64,000 nt of DNA, taken from Bombella dulcis (GTDB lineage: Bacteria > Pseudomonadota > Alphaproteobacteria > Acetobacterales > Acetobacteraceae). Shown here in pieces: positions 1 to 64,000 of the stretch. The notes beneath the pieces are model-generated. The model made no database searches. It was given only the letters and a program-made list of their open reading frames with translations, and was not told the DNA's origin. The stretch covers positions 186,001 through 250,000 of the forward strand of contig NZ_JANIDV010000002.1 in NCBI RefSeq assembly GCF_026385505.1. Direction: 5' to 3'. Made by a program: the position numbers and the translations under genes. Numbering within the stretch: the stretch's first letter is position 1; each line of letters starts with the position of its first letter.

Positions 1-251
1 GATTTCAGCGTGTTGAGCCGTGTGCGGCTGCGTTCCTCGAAAAAGGCCGTGAACAGGCCCGCCTTGTTCTCGAAATGGTTGTAAAGCGACCCTTTGGAGA
101 CGCCAGCCAGATGGGCGATCTGCGACATGGATGTCCGCTCATAACCCTGCTGGAGAAAAAGCTGGCCTGCGCTCTGGAGGATCCGTTCATATTTGCTGGA
201 TGTTCCCCTGCTGCGGAAAGGAGATGGGGCCGTCTGTTCGGTCTTGGTCAT
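1..251 (-). CDS. TetR-family transcriptional regulator, C-terminus cut by window edge
   Basis: The minus strand encodes a typical TetR N-terminal DNA-binding domain. It reads ERILQSAGQLFLQQGYERTS, then MSQIAHLAGVSKGSLYNHFE, then NKAGLFTAFFEERSRTRL, which covers helices 1-4 with the recognition helix around VSKGSLYNHF. The ligand-binding domain lies beyond position 1, so no effector can be proposed. The ATG at 251 has a GAG-type purine stretch just before it; in-frame ATGs at 278 and 290 are alternatives. It is transcribed away from an RND outer-membrane efflux lipoprotein, the usual arrangement for a local efflux repressor. That regulatory role is inference. Confidence 0.85.
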   Translation of the reverse strand, partial: MTKTEQTAPSPFRSRGTSSKYERILQSAGQLFLQQGYERTSMSQIAHLAGVSKGSLYNHFENKAGLFTAFFEERSRTRLNTLK

Positions 252-373
252 CGTCTCGTGGAAGGGTTGCTCCTGCATATGAGGGGGCATGTTAGGGTGC
301 CGGGGCGGCAGGGTCCATACGGGCAGTCTGTTTCCGGCCCATTTTATGTTGATTATCATGCAGGAGCTTCACT

Positions 374-2080
374 GTGAAAGACGCTCGTTTATTCCGTTCC
401 GTACGTAACGGGGGTGAGGCCCTGTATGCACGCCGTTTCAGTCGGCAGCTTCTGTGCGGGGTGGCTCTGCTGGGGCTGGGAGGCTGCCTCATGGTCGGCC
501 CGAACTATCACCCTCCGAAGGACTGGGCACCACCACATTATGATCTTCATAACGGAAGCAACCAGACTTCCAGAGGAACGGCGAAGGGGAAAGGGCATGG
601 CCCTCATGGGGCCAACGCCGCACCTGAAGACAGGACGGATGAAAAGGCCTCCCCCGCTTCTGTCGTGACGGAACTGCCGATGGCGGATGCGTGGTGGAAG
701 ACGTTCCATGATTCTGAGCTGACATCTCTGGAAGACCGTGTGGCCACGCAGAACCTATCTTTCCTGCTGGCCACGCAGAATCTGGCGCAGAGCCGTGCCC
801 AGATGATCATTGCCGGTGCCGAACGTTTCCCCAGCCTCTCGGCCTATGGCACCTATGCACGGTCACAGCACAGTTCCAAGCAGCTTCAGGAGATTTTCAA
901 ACGGGTGGGCAAGGGGTTCCCTGACCTGCCCGAGCGGGAGGCCAATTTCATCCAGAGTTCCCAGCAGGCTCAGGTGCCGCTGCTGAACCAGTGGCAGGAC
1001 AAGATTGATGCGACTTATGAGATCGATCTCTGGGGGCGTGTGGCGTATCAGTATCAGGCTGCAAAATATCTGATGAAAATGAGTGAGGAGGAGCGGCGCA
1101 GCATCCTCATTGCCCGTCAGGCTGACATGGCCCGTGATTATCTCCAGCTGCGTGGTGACCAGAAGCGTCAGCGCATTCTGGCGGACAGCCATGCCACCGT
1201 GCAGGACCTGCTGTCACTGGCACAGAGCCGTTACTGGAGTGGCCTTGTGACGGAGCTGGATGTGGACAGCATGAAGGCCCGTCTGCATGGGATTGAAGCA
1301 CAGCAGGCCAATCTGGACGAGACGGTGGCCCGGGAAAAGAATGCCATTGCCCTGCTTCTGGGTATGCCGCCGCAGAGCCTGAATGAAGAGCTGGGCCGTA
1401 CGGCTGCCGTGCCGACCGTGCCCCCCTTTGTTCCTGCCGGTCTGCCTTCCGAGCTGGCCCATCGCCGTCCGGATATCCGGGAGGCCGAGGAGCATCTGAG
1501 GGAAACGGTGGCCGAGGTGGGCGAGGCCACGGCCGATTTCTATCCCAAGGTGACGGTGACGGCTGATTTCGGGTTCCAGACCCTGTCTTTCCGGGACCTT
1601 GGCTTCTGGAATGCCCGTGCCTGGAATGTCGGTCCCAGCATTTCCCTGCCGATCTTTCAGGGGGGGCGGCTCTATGGCCAGCTCCGGCTGAAGAAGGCGG
1701 CACAGCGTGCAGCGGCCGTGGAATATCGCCAGACGGTCCTTCAGGCGTGGAATGAAGTGGATAACGCCTTGCAGGCCTATCATGACGAGCAGATTCATCA
1801 TGAAGGTCTGGCAAGAACCGTGGATGACCAGAAGCGTGCCCTGACACTGGCGACCAGCCAGTACCGGGCCGGGCTGGCGACCTATCTGTCTGTTCTGGAA
1901 GCGCAGGAGAAACTGCAGGAAGCCCAGCTGGAGCTGGCAGCAAGTGACAGTGCTTTTGCGACGGACCTTGCCCGTCTCTACAATGCTCTGGGTGGCGGCT
2001 GGTCTGATGTTCTGCCAGATGAGGACAGGACGTCGCAGGGGGAGAAGGGACGGTCTGTCATCCGGAGGGCTGGTCAGTAA
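374..2080 (+). CDS. RND efflux system outer-membrane lipoprotein (OprM/NodT/CusC family)
   Basis: A 568-residue outer-membrane factor that would form the TolC-like channel of a tripartite RND pump. A lipoprotein signal ends in the lipobox LGGC at Cys38, followed by MVGPNYHPP, the start typical of OprM/NodT proteins. The family repeat is visible twice, with LPSELAHRRPDIREAEEHL in the second half and a helix/strand pattern (FYPKVTVTADFGFQ, ISLPIFQGGRLYGQLRLKKA) in each. The GTG start at 374 is preceded by CAGGAG. An unusual His/Gly-rich linker (residues about 57-85) follows the lipidation site. The inner-membrane pump and periplasmic adaptor are not in the window and would be expected before position 1 or elsewhere. 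Family assignment is firm; substrate is unknown. Confidence 0.92.
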   Translation: MKDARLFRSVRNGGEALYARRFSRQLLCGVALLGLGGCLMVGPNYHPPKDWAPPHYDLHNGSNQTSRGTAKGKGHGPHGANAAPEDRTDEKASPASVVTELPMADAWWKTFHDSELTSLEDRVATQNLSFLLATQNLAQSRAQMIIAGAERFPSLSAYGTYARSQHSSKQLQEIFKRVGKGFPDLPEREANFIQSSQQAQVPLLNQWQDKIDATYEIDLWGRVAYQYQAAKYLMKMSEEERRSILIARQADMARDYLQLRGDQKRQRILADSHATVQDLLSLAQSRYWSGLVTELDVDSMKARLHGIEAQQANLDETVAREKNAIALLLGMPPQSLNEELGRTAAVPTVPPFVPAGLPSELAHRRPDIREAEEHLRETVAEVGEATADFYPKVTVTADFGFQTLSFRDLGFWNARAWNVGPSISLPIFQGGRLYGQLRLKKAAQRAAAVEYRQTVLQAWNEVDNALQAYHDEQIHHEGLARTVDDQKRALTLATSQYRAGLATYLSVLEAQEKLQEAQLELAASDSAFATDLARLYNALGGGWSDVLPDEDRTSQGEKGRSVIRRAGQ

Positions 2081-2184
2081 TAAGGGTGCAGAGGGTGTGA
2101 ACACTTCCGTTCCGGCCTGATGACGACTCCCCGGTCTGCTTCACGGGAATCGCTGTCAAGGGGACATCTTCATTACTCACAGAC

Positions 2185-2255
2185 TTTTCCACAGGTGCGG
2201 GAGCGCAGAAAACGGCCAGCTTTGCGCTGTCCTTTCACTGATTATCCACACAGTG
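2185..2255. promoter_or_regulatory. Two DnaA-box-like nonamers in a non-coding gap
   Basis: TTATCCACA at 2242-2250 matches the DnaA-box consensus TTATNCACA perfectly and is framed by CACTG and CAGTG, so 2236-2255 is a short imperfect inverted repeat. A second nonamer TTTTCCACA (2185-2193, one mismatch) lies in the same orientation 57 bases upstream. The gap from 2081 to 2281 contains no convincing gene. Two boxes are too few for an origin. They may be regulatory or chance. Confidence 0.35.
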
Positions 2256-2281
2256 CCTGAGGATTGTAGGTCGGGCATGAA

Positions 2282-2315
2282 AAAACCGGCACGGGACTCA
2301 TCCCGTACCGGTTTT
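2282..2315. terminator. Bidirectional intrinsic terminator between efflux lipoprotein and YfdX gene
   Basis: AAAACCGGCACGGGA pairs with TCCCGTACCGGTTTT across the loop CTCA, with a single C/A mismatch. The A-run on one side and T-run on the other let it serve both convergent genes. Confidence 0.85.
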
Positions 2316-2356
2316 CCATGCAGTTCTTTCCCCGCAGGCGCAGGGAGGAACAGAGC

Positions 2357-3088
2357 TTAGTGCTGCTTCTTGGCAGTGGCACTGCTGTTGCTGGCTTCCG
2401 TCACGACATTCTCGGAAACGAAAACGAGCGTGTTCAGACCATCATTCAGGGCCACAGTGGCGGCATCAGGATGGTTGTTCTCGGCAAAGGTCGTGGCACG
2501 GTTCACATAACCCTGAAGCTGGGCCAGGGGAGCCAGAGCGATGATGAAGTCGATGTCCTGTCCGACAACCTGAAGTGTCTGGGCGGCCTGCTGGGTCTGG
2601 CCTGCCTTCAGCTGGGCATTGGCTGTGGCCACGGCACTCTTCTTGCTGGGTTCCAGCATGTCCGTGGCGATGACTTCACCACCAACCGGAATCCAGTCCG
2701 TCGGGCCGGACTGTGCCGTATGGGCACTGGAAACAGGGTGCTGCGGGGCCGGCTGGAGGTCGGCTTCAGCAGCGGTGAACTGTTCACGGGCCTTGGCAGC
2801 GGCATCCAGATGGGCACTGGCGGAGTGAAGGGCCGTGACGGCCTTGCTGTTCTGCCCGTTGGCGAGGAACTGCTGTGCATCCAGAATGTTGGCCATGGCC
2901 TTCTGGCCATTGTCGGACAGATGATGGAATGCCCGATGTTCCTTGCGTGCTTCGTTCTTTGCGTGGCGGCTGGCAGCTGTCTTGTTCTGGCTGGCTGAAG
3001 CGGCGTCATCGGCCAGAGCCGGAGCCGCCAGAGTACCCAGACCAAAAACGGAAAGAGCCAGACCCTTGTGTAGTGTGGTGAAGCGCAT
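2357..3088 (-). CDS. YfdX-family periplasmic protein
   Basis: A secreted protein of about 243 residues with a clear Sec signal (MRFTTLHKGLALSVFGLGTL then AAPALA before DD). The mature part is alanine-rich and helical. It contains the YfdX-type segments DAQQFLANGQNSKAVTALHS and TDWIPVGGEVIATDMLEPSK and ends with an Ala/Lys-rich tail. YfdX is an acid/stress-related periplasmic family of uncertain biochemical role. The start at 3088 was chosen because AAGGA lies 8 bases upstream and the signal peptide begins there; longer in-frame starts exist at 3106 and 3130. It is a single gene, convergent with the efflux lipoprotein, with a terminator between them. Family call from motif memory is fairly secure; function is not. 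Confidence 0.8.
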   Translation of the reverse strand: MRFTTLHKGLALSVFGLGTLAAPALADDAASASQNKTAASRHAKNEARKEHRAFHHLSDNGQKAMANILDAQQFLANGQNSKAVTALHSASAHLDAAAKAREQFTAAEADLQPAPQHPVSSAHTAQSGPTDWIPVGGEVIATDMLEPSKKSAVATANAQLKAGQTQQAAQTLQVVGQDIDFIIALAPLAQLQGYVNRATTFAENNHPDAATVALNDGLNTLVFVSENVVTEASNSSATAKKQH

Positions 3089-3301
3089 TGGTATATCCTT
3101 ATTCATTGGATGGTCTGACAGACTGCCCATGAAAACAGGCCATCAGAATATCCGCCATAACAACTTAGAAAGATCATGTCTGCAACCGTTATGACTGAGT
3201 AGCAGATATGCTGGAAAGGATGAGTATTTCATGGGAAATGCGTTGACGGCCCTGCCTCCCGGTCAACTTCATGAAACCCTTCCTGGAGGAAGAGGTGTGG
3301 C

Positions 3302-4768
3302 CTAGAAAATTTCGATGTGACTCTTGAAGCCGAGCAGGGCTGCATCACGCAGGTTGCCCTGCCCGTTGGGGCGGAAATAATATTCCAGAAGGGGCTGGAA
3401 GATGACGCCCCGATAGACATGGATGGCGTAGTTGACTTCCAGCACGGCGGCATGACGCTGTGCCCCCGTCGCATGGTTGGGAAGATGGCGGAACTGCTGG
3501 GTATCCAGCATCAGGCTCTCGGTGGCCTGTACGCCGGGAGCGATCTTTTCGTAGGTGAAGGCTACCCCAAACGTGTCAAAGGGGCGGGACCGGAAGATGC
3601 CCCGGTCGATGAGGGCACCATAAGCCTCCCATTCCCGCAGGGCGATGCGCTTGTCATTATAGAGGAAACCACCCAGAAGGGAGATGCCACGTTTGCCGCT
3701 GCCATAATGGTCCAGAATATGCTGGTCAGCCATGAACCAGGCCCCATAGCCGTCATGGCGCATGCGCGGGCGGCCTCCTGTCAGGGCATAGGGATGGCCT
3801 TCTTCATCCAGATAGTTGTCCGGGCTGGGGGCGGTCATCAGGACGCCGCCAAATTTGTAGTGGCCGTGATGGCCCTTGCCGAAGATGGGTTCCCAGCCGG
3901 TCTCGAAGGGCAGGCGGAAACCATTGATGTTGCCCCCATTGAACTTGAAACCCGTACGATGCTGTTCGTTCTTGTAAATGCCGTTCTCCCCGGCATAAAG
4001 GCCGGTCTGCACATAGAGGAAGCGGGTGGGACGGACACGGATGCGCCCTCCCCAGACAGAGGCAGGGTATCCGCTGACAAAGCTGCTGTCCGTTGCCGCC
4101 TTGGGACGGCCGCAGATGCTGCCATTCTGGAAATTGCAGAAGAGCGGGCTGTTCTGGAAGTCTGACATTTCGGCCATGCGACCGGCAGCGATGGAGAGGC
4201 GGCCACCGAAAAGCGTCTCTTCCCCATAGGCCATGACCAGATGGACGACCACGTTGCCGCCTCCGCCGTAATCTTCCGAGGCGTGGTTCAGCCAGTCACC
4301 GAACATGCGGTTGGCGGTCGTGCCGTAGCGGCCTACGATGATCGAATGGGTGGAGAAGCCCCGCAGGCCGACAAGCTGTTCCCAGTTGATATTGACGGAA
4401 GCCGCATACTGTCCAGCATTGCTGGCCCCCTGTTTGTACGGGGCAAAATGCTGGGAATTGGGATAGGAGCGGGTAGGTGGGGTGATGGCCCCGGCAAACT
4501 CGTTCGTGTTGTCGAGGAGGAAGGCAATGCCACGTTTCCTCAGCCAGTCCGTCATGCCGAAGCCGTGAGGGAACAGGGCTTCAGGCCGGTCAAAGGGCGG
4601 AACGGATGTCGTGTATCCGCTGTGGGCCGGCAGGGGCGTATCCACCCTGAGCAGCGGTTCGTTCCCGATGATTTCATCCAGTACCTGCGCCTGCGCAGAA
4701 AACGGCATGATGCAGAGCAGCATGAGAAAAAGGGCCGGAATCCAGAAGATAATTGGTCTTAGTCGCAT
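3302..4768 (-). CDS. Carbohydrate-selective porin, OprB family
   Basis: About 488 residues from the preferred ATG at 4768. A longer frame to 4846 exists, but the signal peptide (MRLRPIIFWIPALFLMLLC, ending AQA) begins at 4768. The mature protein alternates amphipathic strands and ends in an aromatic residue (SHIEIF), as outer-membrane barrels do. OprB-like stretches include GFGMTDWLRKRGIAFLLDNT, FAGAITPPTRSYPNSQ and YAASVNINWEQLVGLRGFS. OprB porins admit sugars and sugar acids, which suits an acetic acid bacterium. No regulator or dehydrogenase lies beside it. The 290 bases upstream to the next gene hold no recognised site. Confidence 0.9.
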   Translation of the reverse strand: MRLRPIIFWIPALFLMLLCIMPFSAQAQVLDEIIGNEPLLRVDTPLPAHSGYTTSVPPFDRPEALFPHGFGMTDWLRKRGIAFLLDNTNEFAGAITPPTRSYPNSQHFAPYKQGASNAGQYAASVNINWEQLVGLRGFSTHSIIVGRYGTTANRMFGDWLNHASEDYGGGGNVVVHLVMAYGEETLFGGRLSIAAGRMAEMSDFQNSPLFCNFQNGSICGRPKAATDSSFVSGYPASVWGGRIRVRPTRFLYVQTGLYAGENGIYKNEQHRTGFKFNGGNINGFRLPFETGWEPIFGKGHHGHYKFGGVLMTAPSPDNYLDEEGHPYALTGGRPRMRHDGYGAWFMADQHILDHYGSGKRGISLLGGFLYNDKRIALREWEAYGALIDRGIFRSRPFDTFGVAFTYEKIAPGVQATESLMLDTQQFRHLPNHATGAQRHAAVLEVNYAIHVYRGVIFQPLLEYYFRPNGQGNLRDAALLGFKSHIEIF

Positions 4769-5057
4769 GGCTCGGTAATAGACTGAGAATCGTGATGCGG
4801 AAAATGACCTTTTCTGGCGAATGGGGAAAGACAGGTAGACTGGCATGATTGCCCCATTGCTCCAAAAAAGAACCGCAATAGTACGGAAATGTGGCTAATC
4901 AAAGATATGACGCTACACGTTTAAGGAGATGGAACTGGAAATTCAAAGTCTATTTATTTTTGATACGAGCATTTTCCGGGACGAGGCCAGGTAGCTGAGA
5001 AAGTTGCGGTAAAGTAATCTCTTTTCACGCCCCGGGGAGTGTGGGAAAAGCAGGGCC

Positions 5058-6416
5058 ATGAGTACCCACATGGAAACCCATACCATCCACCCAGTCCCGC
5101 AGACGCATCGTCACGGGCGTGTGGCGGACCTGTTCTCAGTCTGGTTCAGTGCTAACATGACGCTGCTGACAGTCGTGACCGGTGCCCTGGGGCCGGCCGT
5201 TTTCGGGCTTTCCCTCTTCTGGTCTTTTCTGGCCCTGCTGCTGGGCAATGTGGTGGGGGCGATCTTCATGGCCCTTCATGCCGCACAGGGGCCACGGCTT
5301 GGTGTTCCCCAGATGGTGCAGAGCCGGGCACAGTTCGGCATATATGGTTCCGTGCCGATCATCATTCTGGTCGTCCTCATGTATATCGGCTTTGCGGCGT
5401 CCAACTGTGTGGTCGGGGGGGAAGCACTGGCTCATGTCCTGCCTTTTTTCGAGGGCAGCCGAGGCGTGTGGCTGATTGCTGTCCTGACCCTTCTGCCCTG
5501 TGTGATGGGGTACAGGGCCATTCATGTCTGTTCCCGTCTGGCAAGCTGGGTGTCCATCGTGGCGGTCGTTTATGCCATTGGCTGTGGGCTGGGCGGTTTC
5601 TCCCGTGCCCTGCTGGCGGACATGCACGGTACGGTGGCCGGGTTCTTCGGAGCGTTTTCCGTTTCGGCTCTCTGGCAGATCGCCTACGCCCCTTATGTGT
5701 CTGATTCATCCCGCTATCTGCCGGATGAAGCCGGAGCAGGCCGTCAGGCATTCTGGGCCACATATGGCGGGACGGTCATCGGGGCGGTGCTGCCCATGGT
5801 GTTGGGCAGTCTCCTGTCACTCAGCTATCCCATGCTGCCTCTGGCGGGTGCCCTGTCCCATATGGGGGGGCATATAGGCAATATTGTCCTGCTGGTGCTG
5901 GCTCTGGCCATCCCGCTGGCCAATGCCATGAGTGTCTATTGTGGTGCCCTGTGCAGCCTGACTCTGGTGCAGACGTTCTGGCCCTCATGGCGGGCTGGAC
6001 TGGGGGGAAGGCTCTTCATGACCGTCCTGCTGCTGGCGGTGGCACTCGTGATGAGTCTTGGCATGGTCGGGGACTTCCTGAAGGCCTATACATCCTTCTT
6101 GGACATTCTCATGGCTGTGCTCGTGCCGTGGACGGCCATCAATCTGTGTGATTATTACCTGCTGCGGCATGGTGATTATGATGTCATGGCGTTCTTCCGG
6201 GCGGATGGCGGGCCGTATGGGCGTTTCAATCTTCCGGTCGTGCTGATCTACGTCATGGGCGTTCTGGTGGAGCTGCCCTTCATGAAGACGGGTCCCTATA
6301 CCGGCCCGCTGGTGCCCGCCCTGCATGGCGTGGATATTTCATGGTTCGTCAGTCTTCTGGTGACGGGGGTGGCGTATTGTCTCTGGGCACGGCGTGGTGG
6401 GGACGTAAAGGCGTAA
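5058..6416 (+). CDS. NCS1-type purine/cytosine permease
   Basis: A 452-residue inner-membrane protein with about 12 hydrophobic segments and the NCS1 pattern. The N-terminal FSVWFSANMTLLTVVTGALG matches the TM1 nucleobase-binding region of CodB/Mhp1-type carriers, and APYVSDSSRYLPDEAG matches the conserved segment between TM6 and TM7. It probably imports purine or cytosine-type bases with a cation. The ATG at 5058 follows the purine-rich GGGAAAAGCAGGG. No riboswitch was recognised in the 190-base upstream gap. The next gene is an outer-membrane barrel on the same strand, 131 bases on, so a shared uptake route is possible. Exact substrate cannot be read from sequence. Confidence 0.85.
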   Translation: MSTHMETHTIHPVPQTHRHGRVADLFSVWFSANMTLLTVVTGALGPAVFGLSLFWSFLALLLGNVVGAIFMALHAAQGPRLGVPQMVQSRAQFGIYGSVPIIILVVLMYIGFAASNCVVGGEALAHVLPFFEGSRGVWLIAVLTLLPCVMGYRAIHVCSRLASWVSIVAVVYAIGCGLGGFSRALLADMHGTVAGFFGAFSVSALWQIAYAPYVSDSSRYLPDEAGAGRQAFWATYGGTVIGAVLPMVLGSLLSLSYPMLPLAGALSHMGGHIGNIVLLVLALAIPLANAMSVYCGALCSLTLVQTFWPSWRAGLGGRLFMTVLLLAVALVMSLGMVGDFLKAYTSFLDILMAVLVPWTAINLCDYYLLRHGDYDVMAFFRADGGPYGRFNLPVVLIYVMGVLVELPFMKTGPYTGPLVPALHGVDISWFVSLLVTGVAYCLWARRGGDVKA

Positions 6417-6547
6417 TCAATGTCCCCATCTGATGATGATGTCATGCAGAGCATGAAGGAATAAGTACCTATAGGGTAGATTTATATTCGTAATCAATTT
6501 TACCTGTTAATCTGAAGCATCTCCCCCTATAGGAGAAGGAGCCGTCA

Positions 6548-7561
6548 TTGTCCGGCCGTCTTCTTGCAGGATGGCAGAGTTATGTGATGTGGAACCTCCA
6601 GCGGCAGAGGCCTGTATCACGTCTGGCTTTGTGGGGAAGGCTCTTTATGCTGTACCTGAGGGGATCAAGATTCCGGGGTCTGTCTCTTCTGGGAGTTCTG
6701 ACCTTTCTGCTGGTGGTATTCCTATCCTCGGCCCGGGCTTCGGAGATCACTTTTTCGATCATCGGCCCTCATGAATATGACCTGCCGGTAGATTTCAAAC
6801 CGTTCAATGTGTTCGTTCAGTATGGGGACGGTAATGCGACGGGAAATTACTATGACGGGCAGGGGTTACGCAGACCGGAGAAGGGCAGCCATACATGGTC
6901 GGGAATGAGCAAATATGTCCATTTCTGGACATTTGATTCAATCCCTCATGTCGGCTTTGCCTATGAGGTCATCCAGTCGGAAAGCTACCGTCTGGCCAAC
7001 GGGACGAATTACGGGGGGCTGGGGCCGACCCTGACAGGGCCTGCCGTGTGGTTCAAGCCCAACGAGCACAGCACCTTTGGTATCCAGACCTTCATGCAGA
7101 CACCCAGCGCAACCCGTAGGGCACTGAATCCGCAATACTGGTCCAACCTGTCGAGCTTCATGTTTGATTATGAATGGAAGTATTTCAGCTTTGATGGCGA
7201 CCTTGGAGCGGTAGTGGCATCCACCATGCATAACAAGGGGGAGCATTCCTACCATCCGGGAACGGCCTTTCACAGCAATCTCCGTTTCAGCTGGAAGGCC
7301 AGCCGCATGTGGGAGCCGTTCTTTTCAATGGACTGGCAGAACAATGCCGGATGGCATGACAACACTCTGGGCCGTTCCGTGGCGGACAGCAGCAGCCGGG
7401 AAGTCACGCTGGGGGTTGGCCTGATGTGGAACATCAATCCGGCACTGGACATCACGACCCGCTATGCCCATTCGGTCGATGGCCGTTATGTGCCGGAGAC
7501 CAATGCCTATTACTTCAAGCTGGTCTACCGTTTTTCCGGGGCACTGTTCTCACATTATTGA
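6548..7561 (+). CDS. Outer-membrane beta-barrel transporter (Phenol_MetA_deg-like family)
   Basis: A 337-residue secreted protein. The TTG at 6548 is chosen because AAGGAG lies 6 bases upstream; an ATG at 6587 is the alternative. A long basic N-region precedes the hydrophobic stretch GLSLLGVLTFLLVVFLSS, which ends in ARA before SEITF. The mature chain is strand-rich: FKPFNVFVQYGDGNA, GGLGPTLTGPAVWFKPNEHS, FGIQTFMQTP, and a terminal YYFKLVYRF strand. It resembles the family once named for meta-pathway phenol degradation, which are outer-membrane channels of mixed substrate. Because it follows a nucleobase permease, a nucleobase channel is possible. Tsx was considered, but its signature segments are not evident. 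Confidence 0.7.
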   Translation: MSGRLLAGWQSYVMWNLQRQRPVSRLALWGRLFMLYLRGSRFRGLSLLGVLTFLLVVFLSSARASEITFSIIGPHEYDLPVDFKPFNVFVQYGDGNATGNYYDGQGLRRPEKGSHTWSGMSKYVHFWTFDSIPHVGFAYEVIQSESYRLANGTNYGGLGPTLTGPAVWFKPNEHSTFGIQTFMQTPSATRRALNPQYWSNLSSFMFDYEWKYFSFDGDLGAVVASTMHNKGEHSYHPGTAFHSNLRFSWKASRMWEPFFSMDWQNNAGWHDNTLGRSVADSSSREVTLGVGLMWNINPALDITTRYAHSVDGRYVPETNAYYFKLVYRFSGALFSHY

Positions 7562-7635
7562 GTCCTGTCCAGGACCTTTTCTCCAGAACGCTGTATGAGG
7601 GGCGGATTCATGCAGTCAGAGGGAGAGGGCAGCGG

Positions 7636-8793
7636 ATGATGGAAAGGCGCAGGCACTGGATGCTGGCACCGGAGATGGGCGGGCCGTTTCTGCTTCTGGT
7701 CATGGCGGTTCTGGGTCTGATTCTGGCCAACTCGCCGCTGCGTTCCGTCTATGCCCTGCTGGACAGGCCACTGGAGGGATCGGGTCCGTGGCACCTGTCC
7801 CTGCCCAGTATTGCCGAGCTGATGACCATTGGCCCGATGACGCTGTTTTTTCTCGTCATCACGCTTGAGCTGAAGAAGGAACTCGTTACCGGGCATCTTT
7901 CCAGCATCAGGCAGTGCCTCCTGCCCTGCCTGTCTGCTCTGGGGGGTGTGGCGGTTCCTGCGGGTCTCTACGCGCTGATCGCCGCGCCTGACCCGGCCCT
8001 TCATCCGGGATGGGCCATCCCGGTGGCGACAGATGCCGCTTTCACTTTGCCCATTCTGCTTGCTCTGGGGCGGCATGTCTCTGAAGGCGGGCGTGTCTGG
8101 CTGATGGCTCTGGCCATTTTTGATGATGTGCTGGGTATTCTGATCATTGCTCTTTTTTACGGGGGAACCTTGCACGCCCTGCCCCTCATGGGGGGAGTGG
8201 TGTTGACGGGGTTGCTGGCCTGTGCAGGGTGGCGGAAGGTGAACTGCCTGTGGCTTTATGGGGTTGGGGGCTGCCTGCTGTGGCTCTGTCTTCTGGAGGG
8301 AGGCCTGCACCCGACACTGGCAGGTGTTGTGGCCGGTCTCTGCCTGCCGACAGATCAGCAGAAGGGGCCGTCCCCTCTGGAACGTGTGGAACATGGCGTG
8401 TCGCCGTGGGTGACATGGCTGGTACTGCCAGCATTCGGCTTCGTGACGGTTGGCATCCCACTGCTGGACGTATCGGTTTCGGCCCTCAGCCTGCGCCTGA
8501 TATGTGCCGTTGCTGTCGGGCTGGTTCTGGGCAAGACAGTTGGAATTTTCAGCATGACATGGCTTGCCATAAAACTGCGTCTGGCATCACTGCCAGCCCA
8601 TACGTCATGGCAGATGCTTTTTGGCCTGTGCCTGCTCTGCGGTCTGGGCTTTACCGTCAGTCTTTTCATGGCGTCGCTGGCTTTTCCGACGTTCATTCTT
8701 CTGGTTTCCAGCAAGATCGGCATTCTCGTCGGCTCCTTCATCGCTGCCTTGAGTGGCTGGCTCTGGCTGCGGTTTATGGGGAGGGGCGTTTGA
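7636..8793 (+). CDS. nhaA: Na+/H+ antiporter NhaA
   Basis: A 385-residue inner-membrane antiporter that exchanges Na+ or Li+ for protons. NhaA hallmarks are present: LFFLVITLELKKELVTGHLS (canonical LFFL..LE.KRE), the ion-binding region VATDAAFTLPILLALGR, the Asp pair in LAIFDDVLGILIIALFY, and the TM10 lysine in VLGKTVGIF. The ATG at 7636 (or 7639) follows a GAGGG purine stretch. A longer frame opens upstream but overlaps the preceding gene by 136 bases and adds a non-membrane N-terminus, so it was rejected. The gene appears to stand alone. Confidence 0.93.
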   Translation: MMERRRHWMLAPEMGGPFLLLVMAVLGLILANSPLRSVYALLDRPLEGSGPWHLSLPSIAELMTIGPMTLFFLVITLELKKELVTGHLSSIRQCLLPCLSALGGVAVPAGLYALIAAPDPALHPGWAIPVATDAAFTLPILLALGRHVSEGGRVWLMALAIFDDVLGILIIALFYGGTLHALPLMGGVVLTGLLACAGWRKVNCLWLYGVGGCLLWLCLLEGGLHPTLAGVVAGLCLPTDQQKGPSPLERVEHGVSPWVTWLVLPAFGFVTVGIPLLDVSVSALSLRLICAVAVGLVLGKTVGIFSMTWLAIKLRLASLPAHTSWQMLFGLCLLCGLGFTVSLFMASLAFPTFILLVSSKIGILVGSFIAALSGWLWLRFMGRGV

Positions 8794-8929
8794 AGCATCT
8801 GGTTCAAGTTACGAGAGATAATCTTGATGGACTGGCGGCTCGACAGGGGCGTGTGGTCTCTGTATGGCGGGCGGAATATCCCGGTTTGTGGACCGGAACT
8901 GTAATGATGATCGGATGGAGGAAATACGC

Positions 8930-9706
8930 ATGAGCCATGAGGAGACAGGCCCGCAGGACACTCTTCATTGTCCGGCCTGTGGTGACGCTGAAGGCCGTCC
9001 GGACAGGGAGCGTGGTTACGCTGCCCGGAAGAAACGCCGCCAGTCTGCGCCGCTGACACCGTCAGGTCGCCCTCTGCTGGAGCCGCCGGGCGGGCAGAAG
9101 AAAGTTCTGCTCCATTCCTGTTGCGCTCCCTGCTCCGGTGAGGTGATGGAGGCGATGACGGAATCCGGCATTGACTACACCATCTTTTTCTACAATCCGA
9201 ACATCCATCCGGAGCGGGAATATCTTCTGCGTAAGGAAGAGAATGTCCGTTTTGCGGAGGCAAACAATATTCCGTTCGTGGATGCGGATTATGACAAAGA
9301 CAACTGGTTCGAGCGTGCCAAAGGCATGGAATGGGAGCCGGAACGGGGTGTACGCTGCACGATGTGCTTTGACATGCGTTTTGAGCGCACGGCCCTGTAT
9401 GCGCATGAACATGGTTTTCCTGTCATGACGAGTTCTCTGGGCATTTCCCGCTGGAAGAATATGGCCCAGATCAATGACTGTGGTGCCCGTGCCGTGGCCC
9501 CGTATGAGGGGCTGGATTACTGGGACTTCAACTGGCGCAAGGGCGGTGGTTCTGCCCGCATGATCGAGATCAGCAAACGGGAGAAATTCTACAAACAGGA
9601 ATATTGCGGCTGTGCCTATTCCCTGCGGGATACCAACAATTTCCGTCGGTCCAAGGGGAGACCGGCCATCGTGCTGGGTGAGGAGTTCTACGGCGAGGAG
9701 GACTAG
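8930..9706 (+). CDS. queH: Epoxyqueuosine reductase QueH
   Basis: QueH is the DUF208-type, non-B12 enzyme that reduces epoxyqueuosine to queuosine in tRNA. The protein has about 258 residues. Visible motifs are [18 protein letters not shown] with the CCAPC cysteines, [29 protein letters not shown] and [12 protein letters not shown], which supply the metal-binding cysteines. ATG 8930 has a strong GGAGGAAA 6-7 bases upstream. The first 60 residues are a non-conserved leader that contains CPACGD, an extra Cys pair of unknown meaning, before the family core starts. It lies 60 bases upstream of glycerate kinase; the two may share a transcript. Confidence 0.93.
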
Positions 9707-9765
9707 ACGACCCTGCATCGTCGGCCCATCATGTAGGAATCAGGCCTGAAGGTGGGGAGGGTGGC

Positions 9766-10950
9766 ATGAAAATTGCGATCGTGTGTGATTCCTTCAAGGA
9801 AAGTCTGGCCCCGCTGGATGTGGCTGAGGAAATAAAGGCCGGTTTCTCCCGTGTATTCCTGGAAGCAGAGTATCTCTGCCTGCCAATGGCTGATGGTGGG
9901 GAAGGCACGGTGGAGGCCCTCGTGCAGGGGACGGATGGTGAGCTGGTACACTGTTCCGTCACGGGGCCGCTGGGGGAGCCTGTTCAGGCATTTTTTGGTG
10001 TCAGTGGGGATGGGCAGACGGCCATCATCGAGATGGCCGCTGCGGCTGGTCTTCCTCTTCTGAAAACCGAGGAACGGAATCCTCTGCACACGACAACTTA
10101 CGGGGTCGGAGAACTTGTTCTTGCGGCTCTGGAAAGGGGCTGCCGTCATGTCATTCTAGGGCTGGGGGGCAGCGCAACGAATGATGGCGGGGCTGGCTTT
10201 GCCCAAGCCCTTGGTGCCCGGTTTCTGGATGCTGAAGGGCAGGAACTGCCACCCGGTGGTGCGGCCCTGTCCCGGCTGGCAAAACTGGACCTTTCAGGCG
10301 TGGACAGGCGTCTGTCTGGCATCACGTTGGAAGGAGCCTGTGACGTGACCAGCCCGCTGACTGGTCCACAGGGGGCTTCATATGTTTTCGGTCCCCAGAA
10401 AGGAGCCAGTCCGGACGATGTGACCCGCCTTGATGAGGCCCTGACCCATTATGCGCAGATATTGTCGGACCAGTGTGGCCGGGATGTTGCGGTCGTTCCC
10501 GGTGCGGGAGCTGCAGGCGGGCTGGGTGCCGGGCTGCTGGCCTTCACGGGGGCCATTTTGCGGCCCGGTGTGGAGATTGTGGCGGATCAGTTACGGCTGG
10601 CTGAGCGTTTCGTGGATGTGGACCTTGTCATTACTGGCGAGGGCCGGATGGATGGGCAGAGTGCACAGGGCAAGGCCCCGATGGGCGTGGCGCAGGTCGC
10701 CAGAGCGCAGGGCAAGCCTGTCATTGCCATTGTCGGCTCTACGGGTGATGGCGTGGACGGAATGCATCAGGTCGGCATTGGTGCGTTTTTCGATACGGTC
10801 CCACGGCCAGCAACATTGCCAGAGGTGCTGCGGCAGGCACGGGAGAATGTCCGCCGGACGGCGGAAAATGTGGCGGCCACGCTGAAGATGGGCATGGTCA
10901 TGGGGTCGGAACACCATCTGGAAGGCGGAGTCCGGACGGTGGGGCCGTGA
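9766..10950 (+). CDS. Glycerate 2-kinase (GarK/GlxK family)
   Basis: A 394-residue glycerate kinase that phosphorylates D-glycerate, feeding glyoxylate/tartronate-derived carbon into glycolysis. It begins IAIVCDSFKESLAPLDVAEE, the family N-terminus. It contains LPMADGGEGTVEALV, VILGLGGSATNDGGAGFAQA, TSPLTGPQGASYVFGPQKGA, the glycine-rich PGAGAAGGLGAGLLAF and LVITGEGRMDGQSAQGKAP, all characteristic. The ATG at 9766 follows GGGGAGGG. The C-terminal 15 residues past the usual family end are unremarkable. No other glycerate-pathway gene is adjacent. Confidence 0.93.
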   Translation: MKIAIVCDSFKESLAPLDVAEEIKAGFSRVFLEAEYLCLPMADGGEGTVEALVQGTDGELVHCSVTGPLGEPVQAFFGVSGDGQTAIIEMAAAAGLPLLKTEERNPLHTTTYGVGELVLAALERGCRHVILGLGGSATNDGGAGFAQALGARFLDAEGQELPPGGAALSRLAKLDLSGVDRRLSGITLEGACDVTSPLTGPQGASYVFGPQKGASPDDVTRLDEALTHYAQILSDQCGRDVAVVPGAGAAGGLGAGLLAFTGAILRPGVEIVADQLRLAERFVDVDLVITGEGRMDGQSAQGKAPMGVAQVARAQGKPVIAIVGSTGDGVDGMHQVGIGAFFDTVPRPATLPEVLRQARENVRRTAENVAATLKMGMVMGSEHHLEGGVRTVGP

Positions 10951-11046
10951 TGCCCGTGACCTTGAAAGACGGCACGATACCACCATATTTCTGTGTCCAT
11001 ATGCCCCTGTGGGTGGCTGTCCGTTACTGAAATTCAAGTAGGCTTT

Positions 11047-13536
11047 ATGAAGCGTTATTCTGTTCGTCAGATCATGATTCGCATGGGGGCTGGCCTGGGG
11101 CTGGTGACCATGCTGTCTGCCCCGGTGCAGGCGGCCGGATCGGCTCCTGCCCCTGCGGCTTCAGCTTCCAAGGCCTCGTCAGCTCCTGCCGTGGTGAGTA
11201 CGCCCCTGCCAGCGGTGCCTCTCGTCATGGGGCAGCCGGAAGGTGATTTTGGCTGGGCCGGTGTGGCGGCAACCCTGCGGACGCAGCTGGACCGGGATCA
11301 GGGCGTGCTGCGCTCGGTGGGAGGGGCACTTGCTCCTGCCAAGGCACCGCCAACCGGGCGGGTGCTGGACAGTTACGCCCAGCAGATAGGGCAGGTCCGT
11401 CAGCATGTGACGGATGGTCTGGCGCAGATCCAGTCTTATGAAAGTTCCATGAATTCCCTGCTTCAGGTGCTGGGGACCAAGGCGGAGGATGGAGAGGACA
11501 GTTCCATTACCCGTCAGCGTGTCATTGCCCGGAAGACATCGTTGAGCATTGCTGCCTTGCTGGTGCGGATGCGTGTCTGTGACCTTCAGACAAAACAGGT
11601 GGAGAGCCAGCTGAACGACCTGCGCCGCAAGGTGCAGCAGGGTGCCCTGGTCCGGCATGTGGCGACACCGCTGAGTGTCGGCTTCTGGCAGCGGGCTATT
11701 GCTGACGGCTATACGACATTCGAGGAGATCGGGGGAGCCGAGCTGACTGTTCTGATCGGTGTTCTGGGTGTCGGCTGTCTGGTTGGTCTGTTTGGATGGG
11801 GCCTGCGGCGTCTGACAGTGCTTGTTCTCGGTTCAGCCCGGATACAGGCGAGCTGGGGAGGCGTGATCCGTACCCAGCGTGCCCTGGGGAGCGTGCTGGC
11901 GGGCGTAATGTGCGGTCTGCTGGCAGAAGCTCTCTGGCAGGGGTGGCAGGCCGTGGCCTTCAATGGTGAGGGTGTCCCCATTGCACAGGGGCTGTATCTG
12001 ACGCAGGCCCTGCCTGTCTGTGCCTTCATTGTTGGGGCTGGTGTCTCTCTCTCACGGTGGCTGCTGGGGAAGAACTGTCTGCCGTGCAGCCTGCTGCTGG
12101 GTGGTGGCATCCTGTTTTATGGGGCCTTGCGGACAGCCGAGGTGAGCCGGGACATCGGCCCCGGGATTGATACCGTGCTGGAAGGGGCTTTTGCCCTCAC
12201 ATCCGCCGTCCTTCTGTATCTGACCTGTCGCTCCAGCAAGCGTCAGCAGCAGAGCGGGGATTTTTCGGGGGGAGCCGGTGCCGGGCAGGATATTGGTTCC
12301 CTGCTCATCCAGCATATTCCGCTGCATGGGATTTCCGCTCTGCTCCTGGGGGTGACAGGCATTGCCGTTCTGAGTGGCTATATTTCTTTTGCCTTCCTGC
12401 TGAATGACTGGGTGCTGACGTTTCTTTATTCCTTTGGCGTGGTCATGCTGCTCATGCAGGCATGGCGGGACTTTGCCCAGTTCGTCTTTTCGGCCCAGAG
12501 CCGTCTGGGGCGTCTGTGGAATGAGCTGGAGCTAAGTGCCCGCCGTCTTGCACAGGTGGAAGTCATCAGCACCGCCCTTGTCGGGCTGAGCCTTATCATG
12601 GTCTTCATAGCCCTGTTACAGGGGCGGAATGGCGTTTCCTTCATCGGGACATGGCGGCAGCTTCAGCATATCTTTGGGGGTGGCATGCTTTTCGGTGTGC
12701 CGTTCTCTCCACGGGCCGTGGTGGATTCAGCCCTGCTGCTCATTGGGGTCTATTACCTGATCCGGTTTCTCCAGCAGTGGCTTCATACCCGTTTATTTCC
12801 GGTCACGTCTCTGGATAGTGGGGCGCAGACCTCCATCATCAGTATCCTGACCTACACGCTGTGGATTGCGGCCGGACTGAAACTGCTTTCCATGATCGGC
12901 ATTTCCGTCCAGAACCTGACATGGGTTGTCAGTGCCCTTTCCGTTGGTGTCGGCTTTGGTCTTCAGTCCATCGTCAAGGACTTCATTTCCGGTCTGATTC
13001 TTCTGGCCGAGCGTCCGGCACAGGCGGGGGATAAAATCACCATCAGCGGCAATACGGGTGTGATTCAGCGTGTGAATGTCCGGGCAACGGATATCCGTTT
13101 GCCGAACGGGACGACGCTGATCGTGCCCAACTCCCAGTTCATCACGGCCAATGTGCAGAATTACAGTGCAGGCCATAACCCGCTGAAGATGAATCTTGTT
13201 TTCGCCGTCCCGACCAATGTCAATCTGGACAAGGTGCAGGCACTCTTCATGCTTGTCGTGGCTGAGCAGCCTGATGTTTTGAGGGACCCGGCCCCGCAGA
13301 GCTGGCTGGGTGAAAGGATCGGGGATACGGTGGATGCTACGCTGGCCATCTATACGGCCCGTGGCACCAACAGTGATGCCGTGCGTACTGCTGTGGTTGG
13401 GGCCTTGCTGGACCGGTTCAGCAAGGAGGGTATCAGCCTGTTCGTGACACAGGTGACAGCGACTGTGCCTTCTGATGCGTCGTCTTCCGATACATCTGGT
13501 AGCGATGCCCCATCCGGTGATGCTGCCCTCTCCTGA
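11047..13536 (+). CDS. Large mechanosensitive channel, MscS family with DUF3772-type N-terminus
   Basis: About 829 residues. A Sec signal (LVTMLSAPVQA) leads to an Ala/Pro-rich then helical periplasmic region (residues about 60-200) like DUF3772. Roughly ten TM segments follow. The MscS core is at about residues 610-720: WVVSALSVGVGFGLQSIVKD is the pore-lining TM3, and LLAERPAQAGDKITISGNTG with RLPNGTTLIVPNSQFITANV is the beta domain. It would open under membrane tension on osmotic downshock. ATG 11047 was chosen over 10993 because the signal peptide starts there. A Ser/Asp/Ala-rich tail ends the protein. A terminator follows. Confidence 0.88.
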   Translation: MKRYSVRQIMIRMGAGLGLVTMLSAPVQAAGSAPAPAASASKASSAPAVVSTPLPAVPLVMGQPEGDFGWAGVAATLRTQLDRDQGVLRSVGGALAPAKAPPTGRVLDSYAQQIGQVRQHVTDGLAQIQSYESSMNSLLQVLGTKAEDGEDSSITRQRVIARKTSLSIAALLVRMRVCDLQTKQVESQLNDLRRKVQQGALVRHVATPLSVGFWQRAIADGYTTFEEIGGAELTVLIGVLGVGCLVGLFGWGLRRLTVLVLGSARIQASWGGVIRTQRALGSVLAGVMCGLLAEALWQGWQAVAFNGEGVPIAQGLYLTQALPVCAFIVGAGVSLSRWLLGKNCLPCSLLLGGGILFYGALRTAEVSRDIGPGIDTVLEGAFALTSAVLLYLTCRSSKRQQQSGDFSGGAGAGQDIGSLLIQHIPLHGISALLLGVTGIAVLSGYISFAFLLNDWVLTFLYSFGVVMLLMQAWRDFAQFVFSAQSRLGRLWNELELSARRLAQVEVISTALVGLSLIMVFIALLQGRNGVSFIGTWRQLQHIFGGGMLFGVPFSPRAVVDSALLLIGVYYLIRFLQQWLHTRLFPVTSLDSGAQTSIISILTYTLWIAAGLKLLSMIGISVQNLTWVVSALSVGVGFGLQSIVKDFISGLILLAERPAQAGDKITISGNTGVIQRVNVRATDIRLPNGTTLIVPNSQFITANVQNYSAGHNPLKMNLVFAVPTNVNLDKVQALFMLVVAEQPDVLRDPAPQSWLGERIGDTVDATLAIYTARGTNSDAVRTAVVGALLDRFSKEGISLFVTQVTATVPSDASSSDTSGSDAPSGDAALS

Positions 13537-13566
13537 AGAGGGTCTGCTTCCAGTAGTCTGGACATG

Positions 13567-13595
13567 AAAAAAGCCGGGTAACATCCCGGCTTTTT
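13567..13595. terminator. Intrinsic terminator after the MscS gene
   Basis: AAAAAAGCCGGG and CCCGGCTTTTT pair across the loop TAACAT. Its A and T runs make it usable from both strands, so it also ends the convergent small gene at 13631. Confidence 0.9.
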
Positions 13596-13630
13596 CAGTC
13601 CATGACTTTTATGAAGTCTCTGGTCCGGTC

Positions 13631-13795
13631 TTACTTGCCGTCAACGGAACGGGCAATCTCGGCAACGAGCTTGAGAAGATAAGCGCGGTCGATCTTCGTG
13701 TTGGGACCTTCAATGCGGACCACATCCTGCACCAGAGCGAAGATCAGGTCTTCGCGGGACATGTTGCGGGCCAGATTGACTTCTTTCTGAGACAT
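13631..13795 (-). CDS. Conserved-looking small cytosolic protein, 54 residues
   Basis: The short protein MSQKEVNLARNMSREDLIFA...EIARSVDGK is highly charged and predicted helical, with no signal or membrane segment. The ATG at 13795 has AAAGGA about 8 bases upstream, and a bidirectional terminator lies just past the stop, both signs of a real gene. An upstream in-frame extension to 13861 is Arg/Pro-rich and looks non-coding. I do not recognise the family; a small DNA-binding or regulatory helper is possible but unsupported. Confidence 0.65.
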   Translation of the reverse strand: MSQKEVNLARNMSREDLIFALVQDVVRIEGPNTKIDRAYLLKLVAEIARSVDGK

Positions 13796-14108
13796 GCGGG
13801 TAAATCCTTTCAACAGAGGGAACGGCAATGCCGGACGGGCTGACACCCGACGGGAGGCCACCGTGTAAACCTTTTAGCAGTCTTTGTGGTGGGAGGTCAC
13901 GGGGGGCAAATGAAAAGATCGTGACCATATCGGGGCATGTGTCTTTTTGTTTTACTTCATGGAACCTTTATGAAAGGTTCCCTGGGTTCCGGGTGTTTCC
14001 TGATTCTGAATGACCGGCATGACATTCCGGTTTTCATGAAGGTCAGCCTCCCATTGCCGATGGGAACGGAACGGTCCCTCTGCGGATACATCTCGTTCAG
14101 GACAGATT

Positions 14109-15230
14109 ATGATAGCGCGTTTGAAGAGTTTCTTCCTTTCAGCCGAGGCAACAACCAGAGTGGCGATCAGTCCGGTCCGCCCGGTACTGACAGCCATCAC
14201 AGCCTGTCTGCTGCTTCTGGCAGCGGTATGGATTATTCATCCTTTCCTGCCGCCTATCATCTGGGGCGTGACCATTTCTATTACGCTCTGGCCGCTGGTC
14301 CTGCGCCTTCAGAAGGTCTGTTTTGGCAGCCGGTCAGCGGCGGTATTTTTCACCGTGCTGGCGGCGGTGGTCATTTTCTTCCTGCCGGCAATATTCGTGA
14401 TCGTCATTTTTGCACGGCATGTTGATGATGTGTCCCATTTCATAGCCATCCTGCCGACCCTGCAGCTGCCTGCGGCTCCGGCATGGGTGGGGCATCTCCC
14501 TTATGTGGGAGGGGACATCGTTCCATTCTGGGATCATCTGAGAGAGAACAGCCTGCCGACCCTGCTGCGGCGGGTCACGCCGTCACCGGAGAAGATTTTC
14601 CATGCGTTCCTGTTCTCGGCAGGAAGTCTCGGTTCCCTGCTTCTGGAGTTCGGCCTGACACTGGTTGCCATGGTGCTGATTCTGGGAAAAGCGGAGGGGA
14701 TCATCTGTCTTCTGGAGACGGTCAGCAGCCGTCTTGGTGGCAGGACAGGCCGTTCCCTCCTGAAGCAAGCGGAGATCACGACCCGTGGTGTGGCATTGGG
14801 CGTTACGCTGACAGCCATTGTTGAATCCCTGTTTGGATGGATCGGCCTCATGGTGGCCGGTGTGCCGATGGGCAGCGTCGTGGCGGCGGTGATGTTTATT
14901 TCCTGCGTGCTGCAGTTCGGGGGGGGCTGGGTGATGTTCCTCAGCACTGTCTGGCTCTATTTCACGGCACCGCTATTACATGCCATCATCATGCTGCTGT
15001 TTGCTCTCGTGACTGTTGCGGGTGACAATTTTCTCCAGCCGCTCATTATCCGGCGTTATGTGCGGATTTCCGTTGTCATCATCATGCTGGGGGCTTTCGG
15101 GGGACTGTCCACACTTGGCTTTGCCGGTGTCTTCATCGGCCCGACCCTGCTGTATCTGACTGAAAAGATGATCCGTGACTGGGCGGGGCTTCCTTCAGAA
15201 GAGGACAGGGAGGCCGTGTCCGACGAGTGA
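14109..15230 (+). CDS. AI-2E family transporter (PerM/YdiK-like)
   Basis: A 373-residue membrane protein with the AI-2E layout: two TM pairs at the N-terminus, a central soluble loop (about residues 120-175, HLPYVGGDIVPFWDHLRE...), then further TMs. Family segments include LGVTLTAIVESLFGWIGLMV, the C-terminal GDNFLQPLIIRRYVRISVVI, and LGAFGGLSTLGFAGVFIGP. Members export small molecules or autoinducer-2, or act in Na+/H+ exchange; the substrate cannot be told here. The ATG at 14109 follows AGGACAG. The 245 bases upstream contain no recognised gene. Confidence 0.88.
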   Translation: MIARLKSFFLSAEATTRVAISPVRPVLTAITACLLLLAAVWIIHPFLPPIIWGVTISITLWPLVLRLQKVCFGSRSAAVFFTVLAAVVIFFLPAIFVIVIFARHVDDVSHFIAILPTLQLPAAPAWVGHLPYVGGDIVPFWDHLRENSLPTLLRRVTPSPEKIFHAFLFSAGSLGSLLLEFGLTLVAMVLILGKAEGIICLLETVSSRLGGRTGRSLLKQAEITTRGVALGVTLTAIVESLFGWIGLMVAGVPMGSVVAAVMFISCVLQFGGGWVMFLSTVWLYFTAPLLHAIIMLLFALVTVAGDNFLQPLIIRRYVRISVVIIMLGAFGGLSTLGFAGVFIGPTLLYLTEKMIRDWAGLPSEEDREAVSDE

Positions 15231-15256
15231 ACGGACATCCCCTCTGACAGGTGCTT

Positions 15257-17137
15257 TCATTGCCGGTTGGGTCTGGGGCGGAGTGTATGGAAGGCTCCAC
15301 CCCAGAGGCACAGGCTGGCAATGGCGAAAGCGATGGTCAGTTCTGGTGAAACGGGAGTCTGTGTGGCCGTGTGATGCAGCGTTACGGTCAGGACGGCAGC
15401 GGAAAGGAACATGGCTGCAAGAGCCAGCACCACGCCACGGCAGAGACGCCGGGGCAGGACACAGTAGCTGAGAAGGCTCAGGAGCATCAGGGCATAATAG
15501 AACAGGCTGGCCTGCTGACAGGCTTTTTCCATCATGTGGGAGGAAGCGTCCTTCAGGGCCGTGATGGGATACAGATGGCTTGTGAACGGACTGAGGGCCA
15601 CGAGGCCGCAGAGGCCTAGCAGGCAGCCAAGCAGTGTTCCTTCACTCAGGCGGCTCAGCCATGACGTGGCAAGGGTATCCACAGGGGCCGTCTGTCCCGG
15701 CACTTTGTGGCGGTGGGTATTGAGCCAGAGCTTGTTTGCCGTGTGGAAGAAGCCCACCCCACACAGCCCCAGTATCACATAGAGCCAGCGGACGAATTCG
15801 CCGCCAAAGCTGCCAAAATGCAGGGCGAGGCACCATGTCAGCATGTGGCGGGCAAGGCTCTGCCGACCGGGCAGATTCTGGCTGTCGAGTACGGTTCCCG
15901 TATGGGGGGCCATCAGGACGGCACCCCGATCCCGTCCGATGAGGGGGTTGTGAGGGTCCGTGCCTTCAATGAGCAGATAGGGCTGGTCTGAGGGGGGAAG
16001 ACTGCGAAGACCATTGGCGTTGTAGAGGGGGGCGTGGAGAGCCAGCCGCTCAGGCAGGCTGTCCGTTCCGTGAGGCCCCAGAACATAATCCAGCGTGAGG
16101 GGCTGAAATTCCGGGGCAAGGTTCTGCATCTGTTTCAGGGCGGTGATGGGCGGCAGGGGAGCCGAAGAGGCCGCTGCATGAGGGGGAGACATGGCCTCAG
16201 TGCCGGAGCAGGGTGGCAGAAGAGGGGCAAAGGCGAACAGGGCCACTGTCAGGGCGATAATGAGCTGGAAGGGAAGGGAACAGAGGCCCAGCAGGCTGTG
16301 CAGGTCAAGCCAGAGCCGTCGGGCATGACCCTCCAGCCGTACCGTCATGAGGGTCCGCCATATGCCGGGCAGGAGCAGAATGACCCCGGAAAGCAGGGCC
16401 AGCCCGTAAAGGAGGCAGAGGATGCCGACAAAGGGCATCGCCCAGTTCTCGGGCAGGGGCAGGCCCATACGGCGGTGCAAACCCCCGATGACATTGGGGA
16501 CGGGTGACGGAATCATCTGGTAGAGCTGGATGGTTCCTGGTGCAGGCTGGCTGACGAGAATCTGGGAGGCTGGCAGGCCCAGTGGAAGTTCCGGTCCCAC
16601 AGGGATGCTGAGACTGGCTGAGCCGGGTGTGGTGAGCGTCAGCCTGTAATGGAGAGCGGGGGCTGGATGCTGCCCGGTTCCGGGTGGGGTGAGTCTGTCC
16701 AGTATGGTGGGAATGTCTGCCAGTGGAATGTTTCTCTGTGCGGGCAGGTGGGGCTGGCTCCATTGCTGGAGCGGGGTGGCGAACAGTGTGACGGTTCCCG
16801 CCAGAAAACCCACGGAGAGCATGCTGCCCGTCATAATGCCGATCCAGCCGTGAAGGGACCGGTAGCGGATGGCCAGATGCTGGAGTTTCTGCCAGTTGCC
16901 GATGCCGACGCAGAGGGTCAGGGCGATCATTCCTGTCAGACAGCCGCCCATGACCAGCAGGGACAGGCCTGTTGCCCCGTAGGGCTGAAGGAAGGGAATG
17001 TGTCTGGCGGCCCAGCATGAGGCCAGGAGGCAGAAGGCAGCAAGGATGCTGCCCATGACCAGGCGCATCCAGAGGGCGGACGTGGAATGAGGTCGTGGAG
17101 GAAGGATGCGCTCTGCCCGGGCCGCTGGGGGTTTCAT
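15257..17137 (-). CDS. PepSY-associated TM protein, iron-reductase-like
   Basis: About 626 residues. The N-terminal TM (LVMGSILAAFCLLASCWAAR) is followed by further TMs, a periplasmic PepSY-like region, and a large TM domain with conserved His and Trp residues (WLDLHSLLGLCSLPFQLIIA, MLTWCLALHFGSFGGEFVRW, LYVILGLCGVGFFHTANKL). This is the PepSY_TM family often encoded beside siderophore receptors and thought to reduce ferric iron. The ATG at 17137 overlaps the stop of the preceding DUF3325 gene (ATGA). That overlap, and the charged start MKPPAARAERI, decide it over the longer frame to 17269. Iron function is inferred from family context; no receptor gene lies in the window. Confidence 0.85.
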   Translation of the reverse strand: MKPPAARAERILPPRPHSTSALWMRLVMGSILAAFCLLASCWAARHIPFLQPYGATGLSLLVMGGCLTGMIALTLCVGIGNWQKLQHLAIRYRSLHGWIGIMTGSMLSVGFLAGTVTLFATPLQQWSQPHLPAQRNIPLADIPTILDRLTPPGTGQHPAPALHYRLTLTTPGSASLSIPVGPELPLGLPASQILVSQPAPGTIQLYQMIPSPVPNVIGGLHRRMGLPLPENWAMPFVGILCLLYGLALLSGVILLLPGIWRTLMTVRLEGHARRLWLDLHSLLGLCSLPFQLIIALTVALFAFAPLLPPCSGTEAMSPPHAAASSAPLPPITALKQMQNLAPEFQPLTLDYVLGPHGTDSLPERLALHAPLYNANGLRSLPPSDQPYLLIEGTDPHNPLIGRDRGAVLMAPHTGTVLDSQNLPGRQSLARHMLTWCLALHFGSFGGEFVRWLYVILGLCGVGFFHTANKLWLNTHRHKVPGQTAPVDTLATSWLSRLSEGTLLGCLLGLCGLVALSPFTSHLYPITALKDASSHMMEKACQQASLFYYALMLLSLLSYCVLPRRLCRGVVLALAAMFLSAAVLTVTLHHTATQTPVSPELTIAFAIASLCLWGGAFHTLRPRPNRQ

Positions 17138-17433
17138 CCCGGTGTATGGGAACGGTAGGTGCGGAAGAGTGCCCAGAAGACCGGCATGAAACAGAGCAGG
17201 GCCATGCTCCAGCCCCCCAGGCAGAAGAAGGCACTGACAGGCCCGAAGACAGGCGACCACAGCACCCATGCCAGCCCACCGGACAGGGCCAGACCAGCCA
17301 GACCGGCGGAACGGCTCAGTCGTGCGGGGCGAGGGGTATGACCGGGGAGCTGAATCCAGAGCAGCATGACCCAGGCAGTTCCTGCCAGCAGCCCAGCCCA
17401 GAAGAAAAGGGGGTCAGTCACCATCCCCGTCAT
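17134..17433 (-). CDS. DUF3325-type small membrane protein
   Basis: A 99-residue protein with three hydrophobic segments (FFWAGLLAGTAWVMLLWIQL, AGLAGLALSGGLAWVLW, and AFFCLGGWSMALLCFMPVF). It is the size and layout of the DUF3325 partner found upstream of PepSY_TM genes in iron-uptake operons. GGGAGA precedes the ATG at 17433. Its stop overlaps the PepSY start by ATGA, so the two are translationally coupled. The biochemical role of DUF3325 is not known. Confidence 0.75.
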   Translation of the reverse strand: MTGMVTDPLFFWAGLLAGTAWVMLLWIQLPGHTPRPARLSRSAGLAGLALSGGLAWVLWSPVFGPVSAFFCLGGWSMALLCFMPVFWALFRTYRSHTPG

Positions 17434-17999
17434 GATTGTCTCTCCCATCCTGCCGTGCCAGCCCGCCAGTTTTCCCTGTCATTTCAGGGGGTAGTGACGG
17501 CAGGCACGGCTCATGTCATGGACCTGACTTTATGTGAGGCCGGATGGGAGCGTCAAATATGTATTATTTATACAGGATAAAGGAAACCCTTATAAAACCA
17601 GGGGTTTACAGCTTCAGGGCGATCCGTTCACTGTCTCCGGAAAGGTAGACGTTTGCGGATGCCACTGAGTGGCCCGGCAGCGGCAAAACCGAGAAGCAGT
17701 GACGCAGCGACGGTCAGCTGAAAGAAGAAGTGGCAGGAGGACGACACGATTCTGTTCTCCAAGGTGAGGGCAACATGAGGGAACTCTGTGCTACCAGTAA
17801 TTAATTTTTCGTAATAGAGAAATGGTGTTTCGTATTTTTTTCATGAAATGTGAAAACATGCTGTTTTCATTACCTGTTTCATATAGGTTCAGGTGCGCCC
17901 TGAGATGTCCGTGACAGGTATCGGGCCATTCTGGGGAGGCTTGTGCAGGACCTGTCAGAATGAGACAGTCCCTGTGGATGCAGTCAGGACGGAAGGGGC
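17434..17999. other. Regulatory gap between DUF3325 operon and acetyltransferase
   Basis: Apart from the possible small peptide, this 566-base gap holds AT-rich stretches near 17560-17600 and 17790-17890. These are likely the divergent promoters of the PepSY operon and the acetyltransferase. I looked for a classical Fur-box inverted repeat and did not see a convincing one. A short inverted repeat AAACCC...GGGTTT spans 17585-17616. Confidence 0.4.
17628..17747 (-). CDS. Possible 39-residue membrane peptide upstream of DUF3325
   Basis: A short frame opens at GTG 17747 with GGAG nine bases upstream. It encodes MSSSCHFFFQLTVAASLLLG then FAAAGPLSGIRKRLPFRRQ, a single TM followed by a strongly basic tail, as expected of a real small inner-membrane protein. 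It lies 195 bases upstream of the DUF3325 gene on the same strand. I do not recognise it. Without conservation data this stays tentative. Confidence 0.4.
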   Translation of the reverse strand: MSSSCHFFFQLTVAASLLLGFAAAGPLSGIRKRLPFRRQ

Positions 18000-18518
18000 A
18001 TGATGATGAAGATTCGGCCAGCCAGAGGCGAGGACATCACCGCCATTACTGAGATTTACAATCATGCGGTCAGTACGACCACGGCCATATGGAATGAGCG
18101 GACGGTCGATGAGGCCAACCGGATGGAATGGCTGACGGCGCATGAGGAGGCGGACCTGCCCGTTCTGGTTGCCGTGGATGCTGAGGACAGGGTTGCAGGT
18201 TACGCCACATTCGGCCCCTGGCGGGCCTGGGATGGCTACCGTCATACGGTGGAACATTCCGTTTATGTCCATAAGGACAGACGGCGGGCCGGCATCGGGC
18301 AGTCCCTGATGACGGCTCTGCTGGAAGAGGCCCGTCAGCGGGACTATCACGTCATGGTGGCCGGAATTGAATCAGGGAATGCCGGGTCCATTCATCTGCA
18401 TGAGAAGCTGGGTTTTTCGGCTGTGGGGCAGTGCCGGCAGGTTGGATGCAAGTTCGGCCGCTGGCTGGACCTGACCTTCATGCAGATCATTCTTGATGAC
18501 CGTTCCCAGCCGGACTGA
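18000..18518 (+). CDS. GNAT acetyltransferase, phosphinothricin/methionine-sulfone type (Pat/MddA-like)
   Basis: A 172-residue GNAT enzyme. The Pat/bar-type pattern is clear: IRPARGEDITAITEIYNHAV at the N-terminus, VAGYATFGPWRAWDGYRHTV, EHSVYVHKDRRRAGIGQSLM (acetyl-CoA pyrophosphate loop RRRAGIGQ), and NAGSIHLHEKLGFSAVGQCR near the end. Relatives acetylate phosphinothricin, methionine sulfoximine or methionine sulfone. The real substrate here is unknown. Three consecutive in-frame ATGs (18000, 18003, 18006) follow GGAAGGGG. It is a single gene. Confidence 0.88.
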   Translation: MMMKIRPARGEDITAITEIYNHAVSTTTAIWNERTVDEANRMEWLTAHEEADLPVLVAVDAEDRVAGYATFGPWRAWDGYRHTVEHSVYVHKDRRRAGIGQSLMTALLEEARQRDYHVMVAGIESGNAGSIHLHEKLGFSAVGQCRQVGCKFGRWLDLTFMQIILDDRSQPD

Positions 18519-18670
18519 TCCTGCCTTCATGGTGTCGGCCATCATTGGCCCGGCAGGTTGTGCGCCTCTGGTCATACTCGTTCTGGAATAGTAATAAAGT
18601 TGCGGGACATGATCTGGTCATGACCCGTCCTGATGGTTACGGTGGTGACAGCAGAATGAAGGATTATGTG

Positions 18671-19177
18671 ATGAAAATGACAGGATACAGGGCTGCCAGC
18701 CTGTGTGGAGGCCTGATGGCTCTTTCCATGGGGGCGGTTGCCAGCGTGGCACCGGCCCGGGCGGAAGGGCTGGACCGTGTCTATGGCGTGCAGGCCCAGC
18801 TGTCACCGACGCCTCTTGTGGCTGGCAGTAATGCCGCTTCCACGGCGGATCTGCTCAAGACCCAGCTCGGCCCGAATTTCCGGCAGAAGCAGGAGCTGAA
18901 GGTCGTGTCCATCGGGCAGGGACAGTATAGGCTTGGTCAGTACCGCATGAGGGTCCGGCTACATCATGGCCCGAATGGCAGTTATGACAATGGCACGATG
19001 AGCTACGTGATCTCTGCCAGCCTGAGCCGGATGAGCAGTGACCATACGGCTTCCATCTTCACAAGGGTACGGGGTGTCCTGAAGCTGCATGACGGTCAGG
19101 CTGCGGGAACACTGCCTGCCAACCGTTATTTCACGGGTACGGTACAGATCAACGCCATTGCAGCAAAGCTGTTCTGA
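18671..19177 (+). CDS. Secreted protein of unknown function, 168 residues
   Basis: A Sec signal MKMTGYRAASLCGGLMALSM...APARA precedes a mature domain of about 135 residues rich in Ser, Gly, Arg and Gln. The tail RYFTGTVQINAIAAKLF looks strand-forming. No catalytic motif or cysteine pair is visible. The ATG at 18671 follows AAGGA; longer in-frame starts add a non-signal leader. The next gene starts about 27 bases on and is also a small exported protein, so the pair may be co-transcribed. I do not recognise the family. Confidence 0.7.
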   Translation: MKMTGYRAASLCGGLMALSMGAVASVAPARAEGLDRVYGVQAQLSPTPLVAGSNAASTADLLKTQLGPNFRQKQELKVVSIGQGQYRLGQYRMRVRLHHGPNGSYDNGTMSYVISASLSRMSSDHTASIFTRVRGVLKLHDGQAAGTLPANRYFTGTVQINAIAAKLF

Positions 19178-19203
19178 CAGAAGTGACGGGGAGAGGCATG
19201 GGC

Positions 19204-19560
19204 ATGTGGCGGTTCATGAAGCGTGGTGTGGCAGGGCTGGCCTGCCTGATGGCTCTGGCCGGGGCGGAAGCAGCTGACCTGTCTCTCCCTGCCTCCGGGA
19301 TCAAGGCTTCCTACAGTCCTCTTGCTGTGCCCACACGGATGACGCCGCTGACGGACTCTCTGGAGACGCTGCTGAACCGGCATTATCGTGTTGTTGCGGC
19401 CCATCAGGCGGGCGGAGAGGAGATACTGGTCCTGCACCTGAAGGGGACTCAGGCCGTGGCCGGAACCACGGCTCTCTGTGCCCTGACGATGCCTGCTCCG
19501 GAGAAGGATCAGAACGTCGTGACATCCCGCTGCTGGTCCCTGAATCAGCCCGACAGGTGA
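19204..19560 (+). CDS. Secreted protein of unknown function, about 118 residues
   Basis: MWRFMKRGVAGLACLMALAG with an AEAA cleavage region forms a normal Sec signal. The mature part of about 95 residues has two cysteines (ALCALTMP and TSRCWSLN) that could form a disulphide, and a predicted alpha/beta pattern around SLETLLNRHYRVVAAHQAGG. The start at 19204 fits the GGGAGAGG spacing best; 19198 and GTG 19183 are alternatives. It follows another exported unknown on the same strand. No family recognised. Confidence 0.65.
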   Translation: MWRFMKRGVAGLACLMALAGAEAADLSLPASGIKASYSPLAVPTRMTPLTDSLETLLNRHYRVVAAHQAGGEEILVLHLKGTQAVAGTTALCALTMPAPEKDQNVVTSRCWSLNQPDR

Positions 19561-19701
19561 CGGGCAGGGGAGGGCACAAGAAAGCCATTCTGTCAGAATG
19601 ACAGGTATGCTACCCGTTTTACAACATCATGCAGTCTGTCACGCCTCATGCTTTTTCCCGGTAATGGGGAGACGGGACTGTCCAGGGGGGAAGGTATTTC
19701 T

Positions 19702-20142
19702 ATGGTTGATTCGGTTTACAGTCTGCTGGGCTACGAAGCAGAGGTACGGCAGCTGGGCAAGAAGATCGGTCGTCTTTCCAAGCATGAGCTTTTCTCGCAG
19801 GACCTGTCTCCTTTCCCCAATGCCCATCCACGGGTCCAGCCCAGGCATGAGACCTTTTACCGTGAAATCGAGGCGTCCCATCAGTTCTACCGGCAGATGG
19901 TCAGCTCCATGGAGCGTGAATTCCATACGCTGTGCGAGCGTTTTTCGTCAGAGCGTTATTATGCGGTGGATGGTGATTTCAACCGGATGATGGTGACATT
20001 CAACGGTGATGCCGCCAATGACACGCTGGCATCCATGCGTTTCATGAATCGTTTCATCCAGTGCCTGAAAAAGGGTGCTCCTTTCGGGGAAGATGATGCA
20101 CATGTCCTGTTTGCCAATTATGGGCGGCTGGTCGTTCGGTGA
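19702..20142 (+). CDS. Hypothetical cytosolic protein, about 146 residues
   Basis: MVDSVYSLLGYEAEVRQLGK begins a soluble, helical, charged protein with no signal or membrane segment. The acidic and aromatic residues (FYREIEASHQFYRQMVSSME, FSSERYYAVDGDFNRMMVTF) suggest a folded helical domain. GGGGAAGG lies about 8 bases before ATG 19702; the frame is open to 19648 but that extension looks like leader DNA. The TRIC channel follows 54 bases after its stop. I do not recognise the family. Confidence 0.6.
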   Translation: MVDSVYSLLGYEAEVRQLGKKIGRLSKHELFSQDLSPFPNAHPRVQPRHETFYREIEASHQFYRQMVSSMEREFHTLCERFSSERYYAVDGDFNRMMVTFNGDAANDTLASMRFMNRFIQCLKKGAPFGEDDAHVLFANYGRLVVR

Positions 20143-20195
20143 AATGACAGGGGCAGCATGATCCCGGCAGGATGGCGCACGTCAGGTGAGGCAGC

Positions 20196-20813
20196 ATGAC
20201 GTTCGATCTCTATACCACGCTCTATATCATCGCCATCATTGCCGAGGCCATGACGGCTGCCCTGCTGGCCGGGAAGCTGGAGATGGACCTTGTCGGCGTG
20301 TTCCTGCTGGGATGGATCACGGCTCTGGGGGGCGGGTCCATCCGTGACGTGCTGCTCAACCATTATCCGCTTTCATGGGTGCGTCATCCCAGCTATCCGC
20401 TGATCACAGGTTTTGCGGCTCTGGCGACCATTATGGTGGCCCAGCACATGCACCGGTTGCGCAGGCTTTTCCTGTTTCTGGACGCCATCGGTCTGGTCGT
20501 GTTTACCGTGATGGGCTGCCAGGTGGCGATGACGGAACATCTCTCGGTGGTCTGTGTCATCATTTCAGGCATGATAACCGGATGTATGGGGGGAGTGCTG
20601 AGAGACATACTCTGCAATGACATTCCGCTCCTGTTCCGGTCAGAACTGTACGGGACGGTCTCCGTCACCACGGGGATCGTGTTCCTGTGCTGTTCCCATG
20701 TTGTGGATAACAGGAATGTGGAGCTGATCATATCCATGGTGTTCGGCATCAGTTTCCGGCTTCTGTCCATCCGTTACAACTGGACGCTGCCCCGTTTCAG
20801 TTACCGGTCCTGA
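20196..20813 (+). CDS. Trimeric intracellular cation channel family protein (YadS/UPF0126)
   Basis: A 205-residue membrane protein with seven hydrophobic segments and an internal repeat. LLGWITALGGGSIRDVLLNH in the first half and IISGMITGCMGGVLRDILCN in the second are the duplicated TRIC motif (GGG.IRD / GG.LRD). Prokaryotic TRIC proteins form K+-permeable trimers. The first repeat keeps GGGSIRD and the second GGVLRD. The ATG at 20196 follows GTGAGG. Convergent with ynfA. Confidence 0.9.
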   Translation: MTFDLYTTLYIIAIIAEAMTAALLAGKLEMDLVGVFLLGWITALGGGSIRDVLLNHYPLSWVRHPSYPLITGFAALATIMVAQHMHRLRRLFLFLDAIGLVVFTVMGCQVAMTEHLSVVCVIISGMITGCMGGVLRDILCNDIPLLFRSELYGTVSVTTGIVFLCCSHVVDNRNVELIISMVFGISFRLLSIRYNWTLPRFSYRS

Positions 20814-20823
20814 ACTGCCTCTC

Positions 20824-21168
20824 TCAGGTCCTGTCATGGGGTGCCAGCAGGATGAGCAAGGCTCCTGCCAGGCAGAGGGCAGCTCCGGTCATGTCCCAGC
20901 CGTCTGGTGCCATACCTTCCACGGCCCAGCCCCAGAGCAGGCTGATGACAATATAGATGCCGCCATAGAGGGCATAGGCCCGGCCTGCATGGTCGGAAGG
21001 GCTGAAGGTCAGGAGAATGGCGAACAGGCTGAGGCATAAACCGCCCGGTATCAGCCAGAGGGGTGTTCTGCCCAAGCGCAGCCATGCCCATGCCGAAAAA
21101 CAGCCTGCAATCTCGGCACAGGCAGCGAGGCTGTAGAGAAGGCCGGATGTCAGGAGGGTGGGCATCAT
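20824..21168 (-). CDS. ynfA: YnfA-family (UPF0060) small membrane protein
   Basis: A 114-residue four-TM protein. It contains the family core [40 protein letters not shown] and [20 protein letters not shown], matching the YnfA length and order. YnfA relatives are SMR-like small exporters. ATG 21168 was chosen by comparison with the family N-terminus; ATG 21180 is in frame. Its stop lies ten bases from the TRIC gene stop, tail to tail. Confidence 0.9.
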
Positions 21169-21851
21169 GGGGTGTGGCATCCTAAGGAACGGCCAAGGAG
21201 GTCCAGCTCAGGAGATTATATGCAGATATTCCGTTCTTCAGAAGGTGTGCTGGTCGTCTCTGTTAGCATGGTCTAGCCGAAGATAAAGTTTGAGGAGTAT
21301 ATTTTTTAGAAAATTCTTTGGTCGATGGGATTTTTGGTGTTGGTTGTTTATTATTTAAATGATTAAAATAAATTGCAATTTGAATTATAGTATAATTTTT
21401 ATAAAAAATAATTTAATAATTATCAAATTTTTTAAATTCAAGTTTGAGAATATTTTTTGATGCTTTGTTTGAGGTAGTATCTATTATACTTGTGACAAGA
21501 GGGAGATTACTTCTGTTATGAGATTTTAAAAGTTTGGGAAGAAAGAATGCTGCAAGGGATAAAGTGTTGTGATGTTTTGTGCACATGTTCTCGAATGACG
21601 TTTTTAATTTTGGTGGTTTGAGAATGGAGATTGTGTCATCGCTGCGAGTAAGATCGTTCAGATCAAGGAGGCGGGCAGATGGCACCGTGGACTCAGAGTA
21701 CCGATCCGGAGTTTCAAGTTCTGATTCTCCTGTCGGCTTCAGAAGAAATAGTCTGTCATAGTGCAGCAGAAAGTCCGGATGTGACCATTCTGGCCCTGGT
21801 CGTTGGCAGTTACATGCCCATGCCGAGAGCATCCTTCTAGAGAGCGGGGTG
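21169..21851. other. AT-rich patch between ynfA and dinB
   Basis: From about 21270 to 21640 the base composition drops sharply, with runs such as TAATTTTTATAAAAAATAAT, quite unlike the GC-rich neighbours. No transposase, repeat end or tRNA remnant was seen. The only sizeable frame is the minus-strand one at 21413-21832. It could be a degraded foreign insertion. Confidence 0.5.
21413..21832 (-). CDS. Doubtful ORF of foreign composition, 139 residues
   Basis: The frame from ATG 21832 encodes a hydrophilic protein with HYDRLFLLKPTGESELETPD near the start, and a Lys/Asn/Ser-rich tail translated from the AT-rich patch. No signal, TM or known motif was found. The purine stretch AGAAGG is directly adjacent to the ATG, too close for a normal ribosome site. 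The frame extends upstream into dinB to 21925. Either a remnant of an imported gene or chance. Confidence 0.25.
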   Translation of the reverse strand: MLSAWACNCQRPGPEWSHPDFLLHYDRLFLLKPTGESELETPDRYSESTVPSARLLDLNDLTRSDDTISILKPPKLKTSFENMCTKHHNTLSLAAFFLPKLLKSHNRSNLPLVTSIIDTTSNKASKNILKLEFKKFDNY

Positions 21852-22970
21852 ATGGCAGGGCATGGAGGCAATGGGACAGACCGGCAGGATGAGGCGACCA
21901 TCCGGCGTATTCTCCATGTGGACATGGATGCGTTCTATGCGTCGATCGAGCAGCGGGATAATCCGGCCCTGAAGGGCAGGCCTGTGGCCGTGGGGCGGGG
22001 GGCCGGCCGGGGTGTCGTGGCCGCAGCCAGTTATGAGGCCCGTGCATTTGGAGTGCGCTCTGCCCTGCCATCCCATATGGCTCTGGAACGCTGCCCTGAA
22101 CTGGTTTTCGTGCCGCCCCGTTTTGAGGTCTATCGGGCTGTATCAGCTCAGATTCATGCCATTTTCAGGCGTCATACGCCTGTCATCCAGCCTCTGGCAC
22201 TGGATGAGGCCTATCTGGATGTCACGGAGCAGTGGCAGGATTACGGGTCCGCCACGGCCCTTGCCGAATCCATCAGGGGGGAGATTCGGCAGCAGACGGG
22301 ACTGACGGCTTCAGCTGGGGTGTCCTATAACCGGTTTTTGGCCAAGCTGGCATCCGGGCAGCGCAAGCCTGACGGGCTGTTCGTTATTCCCCCGTCTCAG
22401 GGGGCGGCTTTTGTGGCAGACCTGCCCGTGGAGAAGTTTCACGGTGTGGGGCCAGCAACGACCAGACGGATGCATGGCCTGGGAATCCATACGGGAGCTG
22501 ACCTGAGAACATGGACAGTCCCGGAGCTGAAGAAATATTTTGGCAGTTCGGCCCGGTTCTATCATGACATTGCCAGAGGGATGGATCATCGCCCCGTGGA
22601 GGCCAACAGGCCGAGGAAATCGTTGGGGACGGAGACAACCTTCGCTCATGATGTGGCGGAATGGGACAGGCTGGCAACGACACTGAATGAGATTGTCAGC
22701 CGACTGGCGGCCGGATGTGTCCAGCGGCGCATTGCCGGGAAGACGGTCACGCTCAAGCTGCGTTATGCCGGATTCCAGACCGTGACACGTGCCCGCTCCG
22801 CACCGTTCCCCATCGTGGAAGAAGCCGTCCTGCGGCAGATGGCTCTGGAGCTGCTGGGCAGTTTTTTCCCTCTGGACAGGTCCGTCAGGCTGCTTGGCCT
22901 GACCATTTCTTCTCTGGTGCCGTATGCCGAGAAGACCCCACCGGTGCAGCTGCGCCTGTTTGAGCCGTAA
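21852..22970 (+). CDS. dinB: DNA polymerase IV (Y-family, DinB)
   Basis: A 372-residue translesion polymerase. Catalytic motifs are present: ILHVDMDAFYASIEQRDNPA (metal Asp), VAAASYEARAFGVRSALPSH, and PLALDEAYLDVTEQW (Asp-Glu pair). The helix-hairpin-helix region FHGVGPATTRRMHGLGI and the little finger follow. The C-terminus PPVQLRLFEP carries a beta-clamp binding motif (QLRLF). A GTG at 21849 immediately precedes the ATG at 21852. No LexA-box was identified upstream. Confidence 0.95.
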   Translation: MAGHGGNGTDRQDEATIRRILHVDMDAFYASIEQRDNPALKGRPVAVGRGAGRGVVAAASYEARAFGVRSALPSHMALERCPELVFVPPRFEVYRAVSAQIHAIFRRHTPVIQPLALDEAYLDVTEQWQDYGSATALAESIRGEIRQQTGLTASAGVSYNRFLAKLASGQRKPDGLFVIPPSQGAAFVADLPVEKFHGVGPATTRRMHGLGIHTGADLRTWTVPELKKYFGSSARFYHDIARGMDHRPVEANRPRKSLGTETTFAHDVAEWDRLATTLNEIVSRLAAGCVQRRIAGKTVTLKLRYAGFQTVTRARSAPFPIVEEAVLRQMALELLGSFFPLDRSVRLLGLTISSLVPYAEKTPPVQLRLFEP

Positions 22971-23084
22971 GAATGACGTTCTCATGGCGGCGTGCGGATT
23001 TGCTTGTCTGCACTCCCTGAAAGGAAGATGATGAGGCTGGTCACTGTGACCATGAAGCTGGGTTTTCCCTGATATGGAGGGGTT

Positions 23085-23921
23085 ATGAGCGGTTTTCCCA
23101 AGAGTGCGGCTGATCGTGTGACGCTGAATGATGGCCAGACCATGCCGTGGATCGGGCTTGGCGTGTGGGAAACACCACCTGATGAAACGGCCAATGTCGT
23201 CAGGACGGCCATCGAGCTTGGTTACGGGGCTGTTGATACGGCCCGTCTCTATCGTAATGAGGCAGGAGTCGGAGAGGGGCTGAAAGGTCATCCCGAGATG
23301 TTCGTCACCACGAAGGTCTGGAATGATGAACAGGGCTATGATGCGACCCTGAAGGCCTTTGATGAGAGTGCCCGTCTGCTACAGCGTGACGTGGTGGACC
23401 TCTATCTCATTCATTGGGCCATGCCCCAGCAGGGCCTGTACGTGGATACGTGGAAGGCCCTGATCGAGCTGAAAAAGCAGGGGCGTGTCCGTTCCATTGG
23501 CGTGTCCAATTTCGAGAAGGATCACCTTCAGAAGATCATTGATGAGACGGGTGTCGTGCCGGCAGTCAATCAGATCGAGATTCATCCGTTCTTCCAGCAG
23601 GAGGAACTGAGGGCCTTTCATAAGAGTGTCGGCATCCAGACGGAAGCATGGCGGCCTCTGGGGAAGGGCACCGTGCTGAAGAATGACCTGATTGCCGATA
23701 TTGCCAGGCGGCACGGCAAGAGTCCGGCTCAGGTGATTCTGCGCTGGCATCTTCAGAATGAGGTGGTGGTGATTCCCAAGTCTGTACATCGGGAGCGCAT
23801 GGCCGAGAATCTGGACCTGTTTGATTTTGTGCTGCCCGAGCAGGAGATGGCCGAGATTGCGACCCTGCATCGTGAAGATGGCCGCATGGGTGAGAATCCG
23901 GCACATCCGGTCTTTGACTGA
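23085..23921 (+). CDS. Aldo/keto reductase, 2,5-diketo-D-gluconate reductase type
   Basis: A 278-residue NADPH-dependent AKR. The catalytic tetrad is visible: Asp in GAVDTARLYRNEAGVG, Tyr in the same segment, Lys in FVTTKVWND and His in LYLIHWAMP. The nucleotide-binding end VIPKSVHRERMAENLDLFDF is present. The closest named relatives are DkgA/DkgB, which reduce 2,5-diketo-D-gluconate to 2-keto-L-gulonate, or small aldehydes such as methylglyoxal. Acetic acid bacteria make ketogluconates, so that substrate is plausible. The ATG at 23085 follows TGGAGGGG. A terminator follows the stop. Confidence 0.9.
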   Translation: MSGFPKSAADRVTLNDGQTMPWIGLGVWETPPDETANVVRTAIELGYGAVDTARLYRNEAGVGEGLKGHPEMFVTTKVWNDEQGYDATLKAFDESARLLQRDVVDLYLIHWAMPQQGLYVDTWKALIELKKQGRVRSIGVSNFEKDHLQKIIDETGVVPAVNQIEIHPFFQQEELRAFHKSVGIQTEAWRPLGKGTVLKNDLIADIARRHGKSPAQVILRWHLQNEVVVIPKSVHRERMAENLDLFDFVLPEQEMAEIATLHREDGRMGENPAHPVFD

Positions 23922-23929
23922 TCAGAACA

Positions 23930-23957
23930 GGATGTATCTCACGTCAGAGATACATCC
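23930..23957. terminator. Hairpin terminator between the aldo/keto reductase and parE
   Basis: GGATGTATCTC pairs perfectly with GAGATACATCC across the loop ACGTCA. There is only a short T-containing tail (TTCCTT). It sits between convergent genes. Confidence 0.7.
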
Positions 23958-23984
23958 TTCCTTGCCTGTGGGTAGGTACTGTTT

Positions 23985-25970
23985 TCAGATGTCGAGAAGT
24001 TCGACAGAGCGTGCCTGTTCCTGAATGAACTGGAAGCGCAGCTCCGGTTTGCGGCCCATGAGGCTTTCGATCCGTTTCCGTGTCAGAAGGGTCTCTTCGG
24101 TCGGAACGGTTACCCGCAGGAGCGTGCGGCGTGTCGGGGACATGGTTGTTTCCTTGAGATCGGAAACGGGCATTTCCCCCAGCCCTTTGAAACGGGAAAT
24201 CTCGACCTTGGCATTGGGTTTGAAATCCGTTTTCAGGCGGCGGTCACGGTCAAGATCGTCCATGGCATAGACGGTCTTGCTGCCATGTGTGAGCCGGTAC
24301 AGAGGAGGCTGTGCCAGATAGAGGTGCCCCTGCCGGACGAGATCAGGCATTTCCCGGAAGAAGAAGGTCATCAGCAGGGACGCAATATGGGCACCGTCCA
24401 CATCAGCATCCGTCATGATGATGACCCGGCCATAGCGGAGCCTGCTCAGGTCCAGCGTCTTGCCAAAACCGCAGCCCAGAGCCTCGATCAGGTCCCGCAG
24501 CTCGGTATTGGCCCGGAGCTTCTCCTGTGTGGCAGAGGCCACATTGAGAATCTTGCCACGCAGGGGCAGAACGGCCTGTGTTTCCCTGTCACGGGCCTGA
24601 CGGGCCGATCCGCCTGCAGATTCGCCTTCGACGAGAAACAGTTCCGTTTCATGCGCATTGCTGCGGGAGCAGTCCGTCAGCTTTCCGGGCAGACGCAGAC
24701 GGCGTGTGGCGGTCTTGCGGGTGGTTTCACGGGCTTCACGGCGGCGCAGACGCTCTTCCGCCCGTTCGACGATGTAGCCCACAAGGCTATCGGCCTGCTG
24801 GGGGTTCCCGCCCAGCCAGTGGTCGATGCGGTCCCTCAGGGCACCTTCCACAAGGCGGCTGGCCTCCTGCGTGGTCAGTCTGTCTTTTGTCTGCCCCTGA
24901 AACTGTGGATTGCGGATGAAGACGGACAGGCGGGCATTGATGGTTCCGAGAACGTCTTCAGCCGTGATGGCATTGGCACGGCGAATCTTGCGCTGGTCAC
25001 CCCAGCTGCGGAAGCCTTTCACCAGGGCGGCTCGGAGGCCGTTTTCATGTGTACCACCCTGCGGGGTGGGAATGGTGTTGCAGTAGGAGATGAGAGAGCT
25101 GGTGCCCTGGTCCAGAAAAGCAACGGCCCATTCAACCCGGCCTCCGGGCTGTCCATCCGCCGCAAGGGGGAGTTCGGCATCACCCGCCCAGAGCGGGGTC
25201 AGCAGGGCGGGTGATGGGCCGAGATCAGCCGTCAGGGCATCTTCCAGCCCATTGGGATAGGCGATGACAGCTTCGGCAGGGGGAGCGTTCTCGCCCTTCA
25301 GGAGGTCTGGTGCGCAGGACCATGAAATGCTGACACCCCGGAACAGGGCCGCCTTGACCTGACACTGGCGATAAAGACGGGCCGGGGAGAAATGCTGGCT
25401 GCCAAAGATGTCACTGTCCGGCGTGAAGCGCACCATCGTACCCCGCCGGATGGCTGGCTTCGTGCTTTCCAGCGTGCTGGTTGGCAGACCACGGGAAAAG
25501 GTCTGCCGCCAGCCCTTGCGGCTTCGATAGACCTCGACTTCCAGCCGGGAGGCCAGGGCATTGACCACCGAACTGCCCACGCCATGCAGACCGCCTGACG
25601 TGGCATAGGATTTGCCCGAAAATTTTCCGCCCGCATGGAGGGTCGTGAAAATGACCTCAAGGGCTGATTTTTCAGGAAAACGGGGATGCGGGTCAGTCGG
25701 GATGCCACGGCCATTATCACGCACCATCAGGGTGTGTGAGTCTTCCAGATGAACCTCGATGGTCGTGGCGTGGCCCGCCACGGCTTCATCCATGGCATTG
25801 TCGATGATTTCGGAGGCAAGATGATGATAGGCCGTATCGTCCGTACCGCCGATATACATGCCGGGACGGCGGCGGACAGGCTCCAGTCCCTCGAGAACTT
25901 CAATGGCCCCGGCATCATAATTTTCAGCTGGCTGGGAACGGGAGGAATCCTGCTCGAACATGTCGGCCAT
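23985..25970 (-). CDS. parE: DNA topoisomerase IV subunit B
   Basis: A 661-residue type IIA topoisomerase ATPase subunit, which decatenates chromosomes together with ParC (not in the window). The GHKL motifs are IIDNAMDEAVAGHA (Asn/Glu), VRDNGRGIPTD and SGGLHGVGSSVVNALA. The TOPRIM region shows FLVEGESAGGSARQARDRET, PLRGKILNVASA and IIMTDADVDGAHI. The C-terminus is RFKGLGEM...ELRFQFIQEQARSVELLDI. The ENYDAGAIEVLEGLEPVRRR start and lack of the GyrB-specific insertion favour ParE over GyrB. ATGs at 25970 and 25961 are both possible. Confidence 0.95.
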   Translation of the reverse strand: MADMFEQDSSRSQPAENYDAGAIEVLEGLEPVRRRPGMYIGGTDDTAYHHLASEIIDNAMDEAVAGHATTIEVHLEDSHTLMVRDNGRGIPTDPHPRFPEKSALEVIFTTLHAGGKFSGKSYATSGGLHGVGSSVVNALASRLEVEVYRSRKGWRQTFSRGLPTSTLESTKPAIRRGTMVRFTPDSDIFGSQHFSPARLYRQCQVKAALFRGVSISWSCAPDLLKGENAPPAEAVIAYPNGLEDALTADLGPSPALLTPLWAGDAELPLAADGQPGGRVEWAVAFLDQGTSSLISYCNTIPTPQGGTHENGLRAALVKGFRSWGDQRKIRRANAITAEDVLGTINARLSVFIRNPQFQGQTKDRLTTQEASRLVEGALRDRIDHWLGGNPQQADSLVGYIVERAEERLRRREARETTRKTATRRLRLPGKLTDCSRSNAHETELFLVEGESAGGSARQARDRETQAVLPLRGKILNVASATQEKLRANTELRDLIEALGCGFGKTLDLSRLRYGRVIIMTDADVDGAHIASLLMTFFFREMPDLVRQGHLYLAQPPLYRLTHGSKTVYAMDDLDRDRRLKTDFKPNAKVEISRFKGLGEMPVSDLKETTMSPTRRTLLRVTVPTEETLLTRKRIESLMGRKPELRFQFIQEQARSVELLDI

Positions 25971-26011
25971 TCTGTAATCCTGTCTGTCGGGGCGTGAGGG
26001 AAGGGGCGGGT

Positions 26012-26548
26012 TCAGCCCCGGCGTCTGCGGTGGCTGCTGGAGCGGTGCGGCGGCTGTGGGGCCGTGCAGCTCTCAAAGGAAGATGGCTGAACGATATCCT
26101 TGGCATCGGCATAATGGGCGAGGTCGCTCTTCGAATCGTCCAGAGCTTCAATCTCGTCATACATGGGGACGCGCTGCGCACAGAAAGCCGTGCCGGACTT
26201 CAGGCCACCGAGGGACTGCACGTCAGCCAGCTGGGTGATGTAGTCATCATGTTTCTTCTGCGCCTGATGGCCATAGGTACGACGGAAATAGGAATCGAGC
26301 TGCTTTTCCGAGGCCGTGAGGATGGGACGGAAACGGGTGATGAACTGGTTGTAGCGGTCCTGTGTCTGGCAGGAGAGGGCCGTGACCATGAGTTCCGACT
26401 TCAGGCCCGCCAGATTGAAAGCTGAGTGATCTTCTGCCGAAGAATGACACGCAGCTGCCCGGGAGGCAGGTGCAAAGGCAAAAAAAGCCGCAGTAGTAAG
26501 GGCCAGTCCAGTTCTGGAAAAGGACAGGCTGCGAAACAGAAGAGACAT
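26012..26548 (-). CDS. Secreted protein of unknown function, 178 residues
   Basis: The signal MSLLFRSLSFSRTGLALTTA...SRAAA precedes a helical mature domain of about 145 residues with four cysteines (AACHSS, LSCQTQ, FCAQRV and SCTAPQ) that could form two disulphides. It ends in a basic Ser/His/Arg-rich tail (SSSHRRRRG). The start at 26548 is where the signal begins; an in-frame extension to 26620 was rejected. It lies 41 bases upstream of parE on the same strand and may share its transcript. Unrecognised. Confidence 0.65.
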   Translation of the reverse strand: MSLLFRSLSFSRTGLALTTAAFFAFAPASRAAACHSSAEDHSAFNLAGLKSELMVTALSCQTQDRYNQFITRFRPILTASEKQLDSYFRRTYGHQAQKKHDDYITQLADVQSLGGLKSGTAFCAQRVPMYDEIEALDDSKSDLAHYADAKDIVQPSSFESCTAPQPPHRSSSHRRRRG

Positions 26549-26665
26549 GTGAAAACTCCCGCTGACAGGTTTTCTGCCTATATCACGCTCATTTGGGAAA
26601 GTCTGCCCTGAGGCAGGCAATTCTTTGGTGGATATGGCTGCGTGGTGATTAAAGAAGAGTTAGAT

Positions 26666-26758
26666 ATGATTGACAAACAAAGAAATGTGGAAGAGCGCAT
26701 TCTCATGACTGTCATGAAAGCGTATCGTGCACATCTGGAACTGGCGGATTGCGGGTGA
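26666..26758 (+). CDS. Possible 30-residue ORF
   Basis: ATG 26666 opens a short frame MIDKQRNVEERILMTVMKAY then RAHLELADCG, amphipathic and helical. An AAAGAAGAG stretch lies about 7 bases upstream. It fits the 260-base gap between a divergent secreted-protein gene and a lipoprotein gene. It could be a leader or just a chance frame. Confidence 0.25.
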   Translation: MIDKQRNVEERILMTVMKAYRAHLELADCG

Positions 26759-26809
26759 GGTCCCGGAGACGCCTTTTTTATCTGGTTTTAGTTTTCTCTG
26801 GAGTTGACT

Positions 26810-27406
26810 GTGCAGCAGAGCGGTTTTCTAGTGCGGGCTGGGGTTGTTGGGGCAACTCTTCTGGCCCTCGGCGGGTGTGTTGGCCAGCAGTCGAGGGGGT
26901 CAAACGCCGTTGATATTCCTCCCAATCCTTTCGCCAATGAGAAGCGGGCTGCCCAGTGCGAGGTATCCCCTGTCCAGACGGATGCTGAGGGGCGGATGAG
27001 CGTGACCATGACGGTCAGTACGGGTGATGGCGGCACATGCCCGTTCTCCATCAGCAAGGGGGGGGGAGGAAGCTATGTTTCTTTCGGTGTGGTGCCACCG
27101 CCCGAGTATGGCAGGGCTTTCCTGTATAACTACAATAACCGCACCTATGTGCAGTATAGGCCTGATGTGGACCACAAGGGTGATGATGCTTTCGGTGTGG
27201 AGCTGATTCCGGCTCATGCACAGCCCCGCCGTCAGCTGCTGGTGCGTGTTCATGTGGAGCAGCCGGGTAGTGTCGCTGCGGCCCCGGTAGCAGCCGAGCC
27301 GGAAAAGAAGCCGCTTGCCGCGGCAGCTCCGGCAGGGAAGAAGGTCGTGCATCATACGAGATCACGGGCGGCTCACACGGTCACCAGACACACGACTGCA
27401 AAGTGA
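26810..27406 (+). CDS. Lipoprotein of unknown function
   Basis: About 198 residues. GTG 26810 is preferred over TTG 26804 because GGAG lies 6 bases before it. A lipobox LGGC ends the signal (VVGATLLALGGCVGQQ). The mature domain CEVSPVQTDAEGRMSVTMTV...QLLVRVHVEQPG looks beta-rich, including DHKGDDAFGVELIP, reminiscent of Ig-like or cadherin-like periplasmic folds. A low-complexity Ala/Lys/His tail follows (residues about 150-198), perhaps a peptidoglycan-contacting segment. Family not recognised with certainty. Convergent with the OmpA-like gene. Confidence 0.7.
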   Translation: MQQSGFLVRAGVVGATLLALGGCVGQQSRGSNAVDIPPNPFANEKRAAQCEVSPVQTDAEGRMSVTMTVSTGDGGTCPFSISKGGGGSYVSFGVVPPPEYGRAFLYNYNNRTYVQYRPDVDHKGDDAFGVELIPAHAQPRRQLLVRVHVEQPGSVAAAPVAAEPEKKPLAAAAPAGKKVVHHTRSRAAHTVTRHTTAK

Positions 27407-27444
27407 GGCAGAGCCTTCTTCACCTAGGTGAGGAATGATGAGGT

Positions 27445-27480
27445 AAAAAAGGGCCGGCACTCATGTGTCCGGCCCTTTTT
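27445..27480 (+). terminator. Intrinsic terminator after the lipoprotein gene
   Basis: GGGCCGG pairs with CCGGCCC, extended by CAC/GTG, with an A-run before and TTTTT after. A strong rho-independent terminator usable in both directions. Confidence 0.9.
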
Positions 27481-27506
27481 CTGCATCGGGATGGGTCCAT
27501 GAAAAA

Positions 27507-27538
27507 ACCGGCCTGACAGTCATCCCGTCAGGCCGGTT
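27507..27538 (-). terminator. Intrinsic terminator after the OmpA-like gene
   Basis: AACCGGCCTGAC pairs with GTCAGGCCGGTT. Read on the minus strand it is followed by a T-run (the AAAAAA before 27507). It ends the OmpA-like gene that stops at 27556. Confidence 0.88.
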
Positions 27539-27555
27539 CTTCTGAAAATGTCCGC

Positions 27556-28704
27556 TTACTGGAAGTCGATCTCGACCCGACGGTTCTGCGGCTCGGCAGT
27601 CCCGGGCTGGGTGGAGACGAGTGGCCGCGTGTCGCCAAAGCCATGGACGTCAATGACGCCAGCCGGAACACCATCACGGATCAGCTCGGCCTTGATGGTC
27701 CGTGCCCGTCGCAGGGAGAGGGACATGTTGTATGCCTCCGCCTCCCGGCTTCCCGGACGCACGGCTGAAGAATCCGAATGGCCATTGACCTGAATACGGG
27801 TGAACTGGGCCGATGTGGAGTTGCGGGCTGCGGTTTCCACGATGGCACGGGCACGGTCGGAAAGACTGTCACGATTCCAGTCGAAGAACACCAGATAGGT
27901 GCGGACAGGGGACGGAGCCGGGGTGGAGGAGAGTGTCTGGGCGGGTGTAGGCGGAGGCGGTGCAGGATTGAACTCATACCGCAGGCCCAGCATCAGGGAG
28001 TGGTTGAAGTCCGTGCGGCTGCCACGCTTGCCACTGACGGGATCGTTTTCAGGATTGCTGAAATTGTAGGTCGCTGTCGTGAAGTGACGGTGACGCCCCG
28101 TGATGGTGTAGAAGCGGTATTCCATTGTGGTGGAGAGACCGACGACCCACGGTACGGGCAGGGATACGCCGAAGATGCCCTGATAGGCGAAGCCCCCGGC
28201 ACTGTCCCGGGTGCGCTGCCTGTAGCCCCGGTTCGGCCCGGTGCCTCGGATGGCAGTATTCGTGAACTGGCTGCCATAGCCGATACCGGCACCGAAATAA
28301 GGGTAGATCCAGTTCTGCCCGATATCCATGTCAAACAGTGCATTGGCCATGCCGCCATATTTCTGCTGATGGCCATGCGCTGAACTGCTGAAACCGGGAG
28401 AGTGGAACCGGGACAGGCGGTTGTTGCGGTAATTGCCTTCGACTTCCACACGGAAGCCGTCGCCCAGGCCCCAGCCGATGCTGCCAAGGCCGGTGATGCC
28501 CGTCGTGTAGTCATCCCGCCCACGGGGGAAAAGCTTCGTATGCGGATTGACGGTCTGGGACTGGTTGAAGCTTGCTCCGGCAGCCCCGGCGACATAGAGA
28601 CCACGAACAGGCTGTGCTTCCGCCGCACCAAACGCCATGACTGACAGGCAGGCGGCACAGACGCTGCGGGCCAGCAGTGATGCAATGGAGGTGCGTGTGT
28701 TCAT
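27556..28704 (-). CDS. OmpA-family outer-membrane protein with peptidoglycan-binding domain
   Basis: A 382-residue protein. The Sec signal ends at AEAQP. It is followed by an eight-strand-type barrel (GLYVAGAAGASFNQSQTV...NHSLMLGLRYEF, residues about 30-250), then a Pro/Ala hinge (NPAPPPPTPAQTLSS). The C-terminal OmpA domain contains TYLVFFDWNRDSLSDRARAI, INGHSDSS-like QVNGHSDSSAVRPGSREAEA, LSLRRARTIKAELIRDGVPA and TEPQNRRVEIDFQ. The Asp/Arg residues that bind diaminopimelate (NGHSD and NRRVEI) are present. It tethers the outer membrane to peptidoglycan. GGAGAG lies 7 bases before the ATG. Confidence 0.92.
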   Translation of the reverse strand: MNTRTSIASLLARSVCAACLSVMAFGAAEAQPVRGLYVAGAAGASFNQSQTVNPHTKLFPRGRDDYTTGITGLGSIGWGLGDGFRVEVEGNYRNNRLSRFHSPGFSSSAHGHQQKYGGMANALFDMDIGQNWIYPYFGAGIGYGSQFTNTAIRGTGPNRGYRQRTRDSAGGFAYQGIFGVSLPVPWVVGLSTTMEYRFYTITGRHRHFTTATYNFSNPENDPVSGKRGSRTDFNHSLMLGLRYEFNPAPPPPTPAQTLSSTPAPSPVRTYLVFFDWNRDSLSDRARAIVETAARNSTSAQFTRIQVNGHSDSSAVRPGSREAEAYNMSLSLRRARTIKAELIRDGVPAGVIDVHGFGDTRPLVSTQPGTAEPQNRRVEIDFQ

Positions 28705-28902
28705 GTAATTACTCTCCGACCAGACGGGTGGTTACCCTTTTCACTGAAAGTGGCGGTAAAGGCAATGGACTCACCGGAAATACCTGTTCGCCTCTCGACT
28801 GAATTCGGGCAGGATGTGTCCTATGGGTTACAGGTTGATCACGATATTTGTTGAAAAACAGAGGGTTTCTGCTGGTCCTTGACAGTGAAATGGCAGGGAC
28901 GT

Positions 28903-29256
28903 TCAGTCCGGATGACTGAAACGGCGTGTACCAATCTCGTTTTCCAGCGGGTGGGTGCTGTCCCGTACATCAATCTCGATGATCCAGAGGTCAGGGTCGT
29001 AACGTTCCTGCCTTTCCAGATAGGCGGAGGCCTGCATTGCGGCACTTCCCGTGTCGTCGCTTTCAAAGGACTGGCGGCACCATGTGTTGTCCTGTTCCCG
29101 CAATATGGCGGTCCGTCCGTCCCGGCCATTCAGTACGATGAAGATGCTGCCAGCATCTTCATCGCCTTTCCGGGCCACGGCGGCGATGAGGCCATTCTGG
29201 TTGAGGCGTCGCAGGGTGGCACGAACCCAGAATCCTGTCTTGAGACCATACGGCAT
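28903..29256 (-). CDS. DUF1491 family protein
   Basis: A 117-residue cytosolic protein that matches the alphaproteobacterial DUF1491 pattern: LKTGFWVRATLRRLNQNG, AAVARKGDEDAGSIFIVLNG, and near the end RYDPDLWIIEIDVRDSTHPL. AAGGAAA precedes ATG 29256. It starts 42 bases after the S41 peptidase stop on the same strand, so the two probably share an mRNA. Function unknown. Confidence 0.85.
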   Translation of the reverse strand: MPYGLKTGFWVRATLRRLNQNGLIAAVARKGDEDAGSIFIVLNGRDGRTAILREQDNTWCRQSFESDDTGSAAMQASAYLERQERYDPDLWIIEIDVRDSTHPLENEIGTRRFSHPD

Positions 29257-29298
29257 GAAAACGGTTTCCTTGCAGATGGGGGATGAAGGGCAGTCCGT

Positions 29299-31191
29299 TC
29301 AGGGGCTGGAGGATGCGGCCTGATGGGCAGCACTGCCGTCAGGCAGGTGAAGCAGTGCCGTGTGATAGGCATGAGGGGTTGCAAAGAGTGCCTGTATGGC
29401 GGCTATGTCATCCCGGTTCGGTGGCGAGGGCGGGCAGCTCTGCCTCAGGGCAAGGCGTGCGCTTTCCGTACTGTCGCCGTGAATGAGGCGGGATTTCTGC
29501 AGGGCGTCAGCCATGAGGGAATGCCCGTCACGGAGAGCCTCCAGCTGGGACCTGAGAGAGAATGGCCCTCTGGGGGTAGTGCAGAGCTGTGGGAGGACGC
29601 CCAGTCCCTGCAATGTCCAGCCCTGGGGGGCCGTGAGGCGTGCCCAGGTCAGGGACAGGTGACCTCCATTGGGCATGATGGTCGAGACCTGCACCATCCC
29701 TTTTCCAAAGGTGCTGCTGCCTGCCACGACGGCACGCTGCTGGTCAGCCAGTGCGGCAGCCAGAACCTCGGCGGCACTGCCCGTGTCCTGATCCACCAGC
29801 AGGGCGAGGGGAGCATTGTTTGTCAGGTCGCCCCCCTGAATGCTCCAGACGTGATTGGCCTCGGCAGCCCGTCCTTCAGTCGTGGTGATGACGCCATGAT
29901 TGAGGAACAGGGCGGCAGTCATGACGGCCTGCTGCAGGATTCCACCATGATTTCCCCGCAGGTCCAGAATGAGGCCCGGCAGGGTGGCGGTTGAGGAAGC
30001 CGTTGAAGAGGTCGGGAGTGTCTGGCCGTTATCCGGCGAAGGTGCGGGCAGGAATGTGGAGAGATACTGGCTGATCTCTTCGGCTGTATGGCTGGAGAAA
30101 TGGGTCACCCGTAGGACAGGATAATGGCCTGTCCTGTCAGGAAAAACGCTTTCTTCCTCCATGCGGCCCCGGGTGAAGGTTCTGGTGAACTGGTGACCAT
30201 CCTGCGTATGGAACTCCAGCTCAACCGCACTGCCCGCCGGTCCGGTCAGCATGGTCTGGAGAGTGGGCAGTGGAATCTGGTGTGTGCTATGGCGGTCCAG
30301 ACCGACCAGGCTGTCGCCCGGTGTGATGCCTGCATCCCAGAGGGGGCTGTTGAGGTTAAGGGCGGCCACGAGGGGAAAACGGGCATGTGTCCGGCGGAGT
30401 GTCAGGCCGACACTTGCGGCAGGTCTGGCTGGTGGCTGGCTGGACGCAACGGCATCAGAGCGGCTGGGAGGCGGCGACGGGGACTGGTAGCGGGAATAAG
30501 GGTCCAGTCTGCCCAGCATCCCGTTGAGGAAACGGTTGAGCAGACCTTCATCATTCATGAGCTGGAACTGGGGAATGTTCTGACGCAGGAGCGTGATGAG
30601 GCGCAGGCTCAGATGGCTCCATCCTGCCACGTCGTCCTTGTTCGGCGTGTGTTCGGACAGGAGGGGGCGGTGATTGTAGAGCAGGATAATTCGGGCCGGG
30701 GTGAAAAGGGTCTTCGGCTGGAGTGTCAGGGTAAAGCTGCTGGAGGCGGTGGTGGCAGCTCCCTGTGAGGCAGGGGGTAGTACCAGAAGGGCCTGCATGC
30801 CCCACAGGCAGAGGTCCCGCGGCGTGTGAGGAGCCAGTGTGCGGGGCATGATGAAGGTGAGAGCCGTGGATAATGTCAGCTCTGCCTGCCTGTCTTCATC
30901 GGTGAAATCAGATGATGTCTGGGTCAGGGGCTGGCTGGCGGACGGATTGTCTGCTCCGTTTCTGGATTCCGGTCTGTCAGGCGATGCAGACTGTCCTGCC
31001 GTTGCCGGGGGAATGTTGCTGTTATGGGACAGTACGACATCAGTCACATGGCCAGTAAAGTGGTGAATGAAATGATGCCAGAAAGGAGCTGTCTGAACGG
31101 GCAGGGCCACGGCCGGTCCTGCTGCGAACAGCCCGGACAGGGCGAACCCGGCAAGGGCTGAAACGGAGCGTCGAGGACGGGCTGGCATCAT
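29299..31191 (-). CDS. S41-family C-terminal processing peptidase
   Basis: About 630 residues, exported (ALAGFALSGLFAAGPAVALP). Domain order is a long N-terminal extension with a Ser/Thr/Pro-rich stretch (residues about 50-120), a PDZ domain (LRRTHARFPLVAALNLNSPL...GITPGDSLVGLDRHSTHQIP), and the S41 catalytic domain. Key residues are the nucleophile Ser in QDTGSAAEVLAAALADQQRA and the general-base Lys in SSTFGKGMVQVS. LDLRGNHGGILQQAV is the usual oxyanion-region motif. CtpA-like enzymes trim periplasmic proteins. ATG 31191 is preferred; 31188 and 31251 are in frame. It is larger than most CtpA proteins (about 450). Confidence 0.88.
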   Translation of the reverse strand: MMPARPRRSVSALAGFALSGLFAAGPAVALPVQTAPFWHHFIHHFTGHVTDVVLSHNSNIPPATAGQSASPDRPESRNGADNPSASQPLTQTSSDFTDEDRQAELTLSTALTFIMPRTLAPHTPRDLCLWGMQALLVLPPASQGAATTASSSFTLTLQPKTLFTPARIILLYNHRPLLSEHTPNKDDVAGWSHLSLRLITLLRQNIPQFQLMNDEGLLNRFLNGMLGRLDPYSRYQSPSPPPSRSDAVASSQPPARPAASVGLTLRRTHARFPLVAALNLNSPLWDAGITPGDSLVGLDRHSTHQIPLPTLQTMLTGPAGSAVELEFHTQDGHQFTRTFTRGRMEEESVFPDRTGHYPVLRVTHFSSHTAEEISQYLSTFLPAPSPDNGQTLPTSSTASSTATLPGLILDLRGNHGGILQQAVMTAALFLNHGVITTTEGRAAEANHVWSIQGGDLTNNAPLALLVDQDTGSAAEVLAAALADQQRAVVAGSSTFGKGMVQVSTIMPNGGHLSLTWARLTAPQGWTLQGLGVLPQLCTTPRGPFSLRSQLEALRDGHSLMADALQKSRLIHGDSTESARLALRQSCPPSPPNRDDIAAIQALFATPHAYHTALLHLPDGSAAHQAASSSP

Positions 31192-31348
31192 GGATGTGAC
31201 GGACCGGAATGATGGAGGGAAGAGAACATCAGAAAACCGGTACAGTGTCATATCGTCTCTTCTGGGAACAGGACCGGGTGGGATGGTGGCCCATCTTCAG
31301 GAAGACAGGTCCCCAGTGCATTATGCCGTATTGAAAGAAGAAAGAAAG

Positions 31349-34063
31349 TTAGAAAGGAAGGTCATCCTTGCTGATGGGGGGGGGCTGCGTGTTCTTTCCG
31401 TCAGTGCCGCTGCTGGTGGCTTTGGTGGCACTGGCAGTCTTTCTGGTGGTCTTCTTCTTTGCCGTACTGGCTGTTTTGGTTTTTGTCCCCGCTGCTTTTT
31501 TAGTTGTGGTCTTTTTTGCTGCCGTCTTTTTCGTGGCTGTCTTGCGGCCTCCCTTCAGGGGTTTGCCTTTCTCTTCCAGCAGCGTGAGGGCCTCTTCCAG
31601 AGTCACGTCATCCATCGAGTTCCCTTTGGGGAGGGTCGCAACGGTCTGCCCGTGCTGCACATAGGGGCCAAAGCGGCCTTTGCGGACCATGACGGCCTCA
31701 CCGTCTTTGGGATGCGTTCCCAGCGTGCGGATGGAGGCCAGTTTTTTGGCCAGAGCATCAACGGCCCGGTTCAGCCCGATGGTCAGGACATCATCATCCT
31801 TGCTGAGCGTGCCATAGATGCTGCCCATCTTGACGAAAGGCCCGAAACGGCCAAGGCCAGCCGTAATCATCTCGCCTGTTTCCGGGTGCGGACCGACCTC
31901 ACGGGGAAGGGACAGCAGGCCGATGGCCTCTTCCAGGGTCAGCTCTTCCCCATTGCGGTCCTTGGGGATGGTGGCCCGCTTCGGCTTGGCTTTCTTGTCT
32001 TCCGGGTCCGGTTCGCCACGCTGGACATACAGCCCGTAAGGCCCACGGCGGAGGGTGATGTTCTCATCCGTGGCGGGGTCATGGCCCAGCAGGCGCATCC
32101 CATCGGGCAGGGCCGTTTCTTCGCCATTATCAACCGCCAGAGGCCGGGTGACCCGGCAGTCAGGATAGTTGGAACAGCCAAGGAATGCACCATGCCGCCC
32201 CAGCTTGAGGCCCAGCCGCCCGTCAGAGCAGGACGGGCAGCTGCGGGGATCGCTGCCATCCGGACGGATGGGGAAGAAATGGTTGCCGAGGTCCTGATCC
32301 AGCGCATCAATGACATCGGAGATTTTCAGGTCTTTGGTCTTGGCGACCGTGGCGGAGAAATCGTGCCAGAAAGCAGACATGACATCATGCCAGTCAGCCC
32401 GCCCGTCAGAGATGTCATCCAGCTGTGTCTCCAGCGAGGCGGTGAAGCCTGTATCCACATAACGCTGGAAGAAGGAGGTCAGGAAGGCCGTCACCAGCCG
32501 CCCCCGGTCTTCCGGGACGAAGCGGCGGGCATCAAGACGCACATAATTGCGGTCCCGCAGGACGCTGAGGATGGAGGCATAGGTGGAGGGACGCCCGATG
32601 CCGATTTCTTCCATCTTCTTGACCAGTGACGCTTCGGAATAGCGGGGTGGCGGCTGGGTGAAGTGCTGCTCGGCTGTCACGTCCTTCGTGCCCAGCCGGT
32701 CGCCTTCCTTCATGGCCGGGAGGAGGCGGTTCTGGTCGTCATCGCTGCCTTTTTCCTTATCATCACGGCCTTCGATATAGAGCTTCAGGAAGCCATCAAA
32801 GGCGATGATGGAGCCAGTGGCCCGCAGAAGGGTCTGGTCCTGTTCATCGCCAATGGTGATGGCGGTTTGGTCCAGCTCAGCGGACTGCATCTGGGAGGCT
32901 ACGGCACGCTTCCAGACCAGTTCGTAAAGCCGTTTCTGGTCGGTTGTAAGAACGGAAGCCACCGCCGCAGGTGTGCGGGCGACGTCGGTCGGGCGGATGG
33001 CCTCGTGGGCTTCCTGCGCATTCTTGGCTTTTGTGGCGTAGGAGCGGGGTTTATCCGGGCAGTAATCTTTCCCGAAGGCAGAGCCGATATGCGAACGGAT
33101 GGCCTGCACGGCTTCTGAAGCCATCGTGACGCCATCAGTACGCATGTAGGTGATGAGACCGACCGTTTCGCCGTTCAGGTCCACACCTTCATAGAGCTGC
33201 TGGGCGGTACGCATGGTGGTCTGGGCACTCATGCCCAGCTTGCGGGAGGCCTCCTGCTGGAGGGTGGAGGTGGTGAAAGGCGGTGCCGGGTTGCGGCGTG
33301 TCCGCTTCCGCTCAATCTTCCGTACGCTGAGGGCAGATGAGCGGACCAGATCACGGGCCTTATGAGCTGCCTTTTCGTTGGGGAGAGCGAACTGGTCGAG
33401 CTTCTTACCCTCTAGATGCGTCAGTTTCGCCGTGAAGTCCGCTTTTTCAGGAGTCGTGAAGAGACCTTCAACACTCCAGTATTCTCTGGGCTTGAAAACC
33501 TCAATTTCCGCTTCCCGCTCGCAGATCAGGCGCAGGGCGACGGACTGGACACGCCCTGCACTGCGGCTGCCGGGAAGCTTGCGCCAGAGGACGGGGGAGA
33601 GGGTGAAGCCCACCAGATAATCCAGCGCACGGCGGGCCAGATAGGCGTCAATCAGGGGCCGGTCGAGCGTGCGGGGGGCTTTCATGGCCGCAGCGATGGC
33701 GTTCTTGGTGATCTCGTTAAAAGTAACCCGCTCAACCTCAATATCCTTGAGGAGTTTTTTCTCTTCAAGGGCACTGCGGACGTGCCACGAAATCGCTTCG
33801 CCTTCCCTGTCCGGGTCGGTGGCGAGAATCAGTTTGCTGGCTCCCTTGAGGGCCTTGGCGATGGTGGCAATCTGCTTTGAGCCACGCTCATCAGTCTGCC
33901 ACGACATGGCAAAGTTCTCATCAGGGCGGACACTGCCATCCTTGGGGGGGAGGTCCCGCACATGACCAAAGGAGGCGATGACGGTGTAATCGCTGCCGAG
34001 ATAACGGTTGATGGTCTTTGCCTTGGCAGGGCTTTCGACAACCACAACATTCTTCACTGCCAT
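31349..34063 (-). CDS. topA: DNA topoisomerase I
   Basis: A 904-residue type IA topoisomerase that relaxes negative supercoils. N-terminal TOPRIM: VVVESPAKAKTINRYLGSDY and LILATDPDREGEAISWHVRS. The active-site Tyr is in VGLITYMRTDGVTMASEA. A CPSCSDGRLGLKLGRHGAFL...YPDC zinc-ribbon (about residue 600) is followed by three TopA C-terminal repeats (RRGPYGLYVQRGE, GRFGPFVKMGS, KGRFGPYVQHGQ) and a Lys/Ala/Thr-rich tail (about 850-890) like other alphaproteobacterial TopA. The start at 34063 is the family N-terminus. It follows dprA by 56 bases. Confidence 0.97.
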   Translation of the reverse strand: MAVKNVVVVESPAKAKTINRYLGSDYTVIASFGHVRDLPPKDGSVRPDENFAMSWQTDERGSKQIATIAKALKGASKLILATDPDREGEAISWHVRSALEEKKLLKDIEVERVTFNEITKNAIAAAMKAPRTLDRPLIDAYLARRALDYLVGFTLSPVLWRKLPGSRSAGRVQSVALRLICEREAEIEVFKPREYWSVEGLFTTPEKADFTAKLTHLEGKKLDQFALPNEKAAHKARDLVRSSALSVRKIERKRTRRNPAPPFTTSTLQQEASRKLGMSAQTTMRTAQQLYEGVDLNGETVGLITYMRTDGVTMASEAVQAIRSHIGSAFGKDYCPDKPRSYATKAKNAQEAHEAIRPTDVARTPAAVASVLTTDQKRLYELVWKRAVASQMQSAELDQTAITIGDEQDQTLLRATGSIIAFDGFLKLYIEGRDDKEKGSDDDQNRLLPAMKEGDRLGTKDVTAEQHFTQPPPRYSEASLVKKMEEIGIGRPSTYASILSVLRDRNYVRLDARRFVPEDRGRLVTAFLTSFFQRYVDTGFTASLETQLDDISDGRADWHDVMSAFWHDFSATVAKTKDLKISDVIDALDQDLGNHFFPIRPDGSDPRSCPSCSDGRLGLKLGRHGAFLGCSNYPDCRVTRPLAVDNGEETALPDGMRLLGHDPATDENITLRRGPYGLYVQRGEPDPEDKKAKPKRATIPKDRNGEELTLEEAIGLLSLPREVGPHPETGEMITAGLGRFGPFVKMGSIYGTLSKDDDVLTIGLNRAVDALAKKLASIRTLGTHPKDGEAVMVRKGRFGPYVQHGQTVATLPKGNSMDDVTLEEALTLLEEKGKPLKGGRKTATKKTAAKKTTTKKAAGTKTKTASTAKKKTTRKTASATKATSSGTDGKNTQPPPISKDDLPF

Positions 34064-34119
34064 GAGTTTTTCCCGGTCTCTGGTGTCCTGACGATAAGGC
34101 TGCTTATGGCCGATGCCCG

Positions 34120-35358
34120 CTAGCTGGGTAGTGTGATCTGTCCATCCCCATGGCGTTGGACAGCCCCGTTTATTTCCAGCTCGATGAGTATTGCCGCAAC
34201 TTCTGAGATGGACAACTGACAGCGTGATGCAATCTCGTCAACAGTGGAGGGGGTATGCGCCAGCAGGGAAAGAATGTTTTTTTCGTCAGGACCGTGCGTG
34301 TTTTCTCCCGTTTCAGGCGGCATCGGGGCAGGAGGCATGGCTGGTGTGCTGGCTGCATGTTCCGCCGTTCGGGGGGCGGGGGTATCCGTCATGTGAGTGA
34401 ACAGGGATGGCTGGCGGGAGGGAGGCCTGCCCCACGGGGCCAGTGCCCTGTCAGGTGGGGGAATGTCCTTCAGGGCGGTCAGAATGTCCTGAAAACGCTC
34501 GACCAATATGGCCCTGTTCTGTTTCAGCAGGTCATTTCCTCCGCTGGAGCGTGGGTCTCCGGGGAAGCCGGGTATGGCAAAGAGCAGCCGCTGGAAGGTC
34601 ACGGCGAGTCGGGCCGTGATGAGCGTGCCGGAGCGTCTGGCAGCTTCGACCAGCAGGCAGCCACGGGCCAGACCTGCGATGAGATGATTGCGGTGCGGAA
34701 AATGGCGGGAATTGGCGGGCATGCCGGGTGGATATTCCGTAATCAGGCAGCCCTGCCGGCCGATGTCTGCCTGCAGGCGGGCATGTTCGGGTGGATAGGT
34801 GATGTCCAGCCCACCGGGCAGGGCTGCAATGGTCCGGCCAGAAGGCAGGGCACCACGATGGGCGGCACCGTCAATGCCACGGGCCAGACCCGAAATGATG
34901 GTCAGACCGGCTTCGGCCAGACCGGCGGCAAAGTCTTCAGTCAGTTTCTGGGCGGGGCCTGAGGCGTTGCGTGCGCCGACAATGGCCAGGGAGGGTGTGG
35001 AAAGCAGGTCCGTGTTGCCCTGGGCGAACAGGAGAACGGGTGCATTGGGCAGGGCTGCGAGCAGCTGCGGATAGGCGGCATCCGAACGCAGCAGGTGGCT
35101 GGCTCCCCGTCTTTCCAGCCAGCTGATTTCATCTTCGAGCTGGGATATGGACGGAACAGCCGGTGCCGGGCGGTCAGAGAGGCGGGCACGGGCAGGCAGG
35201 GCCGCAATGGCCTGTTCTGCCGTGCCATACAGGCCCATCAGCCGACTGAATGTGGCGGTGCCGATTCCTTTCGTGCGGGCCAGCCGCAGCCGTGCCAGAC
35301 GTTCCGTGGTGGTCAGACCTGCCTCTGGTAACGGGGCAGACTCATTTCTGCCCGACAC
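34120..35358 (-). CDS. dprA: DNA-processing protein DprA
   Basis: A 412-residue protein that binds incoming single-stranded DNA and loads RecA during transformation. The Rossmann-like core is visible: LAIVGARNASGPAQKLTEDF, LTIISGLARGIDGAAHRGAL, LPGGLDITYPPEHARLQADI, EYPPGMPANSRHFPHRNHLI and VEAARRSGTLITARLAVTFQR. A Pro/Ala-rich linker (about 300-345) precedes a C-terminal winged helix (LLAHTPSTVDEIASRCQLSI). Its start overlaps plsY by 17 bases. With comEC nearby, natural competence machinery is at least partly present. Confidence 0.95.
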   Translation of the reverse strand: MSGRNESAPLPEAGLTTTERLARLRLARTKGIGTATFSRLMGLYGTAEQAIAALPARARLSDRPAPAVPSISQLEDEISWLERRGASHLLRSDAAYPQLLAALPNAPVLLFAQGNTDLLSTPSLAIVGARNASGPAQKLTEDFAAGLAEAGLTIISGLARGIDGAAHRGALPSGRTIAALPGGLDITYPPEHARLQADIGRQGCLITEYPPGMPANSRHFPHRNHLIAGLARGCLLVEAARRSGTLITARLAVTFQRLLFAIPGFPGDPRSSGGNDLLKQNRAILVERFQDILTALKDIPPPDRALAPWGRPPSRQPSLFTHMTDTPAPRTAEHAASTPAMPPAPMPPETGENTHGPDEKNILSLLAHTPSTVDEIASRCQLSISEVAAILIELEINGAVQRHGDGQITLPS

Positions 35359-35977
35359 GAGGTTCCGTGCCGCTACAGAGGCGGGCGATATTGCCGTAAT
35401 GGCGCAGGAGAATCAGCAGGGTTATCAGGGCTGCTGCGATGGGGCGGGCGGACATGATGGGTGTTAGGGAAAAAGCCACCATCAGGAAGGGAGCTGCCAG
35501 GAAGGCCAGCAGCGCACCAACCGAGGAAATTTTGCTCAGACGGACCCCGGCCAGCCAGAGGATCGTGCAGAGCAGCCCGACCGGCCAGCACATGCCCCAG
35601 AAGACGCCGATTCCCGTGGCAACGCCCTTGCCACCACGAAAACCTAGCCATATGGGGAAACAGTGTCCCAGTACGGCAGCACAGCCTGCCACGGAGAGGC
35701 AGAGAGCCGTATCATGGGGCGACAGGGCTTCTGCCAGCAGGACGGCGAGCAGTCCCTTGAGGGCATCCAGCAGCAGTGTCGCAGCGGCAAGCCCCTTGCG
35801 GCCTGTCCTCAGCACGTTGGTGGCCCCGATATTCCCGGAACCGATGCGCCTTATGTCGCCCTGTCCTCCCAGTGCTGTCAGCAGGAGGCCGAACGGGATG
35901 CTGCCCATCCCATAGGCAGCCAGCGCAATGACGGGAAGGCTGGGCGGCATGAGGCTCCAGGTCAGGATACCGCTCAT
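35342..35977 (-). CDS. plsY: Glycerol-3-phosphate acyltransferase PlsY
   Basis: A 211-residue membrane enzyme that transfers an acyl group from acyl-phosphate to glycerol-3-phosphate, the first step of phospholipid synthesis. All three motifs are visible: GSIPFGLLLT, IRRIGSGNIGATNVLRTGRKG, and GHCFPIWLGFRGGKGVATGI. ATG 35977 overlaps the pyrC-like stop by ATGA, which decides it over the longer frame to 36109. Confidence 0.95.
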   Translation of the reverse strand: MSGILTWSLMPPSLPVIALAAYGMGSIPFGLLLTALGGQGDIRRIGSGNIGATNVLRTGRKGLAAATLLLDALKGLLAVLLAEALSPHDTALCLSVAGCAAVLGHCFPIWLGFRGGKGVATGIGVFWGMCWPVGLLCTILWLAGVRLSKISSVGALLAFLAAPFLMVAFSLTPIMSARPIAAALITLLILLRHYGNIARLCSGTEPRVGQK

Positions 35978-37251
35978 GAAGAAAGACCTTCGGCAGTAAA
36001 GACTTCCCTGCCATGATGGAATGTCCTCAGGACACGGCCTTTCAGGGTCTGTCCATCGAAAGGCGTGTTCTGTGCCCGGCCGGGCAGACTGCCTGCCGTA
36101 ACGGTCCATTCTTCTTCCGGGTTGAACAGGCAGAGGTCAGCCGCTGCGCCGATGGAGAGCGTGCCCGCCTCTAGGCCCAGCAGGCGGGCCGGAGCCACGG
36201 TGAGCAGACGCAGCGCATCCAGCAGGGGCAGGCCAGCCTGAAGCGTGACGCCCAGCAGGGTGACGAGACCGGTTCCCCCTGCACGGGCCTGTGCGAAGGG
36301 GAGACGTTTGTCATCGGCATCAGCCGGGCTGTGGTCGGAGGCGATGGCATCAATGGTGCCATCGGTCAGACCGGCCAGCACGGCCTGACGGTCGGCTTCC
36401 AGCCGCAGAGGCGGGGAGAGCTTGGCATAGGTGCGGAAGTCGCCAATATCGGCCTCCGTCATGGCAAAGTAGGGCGGGGCCGTATCGCAGGTGACACGGA
36501 TTCCCCGTTTTTTTGCCTCAGCAATCAGGCCAAGGGCCTCACCAGTGGAGACATGGCCGAAATGAATGCGTGCTCCGGTCAGCTCGGCAAGGCGGAGGTC
36601 CCTGGCGACCATCATGGCTTCGGCACAGGCGGGAATCTGGGGCAGGCCCATCTTCACGGCCTGCGGACTGGCCGTGGCACAGCCCCCCTTGGCCAGAGAC
36701 GGGTCTTCCGGATGCAGGACGATGACCGTATCCAGAAAGCCGGAATAGGCCAGCAGGTTGCGCATCTGTTTGGTGTCGGCAATGGCACGGGCACCATCGG
36801 TGAAGCCGACCGCTCCGGCCTTTTTCAGCAGGCCGATCTCGGCCATTTCCACACCGGCGCAGCCTTTTGTCAGTGCGCCATAGGGATGGATGGAGACCAG
36901 CCCCGTCTCTTCACCACGGCGGCGGATGTAGTGGACAAGAGCCGGATTATCAATGGCCGGTTCGGTATCAGGGAGCAGGGCCAGGGAGGTGATTCCTCCT
37001 GCCACGGCAGCCTGAATGCCGGAATCGATGCTTTCCCGATATTCAGCCCCCGGTTCACCAAAGCTGGCCCGCATGTCCACAAGGCCGGGACAGAGGACAG
37101 TCCCTCTGCCATCCACGATGCGGACGGCTTTGGATGTTTCTTTGGGGTCGATGGCAGCAATGCGGCCTTTTTCGACGAGCAGACTCCCTTTGCCATCCCG
37201 CCCGGAGGCGGGGTCGATCAGCCGGACATTTTCAAAAAGGATACTGCTCAT
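35974..37251 (-). CDS. pyrC: Dihydroorotase-like protein with lost metal site (PyrC', ATCase partner)
   Basis: A 425-residue amidohydrolase-fold protein of the type I dihydroorotase family. It retains [41 protein letters not shown] and [17 protein letters not shown]. However, the first metal motif, normally D-x-H-x-H-x-R-E-P-G, reads [10 protein letters not shown] at residues 59-68, so both histidines and the substrate-binding arginine are gone. In Pseudomonas and related bacteria such an inactive homologue, encoded after pyrB, is needed to assemble aspartate carbamoyltransferase. The same role is likely here, and a separate active dihydroorotase would be needed elsewhere. ATG 37251 overlaps the pyrB stop by ATGA. 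Confidence 0.88.
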
Positions 37252-38186
37252 GCGGGATTCTTCATGCGGGAGAGGCGGTCAAGGACGGCCATGCGGACGG
37301 CCACGCCCATCTCGACCTGTTCGGAAATGACGCTCTGGGGGGAGTCGGCAACGGCGGAGGCAATTTCCACCCCCCGGTTCATCGGGCCGGGATGCATGAC
37401 GAGAGCATCCGGTTTGGCCAGCGCAAGGCGGCGGCGGTCCAGCCCGAAGAGGGAGAAATATTCCCGTGCGCTGGGTACAAGCCCGCTGCCCATGCGCTCC
37501 CGCTGGACACGGAGGCACATGGCGACATCCGCATCCTTCAGGGCTTCATCAATGTCGTGATGCAGGGTGACGCCATCCAGCGTACCGAGAGCACCAGGGA
37601 GCAGGGTGGGAGGGCCTGCCAGATGGATGTCATTGCCCATCGCCCGCAGGAGATGGATGTCCGACCGAGCCACACGGCTATGGGCGATGTCGCCGCATAT
37701 GGCGATTTTCAGCCCGCTGAGGCGGCCGAAATGCCGTCGGATGGTCAGGCCATCCAGAAGGGCCTGCGTGGGGTGTTCATGCATCCCGTCGCCAGCATTG
37801 ACGACACTGGCCTCGACCTTCTGCGAGAGCAGGGCCGGGGCACCACTCTGGGCATGGCGGACAACGAGCAGATCGCAGTGCATGGCATTGAGGGTGGAGG
37901 CCGTATCCAGCAGGGTTTCCCCTTTATTGACCGAGCTTGTGGCGACGGTCATGTTCACCACATCGGCACCCAGCCTTTTGGCAGCCAGTTCGAAGCTGGT
38001 GCGTGTGCGCGTGCTGTCCTCAAAGAAGAGATTGATGACGGTGCGGCCCTGAAGCACGTCCCGCGGTGCGTTGCGGGAGCGGCTGAGCAGGGCATAGCTC
38101 TCGGCGAGGTCCAGAAAAGGCGTGATGTCCTTTTCTGTCATGCCTTCGATGCCAAGAAGATGGGGGACGTGGTGTGCGGGATTCAT
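37248..38186 (-). CDS. pyrB: Aspartate carbamoyltransferase catalytic subunit
   Basis: A 312-residue enzyme of pyrimidine synthesis that joins carbamoyl phosphate to aspartate. Motifs are [20 protein letters not shown] (carbamoyl-phosphate binding STRT), [20 protein letters not shown] (HPTQ) and [15 protein letters not shown] (HPGP). It overlaps gltX upstream and the pyrC-like gene downstream by four bases each, so translation is coupled through the run. No pyrI was seen. Confidence 0.97.
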
Positions 38187-39586
38187 GCGGACAGGACACT
38201 CCGGATACGGGCGAGCACTTCATCCCGTCCCAGTGCGGCGAGCGTGAGGTCGATTCCGGGCGATGTTGTGGTGCCTGTCATGGCGGCACGGAGGGGCTGG
38301 GCGACCGCTCCGAGTTTCAGCTCATGTTCTGTGGCGAAGGCACGGAGTACGGCATCGATCCCTTCGGCCGTGAAGGGGTCCAGCGCAGCGAGTTTCTCTT
38401 CCAGCCCGGCAAGGACTTTCCGGCCCTCTTCACCAAGATGCTTTTCAGCCTTGGGGGTGATGGTCAGCGGCAGGCGCAGGCCCGCAAAAGAGGCGTTGTC
38501 GGCGAGTTCCACGACCGTCTTGGCCCGTTCCTTCAGCCCCGGCATGAGGGCGAGAACACGGGCACGGACCGTCTCGTCATGGTCCAGATCGTCACGCTGT
38601 TCCAGACGCTGCATGACCAGGGCTGTCAGCCGTTCATCATCTGCCCGGCGCATCCAGATGCCATTGAGATGGCTGAGCTTGACATAGTCCATGCGAGAGG
38701 GGGAGCGGCCGATGCCATCCATGTCAAACAGTTTGATCTGTTCTTCACGGTCCAGCACCTCTGCATCACCATGTCCCCAGCCGAGGCGCAGCAGGTAGTT
38801 GCAGAGGGCTTCCGGCAGGATGCCTTCTTCACGGAAATCCATGACGGACTGGGCACCATGACGTTTGGAGAGCTTGGCTCCGTCCGGCCCGTGAATGAGG
38901 GGCAGGTGAGCGAATTCGGGCAGGTCCCAGCTCATGGCCCGGTAGATCATGGCCTGACGGAAGGTGTTGGTCAGGTGGTCATCACCCCGCATGACATGCG
39001 TGATGCCCATGTCATGGTCATCCACCACCACTGCGAGCAGATAGGTCGGCGTACCATCGGAGCGGAGCAGGATGAGGTCATCCATTTCCGCATTGGCGAC
39101 ACGGACTTCCCCCTGCACGAGGTCCCTGATGATGGTTTCGCCTTCTTTCGGAGCCTTGAGGCGGATGGCATAGGGCACGCCTTCCGGGGTTTCGGAAGGG
39201 TCACGGTCACGCCATGTGCCGTCATAGCGGGGCGGACGCTTCTCGGCACGGGCCTTCTCACGCATGGCGGCCAGCTCTTCCGGCGTGCAGTAGCAGCGGT
39301 AGGCCATGCCCTTTTCCATCAGCTGGGCGACGATCTCTGCATGACGCTCCTGCCGGGTGGCCTGGAAGACAGGCTCGCCGTCCCAGTCGAGGCCCATCCA
39401 TTTCAGGCCGTCAAAGATCACATCCACGGCCTGTTGGGTGGAACGTTCCCGGTCTGTATCCTCAATGCGCAGGACAAACTCTCCCCCGTGGTGACGGGCG
39501 AAGAGATAGTTGAACAGGGCAGCACGGGCATTGCCGATATGGAGCAGCCCGGTGGGCGAGGGAGCAAAACGGGTACGGATCTTCAT
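38183..39586 (-). CDS. gltX: Glutamyl-tRNA synthetase
   Basis: A 467-residue class I synthetase. The N-terminus [20 protein letters not shown] holds the HIGH-type motif (HIGN), and [20 protein letters not shown] holds [27 protein letters not shown] is the usual Glu-binding region. The C-terminal anticodon domain is normal in size. It is the first gene of the minus-strand run to topA and lies back-to-back with comEC. Alphaproteobacteria often carry two gltX copies, one of them tRNA-Gln-charging; that cannot be judged from this copy alone. Confidence 0.96.
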
Positions 39587-39713
39587 GAGCAGGCCTTATA
39601 ACATGCCGGGTTGGGGCGGGCTATCCACTTCAATGTGTCATCATGCGCTTTAGCACAGAGTGCGCTCCTTGTGGACCGGCCCGCCCTTCAGGAAGACGTG
39701 TTGAGGGCAGGGC

Positions 39714-41933
39714 ATGAGGCATGTGGTGATCCACAGGGTGGCATCAGGGCTGGCCGGTCAGGGCAGCCGCCTGACCTGCTGGCTGCCTGTGGGGGTGGCT
39801 CTGGGCATTGTCGGGTATTTTGCCCTGCCGGTGGAGCCATCATGGCCTGTCTGCCTGTCAGCGGCTTTCATGACGGGGCTGGGGCTGGTCCTGCTGGTCT
39901 GGAGCCGGCGGATGGAAGCGGTCACCGCATGGGCTGCGGACTGGCAGAGTCTGGGATGCTGTCTGGGAAGTGGGCTGCTGACAGTCGGGATGGGGTTTCT
40001 GCTGGCTTATGGGCAGGCTCTCCGTCAGTCGCCCATGCCGCTTCTGCCGCTTGAATCTGTCTGGATGGAGGGTCGTTTGGCTGTGCTGGAGCCTGTAGAG
40101 GGGCAGCATGAAGGGCAAAGAACCGGCTGGCATGTTGGTGTGGATGGAGCGGTGTTTGACTCGCCCTGGTGGGTGGGAATGGCTCCCCTGAGGCGGCGCG
40201 TGACGGTCGCCTTCCGGTCGGGACGGGGGCAGGAGGGGATTCTGGACAGTCTTGTGGTGGGCCAGTCCGTCAGGTTGCGTGTCCTGCTGCGCTCTCCGTC
40301 AGCTCCTGTCTGGCCGGGCGGGTATGACGGGCAGAGAGCGGCGTGGTTTGATGGCCGGGCCGGTATGGGAATGGCCCTGTCGCCACCACGTCCCCTGCAC
40401 GGAGAGGCGCAGCATCCTGCTGGCTGGTCTGTCCGTCTGCGTCAGGGCGTGGCCCGGACGGTTGGTGAGGCCCTGCCGGGGCAGGAAGGGGCGGTGGCAT
40501 CCGCTGTCCTGTGTGGCGAGACAGGGCATCTTTCAGCAGAGACACGGCAGAATTATGCGGCTTCTGGTCTGGCGCATCTTCTGGCCGTGGCGGGGCTGCA
40601 TCTGGGGTTCGTCATGGGGATGGCCTTCACCGTGGCACGGCGTCTCATGAGTCTGTCCCAGCGTCTGTCAGCCCATCATCCCTGCCGTGAAGTGGCCCTG
40701 CTTTTTTCCCTGTGCGTGGGGGCAGGCTATGTGGGTCTGACGGGCTTGCATGTGCCGGGCCTGCGTGCTCTGGGGCTGGCCGGGCTGGGGGTTCTGGCCC
40801 TGCTGCTGGGGCGGCGGGCTGTCTCCATGCGGGGATTGGCCCTGATCTGTCTGGCTCTGGAGACCGTCTCTCCTGTTCTGGTGCTGGATGTGTCGTTCCA
40901 GATGTCCTTTGCTGCCGTGATGGCCCTGATTGCCGGGTATGAGGCTCTGCGCGATGTACTCTCCCGGCTGGCCGGGTTGGATGAGGGGGCTGGGGAGTTT
41001 CATGGGCGGCATGGCCGGTCGGTATGGCGACGGGGCGGGCGGCTTCTGGCATCCCTGACCATGACGTCCCTGCTGGCCGGGCTGGCGACCCTTCCGCTCA
41101 GCATGGCGTATTTCGGGGCCTTCCAGCCGTGGTTTGTCGTGGCCAATCTTCTGGCCGTGCCCCTGATGGGTGTGTGGGTGATGCCTGCCGGAATGGTGGC
41201 CCTGCTGCTGATGCCTGTGGGGCTGTCTTCCATGCCCCTGCACGTGATGGGCTGGGGCATCCGGCTGATTGGCTGGTTGGCGGCCCGTGTGGCAGCGGCT
41301 CCACTGGCATCATGGCCTGTACCGTCTTTTCCGGCCTGGGTGGTGGGGCTGTACATGCTGGGTCTGACGGTACTGTGTCTGTGGCGTGGCAGGGGCCGCC
41401 TCGTGGGTGCAGGGCTGATACTGGCGTCCCTGGCGGCAGTCTGGCTCATTGAGCGGCCGGTGATGCTGCTGGTGGAACAGGGGCATGTTTTGGCTGTCCG
41501 GCAGGTAGGGGCGATGCGGGTGATGGAAGGGCGGCCGGGTCATGGGCTGGCCCGTCAGGAGATGCAGCGTGCTCTGGGCCGGGAGACGCAGGGTGCCGGT
41601 GTTCCGCTCTGCGGGGCAGGTGTCTGCCAGCTCCGTCTGAGGGCGGGGAAGGTCATCCTGTGGCGTGGAGAAGCGGGGCCGGATGAAGTGGAAGACCTGT
41701 CATGCCGTGATGTGGTTCTGGAGGTTCGCATGGGGACCCAGCATCCGTTATGTCCTGCTGTCCGGCAGCTGGGTCCGGTTGACCTGAGGCGGGAGGGAAG
41801 CTGGGCCATCTATGATGAAGGGCGGAATGGGGTGAGACTGCTGTCAGACAGGATGGTACAGGGGACCCGTCTCTGGACGGGTGATGAAGGATACCGCAGC
41901 GTAGTCCCGTTCCCGCTGGCCAGGGAAGAATGA
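39714..41933 (+). CDS. comEC: ComEC/Rec2-family DNA uptake channel
   Basis: A 739-residue inner-membrane protein with an N-terminal hydrophobic pair, a soluble OB-like region (about 120-240), and the competence domain GHLSAETRQNYAASGLAHLL AVAGLHLGFVMG. It then has about eight TM segments including SMRGLALICLALETVSPVLV, LDVSFQMSFAAVMAL and TSLLAGLATLPLSMAYFGAF. The last 150 residues are soluble but do not show the HxHxDH of a metallo-hydrolase domain, as is usual for the shorter alphaproteobacterial form. It would move transforming DNA across the inner membrane, ahead of DprA. ATG 39714; no strong ribosome site seen. Confidence 0.92.
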   Translation: MRHVVIHRVASGLAGQGSRLTCWLPVGVALGIVGYFALPVEPSWPVCLSAAFMTGLGLVLLVWSRRMEAVTAWAADWQSLGCCLGSGLLTVGMGFLLAYGQALRQSPMPLLPLESVWMEGRLAVLEPVEGQHEGQRTGWHVGVDGAVFDSPWWVGMAPLRRRVTVAFRSGRGQEGILDSLVVGQSVRLRVLLRSPSAPVWPGGYDGQRAAWFDGRAGMGMALSPPRPLHGEAQHPAGWSVRLRQGVARTVGEALPGQEGAVASAVLCGETGHLSAETRQNYAASGLAHLLAVAGLHLGFVMGMAFTVARRLMSLSQRLSAHHPCREVALLFSLCVGAGYVGLTGLHVPGLRALGLAGLGVLALLLGRRAVSMRGLALICLALETVSPVLVLDVSFQMSFAAVMALIAGYEALRDVLSRLAGLDEGAGEFHGRHGRSVWRRGGRLLASLTMTSLLAGLATLPLSMAYFGAFQPWFVVANLLAVPLMGVWVMPAGMVALLLMPVGLSSMPLHVMGWGIRLIGWLAARVAAAPLASWPVPSFPAWVVGLYMLGLTVLCLWRGRGRLVGAGLILASLAAVWLIERPVMLLVEQGHVLAVRQVGAMRVMEGRPGHGLARQEMQRALGRETQGAGVPLCGAGVCQLRLRAGKVILWRGEAGPDEVEDLSCRDVVLEVRMGTQHPLCPAVRQLGPVDLRREGSWAIYDEGRNGVRLLSDRMVQGTRLWTGDEGYRSVVPFPLAREE

Positions 41934-41942
41934 GCTGGCAAT

Positions 41943-42470
41943 TCAGCTGCTGCACAGGGTGCGGATGAGGGACGGGGCAATGCGGCTGAGGCGTTTTTCC
42001 AGCGTGGCGGAAAGCCGCTGATAGTGGCTGGCACCGGGCAGGGAAGGGTCTTCCCACGGCTTGGCCCCTTCAGGAAACTGGATGATGCAGCGTTTCACCC
42101 GTTCGCTTTCCCGGCGTTTTTTCCAGTGAGCCGGGAGGTGCAGGCAGAGATTTTCCGTCAGCTTGCCGGTCATGAAGTTCCAGCGATCCGGGAGGATATG
42201 GACATGGTCGTGGAAGACCTGGTTGAGAATGTCCGTGCCGGGGCAGAGATAGGGACGTGTGGCCAGGGTAAAACAGCGGTTGATCTGGGAGGGGGAGATC
42301 AGGCGGGGTTGGATCAGAAGCATGTTGCTGTCGAAATAGTCTTCCGGCCGGGCGAGGCCGAGATGGTGGCGGGTATAGAGGGGAAGCGTGATGTCGGGCA
42401 GCCCCGTGGCAGGGGCGCTGTCAAGGTTTGTCGTATGGTTAAACTGGCAGTCCGGGAGCTGTAAGGTCTT
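41943..42470 (-). pseudogene. Truncated family 8 glycosyltransferase (LPS-type) remnant
   Basis: The minus-strand frame is open from an in-frame TAA at 42471-42473 to the stop at 41943, with no normal start until an internal ATG at 42323. It encodes LPDITLPLYTRHHLGLARPE then DYFDSNMLLIQPRLISPSQI, DILNQVFHDHVHILPDRWNF and CIIQFPEGAKPWEDPSLPG. These correspond to the middle and C-terminal part of GT8 enzymes (DYFNSGVLLI..., DQDVLN.VF, ...FLP.KWN, IIHF.G..KPW). The N-terminal half with the DxD sugar-nucleotide motif is absent, and nth lies immediately upstream. Most likely a decayed gene. Confidence 0.65.
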
Positions 42471-42495
42471 TTATAGAGTTTCATGGTAAAATAAA

Positions 42496-42513
42496 GGCCT
42501 TCATGAGAAGGCC
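42496..42513 (-). terminator. Intrinsic terminator after nth
   Basis: GGCCTTC and GAAGGCC form a perfect 7-bp stem with a four-base loop. Read on the minus strand it is followed by TTTATTTT. It sits 31 bases past the nth stop. Confidence 0.8.
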
Positions 42514-42543
42514 ATGCTGGACTCTGGCTGGTTGTGGCAAAGC

Positions 42544-43242
42544 TCAGCGTTTCGGTGGTATCTTGGTCTTGTCCGGATAGAGACACCATTCCGTGACGGG
42601 GCATCGCCAGCATTCCGGTGTCCGGGCCTTGCAGACATAGCGGCCATGAAGAATGAGCCAGTGATGCGCAGGGCGGAGCATCTCCTTGGGGATGCGACGG
42701 ACCAGCTCATCCTCCACGGCCCGGACTGTCTTTCCGGGAGCAAGGCCCGTGCGGTTGCCGAGGCGGAAAATATGGGTATCCACGGCCATGGTTGGCTGGT
42801 CGAAAGCGATGTTGAGGACGACATTGGCCGTTTTCCGTCCCACGCCGGGTAGGGCCTCCAGAGCTTCACGGCTGTCGGGAACCTGCCCGTCATGTTTTTC
42901 CAGAAGCTGCTGGCAGAGCAGGGCCACGTTATGGGCTTTTGACCGCCAGAGGCCTATGGTGCGGATGTGCCGGGCGATGCCGTCCTCGCCCAGTGCCGCC
43001 ATGCTGGCAGGGTCCGGTGCTTCTTCATACAGGGCACGGGTGGCCTTGTTGACGGAGATATCCGTTGCCTGTGCCGAAAGCACGACACTGACGAGCAGTT
43101 CGAACGTGTTGTGATAGATCAGCTCGCTGCGGGCGTCCGGGTGTGCCCTGTCCAGTGCGGTCAGGAAGGCCCGGACGGCTTTCAGGCTCATGCGGGGCTG
43201 GGTTTTTGTCGTGCGTGTGCGGGTCGTGCTGGAAGAAGCCAT
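42544..43242 (-). CDS. nth: Endonuclease III
   Basis: A 232-residue base-excision DNA glycosylase/AP lyase for oxidised pyrimidines. The helix-hairpin-helix LEALPGVGRKTANVVLNIAF carries the catalytic Lys, VDTHIFRLGNRTGL carries the catalytic Asp, and CKARTPECWRCPVTEWC gives the C-x6-C-x2-C-x5-C 4Fe-4S site. LLVSVVLSAQATDISVNKAT is the conserved N-terminal helix. A short basic Thr-rich leader (about 17 residues) precedes the core, so the real start may be the internal Met at 43191. Confidence 0.96.
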   Translation of the reverse strand: MASSSTTRTRTTKTQPRMSLKAVRAFLTALDRAHPDARSELIYHNTFELLVSVVLSAQATDISVNKATRALYEEAPDPASMAALGEDGIARHIRTIGLWRSKAHNVALLCQQLLEKHDGQVPDSREALEALPGVGRKTANVVLNIAFDQPTMAVDTHIFRLGNRTGLAPGKTVRAVEDELVRRIPKEMLRPAHHWLILHGRYVCKARTPECWRCPVTEWCLYPDKTKIPPKR

Positions 43243-43368
43243 GAGGAATGGATGGTCCGGCCATTATTGGGGGAAAGGTGAGCCTGTTCCTAGGATGAGT
43301 TGGTGTTTTCTTCAAGCGTGGCGGTCAATGGGGCAGACTGGTTCTGTCGGGATTGATGGAAGGAATGA

Positions 43369-45204
43369 ATGAACGTGGCAGACGGTAAAGACGGGCTGGA
43401 TGGAGTGAAAAAGCTTTCCTTTGGTGCGGTGCTGCGGTTCGTGGCCGTGCGGTGGGTGGAGCATCCTGCCATGCTGGCCAGGACACTGGGGGGTGTGGCT
43501 CTGGCAACGGTGGCGGATATCTGCACGCCCTTGCTGGCAGGGCGTCTGGTTGGGGACATTTCCACGGCGCCGGCCGATGGAGGGCGGGGGCATCTGCTGC
43601 ATGATGCCCTGCTGATGGTCAGTGGACTGCTGGTTCTGGGGCTGGTGGGCGTGATGGGGCGGCGGTCCTCCTATCTGGGCATCAGCAAACTGAGCCTTGC
43701 CGTCATGCGCCGGGTGCTGGATGATGCCTTCGCCCGTGTGCAACGTTTTTCATCCGACTGGCACGCCAACAATTTTGCAGGGTCCACCGTGCGGCGTGTC
43801 ACCCGTGGCATATGGGCGATCGACACGCTGGATGACACATTGCTGCTGCTGATTGCTCCGGAAGTGCTGGTCCTGCTGGGCACGACAGTGGTCCTGCTGG
43901 TGCGGGCACCGCTCATGGGGCTGGTGCTGGCGGTGATGGTGGGGCTGTTCGCCTGCATCTCCATCTGGCTGGCTTTGCGCTATGTGGCCCCCACGGCCCG
44001 GATTTCCAATGAATGGGATTCCAGGATGGGTGCGGTGCTGGGTGATGCCGTCACCTGCAATGCCGTCGTGAAGAGTTTCGGTGCGGAAGAGCGGGAAGAG
44101 GACCATCTTCATTCCGTGGCCCGCACATGGGCGGAGAAGACCTATTACAGCTGGTACCGGGGCACGAACAGTGCCAATTTTCAGGCATCCTATACGCTGC
44201 TGATGCGTGTGGTGATGATCGGTCTGGCGGTGATTCTCTGGTGGCGGGGCATGGCCGGACCGGGGGACGTGGCCTATGTGCTGACGATGATGTTTCTCAT
44301 CCAGGGCTATCTGCGGGACCTCGGGCAGCAGGTGAGTCAGGTCCAGCGGTCGATCAATGAGATGGAAGAGCTTGTCGGGCTGTTCTCGACCGAACCGGCC
44401 ATTCAGGATGCTCCGGACGCCACATTGCTGGAGGTGAAGGCCGGAGAAATTGATCTTCGGGATGTGACATTCCGTTATCCGTCCCAGGAAAAACCGATCT
44501 ATCAGAATCTGTCCCTGAAGATTATGCCCGGAAGCCGTGTGGCTCTGGTCGGGGCGTCCGGTTCCGGCAAGACGACGCTGACGAGGCTGCTCCAGCGTCT
44601 GTATGACGTGAATGAAGGGACTGTCCTGATTGACGGGCAGGACATTGCCCACGTCACCCAGCAGAGCCTGAGGCGTCAGATCGCTCTGGTCCCGCAGGAA
44701 CCCATGCTGTTCCATCGGACGCTGGCAGAGAACATCGCCTATGGGCGGCCCGAGGCGACCCGTGAGGAGATCGTGGAGGCGGCCCGGCAGGCCAATGCGG
44801 ATGTGTTCATTTCCCGTCTGCACGAAGGCTACGATACGCTGGTCGGGGAACGTGGCGTGAAACTGTCCGGAGGAGAGCGTCAGCGTGTGGCGATTGCCCG
44901 GGCTTTTCTGGTTGATGCACCTATCGTGATTTTCGACGAGGCAACGGCAAGTCTTGATTCCGAATCAGAGATGCTGGTGCAGGAGGCCATGACCCGTCTG
45001 ATGGAAAAGCGCACGGTGCTGGTCGTGGCGCACCGTCTGGCCACCGTGCGGGACCTTGACTGTATTCTGGTGTTTCATCAGGGGCAGGTTGTCGAGGGTG
45101 GTACCCATGAAAGCCTGATGGCCCTGAAGGACGGATTTTATCACCGTCTGGTCTCATTGCAGACGCTTGAGGCTGATTCCGGTCAGGCCGGGGGCAGGGC
45201 ATGA
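43369..45204 (+). CDS. ABC exporter, fused TM and ATPase half-transporter (MsbA/Bmr type)
   Basis: 611 residues. Six TM segments occupy residues about 20-320 and an ATPase domain about 345-590: VALVGASGSGKTTLTRLLQR (Walker A), Q-loop LVPQEPMLFHRTLAENIAYG, signature LSGGERQRVAIARAFLVDAP, Walker B IVIFDEATASLDSESE, and H-loop VVAHRLATVRD. It would act as a homodimer exporting lipid, drug or peptide; substrate is unreadable. GGAAGGAATGA leads to ATG 43369. A GC-rich hairpin directly follows the stop. Confidence 0.9.
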   Translation: MNVADGKDGLDGVKKLSFGAVLRFVAVRWVEHPAMLARTLGGVALATVADICTPLLAGRLVGDISTAPADGGRGHLLHDALLMVSGLLVLGLVGVMGRRSSYLGISKLSLAVMRRVLDDAFARVQRFSSDWHANNFAGSTVRRVTRGIWAIDTLDDTLLLLIAPEVLVLLGTTVVLLVRAPLMGLVLAVMVGLFACISIWLALRYVAPTARISNEWDSRMGAVLGDAVTCNAVVKSFGAEEREEDHLHSVARTWAEKTYYSWYRGTNSANFQASYTLLMRVVMIGLAVILWWRGMAGPGDVAYVLTMMFLIQGYLRDLGQQVSQVQRSINEMEELVGLFSTEPAIQDAPDATLLEVKAGEIDLRDVTFRYPSQEKPIYQNLSLKIMPGSRVALVGASGSGKTTLTRLLQRLYDVNEGTVLIDGQDIAHVTQQSLRRQIALVPQEPMLFHRTLAENIAYGRPEATREEIVEAARQANADVFISRLHEGYDTLVGERGVKLSGGERQRVAIARAFLVDAPIVIFDEATASLDSESEMLVQEAMTRLMEKRTVLVVAHRLATVRDLDCILVFHQGQVVEGGTHESLMALKDGFYHRLVSLQTLEADSGQAGGRA

Positions 45205-45224
45205 GGCGGGTCCTCCGACCCGCC
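45205..45224. terminator. GC-rich hairpin between convergent genes
   Basis: GGCGGGT and ACCCGCC pair around CCTCCG immediately after the exporter stop codon. There is no T-run, so it may stabilise the 3' end or act as a weak terminator. Confidence 0.4.
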
Positions 45225-45249
45225 CCGTCTGCATGACCCTGTGAGCGGG

Positions 45250-46389
45250 TCAGATGTAATGTTCGTCCAGCGGTGGGAACCCGTTGAAACCGGTGGAGCA
45301 GTAAGTGGACACATACGCACCCGTGGCGAGAATGTTGATCCTGTCTCCGGCCCTGAGTTCTTCCGGCAGGGGGATGAGGTTCTTTTCGTAGAGAACATCC
45401 ATGCTGTCGCAGCTCGGCCCTGCAAGAATGCAGGGTGACAGGCCTGCCGTCCTGTCATCATGGGGGGTCTGGAAGGCATAGCGGATGGATTCGCCTTCCG
45501 TTTCCGCCAGCCCGCCGAAACGCCCGATGTCCAGATAGACCCAGCGGGGGTCATGGTCTTCGCCACCCCGTCTGCTGGCCAGCACCACTTCGGTATGGAC
45601 AACACCGGCACTGCCGACCATGTACCGGCCCGGCTCCAGCAGGATGCGGGGGGCTTCATCAGGAAAGTGGGCCTTCATGGCCTTCGTGATGGACTGCCCG
45701 AACTGGTCGATGCTGGGGATGGGGCTGTCGTAATAGGTCGGGAAGCCCCCGCCCATGTTGATGAAGTCCAGCGTGATGCCCTGTTTCTGGAGGCGGTGAT
45801 AGATTCCGGCAGCCTGGGCGATGGCGTCGCCATAGGCTTCCGTATTGGTCTGCTGGCTGCCGACATGGAAGGAGAGACCGGCCGGTTTCAGGCCCATCTC
45901 ATGGGCTTTCTGCAAGAGTGTGAAGGCACTCTCCGGCGTGGTGCCGAACTTGCGGGAGAGGGGCCACTGTGCCCCGGTGTTGACGACCCCGAGGCGGCAG
46001 AAGACCTCACAGCCGGGGGCGTGTTCGGCCAGCTTTTCTAGCTCTTCCAGACAGTCAAAGGCGTAGAGCGTCAGGCCTTTCTGGTGGGCATAGGCGATGG
46101 ACCGCACGTTCTTGACGGTATGGCCGAAGGACAGTCTCTCGGCCGGGATGCCTGCCTCCATGCAGATGTCGATTTCGCCGGGGGAGGCAATGTCAAAGAA
46201 TGAGCCGAGGGCGTACAGCTCCTTCAGGATGGCCGGGGCCGGGTTGGCCTTCACGGCATAATGGATGAGGGAGGAGGGCAGGGCACCATGCAGGGCGTGG
46301 TACTGCGTACGGACGCAGGAGAGGTCCACGACCAGGCAGGGCGTGGCGGGTTTCTGTTCCGCGAGGAACCGGGCAATTTTAGGGGTCAT
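45250..46389 (-). CDS. Ornithine/lysine decarboxylase, alanine-racemase fold (type III PLP)
   Basis: About 379 residues. The PLP lysine is in IHYAVKANPAPAILKELYAL, and the phosphate/substrate segments SFHVGSQQTNTEAYGDAIAQ, FINMGGGFPTYYD and ILLEPGRYMVGSAGVVHTEV follow. The active-site Cys is in AGPSCDSMDVLYEKN and the C-terminus has DRINILATGAYVSTYCSTGF. It decarboxylates ornithine (putrescine synthesis) or lysine; the family is usually ornithine-preferring in alphaproteobacteria. ATG 46389 fits the AGGGA spacing; GTG 46398 is in frame. An arginine-rich ORF ends 30 bases upstream, suggesting leader control. Confidence 0.92.
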   Translation of the reverse strand: MTPKIARFLAEQKPATPCLVVDLSCVRTQYHALHGALPSSLIHYAVKANPAPAILKELYALGSFFDIASPGEIDICMEAGIPAERLSFGHTVKNVRSIAYAHQKGLTLYAFDCLEELEKLAEHAPGCEVFCRLGVVNTGAQWPLSRKFGTTPESAFTLLQKAHEMGLKPAGLSFHVGSQQTNTEAYGDAIAQAAGIYHRLQKQGITLDFINMGGGFPTYYDSPIPSIDQFGQSITKAMKAHFPDEAPRILLEPGRYMVGSAGVVHTEVVLASRRGGEDHDPRWVYLDIGRFGGLAETEGESIRYAFQTPHDDRTAGLSPCILAGPSCDSMDVLYEKNLIPLPEELRAGDRINILATGAYVSTYCSTGFNGFPPLDEHYI

Positions 46390-46419
46390 GAGACTCACGT
46401 TCCCTGAAAGTCTTCCCTG

Positions 46420-46530
46420 TCATGTTTTAGGGAGGATGTTGCGAAACGGTCGAACGGACCGGCGAAGTTCCGCTTGCCCCTGCCGGGACGTACGGAAGCC
46501 AGAACGCTTGACGTCGTTGCGTAACCGCAT
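46420..46530 (-). CDS. Candidate arginine-rich leader peptide of the decarboxylase gene
   Basis: A 36-codon frame from ATG 46530 to TGA 46420 encodes MRLRNDVKRSGFRTSRQGQA then ELRRSVRPFRNILPKT, with nine Arg and two Lys. It ends 30 bases before the decarboxylase ATG. In enterobacteria ornithine decarboxylase speF is controlled by an arginine-rich leader peptide (SpeFL). Alphaproteobacteria have a separate conserved 'speF' RNA element upstream of the same enzyme. This ORF could be part of such a control element. No strong ribosome site precedes it, and its sequence is not the enterobacterial one. Confidence 0.45.
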   Translation of the reverse strand: MRLRNDVKRSGFRTSRQGQAELRRSVRPFRNILPKT

Positions 46531-46940
46531 AGAGGGCCAGTGGCACGTGCGTTGCTGCGTGAAGTGCGTGACAAAGCCCCAGATTTTTCTGCAATGCAAG
46601 GGGGAACCGGATGAAAATGGAGGGACTGGTCTTTATTTTCACGGAAAAGTGATTATCGTTAAGGAAGTCTGGGAAAGGAATGGCAATGGAATGACAGCTC
46701 TGGAAGATGTATTCCTGCCAGCAGGCCCCGGACCTGCCTGCACGCCTTGGCTGCCTATCTGAAAATGGGGGAGACAGTTCCCGGCATGACAGGAGACCCA
46801 GGGAAGAAGCGGAATGCGGCCAGGCTTGGGCGTTCCGGGGGATCGTGATACTTGCCGGGGTCAGGCCGAACTGGGAAAAGTGTGATCATGAGGCCGTGGC
46901 CTGATGCCACGGTGAAACATGGAGAGGAAAAGCGCGTTAC
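46531..46940. other. Leader/promoter gap between decarboxylase and BrkB genes
   Basis: This stretch probably holds the decarboxylase leader (minus strand) and the BrkB promoter (plus strand). An AT-richer segment at 46620-46670 is the likeliest promoter site for the leader. A perfect 7-bp hairpin CCGTGGC-CTGAT-GCCACGG lies at 46894-46912, nine bases before the GGAGAGG ribosome site of brkB. Frames on the plus strand here look non-coding. Confidence 0.4.
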
Positions 46941-47918
46941 GTGCCCGACAAGATCGAGATGCCAACAGAACCCCCGCCGCCGCCCCAGGGCTGGCTGTCA
47001 ATCTTCCGGCAGGTGCTGAGCAACAGTGGGGACAGCCAGACATCCCTGAGTGCTGCCGGGTGCGCCTTCTATGCGACCCTGTCGCTTTTCCCGGCCCTGA
47101 CGGCCCTGATTTCAGTCTATGGACTGGCCTTTGATGTCCAGACGGCAGAAAGCCAGCTGCATGTCGTCAAGCATATCCTGCCTTCGGCTGCTTATGACAT
47201 GATCTTTGACCGGGTCCATGCGCTGGTCACCCAGCCCCAGTCTTCATTGACACTGGGACTGGTCTTTTCTGTTCTGGTCGCCCTCTGGTCGGTGACGGCG
47301 AGCAGCAAATCCATCCTGTCTGCCCTGAACATCGTCTATCACACCAAGGAGGCACGGGGGTTCCTGCATTTCCAGTGTCTGGCTTTCGGCACGACACTGA
47401 TGGCCGTGATCGGGGCCTGTCTGACCCTGGCCCTGATGGTGGCGGCTCCAGCTGTCGTGGATTATCTGCCACGTTATCTGAGCTATGTGGGCGTGACCAT
47501 GGACAATTTCCCGCCGTCACTCCACTTTCTGGTGGAACAGGGAACGCCCGTACTGGTGCACTGGCTTGCTCCGGCCATCATGCTGTGTTTCGTCTTCACG
47601 GCCCTGATCGTGCTTTACCGCATCGCCCCCTGTCGGGAGCATCTGACCAGCTGGCGGTGGATCATGCCCGGTGCCCTGCTGGCAACGCTGCTCTGGGTTG
47701 CGGTGTCCATCGGTTTTTCATGGTACGTGTCCCATTTCGCCAGCTACGGCACGACTTACGGGCCGCTGGGGGCCGTGGCGGCCGTCATGATGTGGCTGTT
47801 TGTCAGTGCCTATGTGGTGCTGTTCGGGGCTGTCCTGAATGCGGAGCTGGAAGAGAGAGGCTATCGCCGGACAGTCCGGAAAGAAATGGGCGTTCCTGCT
47901 GACGGAGCGGAGTGCTGA
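46941..47918 (+). CDS. YihY/BrkB-family inner-membrane protein
   Basis: A 325-residue protein with six TM segments. Family landmarks are SLSAAGCAFYATLSLFPALT (conserved FY..LSLFPALTAL), SVTASSKSILSALNIVYHTK, VLYRIAPCREHLTSWRWIMP GALLATLLWV, and YGTTYGPLGAVAAVMMWLFV, with a terminal E(L/E)ERGYRR tail. It was once called 'ribonuclease BN' in error; the true role is unknown, perhaps transport. GTG 46941 is preferred (GGAGAGG 13 bases upstream, in-frame ATG at 46959 also possible). Pro-rich N-terminus PTEPPPPPQG. Confidence 0.9.
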   Translation: MPDKIEMPTEPPPPPQGWLSIFRQVLSNSGDSQTSLSAAGCAFYATLSLFPALTALISVYGLAFDVQTAESQLHVVKHILPSAAYDMIFDRVHALVTQPQSSLTLGLVFSVLVALWSVTASSKSILSALNIVYHTKEARGFLHFQCLAFGTTLMAVIGACLTLALMVAAPAVVDYLPRYLSYVGVTMDNFPPSLHFLVEQGTPVLVHWLAPAIMLCFVFTALIVLYRIAPCREHLTSWRWIMPGALLATLLWVAVSIGFSWYVSHFASYGTTYGPLGAVAAVMMWLFVSAYVVLFGAVLNAELEERGYRRTVRKEMGVPADGAEC

Positions 47919-47948
47919 AAAGAGACCGTGGCTTCAGGAGAGAGCGGG

Positions 47949-48566
47949 TTATCTGACCGCGCTGTCCTGAACCGCTTTCTGCGCCTGTCGTTCTTCTTCC
48001 TGAAGAATGTTGCGTATGTCCGAGGCATGGCGGAAGCGGGCCATGTTGCGGGGCAGCACCGTTATGGTGATCTGGCTGACGCCATGTCCCATGATTCCAA
48101 GACTGGCTGCTGCCCCTTTTGAAAGGTCGATGATTCTGTCACCGCCAAACGGGCCACGGTCATTGACACGGACAATGACGGAGCGGCCTGTTGACGGGGA
48201 GTGGACCAGCAGTTTTGTGCCAAGTGGCAGGGACGGATGGGCGGCTGTCATGGCATCCGGGTGGAAACGTTCGCCACTGGCGGTCCGCTTTCCGGCCAGT
48301 TTTTTATTCCCATACCAGCTGGCTAGGCCACTTTCCGTCACGGGGAGTGTGGAGGCTGCTTTTATGAGGGCCGTATTATCCACGGTCTGCTGGTGACTTC
48401 TCCTGCGATGCTGGGCTGCATGAGCAGGATGGTGAAGAACAGGTGCAGCAAGGCAGAGCAGGAACAGTGAGGCCTTCGGGAAGGCCATGCCTGGGGAGGC
48501 TTTTTTCGTGCTTCCTGGGGAAGGACCACGCGGCATGGTAAAGGAAAAATGATGCGGGGCCTTCAT
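47949..48566 (-). CDS. RlpA-like septal ring lytic transglycosylase
   Basis: About 205 residues with a Sec signal near residues 25-50 (FLLCLAAPVLHHPAHAAQ). The double-psi beta-barrel domain is GLASWYGNKKLAGKRTASGE, AAHPSLPLGTKLLV, and VIVRVNDRGPFGGDRIIDLS KGAAASLGI. His and Asp residues (HP.LP.GT and VNDRGPF) of the RlpA active centre are present. The SPOR domain seen in many RlpA proteins is missing; instead there is a charged helical tail of about 40 residues. It cuts naked glycan strands at the septum. ATG 48566 or GTG 48575; an ATG at 48488 starts right at the signal. Confidence 0.85.
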   Translation of the reverse strand: MKAPHHFSFTMPRGPSPGSTKKASPGMAFPKASLFLLCLAAPVLHHPAHAAQHRRRSHQQTVDNTALIKAASTLPVTESGLASWYGNKKLAGKRTASGERFHPDAMTAAHPSLPLGTKLLVHSPSTGRSVIVRVNDRGPFGGDRIIDLSKGAAASLGIMGHGVSQITITVLPRNMARFRHASDIRNILQEEERQAQKAVQDSAVR

Positions 48567-48629
48567 GCTGTCCACGGCATTATTGTTGCTGGGGGGCGGA
48601 TTGTGTCACAATTTGGCTCTCCGGGCCAG

Positions 48630-48711
48630 CACGGGGCCGGTAAAACCCCGTGAAACGTCAGGTAATTGCAGGTCTTCATGCCATTCGGGCATAAAAGAGT
48701 GACTTTACCTG
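48630..48711 (+). promoter_or_regulatory. Two-hairpin structured leader of aroQ-accBC
   Basis: Hairpin 1 is CACGGGG (48630-48636) with CCCCGTG (48646-48652). Hairpin 2 has an outer stem CAGGTAA (48659-48665) with TTACCTG (48705-48711) and an inner stem ATGCC (48678-48682) with GGCAT (48688-48692). The outer stem ends exactly where the GAGGA ribosome site begins. No T-run follows either. Could influence translation of aroQ; unproven. Confidence 0.4.
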
Positions 48712-48723
48712 AGGAATATGAAG

Positions 48724-49191
48724 ATGCTATCAGCCGTCCAGATGAAGCGACCTCTTATTGTTGTCCTGAACGGACCGAACCTGAACATGCTGGGTCTGCG
48801 ACAGCCTGAGATTTACGGTGAAGCGACACTGGATGACGTGGAGCAGCTGTGCCTCCAGGCTGCGGAGCGGCTCGATGTGACGATTGATTTCCGCCAGACC
48901 AATGGCGAGGGGGAGCTTGTGTCCTGGGTGCAGGAGTGCCGGGGCCGTGCAAGCGGTATCGTCATCAACCCTGCGGCTTACGGGCACACATCAATTGCTT
49001 TGCTTGATGCGCTTCTGGCGGTTGAGTTGCCGGTGATTGAGGTGCATATGTCTAACATTCATCGCCGGGAAGCATTTCGTCATCATACGTATGTTTCACA
49101 GGCAGCCCGCGGGGTCATCTGCGGGTTGGGGATACGAGGTTATGCCCACGCCCTGCAGGCGGTGGCAGATATGATTGAGGATGAAGGATGA
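48724..49191 (+). CDS. aroQ: Type II 3-dehydroquinate dehydratase
   Basis: A 155-residue shikimate-pathway enzyme that forms dehydroshikimate. Type II marks: NGPNLNMLGLRQPEIYGEAT (Tyr in PEIYG), QTNGEGELVSWVQEC, INPAAYGHTSIALLDAL (His), EVHMSNIHRREAFRHHTYVS and AARGVICGLGIRGYAHALQA. ATG 48724 has GAGGA 8 bases upstream; ATG 48718 sits too close to that site. Its stop overlaps accB by four bases, the common alphaproteobacterial aroQ-accB-accC order. Confidence 0.96.
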   Translation: MLSAVQMKRPLIVVLNGPNLNMLGLRQPEIYGEATLDDVEQLCLQAAERLDVTIDFRQTNGEGELVSWVQECRGRASGIVINPAAYGHTSIALLDALLAVELPVIEVHMSNIHRREAFRHHTYVSQAARGVICGLGIRGYAHALQAVADMIEDEG

Positions 49192-49652
49192 GCCGTATGC
49201 TCGTGGACAAGGAGGCCATTCGGGCGTTGGCCGATATCCTGACGGATACAGGCCTGACCGAGATTGAAGTTTCCGAAGGTGACAGCCGCCTTCGTGTCGC
49301 CCGGAATGTGACCGTGCAGGCCGCCGCTCCTGCGGCAGCAGCAGCTCCCGCTCCCGCAGCGGCATCCGCCGCTCCGGCCTCCGGGGACGCTGCCGCCCCT
49401 GCGGACCCGTCCTCTCATCCCGGTGCTGTCCCCAGCCCGATGGTGGGCGTGGCCTATCTGACGCCGGACCCGTCCTCTCCGCCTTTCGTGCAGGAAGGGA
49501 CACAGGTGTCTGCCGGTCAGACCATCATGCTCATCGAGGCGATGAAGACCTTCAACCAGATCAAGGCTCCCCGTGCGGGCAAGCTGGTCCGCTACTGCGT
49601 GGCTTCTGGTGAGCCGGTCGAGTTCGGGGCAACATTGGCGATTATTGAGTAA
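49188..49652 (+). CDS. accB: Biotin carboxyl carrier protein of acetyl-CoA carboxylase
   Basis: 154 residues. The N-terminal helical domain ([20 protein letters not shown]) is followed by an Ala/Pro-rich swinging linker (about residues 45-80) and the biotinyl domain. There [20 protein letters not shown] carries the biotinylated Lys in [25 protein letters not shown] is the usual thumb region. It overlaps aroQ by four bases and accC by one. Confidence 0.96.
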
Positions 49653-51007
49653 TGTTTTCCAAGATCCTGATTGCCAACCGTGGCGAGATCGCACTGCGGG
49701 TGCTGCGTGCCTGCCGTGAGATGGGCATCAAGACGGTAGCCGTGCATTCCACGGCTGATGCTGATGCCATGCATGTGCGTCTGGCTGACGAGGCTGTCTG
49801 CATCGGGCCGCCAAGCTCCCGTGATTCTTACCTGAACGTGGCGGCCATCCTGTCCGCTGCGACCATCACCGGGGCGGAGGCCATTCATCCCGGCTATGGC
49901 TTCCTGTCCGAGAATGCTGAGTTCGCCGAGACGGTGGAAGAGCATGGCATTGCCTTCATCGGTCCGACGGCTGAACATATCCGCATGATGGGTGACAAGA
50001 TCACGGCCAAGACCACGATGGAGGCTCTTGGCGTGCCGCTGGTGCCCGGTTCTGACGGTGCCCTGCGGAATCTTGATGAAGCCCGTGAGGTTGCGGCCCG
50101 TGTGGGGTATCCCGTGCTCATCAAGGCGGCTGCCGGCGGCGGTGGCCGTGGCATGAAGGTGGCCCAGACTGCGGATGAGCTGGAAGAAGCATGGAGCGTG
50201 GCCCGGACGGAGGCCCACGCCGCTTTCGGCAATGACGAGGTCTATCTGGAGAAGTATCTCGACAAGCCCCGTCACATCGAGCTTCAGATCATGGGTGATA
50301 CGCACGGCAATGTCGTGCATTTCGGTGAGCGTGACTGTTCTCTCCAGCGTCGTCATCAGAAGCTGCTGGAAGAGGCCGGGTCTCCCGTCATCACGCCCGA
50401 GCAGCGCAACGAGATTGGTAGGACCGTCACGGATGCCCTGTCACGCATGGGATACCGTAATGCCGGTACGCTCGAGTTCCTCTATCAGGATGGTCAGTTC
50501 TGCTTCATCGAGATGAACACCCGCCTTCAGGTGGAGCATCCGGTGACGGAAATGGTCTGTGACGTGGATCTCGTGCGTGAGCAGATCCGTGTGGCGGCCG
50601 GTGAAAAGCTGAGCTACCGCCAGGAAGACATCGTGATGTCCGGGCATTCCATCGAGTGCCGCATCAATGCCGAAGACCCGGAGACGTTCGCACCCAATCC
50701 GGGTACGGTTGAGATGTTCCATGCTCCGGGCGGGCTGGGTGTCCGCATGGATAGTGCCCTTTTTGCTGGCTATAAGGTTCCGCCTTATTATGACAGCATG
50801 ATCGCCAAGCTGATCGTTCATGCGCCGACCCGTGAACAGGCCATTGCCCGTATGCAGCGGGCCCTGACGGAATGTGTGGTGGAAGGCGTGAAGACGGTCA
50901 TTCCCCTGCATCAGAAAATTCTGGATGACCCTGAGTTCCGGAAGGGTGAGTACACCATTCACTGGCTGGAAAACTTCGTGGCGAAACTTCAGGCGGACAA
51001 AGTCTGA
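49652..51007 (+). CDS. accC: Biotin carboxylase subunit of acetyl-CoA carboxylase
   Basis: A 451-residue ATP-grasp enzyme that carboxylates the biotin of AccB for malonyl-CoA synthesis. Motifs: [34 protein letters not shown] (glycine-rich ATP loop), [40 protein letters not shown] and [20 protein letters not shown] (catalytic Glu and Arg). The start shares its A with the accB stop (TAATG). A terminator follows. Confidence 0.97.
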
Positions 51008-51028
51008 AGATTTCTGCTTGGGAATGGG

Positions 51029-51062
51029 AAAGGGCCGCTTCTGTCATCGGAAGCGGCCTTTT
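51029..51062 (+). terminator. Intrinsic terminator after accC
   Basis: GGCCGCTTC (51033-51041) pairs with GAAGCGGCC (51050-51058), with AAAG before and TTTT after. A strong rho-independent terminator. Confidence 0.92.
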
Positions 51063-51121
51063 CTATGAGTCATGGAGTGTAGATTGATTTATTTTGATGT
51101 GTTGGAGGGTATTTTCAATAA

Positions 51122-52393
51122 ATGTCTGATTTGCCCGGAAGAAAATACAATGTGTTATCCCTGTTTTCGGGGTGTGGTGGATTGGATCTTGGTTTTGAAG
51201 GAGGCTTCAAGGTGCTTGCTTCATCGATCAACGATATGATCCACCCTGAATGGAAGCAGGATACTGGTGGAGATGATCGGTGGGTTTTGCTCCCAAAGAC
51301 AAGATTCAATACTGTATTTGCCAATGATATCAGGGATGGTGCCAAGGCAGCGTGGGATAATTATTTCAGAAAATTTGGGATGGATGATAAAATATACCAT
51401 CTTGGAAGTGTTGTTGATCTTGTAAGACATCATAGACAGGGAGAATCGGTTTTTCCTCGTGATGTTGATGTTGTTACAGGAGGATTCCCCTGTCAGGATT
51501 TTTCAGTTGCGGGGAAAAGATTAGGATTCAAATCACCCAAGAATCACAGGGGCCTGCTCTCGGAGGATGTTTTCCCTAGTCTGGAGAGTAGGGGAAAGCT
51601 CTATATGTGGATGAGAGAGGTCATAGAGATCACGAAACCAAAAGTGTTCATCGCTGAAAATGTCAAGGGGTTGGTCAATCTTCATGATGTGAAATCAATA
51701 ATAGAGAGAGACTTTAGATCTGTTTCCGAGGATGGGTATCTGGTTGTCGAGGCGAAAGTATTGCATTCGGCTGATTATGGTGTCCCTCAGTCGCGTGAAC
51801 GTGTTATTTTTATCGGCTTCCGAAGGTCTTCTCTAACGCCAGAGGCCTTGGCCGCACTTTCTCAGCCTTCCTTGGATGAACGTTTTGATCCTTACCCAAA
51901 GCCAACACATGCTTATACGAATAATGGTGAGGCGTTGGTGAAGCCTGTGAGTTTGAGGGAGGCTCTTGGAGGACTGTTGGAGCCGGACAAAACATCTGAT
52001 CTTTCCCAGCAAAAATATTCTAAGGCGAAGTACATGGGAAAACATTGTCAGGGGCAGAGCGAGATACGACTGTCTGGTATTGGTCCGACTATTCGTTCTG
52101 AGCATCATGGGAATATAGAATTCAGAAGACTTTCTGCAGAACATGGTGGCATGAATTTAGAAGAACTGCAGACAGGCCTTGAAGAAAGGCGTTTGACAGT
52201 TCGGGAATGTGCCCGGATACAGACATTTCCTGATGATTATGAATTCGTATTTCCTCCACAGTCAGGACGGAAGGGTGTTTCTGCATCTGAGGCTTATAAA
52301 ATTATTGGGAATGCTGTTCCGCCCTTGTTGGGATATCATATTGCGCATAATCTTCAGAGTAAGTGGGATTTATATTTTGGACGAGATTCCTGA
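51122..52393 (+). CDS. DNA (cytosine-5)-methyltransferase of a type II R-M system
   Basis: A 423-residue C5 methylase. Ordered motifs: I, LSLFSGCGGLDLGFEGGFKV; IV, TGGFPCQDFSVAGKRLGF (catalytic Cys); VI, VFIAENVKGLVN (ENV); VIII, DYGVPQSRERVIFIGFRRSS; IX, LTVRECARIQTFPDDYEFVF; X, AYKIIGNAVPPLLGYHIAHN. Between motifs VIII and IX lies the target-recognition region. Recognition sequence cannot be told. Base use is clearly AT-richer than flanking genes (many AAT, ATT, AGA codons), a sign of transfer. It shields host DNA from the endonuclease that starts directly after its stop codon. Confidence 0.93.
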   Translation: MSDLPGRKYNVLSLFSGCGGLDLGFEGGFKVLASSINDMIHPEWKQDTGGDDRWVLLPKTRFNTVFANDIRDGAKAAWDNYFRKFGMDDKIYHLGSVVDLVRHHRQGESVFPRDVDVVTGGFPCQDFSVAGKRLGFKSPKNHRGLLSEDVFPSLESRGKLYMWMREVIEITKPKVFIAENVKGLVNLHDVKSIIERDFRSVSEDGYLVVEAKVLHSADYGVPQSRERVIFIGFRRSSLTPEALAALSQPSLDERFDPYPKPTHAYTNNGEALVKPVSLREALGGLLEPDKTSDLSQQKYSKAKYMGKHCQGQSEIRLSGIGPTIRSEHHGNIEFRRLSAEHGGMNLEELQTGLEERRLTVRECARIQTFPDDYEFVFPPQSGRKGVSASEAYKIIGNAVPPLLGYHIAHNLQSKWDLYFGRDS

Positions 52394-53458
52394 ATGATTG
52401 TTTTCAATGAAAATAGGGTAGATTTATTTGAGGAATTTCGTAATATACTTGAGCGGACGAATAAACGATTGAATGAGTGTGCAAAGTATAAAAGTGAGTA
52501 TTTTATAAAGAGAAATGCTCAACTTTTGGAGGAAGATGTTGCGGATTCTTTAAAAGAGCAGTCACTGGGGACTTCGTTCGAGAATACTATTGAGATAATT
52601 TCCGGACAAAGGTTTCCTGACATCATAGCACGTCAATGTTACGGTGTTGAAGTGAAGAGTTCCAAAGATGATAAGTGGATTACACTTGGGGGGAGTGTTA
52701 ATGAGAGCACAAGGGTAAAGGGTATAGAAAAGATATTTCTAATATTTGGAAAACTGACGGATCCTGTTGAATTCCGTATGCGTTCATATGAGGAGTGTTT
52801 GTCAGAGGTAGTTGTTACACACTTCCCACGATACAAAATTGATATGAATTTGGAAAATGGTCAGACTATTTTTGATAAAATGGGAACAACGTATGATGAG
52901 ATACGTCAACCACCGAATGAAACAGTTCATAAGATAGTCAATTTTTATAAGAAAAAATTGAGAGAAGGGGAAAGTTTGTGGTGGACTGGGAGCCATGTCA
53001 ATCCAGAGGAAGATACGTCTGCTCCAATGACGGTCCGGCTGTCTGGTAAATTGAGTAAGGAAGAACGGGCTGGTTTTATAGAAAAGGGTTTTGCTTTCTT
53101 TCCCAGTATTTTTAGTTCAAAGTCCACAAAGTATGAGAGGTTCTTTTTGTGGCTTGCTACAAATCATGGGGTATTGGCGACGCGTGATTTTTTTACGGCG
53201 GGAGGTCGAGGAATTGTCCAAGGGAAGGCAGGACATGAGTTTTTTGACGTCCCCCAGAAATTGATTCAGCTTCACGATCACTGGCTTACTGTTGCCTCAC
53301 TGATTGTTGAGGCGAATGCGGATTTTTTATGTGAAACATGGGGTGTCGAGAAGATAGAACCAGACCGGATCCGGCAGTGGAAGGGCATGGTATCGGAGAA
53401 TTTTTCCAGAGAATATAAACAGGTTGGGCTGTTTCTTGATGACCTCATTTTCGGCTGA
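52394..53458 (+). CDS. Probable type II restriction endonuclease
   Basis: 354 residues starting one base after the methylase stop (TGAATG). A PD-(D/E)xK-type core is visible: IIEIISGQ-like TIEIISGQRFPDIIARQCYG then VEVKSSKDDKW, with the FPD Asp and EVK acidic/Lys pair. A C-terminal region (SGKLSKEERAGFIEKGFAFF ...) is unfamiliar. I do not recognise the subtype, so the recognition site is unknown. AT-rich like its partner. The endonuclease call rests on the PD...EVK motif and on its place behind the C5 methylase. Its stop is five bases from the stop of the convergent ccm gene. Confidence 0.75.
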   Translation: MIVFNENRVDLFEEFRNILERTNKRLNECAKYKSEYFIKRNAQLLEEDVADSLKEQSLGTSFENTIEIISGQRFPDIIARQCYGVEVKSSKDDKWITLGGSVNESTRVKGIEKIFLIFGKLTDPVEFRMRSYEECLSEVVVTHFPRYKIDMNLENGQTIFDKMGTTYDEIRQPPNETVHKIVNFYKKKLREGESLWWTGSHVNPEEDTSAPMTVRLSGKLSKEERAGFIEKGFAFFPSIFSSKSTKYERFFLWLATNHGVLATRDFFTAGGRGIVQGKAGHEFFDVPQKLIQLHDHWLTVASLIVEANADFLCETWGVEKIEPDRIRQWKGMVSENFSREYKQVGLFLDDLIFG

Positions 53459-53463
53459 ATATT

Positions 53464-54786
53464 TCAGTCCTGTGCTGCTTTTAGGCTGGCTCCGGCCACG
53501 AGGGGGCAGCCGGGCAGGGCCAGAAGGAAGAGGGCTGCCAGCAGGCTGAGATTGGCCGTGCAGGAGGGGCCTTTTGGTGAAGCACAGGCCAGCGTCCCGA
53601 AGATGAGGCTCGGTGTCATGAGAGGCAGGGTCAGGATGGGGAGCAGCAGACTGTTGCGTCGTGCTCCCAGCGTGATGGCTGCCGTCATGCCGCCCGTAAG
53701 GGCCAGGGTCAGGCTGCCCAGGGTCAGCCCTGCCAGTAGGACGGGCAGGACCGAAAATGGAATCTGGAAAAGCAGGGCAAGCAGGGGCGTTGCCAGAATG
53801 ACCGGGAAACAGCTGCTCAGCCAGTGCATCAGCATCTTCCCTAGGGCGATGAGGGCCGGATGCAGGGTGATCTGGAGGATGTCCAGTGATCCGTCCTCGG
53901 CATCTGCCTCATAGAGGCGTTCCAGCGGCAGAAGGCAGGCAAGAAGGGTGCAGACCCACAGGACGCCCGGACCGGTCTGCTGGAGCAGGGCCGGAGCAGG
54001 GCCGAGTGCAAGCGGGAAGAGGCTGCTGCACAGGATGAGAAAGAGCAGTGCTGCCAGATGGTCGGTTCTGTTCTGGCAGGCAAGACAGAATTCCCGGCGT
54101 AGATGGTTCGCAAAAGCATGTCGCCTGCGGGGAGACGGGAAAGTCGTCCGTGGGGGAACCGTGTCTGTCATGACGGAAGACAGGGACGGTGAGGCTCCGA
54201 AGGTGAGCTGACGGCTGTCCGGTATGTTCAGGGGGATGTGGGAAGCCACGATGAGGGCACCGCCACGGTCACGGTGCGTGCTGAACATGGCATCCAGCAG
54301 GGCGAGGCTGTCGGCATCCAGTGCATTGGCCGGTTCATCCAGCAGCCACAGGGAGGCATCGGACAGGAGAAGGCGGCTCAGGGCCACACGGCGTTTCTGG
54401 CCCAGTGAGAGCAGACGGGCAGGACAGTCCAGAAGATGCGCCAGTTTCAGATGAAGCAGGACGGCATGGACAGCTTCCGTTTTATGGGGGGAGAAGAGCC
54501 GGAGATTCTGCTCAACCGTCAGGGCCGGTTTCAGGCCATCTTCCGGCCCCAGCCAGGCAATGTCGGCTGTCCGTGTCACCCGGCCGGCCGCAGGTAGGCA
54601 GAGGCTTGCCACCAGGCGGAGAAGGGATGATTTTCCTGTGCCATTGGGACCGGTAAGAAGGAGGGCCTCGCCAGATGACAGATGCAGGGAAAGGTCAGAC
54701 AGCAGGCAGCGGCCACTCCGCTCCAGCCGGACATGATCCAGCTCGAGAAGGGGGGGTGGCGGCGTGCGGGGCGGAACAGGGGCCAT
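53464..54786 (-). CDS. CcmA-CcmB fusion, cytochrome c maturation ABC transporter
   Basis: 440 residues. The N-terminal part (to about 205) is a CcmA-type ATPase: Walker A LLLTGPNGTGKSSLLRLVAS, signature ARLLSLGQKRRVALSRLLL, and Walker B ASLWLLDEPANALDADSLAL. After a linker (about 206-235), the C-terminal 200 residues are CcmB-like with six hydrophobic segments: LLFLILCSSLFPLALGPAPA, LLACLLPLERLYEADAEDG, LILQITLHPALIALGKMLMH, PLLALLFQIPFSV. The CcmB hallmark LERLYEADAEDGSLDIL is clear. CcmA and CcmB are normally separate proteins; here they are one continuous frame. An internal Met near residue 207 could still start a separate CcmB. No ccmC follows; the R-M pair lies directly downstream. Confidence 0.88.
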   Translation of the reverse strand: MAPVPPRTPPPPLLELDHVRLERSGRCLLSDLSLHLSSGEALLLTGPNGTGKSSLLRLVASLCLPAAGRVTRTADIAWLGPEDGLKPALTVEQNLRLFSPHKTEAVHAVLLHLKLAHLLDCPARLLSLGQKRRVALSRLLLSDASLWLLDEPANALDADSLALLDAMFSTHRDRGGALIVASHIPLNIPDSRQLTFGASPSLSSVMTDTVPPRTTFPSPRRRHAFANHLRREFCLACQNRTDHLAALLFLILCSSLFPLALGPAPALLQQTGPGVLWVCTLLACLLPLERLYEADAEDGSLDILQITLHPALIALGKMLMHWLSSCFPVILATPLLALLFQIPFSVLPVLLAGLTLGSLTLALTGGMTAAITLGARRNSLLLPILTLPLMTPSLIFGTLACASPKGPSCTANLSLLAALFLLALPGCPLVAGASLKAAQD

Positions 54787-54972
54787 GAGGGTGTTTCATG
54801 TGGAGCGGCATGAGGAGACGGGCAGGAAAATCTGTCTGGTTAAAGGGAAAATACATAAAAGGATGTTTTGCTTAAAGGGCGGTTATGGTTAGAAAGCGCA
54901 ATGGTGAATGACTACAGGGTGGCAGTTCCACGCTGTGGCGTGCTGTAGGGGTGTTCGGAACTGACTGACTGG

Positions 54973-55716
54973 GTGCTGAAGGCGAGCGGTATCGCCAAGT
55001 CTTTTGGTGGAAATGAGATTCTGCGTGGGATTTCTTTGGATGTGGAACGGGGGGAGCTGATTTCCATTATCGGGCCATCGGGCTGCGGGAAATCGACTTT
55101 TCTCCGCTGTCTCAATTTTCTGGAACATCCCGATGCAGGTGAAGTGCAGGTGGAGGGCGTGACCGTGGCCAGTACCGGCCAGTGGCGTCGGGCGGATGAG
55201 GTCAAGGCCCACCGTCTGCGGGGCCATGTGGGCATGGTCTTCCAGTCCTTCAATCTGTTCCCGCATCGTACGGTGCTGGAGAATGTCATGCTGGCCCCCA
55301 TCCAGGTCAAGCGCATGGAAGAGCAGACGGCTCACAGGATCGCCTGTGAGCTTCTGGAAAAGGTTGGTCTGGCTGCCGTGCAGAACCGGTACCCGGACAG
55401 GCTTTCCGGCGGGCAGCAGCAGCGGGCGGCCATTGCCCGTGCGCTGGCGATGAAGCCTTCCGTCATGCTGTATGATGAACCCACCTCCGCTCTGGACCCT
55501 GAACTTTCCGAAGAGGTGCTTTCCGTCATGCGGGCACTGGATGCCGAGGGCATGACCCAGCTGGTCGTGACGCATGACATGCGTTTTGCCCGGGCCGCCT
55601 CGGACAGGGTGCTGTTCATGGAAGCCGGACAGATCGTCGAAAGCGGTGACCCTGACGTGATGTTTGCCAATCCGCGTGAGCCGGGGACACGGCGTTTCCT
55701 GCGGACACTTCTCTGA
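54973..55716 (+). CDS. Polar amino-acid ABC importer, ATP-binding subunit
   Basis: A 247-residue GlnQ/HisP-type ATPase. Walker A IIGPSGCGKSTFLRCLNFLE, Q-loop GMVFQSFNLFPHRTVLENVM, signature DRLSGGQQQRAAIARALAMK, Walker B VMLYDEPTSALDPELSEEV, and H-loop LVVTHDMRFAR. QSFNLFPHRTVLEN is diagnostic of the polar amino-acid family. GTG 54973 is the first usable start, but no clear ribosome site precedes it. It shares one base with the next gene (TGATG), so they form an operon. Confidence 0.92.
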   Translation: MLKASGIAKSFGGNEILRGISLDVERGELISIIGPSGCGKSTFLRCLNFLEHPDAGEVQVEGVTVASTGQWRRADEVKAHRLRGHVGMVFQSFNLFPHRTVLENVMLAPIQVKRMEEQTAHRIACELLEKVGLAAVQNRYPDRLSGGQQQRAAIARALAMKPSVMLYDEPTSALDPELSEEVLSVMRALDAEGMTQLVVTHDMRFARAASDRVLFMEAGQIVESGDPDVMFANPREPGTRRFLRTLL

Positions 55717-57329
55717 TGACGGGGGCTACGATGATGAAGCGTGTGATGTTTGCGCTGGCTCTGGCCCTGTGCGGGGTCTGGGGGGTCGCTGGTCCGGGCA
55801 GTCATGCTCTGGCGGATGACATGGTGGCAGCGGGTGCGAAGGCCCCCGCATCACCGGCAGCTCCGCTGCGTGTGCCCGGTGCCACGGATGAGCGGGACCT
55901 GCCCTGGGCGTCCGATGGTGAAGCCAATGTTCCGTATGTTTTTCATGACCCGGCGCATGAAGGGCGGATGACCGGCTTTGAGTATGATTTGATGCAGGCC
56001 ATCAGTGCCCGGATGGGGCGGCACGGGCGGTTCGTGCAGAATGGATGGGATGGTCTGATTCCCGGCCTGTCACGGGACCTGTACGCCCTGGTCATTGATG
56101 GTATCGAGATGACGCCGGAACATAAGGCGGCCGTGCTGTTCTCCCGGCCCTATTATGTGACGGTGGACCGGATCGTTCTGCGGAACAGTGAAACGGGACT
56201 GGACACGCTGGAAGCCCTGAAGGGCCATGTGGTCGGGACCATCAAGAGTACGGCTGCCGAGCGTCTTCTTCTGGATCATGACCCATCCAATGTCCGTTCC
56301 TATGATGAAGAGACGAACCTGTTTTCCGATCTCAAGAACGGGCGTCTTGATGCTATCCTGATTGATGAGCCGATCGCCCTTTATTACCGTTCGGATGACC
56401 TGAAACTGGTTGGTTCGCCTATCGGGCGTGTGGCCTATGGGATCGCCTTCCCCAAGAATAATCCCGGTCTGCGGGATGCGGTGGATTCCGTGCTGGGTGA
56501 TCTCATGAGTGATGGGACGCTCCATCAGATTCTGGCCCGCTGGAATCTCTGGACGCCACAGATGGCGGATTATACGGGCGATCAGACCCTGCCAATGATC
56601 AAGCCGACGGCATGGACGGATTATCGCCAGACGATGGAGCGGATGTCCGGCAGCAGCATGCAGGCGATGGTTCATCGCTATGTCAGTTTTCTGCCCTTGG
56701 TTGCCAGCGGTGCCCTGATGACACTCGGCGTGTCGGCTCTGGCGATGGTGCTGGCTGTTGCTGTTGGGCTGGTTCTGGCTCTGGCCCGGGCTTATGGCAT
56801 GGCCCCGCTGCGCTGGGTGGCCGGGGTGTATGTTGAGGTCGTGCGAGGCACGCCGCTGCTGATCCAGGTGCTGTTCATTTTTTACGGGTTGCCCGCTTTC
56901 GGGCTTCGGCTGTCTCCTTTTGCAGCCGGCGTGCTGTCACTGGGGCTGAATTATGCGGCCTATGAGGCGGAGAACTACCGGGCGGGGCTTCTTTCCGTGC
57001 CCCGTGGTCAGATGGAAGCGGCCATTGCCCTGAACATGACCCACATGCAGGCCCTGCGGCTGGTGATCGTTCCTCAGGCCTTCCGCACCGTGGTGCCGGT
57101 CATGACAAATGATTTCATTGCCCTGCTCAAGGACAGTTCGCTCGTGTCCGTCATCACCCTGACGGAGCTGAGCCAGACCTACATCCGGCTTTCCTCCACC
57201 TACTATGACTATATCGGTACGGGACTGATGGTGGGGACGGCCTATCTGCTCGTCGGGCTGCCCTTCGTGCGCCTCGCCCGCATAGCGGAGAAGCGCATGG
57301 GCCGTGTAGTGGCCAAGGGGCACCACTGA
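55716..57329 (+). CDS. Fused substrate-binding protein and permease of amino-acid ABC importer
   Basis: 537 residues. A Sec signal (VMFALALALCGVWGV...SHALA) leads to a type II periplasmic binding domain (about 40-285): EGRMTGFEYDLMQAISARMG, LSRDLYALVIDGIEMTPEHK, FSRPYYVTVDRIVLRNSETG, DLKNGRLDAILIDEPIALYY. Then comes a permease domain from about 320 with the HisMQ core LLPLVASGALMTLGVSALAM, YVEVVRGTPLLIQVLFIFYG and EAAIALNMTHMQALRLVIVP QAFR. Glutamine, histidine or another polar amino acid is likely; substrate is not readable. ATG 55716, with ATG 55731/55734 nearer the signal. The fusion resembles GlnPQ-type single-chain importers. Confidence 0.9.
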   Translation: MTGATMMKRVMFALALALCGVWGVAGPGSHALADDMVAAGAKAPASPAAPLRVPGATDERDLPWASDGEANVPYVFHDPAHEGRMTGFEYDLMQAISARMGRHGRFVQNGWDGLIPGLSRDLYALVIDGIEMTPEHKAAVLFSRPYYVTVDRIVLRNSETGLDTLEALKGHVVGTIKSTAAERLLLDHDPSNVRSYDEETNLFSDLKNGRLDAILIDEPIALYYRSDDLKLVGSPIGRVAYGIAFPKNNPGLRDAVDSVLGDLMSDGTLHQILARWNLWTPQMADYTGDQTLPMIKPTAWTDYRQTMERMSGSSMQAMVHRYVSFLPLVASGALMTLGVSALAMVLAVAVGLVLALARAYGMAPLRWVAGVYVEVVRGTPLLIQVLFIFYGLPAFGLRLSPFAAGVLSLGLNYAAYEAENYRAGLLSVPRGQMEAAIALNMTHMQALRLVIVPQAFRTVVPVMTNDFIALLKDSSLVSVITLTELSQTYIRLSSTYYDYIGTGLMVGTAYLLVGLPFVRLARIAEKRMGRVVAKGHH

Positions 57330-57348
57330 CGGTCCCGGGACGAGAAAC

Positions 57349-58281
57349 CTACGGGTCCCGTGGAATGGCATGGCCCTGTAACTGGTTGTCAAAGCCCAGT
57401 TGCAGGGCCTTCTGCCATTCAGGTGCCCAGCTGCGCATCTGGTTCAGGAAGGTTCTGGCTTCAGGATAGGTATCCGGAATGCTTTTTCCCCAGACAGGAA
57501 TGGGGGCAAGAAGCTGGTGTGTCTGTGAGTCTAGTGGTGGAATGAGCGTGTCCACGAGGCCCACCTGGGCCTGACCATCCGCCGTGGCGGCAACGTGCCG
57601 CCACTGGACGGCCAGAAATAGTGGAGGAATGGGAGTGACACCAAGAGCCTGGAGGCGGGCGATGGACTGGTTGATGAGGGGATTGGTGCTGACATCGCTG
57701 CCCTGGATCACGACGGTACCGGAGCCGATGCAGTCTTCTCCGGCGGGGGAGAGAGGCAGGCTGTGGTTGAGAAAGTTGCGGTCATCGTGGCAGATGCTGG
57801 TTGCATTCCCAGCCCGGTCCAGCGGGATGGGCTGCTGGGTGGCCTGAGCGATGATCAGCCCGGTGACAGCCCCCTGATGCGTGCGGACAAGGGCCAGAAA
57901 AGAGAGGGGGGAGTCGCTGCTGATCTGGGCTGAAAGGATGGGATGCCATTCGCCTCTGGGCAGGGGTATGGTATGTCCCCCCAGGACAACGTGATTCCGT
58001 ACGACTTCCGACATGCTGGGATATTGCAGATGAACCGGCATCTGCCCGGCAGGACCAGTCTCTGCCTCACTGTGACCTGTCGATGTCTCATCGGAGGCTG
58101 CTCCGTGCGACGGATGTGTGGTCTGCGGGGCCGTTCCGGGGAGCCAGGGGGCCTGCTGCTTCAGCCAGGGAGTGGGGAAGAAGGCTGCCAGGATCATGCT
58201 CCCGATGCCCATGATGAAGCAGAGCCGCCAGAGCGGGGCCTGTTTCCATAGGGAAAAGACTGTACCGAAGAAGGTTTTCAC
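57349..58281 (-). CDS. Single-TM membrane protein of unknown function in an AAA+ cluster
   Basis: 310 residues. One N-terminal TM (about 17-36, WRLCFIMGIGSMILAAFFPT) anchors a periplasmic or outer-facing domain of about 270 residues. It contains HLQYPSMSEVVRNHVVLGGH, SLPLSPAGEDCIGSGTVVIQ (with two Cys overall: ICHDD, DCIGS), and GVTPIPPLFLAVQWRHVAAT. Predicted mixed alpha/beta. No known motif recognised. Its ATG overlaps the stop of the upstream ATPase by four bases, so the two are coupled. Part of a three-gene operon. Confidence 0.7.
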   Translation of the reverse strand: MKTFFGTVFSLWKQAPLWRLCFIMGIGSMILAAFFPTPWLKQQAPWLPGTAPQTTHPSHGAASDETSTGHSEAETGPAGQMPVHLQYPSMSEVVRNHVVLGGHTIPLPRGEWHPILSAQISSDSPLSFLALVRTHQGAVTGLIIAQATQQPIPLDRAGNATSICHDDRNFLNHSLPLSPAGEDCIGSGTVVIQGSDVSTNPLINQSIARLQALGVTPIPPLFLAVQWRHVAATADGQAQVGLVDTLIPPLDSQTHQLLAPIPVWGKSIPDTYPEARTFLNQMRSWAPEWQKALQLGFDNQLQGHAIPRDP

Positions 58282-59564
58282 AGGCTGGCCTTGTTCATTT
58301 TTTCCTGTGGCTCTTCGCTGGTTTCCGCCCTGATTTGCCCTTCACCTGCCATGACAAGATGGACATGGGTCCGTCCCTGCTGACGTGCCGTGATGAGGCT
58401 GTCGCTGATCATGTCCTCAATGGAGCGGAGAATGTCACGGGCACTGGCCATGCTGCCCAGCTTCTGCTGCCGCTGGAGAATTTCGAACAGGAGGGCCGGG
58501 TCAATACCGCCCGCTTCGACATTCAGGCCGTAACCACGGATCATGTGTTCGATTTCAAGGGCGGCGACACGGGCGAGGTCCAGCCCACGCAGGGCGCGGA
58601 AGACAAAGATGCGGTCCAGACGGTTCAGGACTTCCGGAGCAAAACCGGCACGACGCAGGGCTTCAGTCGATTCGGCACGCATTTTTTCAGGTTCGTCGGC
58701 GAGGCGGTCTGCGATGGCGTTCAGTTCGTCTGTGGCAATGTTGGAGGTGAGGACGAAAATGGCCCGTGTGGTGGGGACCAGCTCATTGGTGGAAGCTTCC
58801 GTTACATGGCCGTCATTCCAGGCCGTGAGGAATTTCTTGAAAACGTCCGGATGCGCCTTTTCGATTTCATCCAGCAGGACAACGGCATCAGGATGCTCCT
58901 TCAGACCTCCCGTCAGACGCCCGAACGTGTCGGAACCGACATAGCCCTTGGGTGACCCGAAGAGCTGTGTGGCTGCATGGGGGCTGGACATCTGCGTCAT
59001 GTCAAAATGCAGGAGCGGGCGTTCCGTCTGGGTGGCAATCTGCTTGGCCAGATAGGTCTTGCCCGTGCCGGGGGGGCCTGCCAGCAGGAAGACACCAACG
59101 GGCCGGTTGCGGGTCTGGAGGGCCAGACGGCGGCGCAGCTGCTGGGCAATGTCCTCGCAGACCTGATCCTGCCCGATGACACGGGCACGCAGGGCGGCGG
59201 CCAGTTCTTCGGCATTGATGGTACTTTCACGCTGCTGGCGGGCCAGCATTTCTTCCAGTGCAGTACGGTTAGTCAGGCGGCTGAGAACATCCATGAGAAG
59301 ACTCTTTCTATGGCGCAGGCCACGGCGGGCCAGACGGTCGGATGAGAGGCAGTAGAACACCCCGGCAAGTGAGAGGGCAAGTCCGATGGCTCCAGCCGGA
59401 AGATAGCCGGGACGTGCCCAGCTGGCGGCCACAAGAAGCCCGTGGAGCATGGCTGCAGGCGAGAGCTGGAGCATCAGGGCCAGCTGGACGGCTGCAAGGA
59501 TGAGGAAGGCCGCCATCATCAGGGGCATCATGCGGGACAGCCAGGGGATCAGGGATTTCATCAT
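58278..59564 (-). CDS. Membrane-anchored Clp-like AAA+ ATPase
   Basis: About 428 residues from ATG 59564 (GTG 59576 is in frame). Two N-terminal TMs (about 9-33 and 55-74) and a short coiled segment precede one AAA+ domain of the ClpA/ClpB second-ring type. It has ARVIGQDQVCEDIAQQLRRR, Walker A LLAGPPGTGKTYLAKQIATQ, pore loop QLFGSPKGYVGSDTFGR (aromatic Tyr), Walker B VVLLDEIEKAHPDVFKKFLT, sensor 1 IFVLTSNIA, a NRLDRIFVF arginine region, and a Clp-type C-terminal lid with SMASARDILRSIEDMI (sensor 2). It lacks the ClpB N-domain and first ring and shows no visible ClpP-docking loop. Likely unfolds or remodels membrane-associated substrates. Confidence 0.85.
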   Translation of the reverse strand: MMKSLIPWLSRMMPLMMAAFLILAAVQLALMLQLSPAAMLHGLLVAASWARPGYLPAGAIGLALSLAGVFYCLSSDRLARRGLRHRKSLLMDVLSRLTNRTALEEMLARQQRESTINAEELAAALRARVIGQDQVCEDIAQQLRRRLALQTRNRPVGVFLLAGPPGTGKTYLAKQIATQTERPLLHFDMTQMSSPHAATQLFGSPKGYVGSDTFGRLTGGLKEHPDAVVLLDEIEKAHPDVFKKFLTAWNDGHVTEASTNELVPTTRAIFVLTSNIATDELNAIADRLADEPEKMRAESTEALRRAGFAPEVLNRLDRIFVFRALRGLDLARVAALEIEHMIRGYGLNVEAGGIDPALLFEILQRQQKLGSMASARDILRSIEDMISDSLITARQQGRTHVHLVMAGEGQIRAETSEEPQEKMNKASL

Positions 59565-59645
59565 GGGCTTCTGCACTCCTGCCGGGAGGGGAAGTCCCTG
59601 TTTTCACGGGCAGGACGGGATGGGGTCAAGTTCTTTTCCTGTCTG

Positions 59646-60326
59646 TTACTGCACGATCACCGGGACGGCGAAGGATGGGCTGGTCTGGGTAAGGGGGGGC
59701 AGAACCACGACATTATGGAACATGTCCAGCGTCGCAACGGAAACGGATCCCATTTTTGCCGGACTGGTACGGGTCAGCGTGACAATGCCTTCCCGGGCGA
59801 TGGGGAGCAGCACGGCCCTGGCTCTGGGGCCAAGTACGACCTGCTGGCTGATGCCGCCGCCGCTTACAGTCAGTATCTGCCCCGTATGGCCTTCTGCGTC
59901 GGCCAGGGGCATGGCAGCCAGACGGATGCGGTTTTCTTTCAGGGCCGCCAGAAGGGCTGGTTTCTGCTGGTCAGAAAAGACACCGTGCGCAATGGCCCGT
60001 GCCGCTTCATCGGGAGGAAGCATGGAAAGGGTGAGGGCACCTTCCAGCACGGGAACGGCCTGCTTGGAAGCCTGCATCTGCGGCTGGGGCTGAGGCTTTT
60101 CCGGCTGGGAGGCCCGTTCGTGGAAGGCCAGCAGAGCACCACCCAGCCCGACGGCAGCGGCCATCATGGCCACGGGACGCCAGAGGGACTGTTTCTGAGG
60201 TTCCTGTGCGGGTGAAGGCTGTTCCATGACGGTATTTGGCACCATTTCCGGCTGGAGAACAAGGCTGGAAAGGAGATGGGAGCTTTCCGGTACGGTTATG
60301 TCGGGATGGATGGGAAATGCTTGCAT
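59646..60326 (-). CDS. Single-TM protein of unknown function, first gene of the AAA+ cluster
   Basis: 226 residues. A cytosolic N-terminus with Pro/Gln-rich sequence (about 1-48) is followed by a TM (about 49-70, WRPVAMMAAAVGLGGALLAF) and an outer domain of about 150 residues. There PDEAARAIAHGVFSDQQKPA is helical and the terminal region QVVLGPRARAVLLPIAREGI VTLTRTSPAKMG is strand-rich. No enzyme motif. Starts at 60326, 60245 and 60227 are in frame, and none has a strong ribosome site. It precedes the ATPase gene by 81 bases and is divergent from rimP. Not recognised. Confidence 0.65.
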   Translation of the reverse strand: MQAFPIHPDITVPESSHLLSSLVLQPEMVPNTVMEQPSPAQEPQKQSLWRPVAMMAAAVGLGGALLAFHERASQPEKPQPQPQMQASKQAVPVLEGALTLSMLPPDEAARAIAHGVFSDQQKPALLAALKENRIRLAAMPLADAEGHTGQILTVSGGGISQQVVLGPRARAVLLPIAREGIVTLTRTSPAKMGSVSVATLDMFHNVVVLPPLTQTSPSFAVPVIVQ

Positions 60327-60380
60327 TGGGGGTGGCTCTGTCGTATCAGGGGAGCGTTTTCACTTTCCGCTCTTTTGGGG

Positions 60381-60406
60381 GGTGGCCCTGACGGGCCGCC
60401 TTTTTT
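60381..60406 (+). terminator. Intrinsic terminator directly before rimP (candidate attenuator)
   Basis: GGTGGCCC pairs with GGGCCGCC (one G-T wobble) across TGAC and is followed by TTTTTT, on the plus strand. Nothing on the plus strand upstream needs ending, because the neighbour at 60326 runs the other way, and the minus-strand reading has no T-run. The rimP frame opens only four bases later, so it is well placed as a leader attenuator. Confidence 0.6.
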
Positions 60407-60409
60407 GTT

Positions 60410-61072
60410 TTGGATCATTTTTCCACATCGCCGGACTCGTCCGGCCAGTCCGTCACGTTCCATGATGGGGAAAGCTCTCATGGGATCCGCCGTCTGAGCG
60501 GGCTTGAGGCACGCATTGCGGACAGGATTGCGCCGACTCTGGCTGATATGGGCTATGAGCTGGCCCGTCTTTCCGTTCTCGGTCATGAGACACCGACCGT
60601 GCAGGTCATGGCGGACCGGGCTGACGGCTCCCTCATCAGTGTTGAGGACTGCGAGCAGATCAGCCACGCCGTCGGTGCCGTGCTGGACGTGGATGACCCG
60701 ATCCCGGGTGCATGGATGCTGGAGGTCTCTTCCGCAGGGATTGACCGCCCGCTGACCCGTGCGAAGGACTGGGAGCGTTTTGCCGGGCATCTGGCCAGGG
60801 TGGAACTGGACGTGCCGCTGGACGGGCGCAAGCGTTTCGCCGGGATCGTCCTTGGCGAGCGTGACGGGCATGGTCTGCTCCGTCTGGATGACGGGCAGGA
60901 AGTGGCCCTGTCTCTGGATGACATGCGCAAGGCCCGTCTGGTCCTGACGGATGAGCTGATTGAGGCGAGTGCCGCACTGGCTGGTGTGGTGCAGGAAGAA
61001 GAGGCTGAGGCCGGGGGTGCGCCCCGCCGTGCGCCGAAGCTGAAACCCAAAAAGCCGGGGAAGAAGAACTGA
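60410..61072 (+). CDS. rimP: Ribosome maturation factor RimP
   Basis: A protein of up to 220 residues that assists 30S assembly. Core: [81 protein letters not shown] and [18 protein letters not shown]. The tail is Glu/Ala then Lys/Pro-rich ([11 protein letters not shown]). TTG 60410 is the only normal start in the open frame before the core, yet no ribosome site precedes it, and an intrinsic terminator ends four bases earlier. A CTG start inside is possible. First gene of the nusA-infB operon. Confidence 0.9.
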
Positions 61073-61106
61073 TGACCCGTCTTATGCTGGTTGGAGGTCC
61101 GATCTG

Positions 61107-62648
61107 ATGGACACATCTGTTACCCGTCCCGAGCTGCTTCTGGTTGCTGATGCGGTCTCAAGGGAAAAGAATATCGATCGTGAGCAGGTGCTCGAAGCGA
61201 TGGAGCAGGCCATCCAGAAGGCTGGCCGTGCAAAATACGGGCATGAGAAAGACATCCGTGTCACGATTGACCGCAAGACGGGCGAGGTTCGCCTGAGCCG
61301 CTGGATTGAAGCCGTCGAGGTGGTGGAAAACGAGGACGCCCAGATTCCGCTGAAGATCGCCCGGAAGTTCAGGCCGGAGATTCAGGAAGGCGAGTTCATC
61401 GTGGACCCCCTGCCGCCGATTGATTTCGGGCGCATTGCCGCCCAGACGGCCAAGCAGGTGATCGTCCAGCGCGTGCGTGAATATGAGCGTAAGCGTCAGT
61501 ATGATGAGTTCAAGGATCGTGTGGGCGAGATCATCAACGGGACGATCAAGCAGACGGAATATGGGAATCTCATGGTGGAGCTTGGCGGCCATGCCGAAGG
61601 GCTTCTGCGTCGTGATGAGATGATTCCCCGTGAGGAATTCCGCAACTCCGATCGTGTCCGTGCGTACATCTACGATGTGCGTGATGAACCCCGTGGCCCG
61701 CAGATTTTCCTCTCCCGTACGCATCCGGGTTTTCTGGCCAAGCTGTTTGCACAGGAAGTGCCTGAAATTTACGATGGCATCATCGAGATCAAGGCCGTGG
61801 CCCGTGATCCGGGGTCCCGTGCCAAGATGGCCGTCGAGTCCCGTGATGCATCCATCGACCCGGTCGGTGCCTGTGTCGGCATGAGGGGGTCCCGTGTTCA
61901 GGCTGTCGTGGCCGAGCTTCAGGGCGAAAAAATCGACATCATTCCCTGGAGTGCGCAGGCTGCCACGTTCGTGGTGAATGCCCTTGCTCCGGCTGAAGTC
62001 ACCAAGGTGGTGATGGATGAGGATGCCGGACGTGTCGAGGTTGTCGTACCGGATGAACAGCTGTCCCTGGCCATTGGCCGGCGTGGGCAGAATGTCCGTC
62101 TTGCCAGCCAGCTGACCCGCTGGGACATCGACATCCTGACCGAGGCGGAAGAATCCGAACGTCGTCAGGAGGAGTTCCGCAAGCGTACCAGCCAGTTCGT
62201 CAACGAGCTGGATGTGGATGACGTGATTGCGGGCCTGCTGGTGACAGAGGGTTACCACACCATCGAGGATCTGGCTTATGCTGATCCGGCAGAGCTGCAT
62301 GACATCGAAGGTTTTGATGAAACCGTGGCTGAAGAGCTGATGGCCCGTGCCAATGATTATCTGGCTGGCCGTGAGCGTGCGCTGGATGAGCGTCGGCGTG
62401 AGCTGGGTGTCAGTGATGATCTGGTCGGTCTTGGCGTGTTCTCCCTTCAGGTTCTGGTTGAGCTGGGCGAGAAGGGCATCAAGACACTGGATGATCTGGC
62501 CGATCTGGCTGCCGATGAGCTGATCGAGCTTCTGGGTGGGGAAGAACCGCTCGAGGAAGCCGAGGCTAATGAGATCATCATGGCGGCCCGTGCTCACTGG
62601 TTCGAGGGTGAGGGAGATGCTGGTGAGGGAGACTCGAGTCACGACTGA
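61107..62648 (+). CDS. nusA: Transcription elongation/termination factor NusA
   Basis: 513 residues. N-terminal RNA-polymerase-binding domain ([20 protein letters not shown]), S1 domain ([20 protein letters not shown]), KH1 and KH2 ([40 protein letters not shown]), and two C-terminal acidic repeats ([40 protein letters not shown]). GGAGG lies 8 bases before ATG 61107. It follows rimP by 34 bases. Its last 32 bases overlap the start of ylxR. Confidence 0.97.
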
Positions 62649-63288
62649 GGAGTCCATCCCTGACACTGATGATGGTCCGCCGGGGCGGGGGCATCGTGCC
62701 CTCTCCCAGCGTCGCTGTCTGGTCAGCCGGACTCATGGTGAACCGGGGCACATGCTGCGGTTTGTCGTGGGGCCGGATGGCAGGGTCGTGGCGGACCTGT
62801 CCGTCCGTCTGCCCGGTCGTGGCATGTGGCTGCTGGCAGACAGGGCCGTTCTGGAAGATAAACAGCTTGCCCGGGCTTTCTCCCGTGCAGCACGGCAGAA
62901 AGTGGAACTGCCTGAGGGACTTGTGGAGTCTGTCAGGGATGGTTTGGCAAAGCGTCTTCTGGATGGTATCAGTCTGGGCCGACGCGCTGGCGAAGCAGTC
63001 TGTGGGTTTCAGAAGTGTCGGGAACGGATCGTTGCTGGTAGAGTCGGGGTTGTCATTTGTGCAGCAGGTGCGAGTCAGGATGAGGTGGCCCGTCTGCTGT
63101 CGGGCCAGCGGGACTTACCGGTGGTCTGGGTGCCAGGGGCTGTTCTGGCAGCGTCTTTCGGGCGGGAACGTGCAGTTTATGCCGTGATGGCTCCCGGTGC
63201 GCTGGCAGATCGCCTGAAGGCAGAATATAAGAGATTTACGGGAGTGACCGAAGGTATGCTCCCTGGCCCTGATACGGTAGGGCAGTAA
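62617..63288 (+). CDS. YlxR (DUF448) RNA-binding protein fused to an L7Ae-like domain
   Basis: About 223 residues. The N-terminal YlxR domain is RRCLVSRTHGEPGHMLRFVV, RVVADLSVRLPGRGMWLLAD (the usual R.C..(T/S)......L.RFV...DG...D...LPGRG.W). The C-terminal part is L7Ae-like: LSLGRRAGEAVCGFQKCRER IVAGRVGVVICAAGA, QDEVARLLSGQRDLPVVWVP. The pair of domains between nusA and infB is typical of alphaproteobacteria. ATG 62617 follows GAGGGTGAGGG and lies within the end of nusA in another frame. An in-frame extension to 62536 was rejected. Confidence 0.85.
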   Translation: MLVRETRVTTEESIPDTDDGPPGRGHRALSQRRCLVSRTHGEPGHMLRFVVGPDGRVVADLSVRLPGRGMWLLADRAVLEDKQLARAFSRAARQKVELPEGLVESVRDGLAKRLLDGISLGRRAGEAVCGFQKCRERIVAGRVGVVICAAGASQDEVARLLSGQRDLPVVWVPGAVLAASFGRERAVYAVMAPGALADRLKAEYKRFTGVTEGMLPGPDTVGQ

Positions 63289-63304
63289 GGAACAGGCAGA
63301 AATT

Positions 63305-64000
63305 ATGAGCGACGGCAACGAGCGCAACCAGAACGGAACTCCAAAGGGGACGACCCCGAAAGAAGGGCAGAGCAAAAGCTCCGGTCGCCTGTCACTGCGT
63401 CCGGCAGGACGCAAGGATGTTGGGCGGACTGTGGAGGCTGGCTCCGTAAGACAGAGCTTCAGTCACGGGCGTTCCAAGGAGGTCCAGGTCGAGGTGCGCA
63501 AGCCCAAGAGAAGCCGTACGGCAGGCAGCCGTGGTGGTCGTGCCGCAACGGGCGTCCGTGGCCTGACAGCTTCCGAGCAGGAGAAGCGTCAGCGGGTTCT
63601 GGCTGAGGCCGCCGCCGCCGCCCGTGCCGAGGAAGAGGCCCGTCAGGAAGCCGAGAAAATCCGCATCCGTTCCGCTGCCGAGGAGGAAGCGCGTAAGAAA
63701 GCTGAACTGGAAAGCTGCGTGCGTACGGGAGCTAAAATCCGCTCAGTTGAGAGAGGAGGGCGTGAGGAGGACAGTGACAGTGTCGTTATTCGTGACGAGA
63801 AAGTTGAGAAAGTGGTGCTCTCTCGTCCAGATTCTAACACGGGTGGGGTGCAGCTGGCCGAGCCGACCAAGCGTCTGCGTCCTCTGGCCGAGCGTGCCAT
63901 CATGCCGAGCCGTCCGCTGAACACGGCGGCATCTTCCCGTGCGGCTTCAACCCGTTCTGCTTCCGCGGCCGGTGAGACCCTGCATCTGCGTGGTCGTGCC
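63305..64000 (+). CDS. infB: Translation initiation factor IF-2, N-terminal part (cut by window end)
   Basis: From ATG 63305 the frame reads GRLSLRPAGRKDVGRTVEAG then SVRQSFSHGRSKEVQVEVRK, the alphaproteobacterial IF-2 N-terminal signature. It continues as a long charged Ala/Glu/Arg helical region (EAAAAARAEEEARQEAEKIR, IRSAAEEEARKKAELES). The GTPase and later domains lie beyond 64000. It starts 16 bases after ylxR with AAGGA upstream. Confidence 0.92.
   Translation, partial: MSDGNERNQNGTPKGTTPKEGQSKSSGRLSLRPAGRKDVGRTVEAGSVRQSFSHGRSKEVQVEVRKPKRSRTAGSRGGRAATGVRGLTASEQEKRQRVLAEAAAAARAEEEARQEAEKIRIRSAAEEEARKKAELESCVRTGAKIRSVERGGREEDSDSVVIRDEKVEKVVLSRPDSNTGGVQLAEPTKRLRPLAERAIMPSRPLNTAASSRAASTRSASAAGETLHLRGRA

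What the first reader, a model, noticed from the sequence alone, without database searches (positions are those of the whole stretch)
57349..60326. Three-gene cluster around a membrane-anchored, single-ring Clp-like AAA+ ATPase
Seen: three minus-strand genes (226, about 428 and 310 residues), the last two overlapping by four bases. The middle product has two N-terminal TMs and one AAA+ module of the Clp second-ring type with an intact Walker A (GPPGTGKT), Walker B (LLDEIEK), pore tyrosine (SPKGYVGSD) and Clp lid. The flanking products each have one TM and a domain on the other side of the membrane and match nothing I recognise. Known: Clp ATPases are normally soluble with two rings or paired with ClpP; FtsH is the usual membrane AAA+ and carries its own protease. 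Inference: this could be a membrane unfoldase or segregase with dedicated transmembrane adaptors, or a secretion/quality-control device.
Basis: partly seen in the sequence, partly recalled or inferred. Interest (0 to 1): 0.62.

Follow-up and report, generated by a model that had tools for sequence, protein, structure and literature searches.

The report
Membrane-anchored Clp-like motor with partners
A Bombella-like acetic acid bacterium carries a three-gene unit, also found in many of its relatives, that appears to build an ATP-driven protein-pulling ring tied into the inner membrane with two partner proteins reaching to the outer side; in several small-genome relatives the ring has lost its engine together with one partner.

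Summary
Three minus-strand genes encode P0003 (single TM, outer beta-domain), a membrane-anchored AAA+ protein (P0001, one module of the ClpA/B second-ring type) and P0002 (single TM, outer alpha/beta-domain). P0002 and P0003 match no curated Pfam, NCBIfam or PADLOC family. The AAA forms a clade apart from 17 Clp second rings (100/100); no intact member examined (0 of 60) has the ClpP-docking tripeptide.

The order P0003-AAA-P0002 is a real unit. 105 of 397 sampled family genomes (25 of 102 genera) have the AAA; all 105 also match a P0002 profile. The trio recurs in ten unrelated gene contexts, five of them in Ralstonia, Dyella, Collimonas, Burkholderia and Pseudomonas, but is rare outside Acetobacteraceae.

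Strongest new result: in seven small-genome relatives (five genera; at least three changes on a NusA tree) the AAA has an altered Walker B and often no pore tyrosine or arginine finger. In the same seven P0003 is deleted, while P0002 and a full-length AAA frame remain. One such pair shows purifying selection (dN/dS about 0.06).

Best reading: a non-proteolytic inner-membrane remodeller whose ATP-driven step works with P0003, and whose AAA-P0002 part keeps a second, ATP-independent role. Client unknown; no paper found.

The parts
59646..60326 (-). P0003: short cytosolic tail, one TM, outer helical hairpin plus beta-sandwich; probable start at M34 (60227)
   Evidence: alignment A3; model mean pLDDT 80.5, ten-residue blocks from residue 91 average 90 or more
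60120..60176 (-). P0003 membrane segment (about residues 51-69)
   Evidence: hydropathy
58278..59576 (-). P0001: membrane-anchored single-module AAA+ ATPase (432 aa; 428 from ATG 59564)
59253..59294 (-). juxtamembrane motif MDVLSRLTNRTALE after TM2, strongly conserved in intact homologues, decayed in dead ones
59055..59078 (-). Walker A GPPGTGKT
58929..58955 (-). pore loop 1 SPKGYVGSD
58857..58877 (-). Walker B LLDEIEK
58620..58622 (-). arginine finger R319 (NRLD)
57349..58281 (-). P0002: cytosolic LWxxAPxWR motif, one TM, outer alpha/beta domain with two invariant cysteines
58225..58251 (-). P0002 motif LWKQAPLWR just before its TM
   Evidence: L11 W12 W18 R19 invariant in 31 of 31, A15 P16 in 90% or more
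57790..57792 (-). P0002 invariant Cys164
57730..57732 (-). P0002 invariant Cys184

Best explanation
The trio encodes an inner-membrane protein-remodelling machine. P0001 would form an AAA+ ring on the cytosolic face, anchored by its N-terminal TM helices, and pull polypeptide through its tyrosine pore without degrading it. P0002 is its standing membrane partner: its LWxxAPxWR segment and TM go with the ATPase nearly everywhere, while its outer domain is exchangeable. P0003 is the partner on which, or with which, ATP-driven work is done; the simplest version is that the ring grips P0003's cytosolic tail, or a client it presents, and so changes a P0003-P0002 assembly on the outer side. Shown: motifs, order, conservation, loss pattern. 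Inferred: ring, topology, direction of pull, contacts. Unknown: client.
For: Walker A/B and arginine finger complete in 65 of 73 loci. ClpP tripeptide in 0 of 60 intact sequences, with the genome's own ClpA (IGF) and ClpB (none) as controls. Trio kept in ten unrelated contexts; homology of the distant partners holds with profiles made from Acetobacteraceae alone (P0003 E 8e-12 or better in six of six outside loci that carry it, P0002 8e-18 or better). P0002 in 105 of 105 AAA-bearing genomes. LWxxAPxWR kept in a Variovorax partner without the usual outer domain and, as LWxxAxxWR, in a 64-residue unannotated frame after the Microvirga AAA. Loss of P0003 together with catalytic residues in 7 of 7 dead genomes (8 loci); P0003 found in 64 of 65 intact loci, the other cut by a contig end. 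Dead AAA under purifying selection in one pair, dN 0.016, dS 0.29.
Against: No experiment, no complex prediction, no client. In Allorhizobium, Variovorax and Microvirga the AAA is intact without P0003, so P0003 is not needed for ATPase upkeep everywhere; Allorhizobium also lacks a recognisable P0002. In G006 P0002 is split over two frames although AAA and P0003 are intact. The second dead pair is saturated and looks relaxed (pN/pS 0.41). Coupled loss could be two separate results of genome reduction.
Confidence: 0.5

Rival explanations
1. A membrane quality-control segregase of Msp1 type: the ring extracts mis-inserted or damaged inner-membrane proteins, and P0002 and P0003 are adaptors that sense the outer side. 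Other proteases then degrade the extracts.
For: Membrane-anchored single-module AAA with no protease motif and no ClpP tripeptide.
Against: Fast-evolving dedicated partners (pN/pS 0.24-0.41 against 0.07-0.11 for the AAA in three intact pairs, synonymous sites partly saturated) suggest a narrower task; a retained dead AAA with P0002 is hard to explain for a pure extractor.
Confidence: 0.25
2. An assembly or trafficking device for a particular envelope structure (secretion, polysaccharide, respiratory complex), with the AAA as dedicated motor.
For: Outer domains of both partners with weak similarity to PsbP/Mog1-like and carbohydrate-binding-like folds.
Against: No shared neighbouring genes among most contexts (12 components in 27 loci); 20 neighbours scanned at eight loci share no theme; fold scores are at the level the tool calls common.
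Confidence: 0.15
3. Plain decay: in the small-genome lineages the operon has no function left, and dead AAA genes are passing remnants.
For: G158 has P0002 broken over three frames and a displaced AAA N-terminus while its congener G079 has a full-length AAA; pair G168/G094 is fast-evolving; P0003 is broken in G134.
Against: Frames of 402-472 codons stay open in 7 of 7; a crude neutral simulation gives about 7 stops and P(no stop) at most 0.002 in the three cases tried; dN/dS about 0.06 in G190/G232; P0002 matched in all seven.
Confidence: 0.1

Closest known systems
ClpA/ClpB/ClpC second AAA+ ring (Hsp100)
   Same: AAA_2 module with Walker A/B, GYVG pore loop, sensor 1, arginine finger, Clp-type lid
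   Different: one module only, TM-anchored, no ClpP tripeptide, separate clade at 100/100
FtsH / mitochondrial i-AAA and m-AAA proteases (recalled)
   Same: N-terminal TM anchor followed by a single cytosolic AAA+ module
   Different: no HEXXH in the sequence; AAA of the Clp branch (FtsH model E 5.8e-05 against ClpB 1e-49)
Msp1/ATAD1 membrane extractor (start of abstract of PMC12793716 seen in the listing; rest recalled)
   Same: membrane-anchored, protease-free AAA
   Different: different AAA branch; no operon partners of this kind as far as I recall
Torsin with LAP1/LULL1 (recalled)
   Same: Clp-like single-ring AAA tied to a membrane and working with TM cofactors
   Different: Torsin is lumenal and its cofactors carry an AAA-like domain; here the AAA is predicted cytosolic and partners have unrelated outer domains; Pfam Torsin model below its cut-off (24.8 against 27 bits)

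Membership tests
Clp/Hsp100 (class I, two-ring) | second-ring-type AAA+ motifs | tested here: met
Clp/Hsp100 (class I, two-ring) | two AAA+ modules in one chain | tested here: not met
   one module in 432 aa
Clp/Hsp100 (class I, two-ring) | groups inside Clp second rings | tested here: not met
   9 family members form one side of a 100/100 branch against 17 Clp second rings, of which only one carried the ClpP tripeptide; some branches are long
Clp/Hsp100 (class I, two-ring) | scores above curated ClpA/ClpB cut-offs | tested here: not met
   169.7 bits against 1232.1 for ClpB, 161.1 against 993.15 for ClpA; both models cover two rings, so a one-ring protein could hardly reach them
ClpP-partner unfoldases | [LIVMP]G[FL] docking tripeptide | tested here: not met
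   0 of 60 intact sequences; own ClpA has IGF, own ClpB none
FtsH family | C-terminal zinc protease HEXXH | tested here: not met
   absent from the translated sequence, read by eye
Msp1/ATAD1 | classic-AAA branch with N-terminal TM | tested here: not met
   best models are AAA_2/Clp; works-alike only
Msp1-like segregase (works like) | ATP-driven extraction from membranes | not testable with these tools
   needs a biochemical assay
PsbP/Mog1-like fold (P0002 outer domain) | fold match | tested here: inconclusive
   1eq6 Z 8.0, rmsd 4.6, 152 aligned; next rows 7.8 and below; no Foldseek E at or below 0.001
CBM60-like or Ig-like beta-sandwich (P0003 outer domain) | fold match | tested here: inconclusive
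   2xfd_A Z 6.4, rmsd 3.0, 84 aligned; no Foldseek E at or below 0.001
Known or candidate anti-phage AAA (DolB, PDC-M37B) | whole-protein match and partner genes | tested here: inconclusive
   AAA-module hits only (PDC-M37B E 1.2e-23, DolB 4.5e-21); partners unmatched; neighbours of those systems were not compared

The most novel reading that the evidence does not exclude
An undescribed class of energy transducer across the inner membrane: a cytosolic Clp-type ring works mechanically on the tail of a bitopic partner (P0003) to drive change on the outer side, on a platform of the AAA with a swappable LWxxAPxWR membrane partner. In several small-genome relatives it has been turned into an ATP-free scaffold by losing the driven partner and then the engine.
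Probability: 0.25. Interest if true: 0.82.

Novelty: new variant of a known kind. Interest (0 to 1): 0.6.

Why it matters
The usual bacterial membrane AAA+ machine is FtsH (recalled). A protease-free, Clp-branch, membrane-tied ring found in Gluconobacter, Komagataeibacter, Acetobacter and Gluconacetobacter, with two unnamed partners, would add a machine to the envelope. The natural engine-loss lineages separate an ATP-dependent from an ATP-independent job, and single-gene deletions in tractable species make it testable.

Tried and rejected
Family scans of the partners: P0002 0 families, P0003 best E 0.03. Ten homologues from other loci (four P0003, six P0002 or its replacement) gave nothing above a curated cut-off (best DUF6611 E 0.006, 17.1 against 27 bits). 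PDB sequence profiles gave only E of 1 or more. Foldseek gave no E at or below 0.001; VIA-align gave Mog1/DcrB/PsbP-like rows (best Z 8.0) and CBM60-like or lipoxygenase rows (best Z 6.4), at the level the tool calls common. Not used as evidence of function.

Neighbour genes: 20 neighbours at eight loci outside the family were scanned; 12 had a Pfam hit at 1e-6 and share no theme (transglutaminase, RmuC, FecCD transporter, TonB, glutamine synthetase, impB/mucB-type polymerase and others), eight had none.

Phage or plasmid origin: with the Collimonas AAA as query, no place covers 80% of it in 144 matching phage records, and one does in 1,882 matching plasmid records, the Microvirga plasmid. In viral contigs 135 stretches matched a pattern and 11 encoded a relative, the longest match at 37% identity. 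Rejected.

P0002 outer domain as a marker of the machine: the profile also finds paralogues away from the AAA (looked at in G021, G188, G349, G089, G355), one with DUF2061 above its cut-off. Hits in G096, G114, G294 and G318 were not inspected.

Literature: six searches of the open PMC library (listings and abstract starts seen) and found passages in PMC12041372 and PMC3989265 held nothing on this trio; the second concerns HslVU. Subscription papers and preprints were not covered.

Not done: a P0003 profile search over all 397 family genomes. P0003 counts rest on fetched loci, on 60 relatives with the single sequence (14 of 60 matched) and on 12 chosen genomes with the profile.
Full report
What is there. 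The three ORFs are at the stated coordinates, on the minus strand, between an amino-acid-type ABC transporter (54973-57329, +) and rimP-nusA (60410-62648, +). The window belongs to a 1.87 Mb genome whose NusA groups with three Bombella species. The middle protein has one AAA_2 module, most like the second rings of ClpE/ClpC/ClpB among solved structures. Its N-terminus carries hydrophobic segments followed by a basic stretch, so the AAA should lie in the cytosol; P0002 and P0003 each have an N-terminal segment and a C-terminal outer domain (hydropathy only; the details that do not fit are told under the observation check). In P0002 two cysteines are invariant in 31 of 31 aligned sequences, which fits a periplasmic place.

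Conservation. With the AAA as query, 105 of 397 sampled genomes of the family have one orthologue at E 1e-60 or better, in 25 of 102 genera. A P0002 profile hits 114 of 397, among them all 105 (lists compared). Of the other nine, G103 has a degenerate AAA, G082's hit lies at the start of its contig, three (G021, G188, G355) look like secreted paralogues, and four were not inspected. I fetched 73 loci of the family (the family as the genome database draws it; some genomes appear twice by different routes): 73 hold a P0002 match and 64 a P0003 match. In the 33 of them whose coordinates I printed the P0002 match lies next to the AAA. Outside the family the unit is rare: 2 of 398 genomes across the phylum and 2 of 385 across the class, and both hits are in the family, one being the window's own genome.

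Outside the family. In six of the eight the same order P0003-AAA-P0002 is present; Allorhizobium and Variovorax lack P0003. As the profiles had been built partly from these loci, I rebuilt them without the six and the Roseomonas rows: P0003 is still found in the six at E 8e-12 or better and P0002 at 8e-18 or better, and P0003 is not found in Allorhizobium, Variovorax or Microvirga. Among 27 loci compared by flanking genes there are 12 components without shared neighbours, ten of them with the full trio; L124, L195, L198 and L199 are lumped with the main context, perhaps through transporter paralogues. Vertical synteny alone does not explain this.

Modularity. The most conserved part of P0002 is the cytosolic LWxxAPxWR motif beside its TM: L, W, W and R invariant in 31 of 31, A and P in 90% or more. 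In Variovorax the downstream partner keeps SLWRRAPAWR and matches the profile only weakly (E 1.4e-05), with no sign of the usual outer domain; Allorhizobium has SLWKAAL and no profile match. On a Microvirga plasmid an unannotated 64-residue frame from 9160, ten bases after the AAA gene ends, holds only LWNEASVWR, a TM and a proline/alanine-rich tail. So motif-plus-TM looks like the core partner, and the outer domain can be exchanged or absent (inference from sequence).

Not a proteolytic Clp. The tripeptide that docks Clp unfoldases onto ClpP is present in 0 of 60 intact family members (five cut or shifted sequences left out), while the same genome's ClpA has IGF and its ClpB has none. A tree of AAA modules puts nine family members, from Acetobacteraceae to Microvirga, on one side of a 100/100 branch against 17 Clp second rings (long branches, one tripeptide-bearing Clp only).

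Natural loss of the engine. In seven genomes of 1.9-2.4 Mb (G009, G103, G149, G168, G094, G190, G232; genera g1, g94, g54, g85, g125; sizes) the AAA frame is full length (402-472 codons) but catalytic positions are changed: the Walker B D-E pair is complete in 0 of 7, the pore tyrosine is lost in 6 of 7, the Walker A threonine in 6 of 7, the arginine finger in 4 of 7, while the Walker A lysine stays in 7 of 7. Within the family the split with P0003 is complete: 64 intact loci with P0003 (one of them, L076, a broken gene), 8 loci (7 genomes) dead without it, and one intact locus whose contig ends before P0003 would start. P0003 is not elsewhere in these seven genomes: no profile match better than E 0.1, with five other genomes matching at 2e-21 or better. 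The gap between the AAA and rimP is 188-238 bases in the seven dead loci against 636-999 in seven with an intact AAA (the 636 is L076), so the gene was deleted. In G134 (L076) P0003 lies in two frames and lacks its first third, while the AAA is intact: the expected intermediate if P0003 goes first.

How many times. On a NusA tree of 49 rows (42 intact, 7 dead) the label needs four changes, at least three forced by well-supported branches; changes may be gains or losses. If lost catalysis cannot return, the drawn tree needs five losses, but the backbone is partly open and two rows are long.

Are the dead ones still used? For G190/G232 the AAA has dN 0.016 and dS 0.29; P0002 0.012 and 0.20; nusA 0.006 and 0.17. 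That is purifying selection on a catalytically dead AAA, from one pair. Against it, G168/G094 is saturated in synonymous sites with pN/pS 0.41, and other genomes show decay with the AAA module intact: G158 (P0002 in three frames, AAA N-terminus displaced), G006 (P0002 in two frames), and a stop inside the AAA match of G163 and of G334, some of which may be assembly errors. A crude neutral simulation with half the observed nonsynonymous divergence expects about seven stops per gene, and none in at most 0.2% of 500 runs, for the three dead loci tried. Identity of dead sequences to the intact consensus is highest in the linker and first AAA helices (0.61), the P-loop (0.60) and the first anchor helix (0.53); it is low in the pore, Walker B, sensor and insert regions (0.19-0.33), and also in the inter-TM loop (0.19) and C-terminus (0.25), which vary in intact ones too; the juxtamembrane RLTNR stretch falls to 0.38.

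Mechanism. Shown: composition, order, conservation, loss pattern. Inferred: the AAA forms a membrane-tied ring that pulls polypeptides and does not degrade them; P0002 is its usual membrane partner; P0003 belongs to the ATP-driven step. P0003's first 90 residues, tail and TM alike, were not modelled with confidence (pLDDT 45-64); a loose tail would suit a handle for pore loops, but that is a guess. Three intact AAAs without P0003 (Allorhizobium, Variovorax, Microvirga) show that the ATPase can be kept for another partner or client. What the machine acts on is not known.

Verdict. The trio is a real unit that none of the libraries searched names; the AAA is a membrane-anchored branch of the Clp group without protease motif or ClpP tripeptide. 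The link between P0003 and catalysis is the new handle on its working.

Noticed in passing
window 53464-54786 (-): CcmA-type ABC ATPase and CcmB are fused in one 440-aa frame; L075 (G009) has a 441-aa frame in the matching place, while L073 and L076 have two shorter frames there.
   Followed up: partly
window 51122-53458 (+): A C-5 cytosine DNA methylase followed directly by a 354-aa protein without Pfam match, perhaps its restriction enzyme (a guess), after a gene that reads like biotin carboxylase (by eye). The two frames had no counterpart in the 20 loci compared.
   Followed up: partly
window 55716-57329 (+): Solute-binding domain and ABC permease fused in one 537-aa protein; frames of the same cluster and similar length lie in several other Acetobacteraceae.
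   Followed up: no
L184 9160-9351 (+): Unannotated 64-residue frame after a plasmid-borne membrane AAA in Microvirga sp. VF16, holding only the LWxxAxxWR motif and a TM.
   Followed up: partly
L205 7205-9666; L208; L210: Secreted-looking proteins sharing the P0002 outer domain (LPPGxW), three in a row in G021; one in G188 carries DUF2061 above its cut-off.
   Followed up: partly
L042 (G006) and L193 (G158): P0002 is split over two frames in G006 and over three in G158, with the AAA module motifs intact in both.
   Followed up: no
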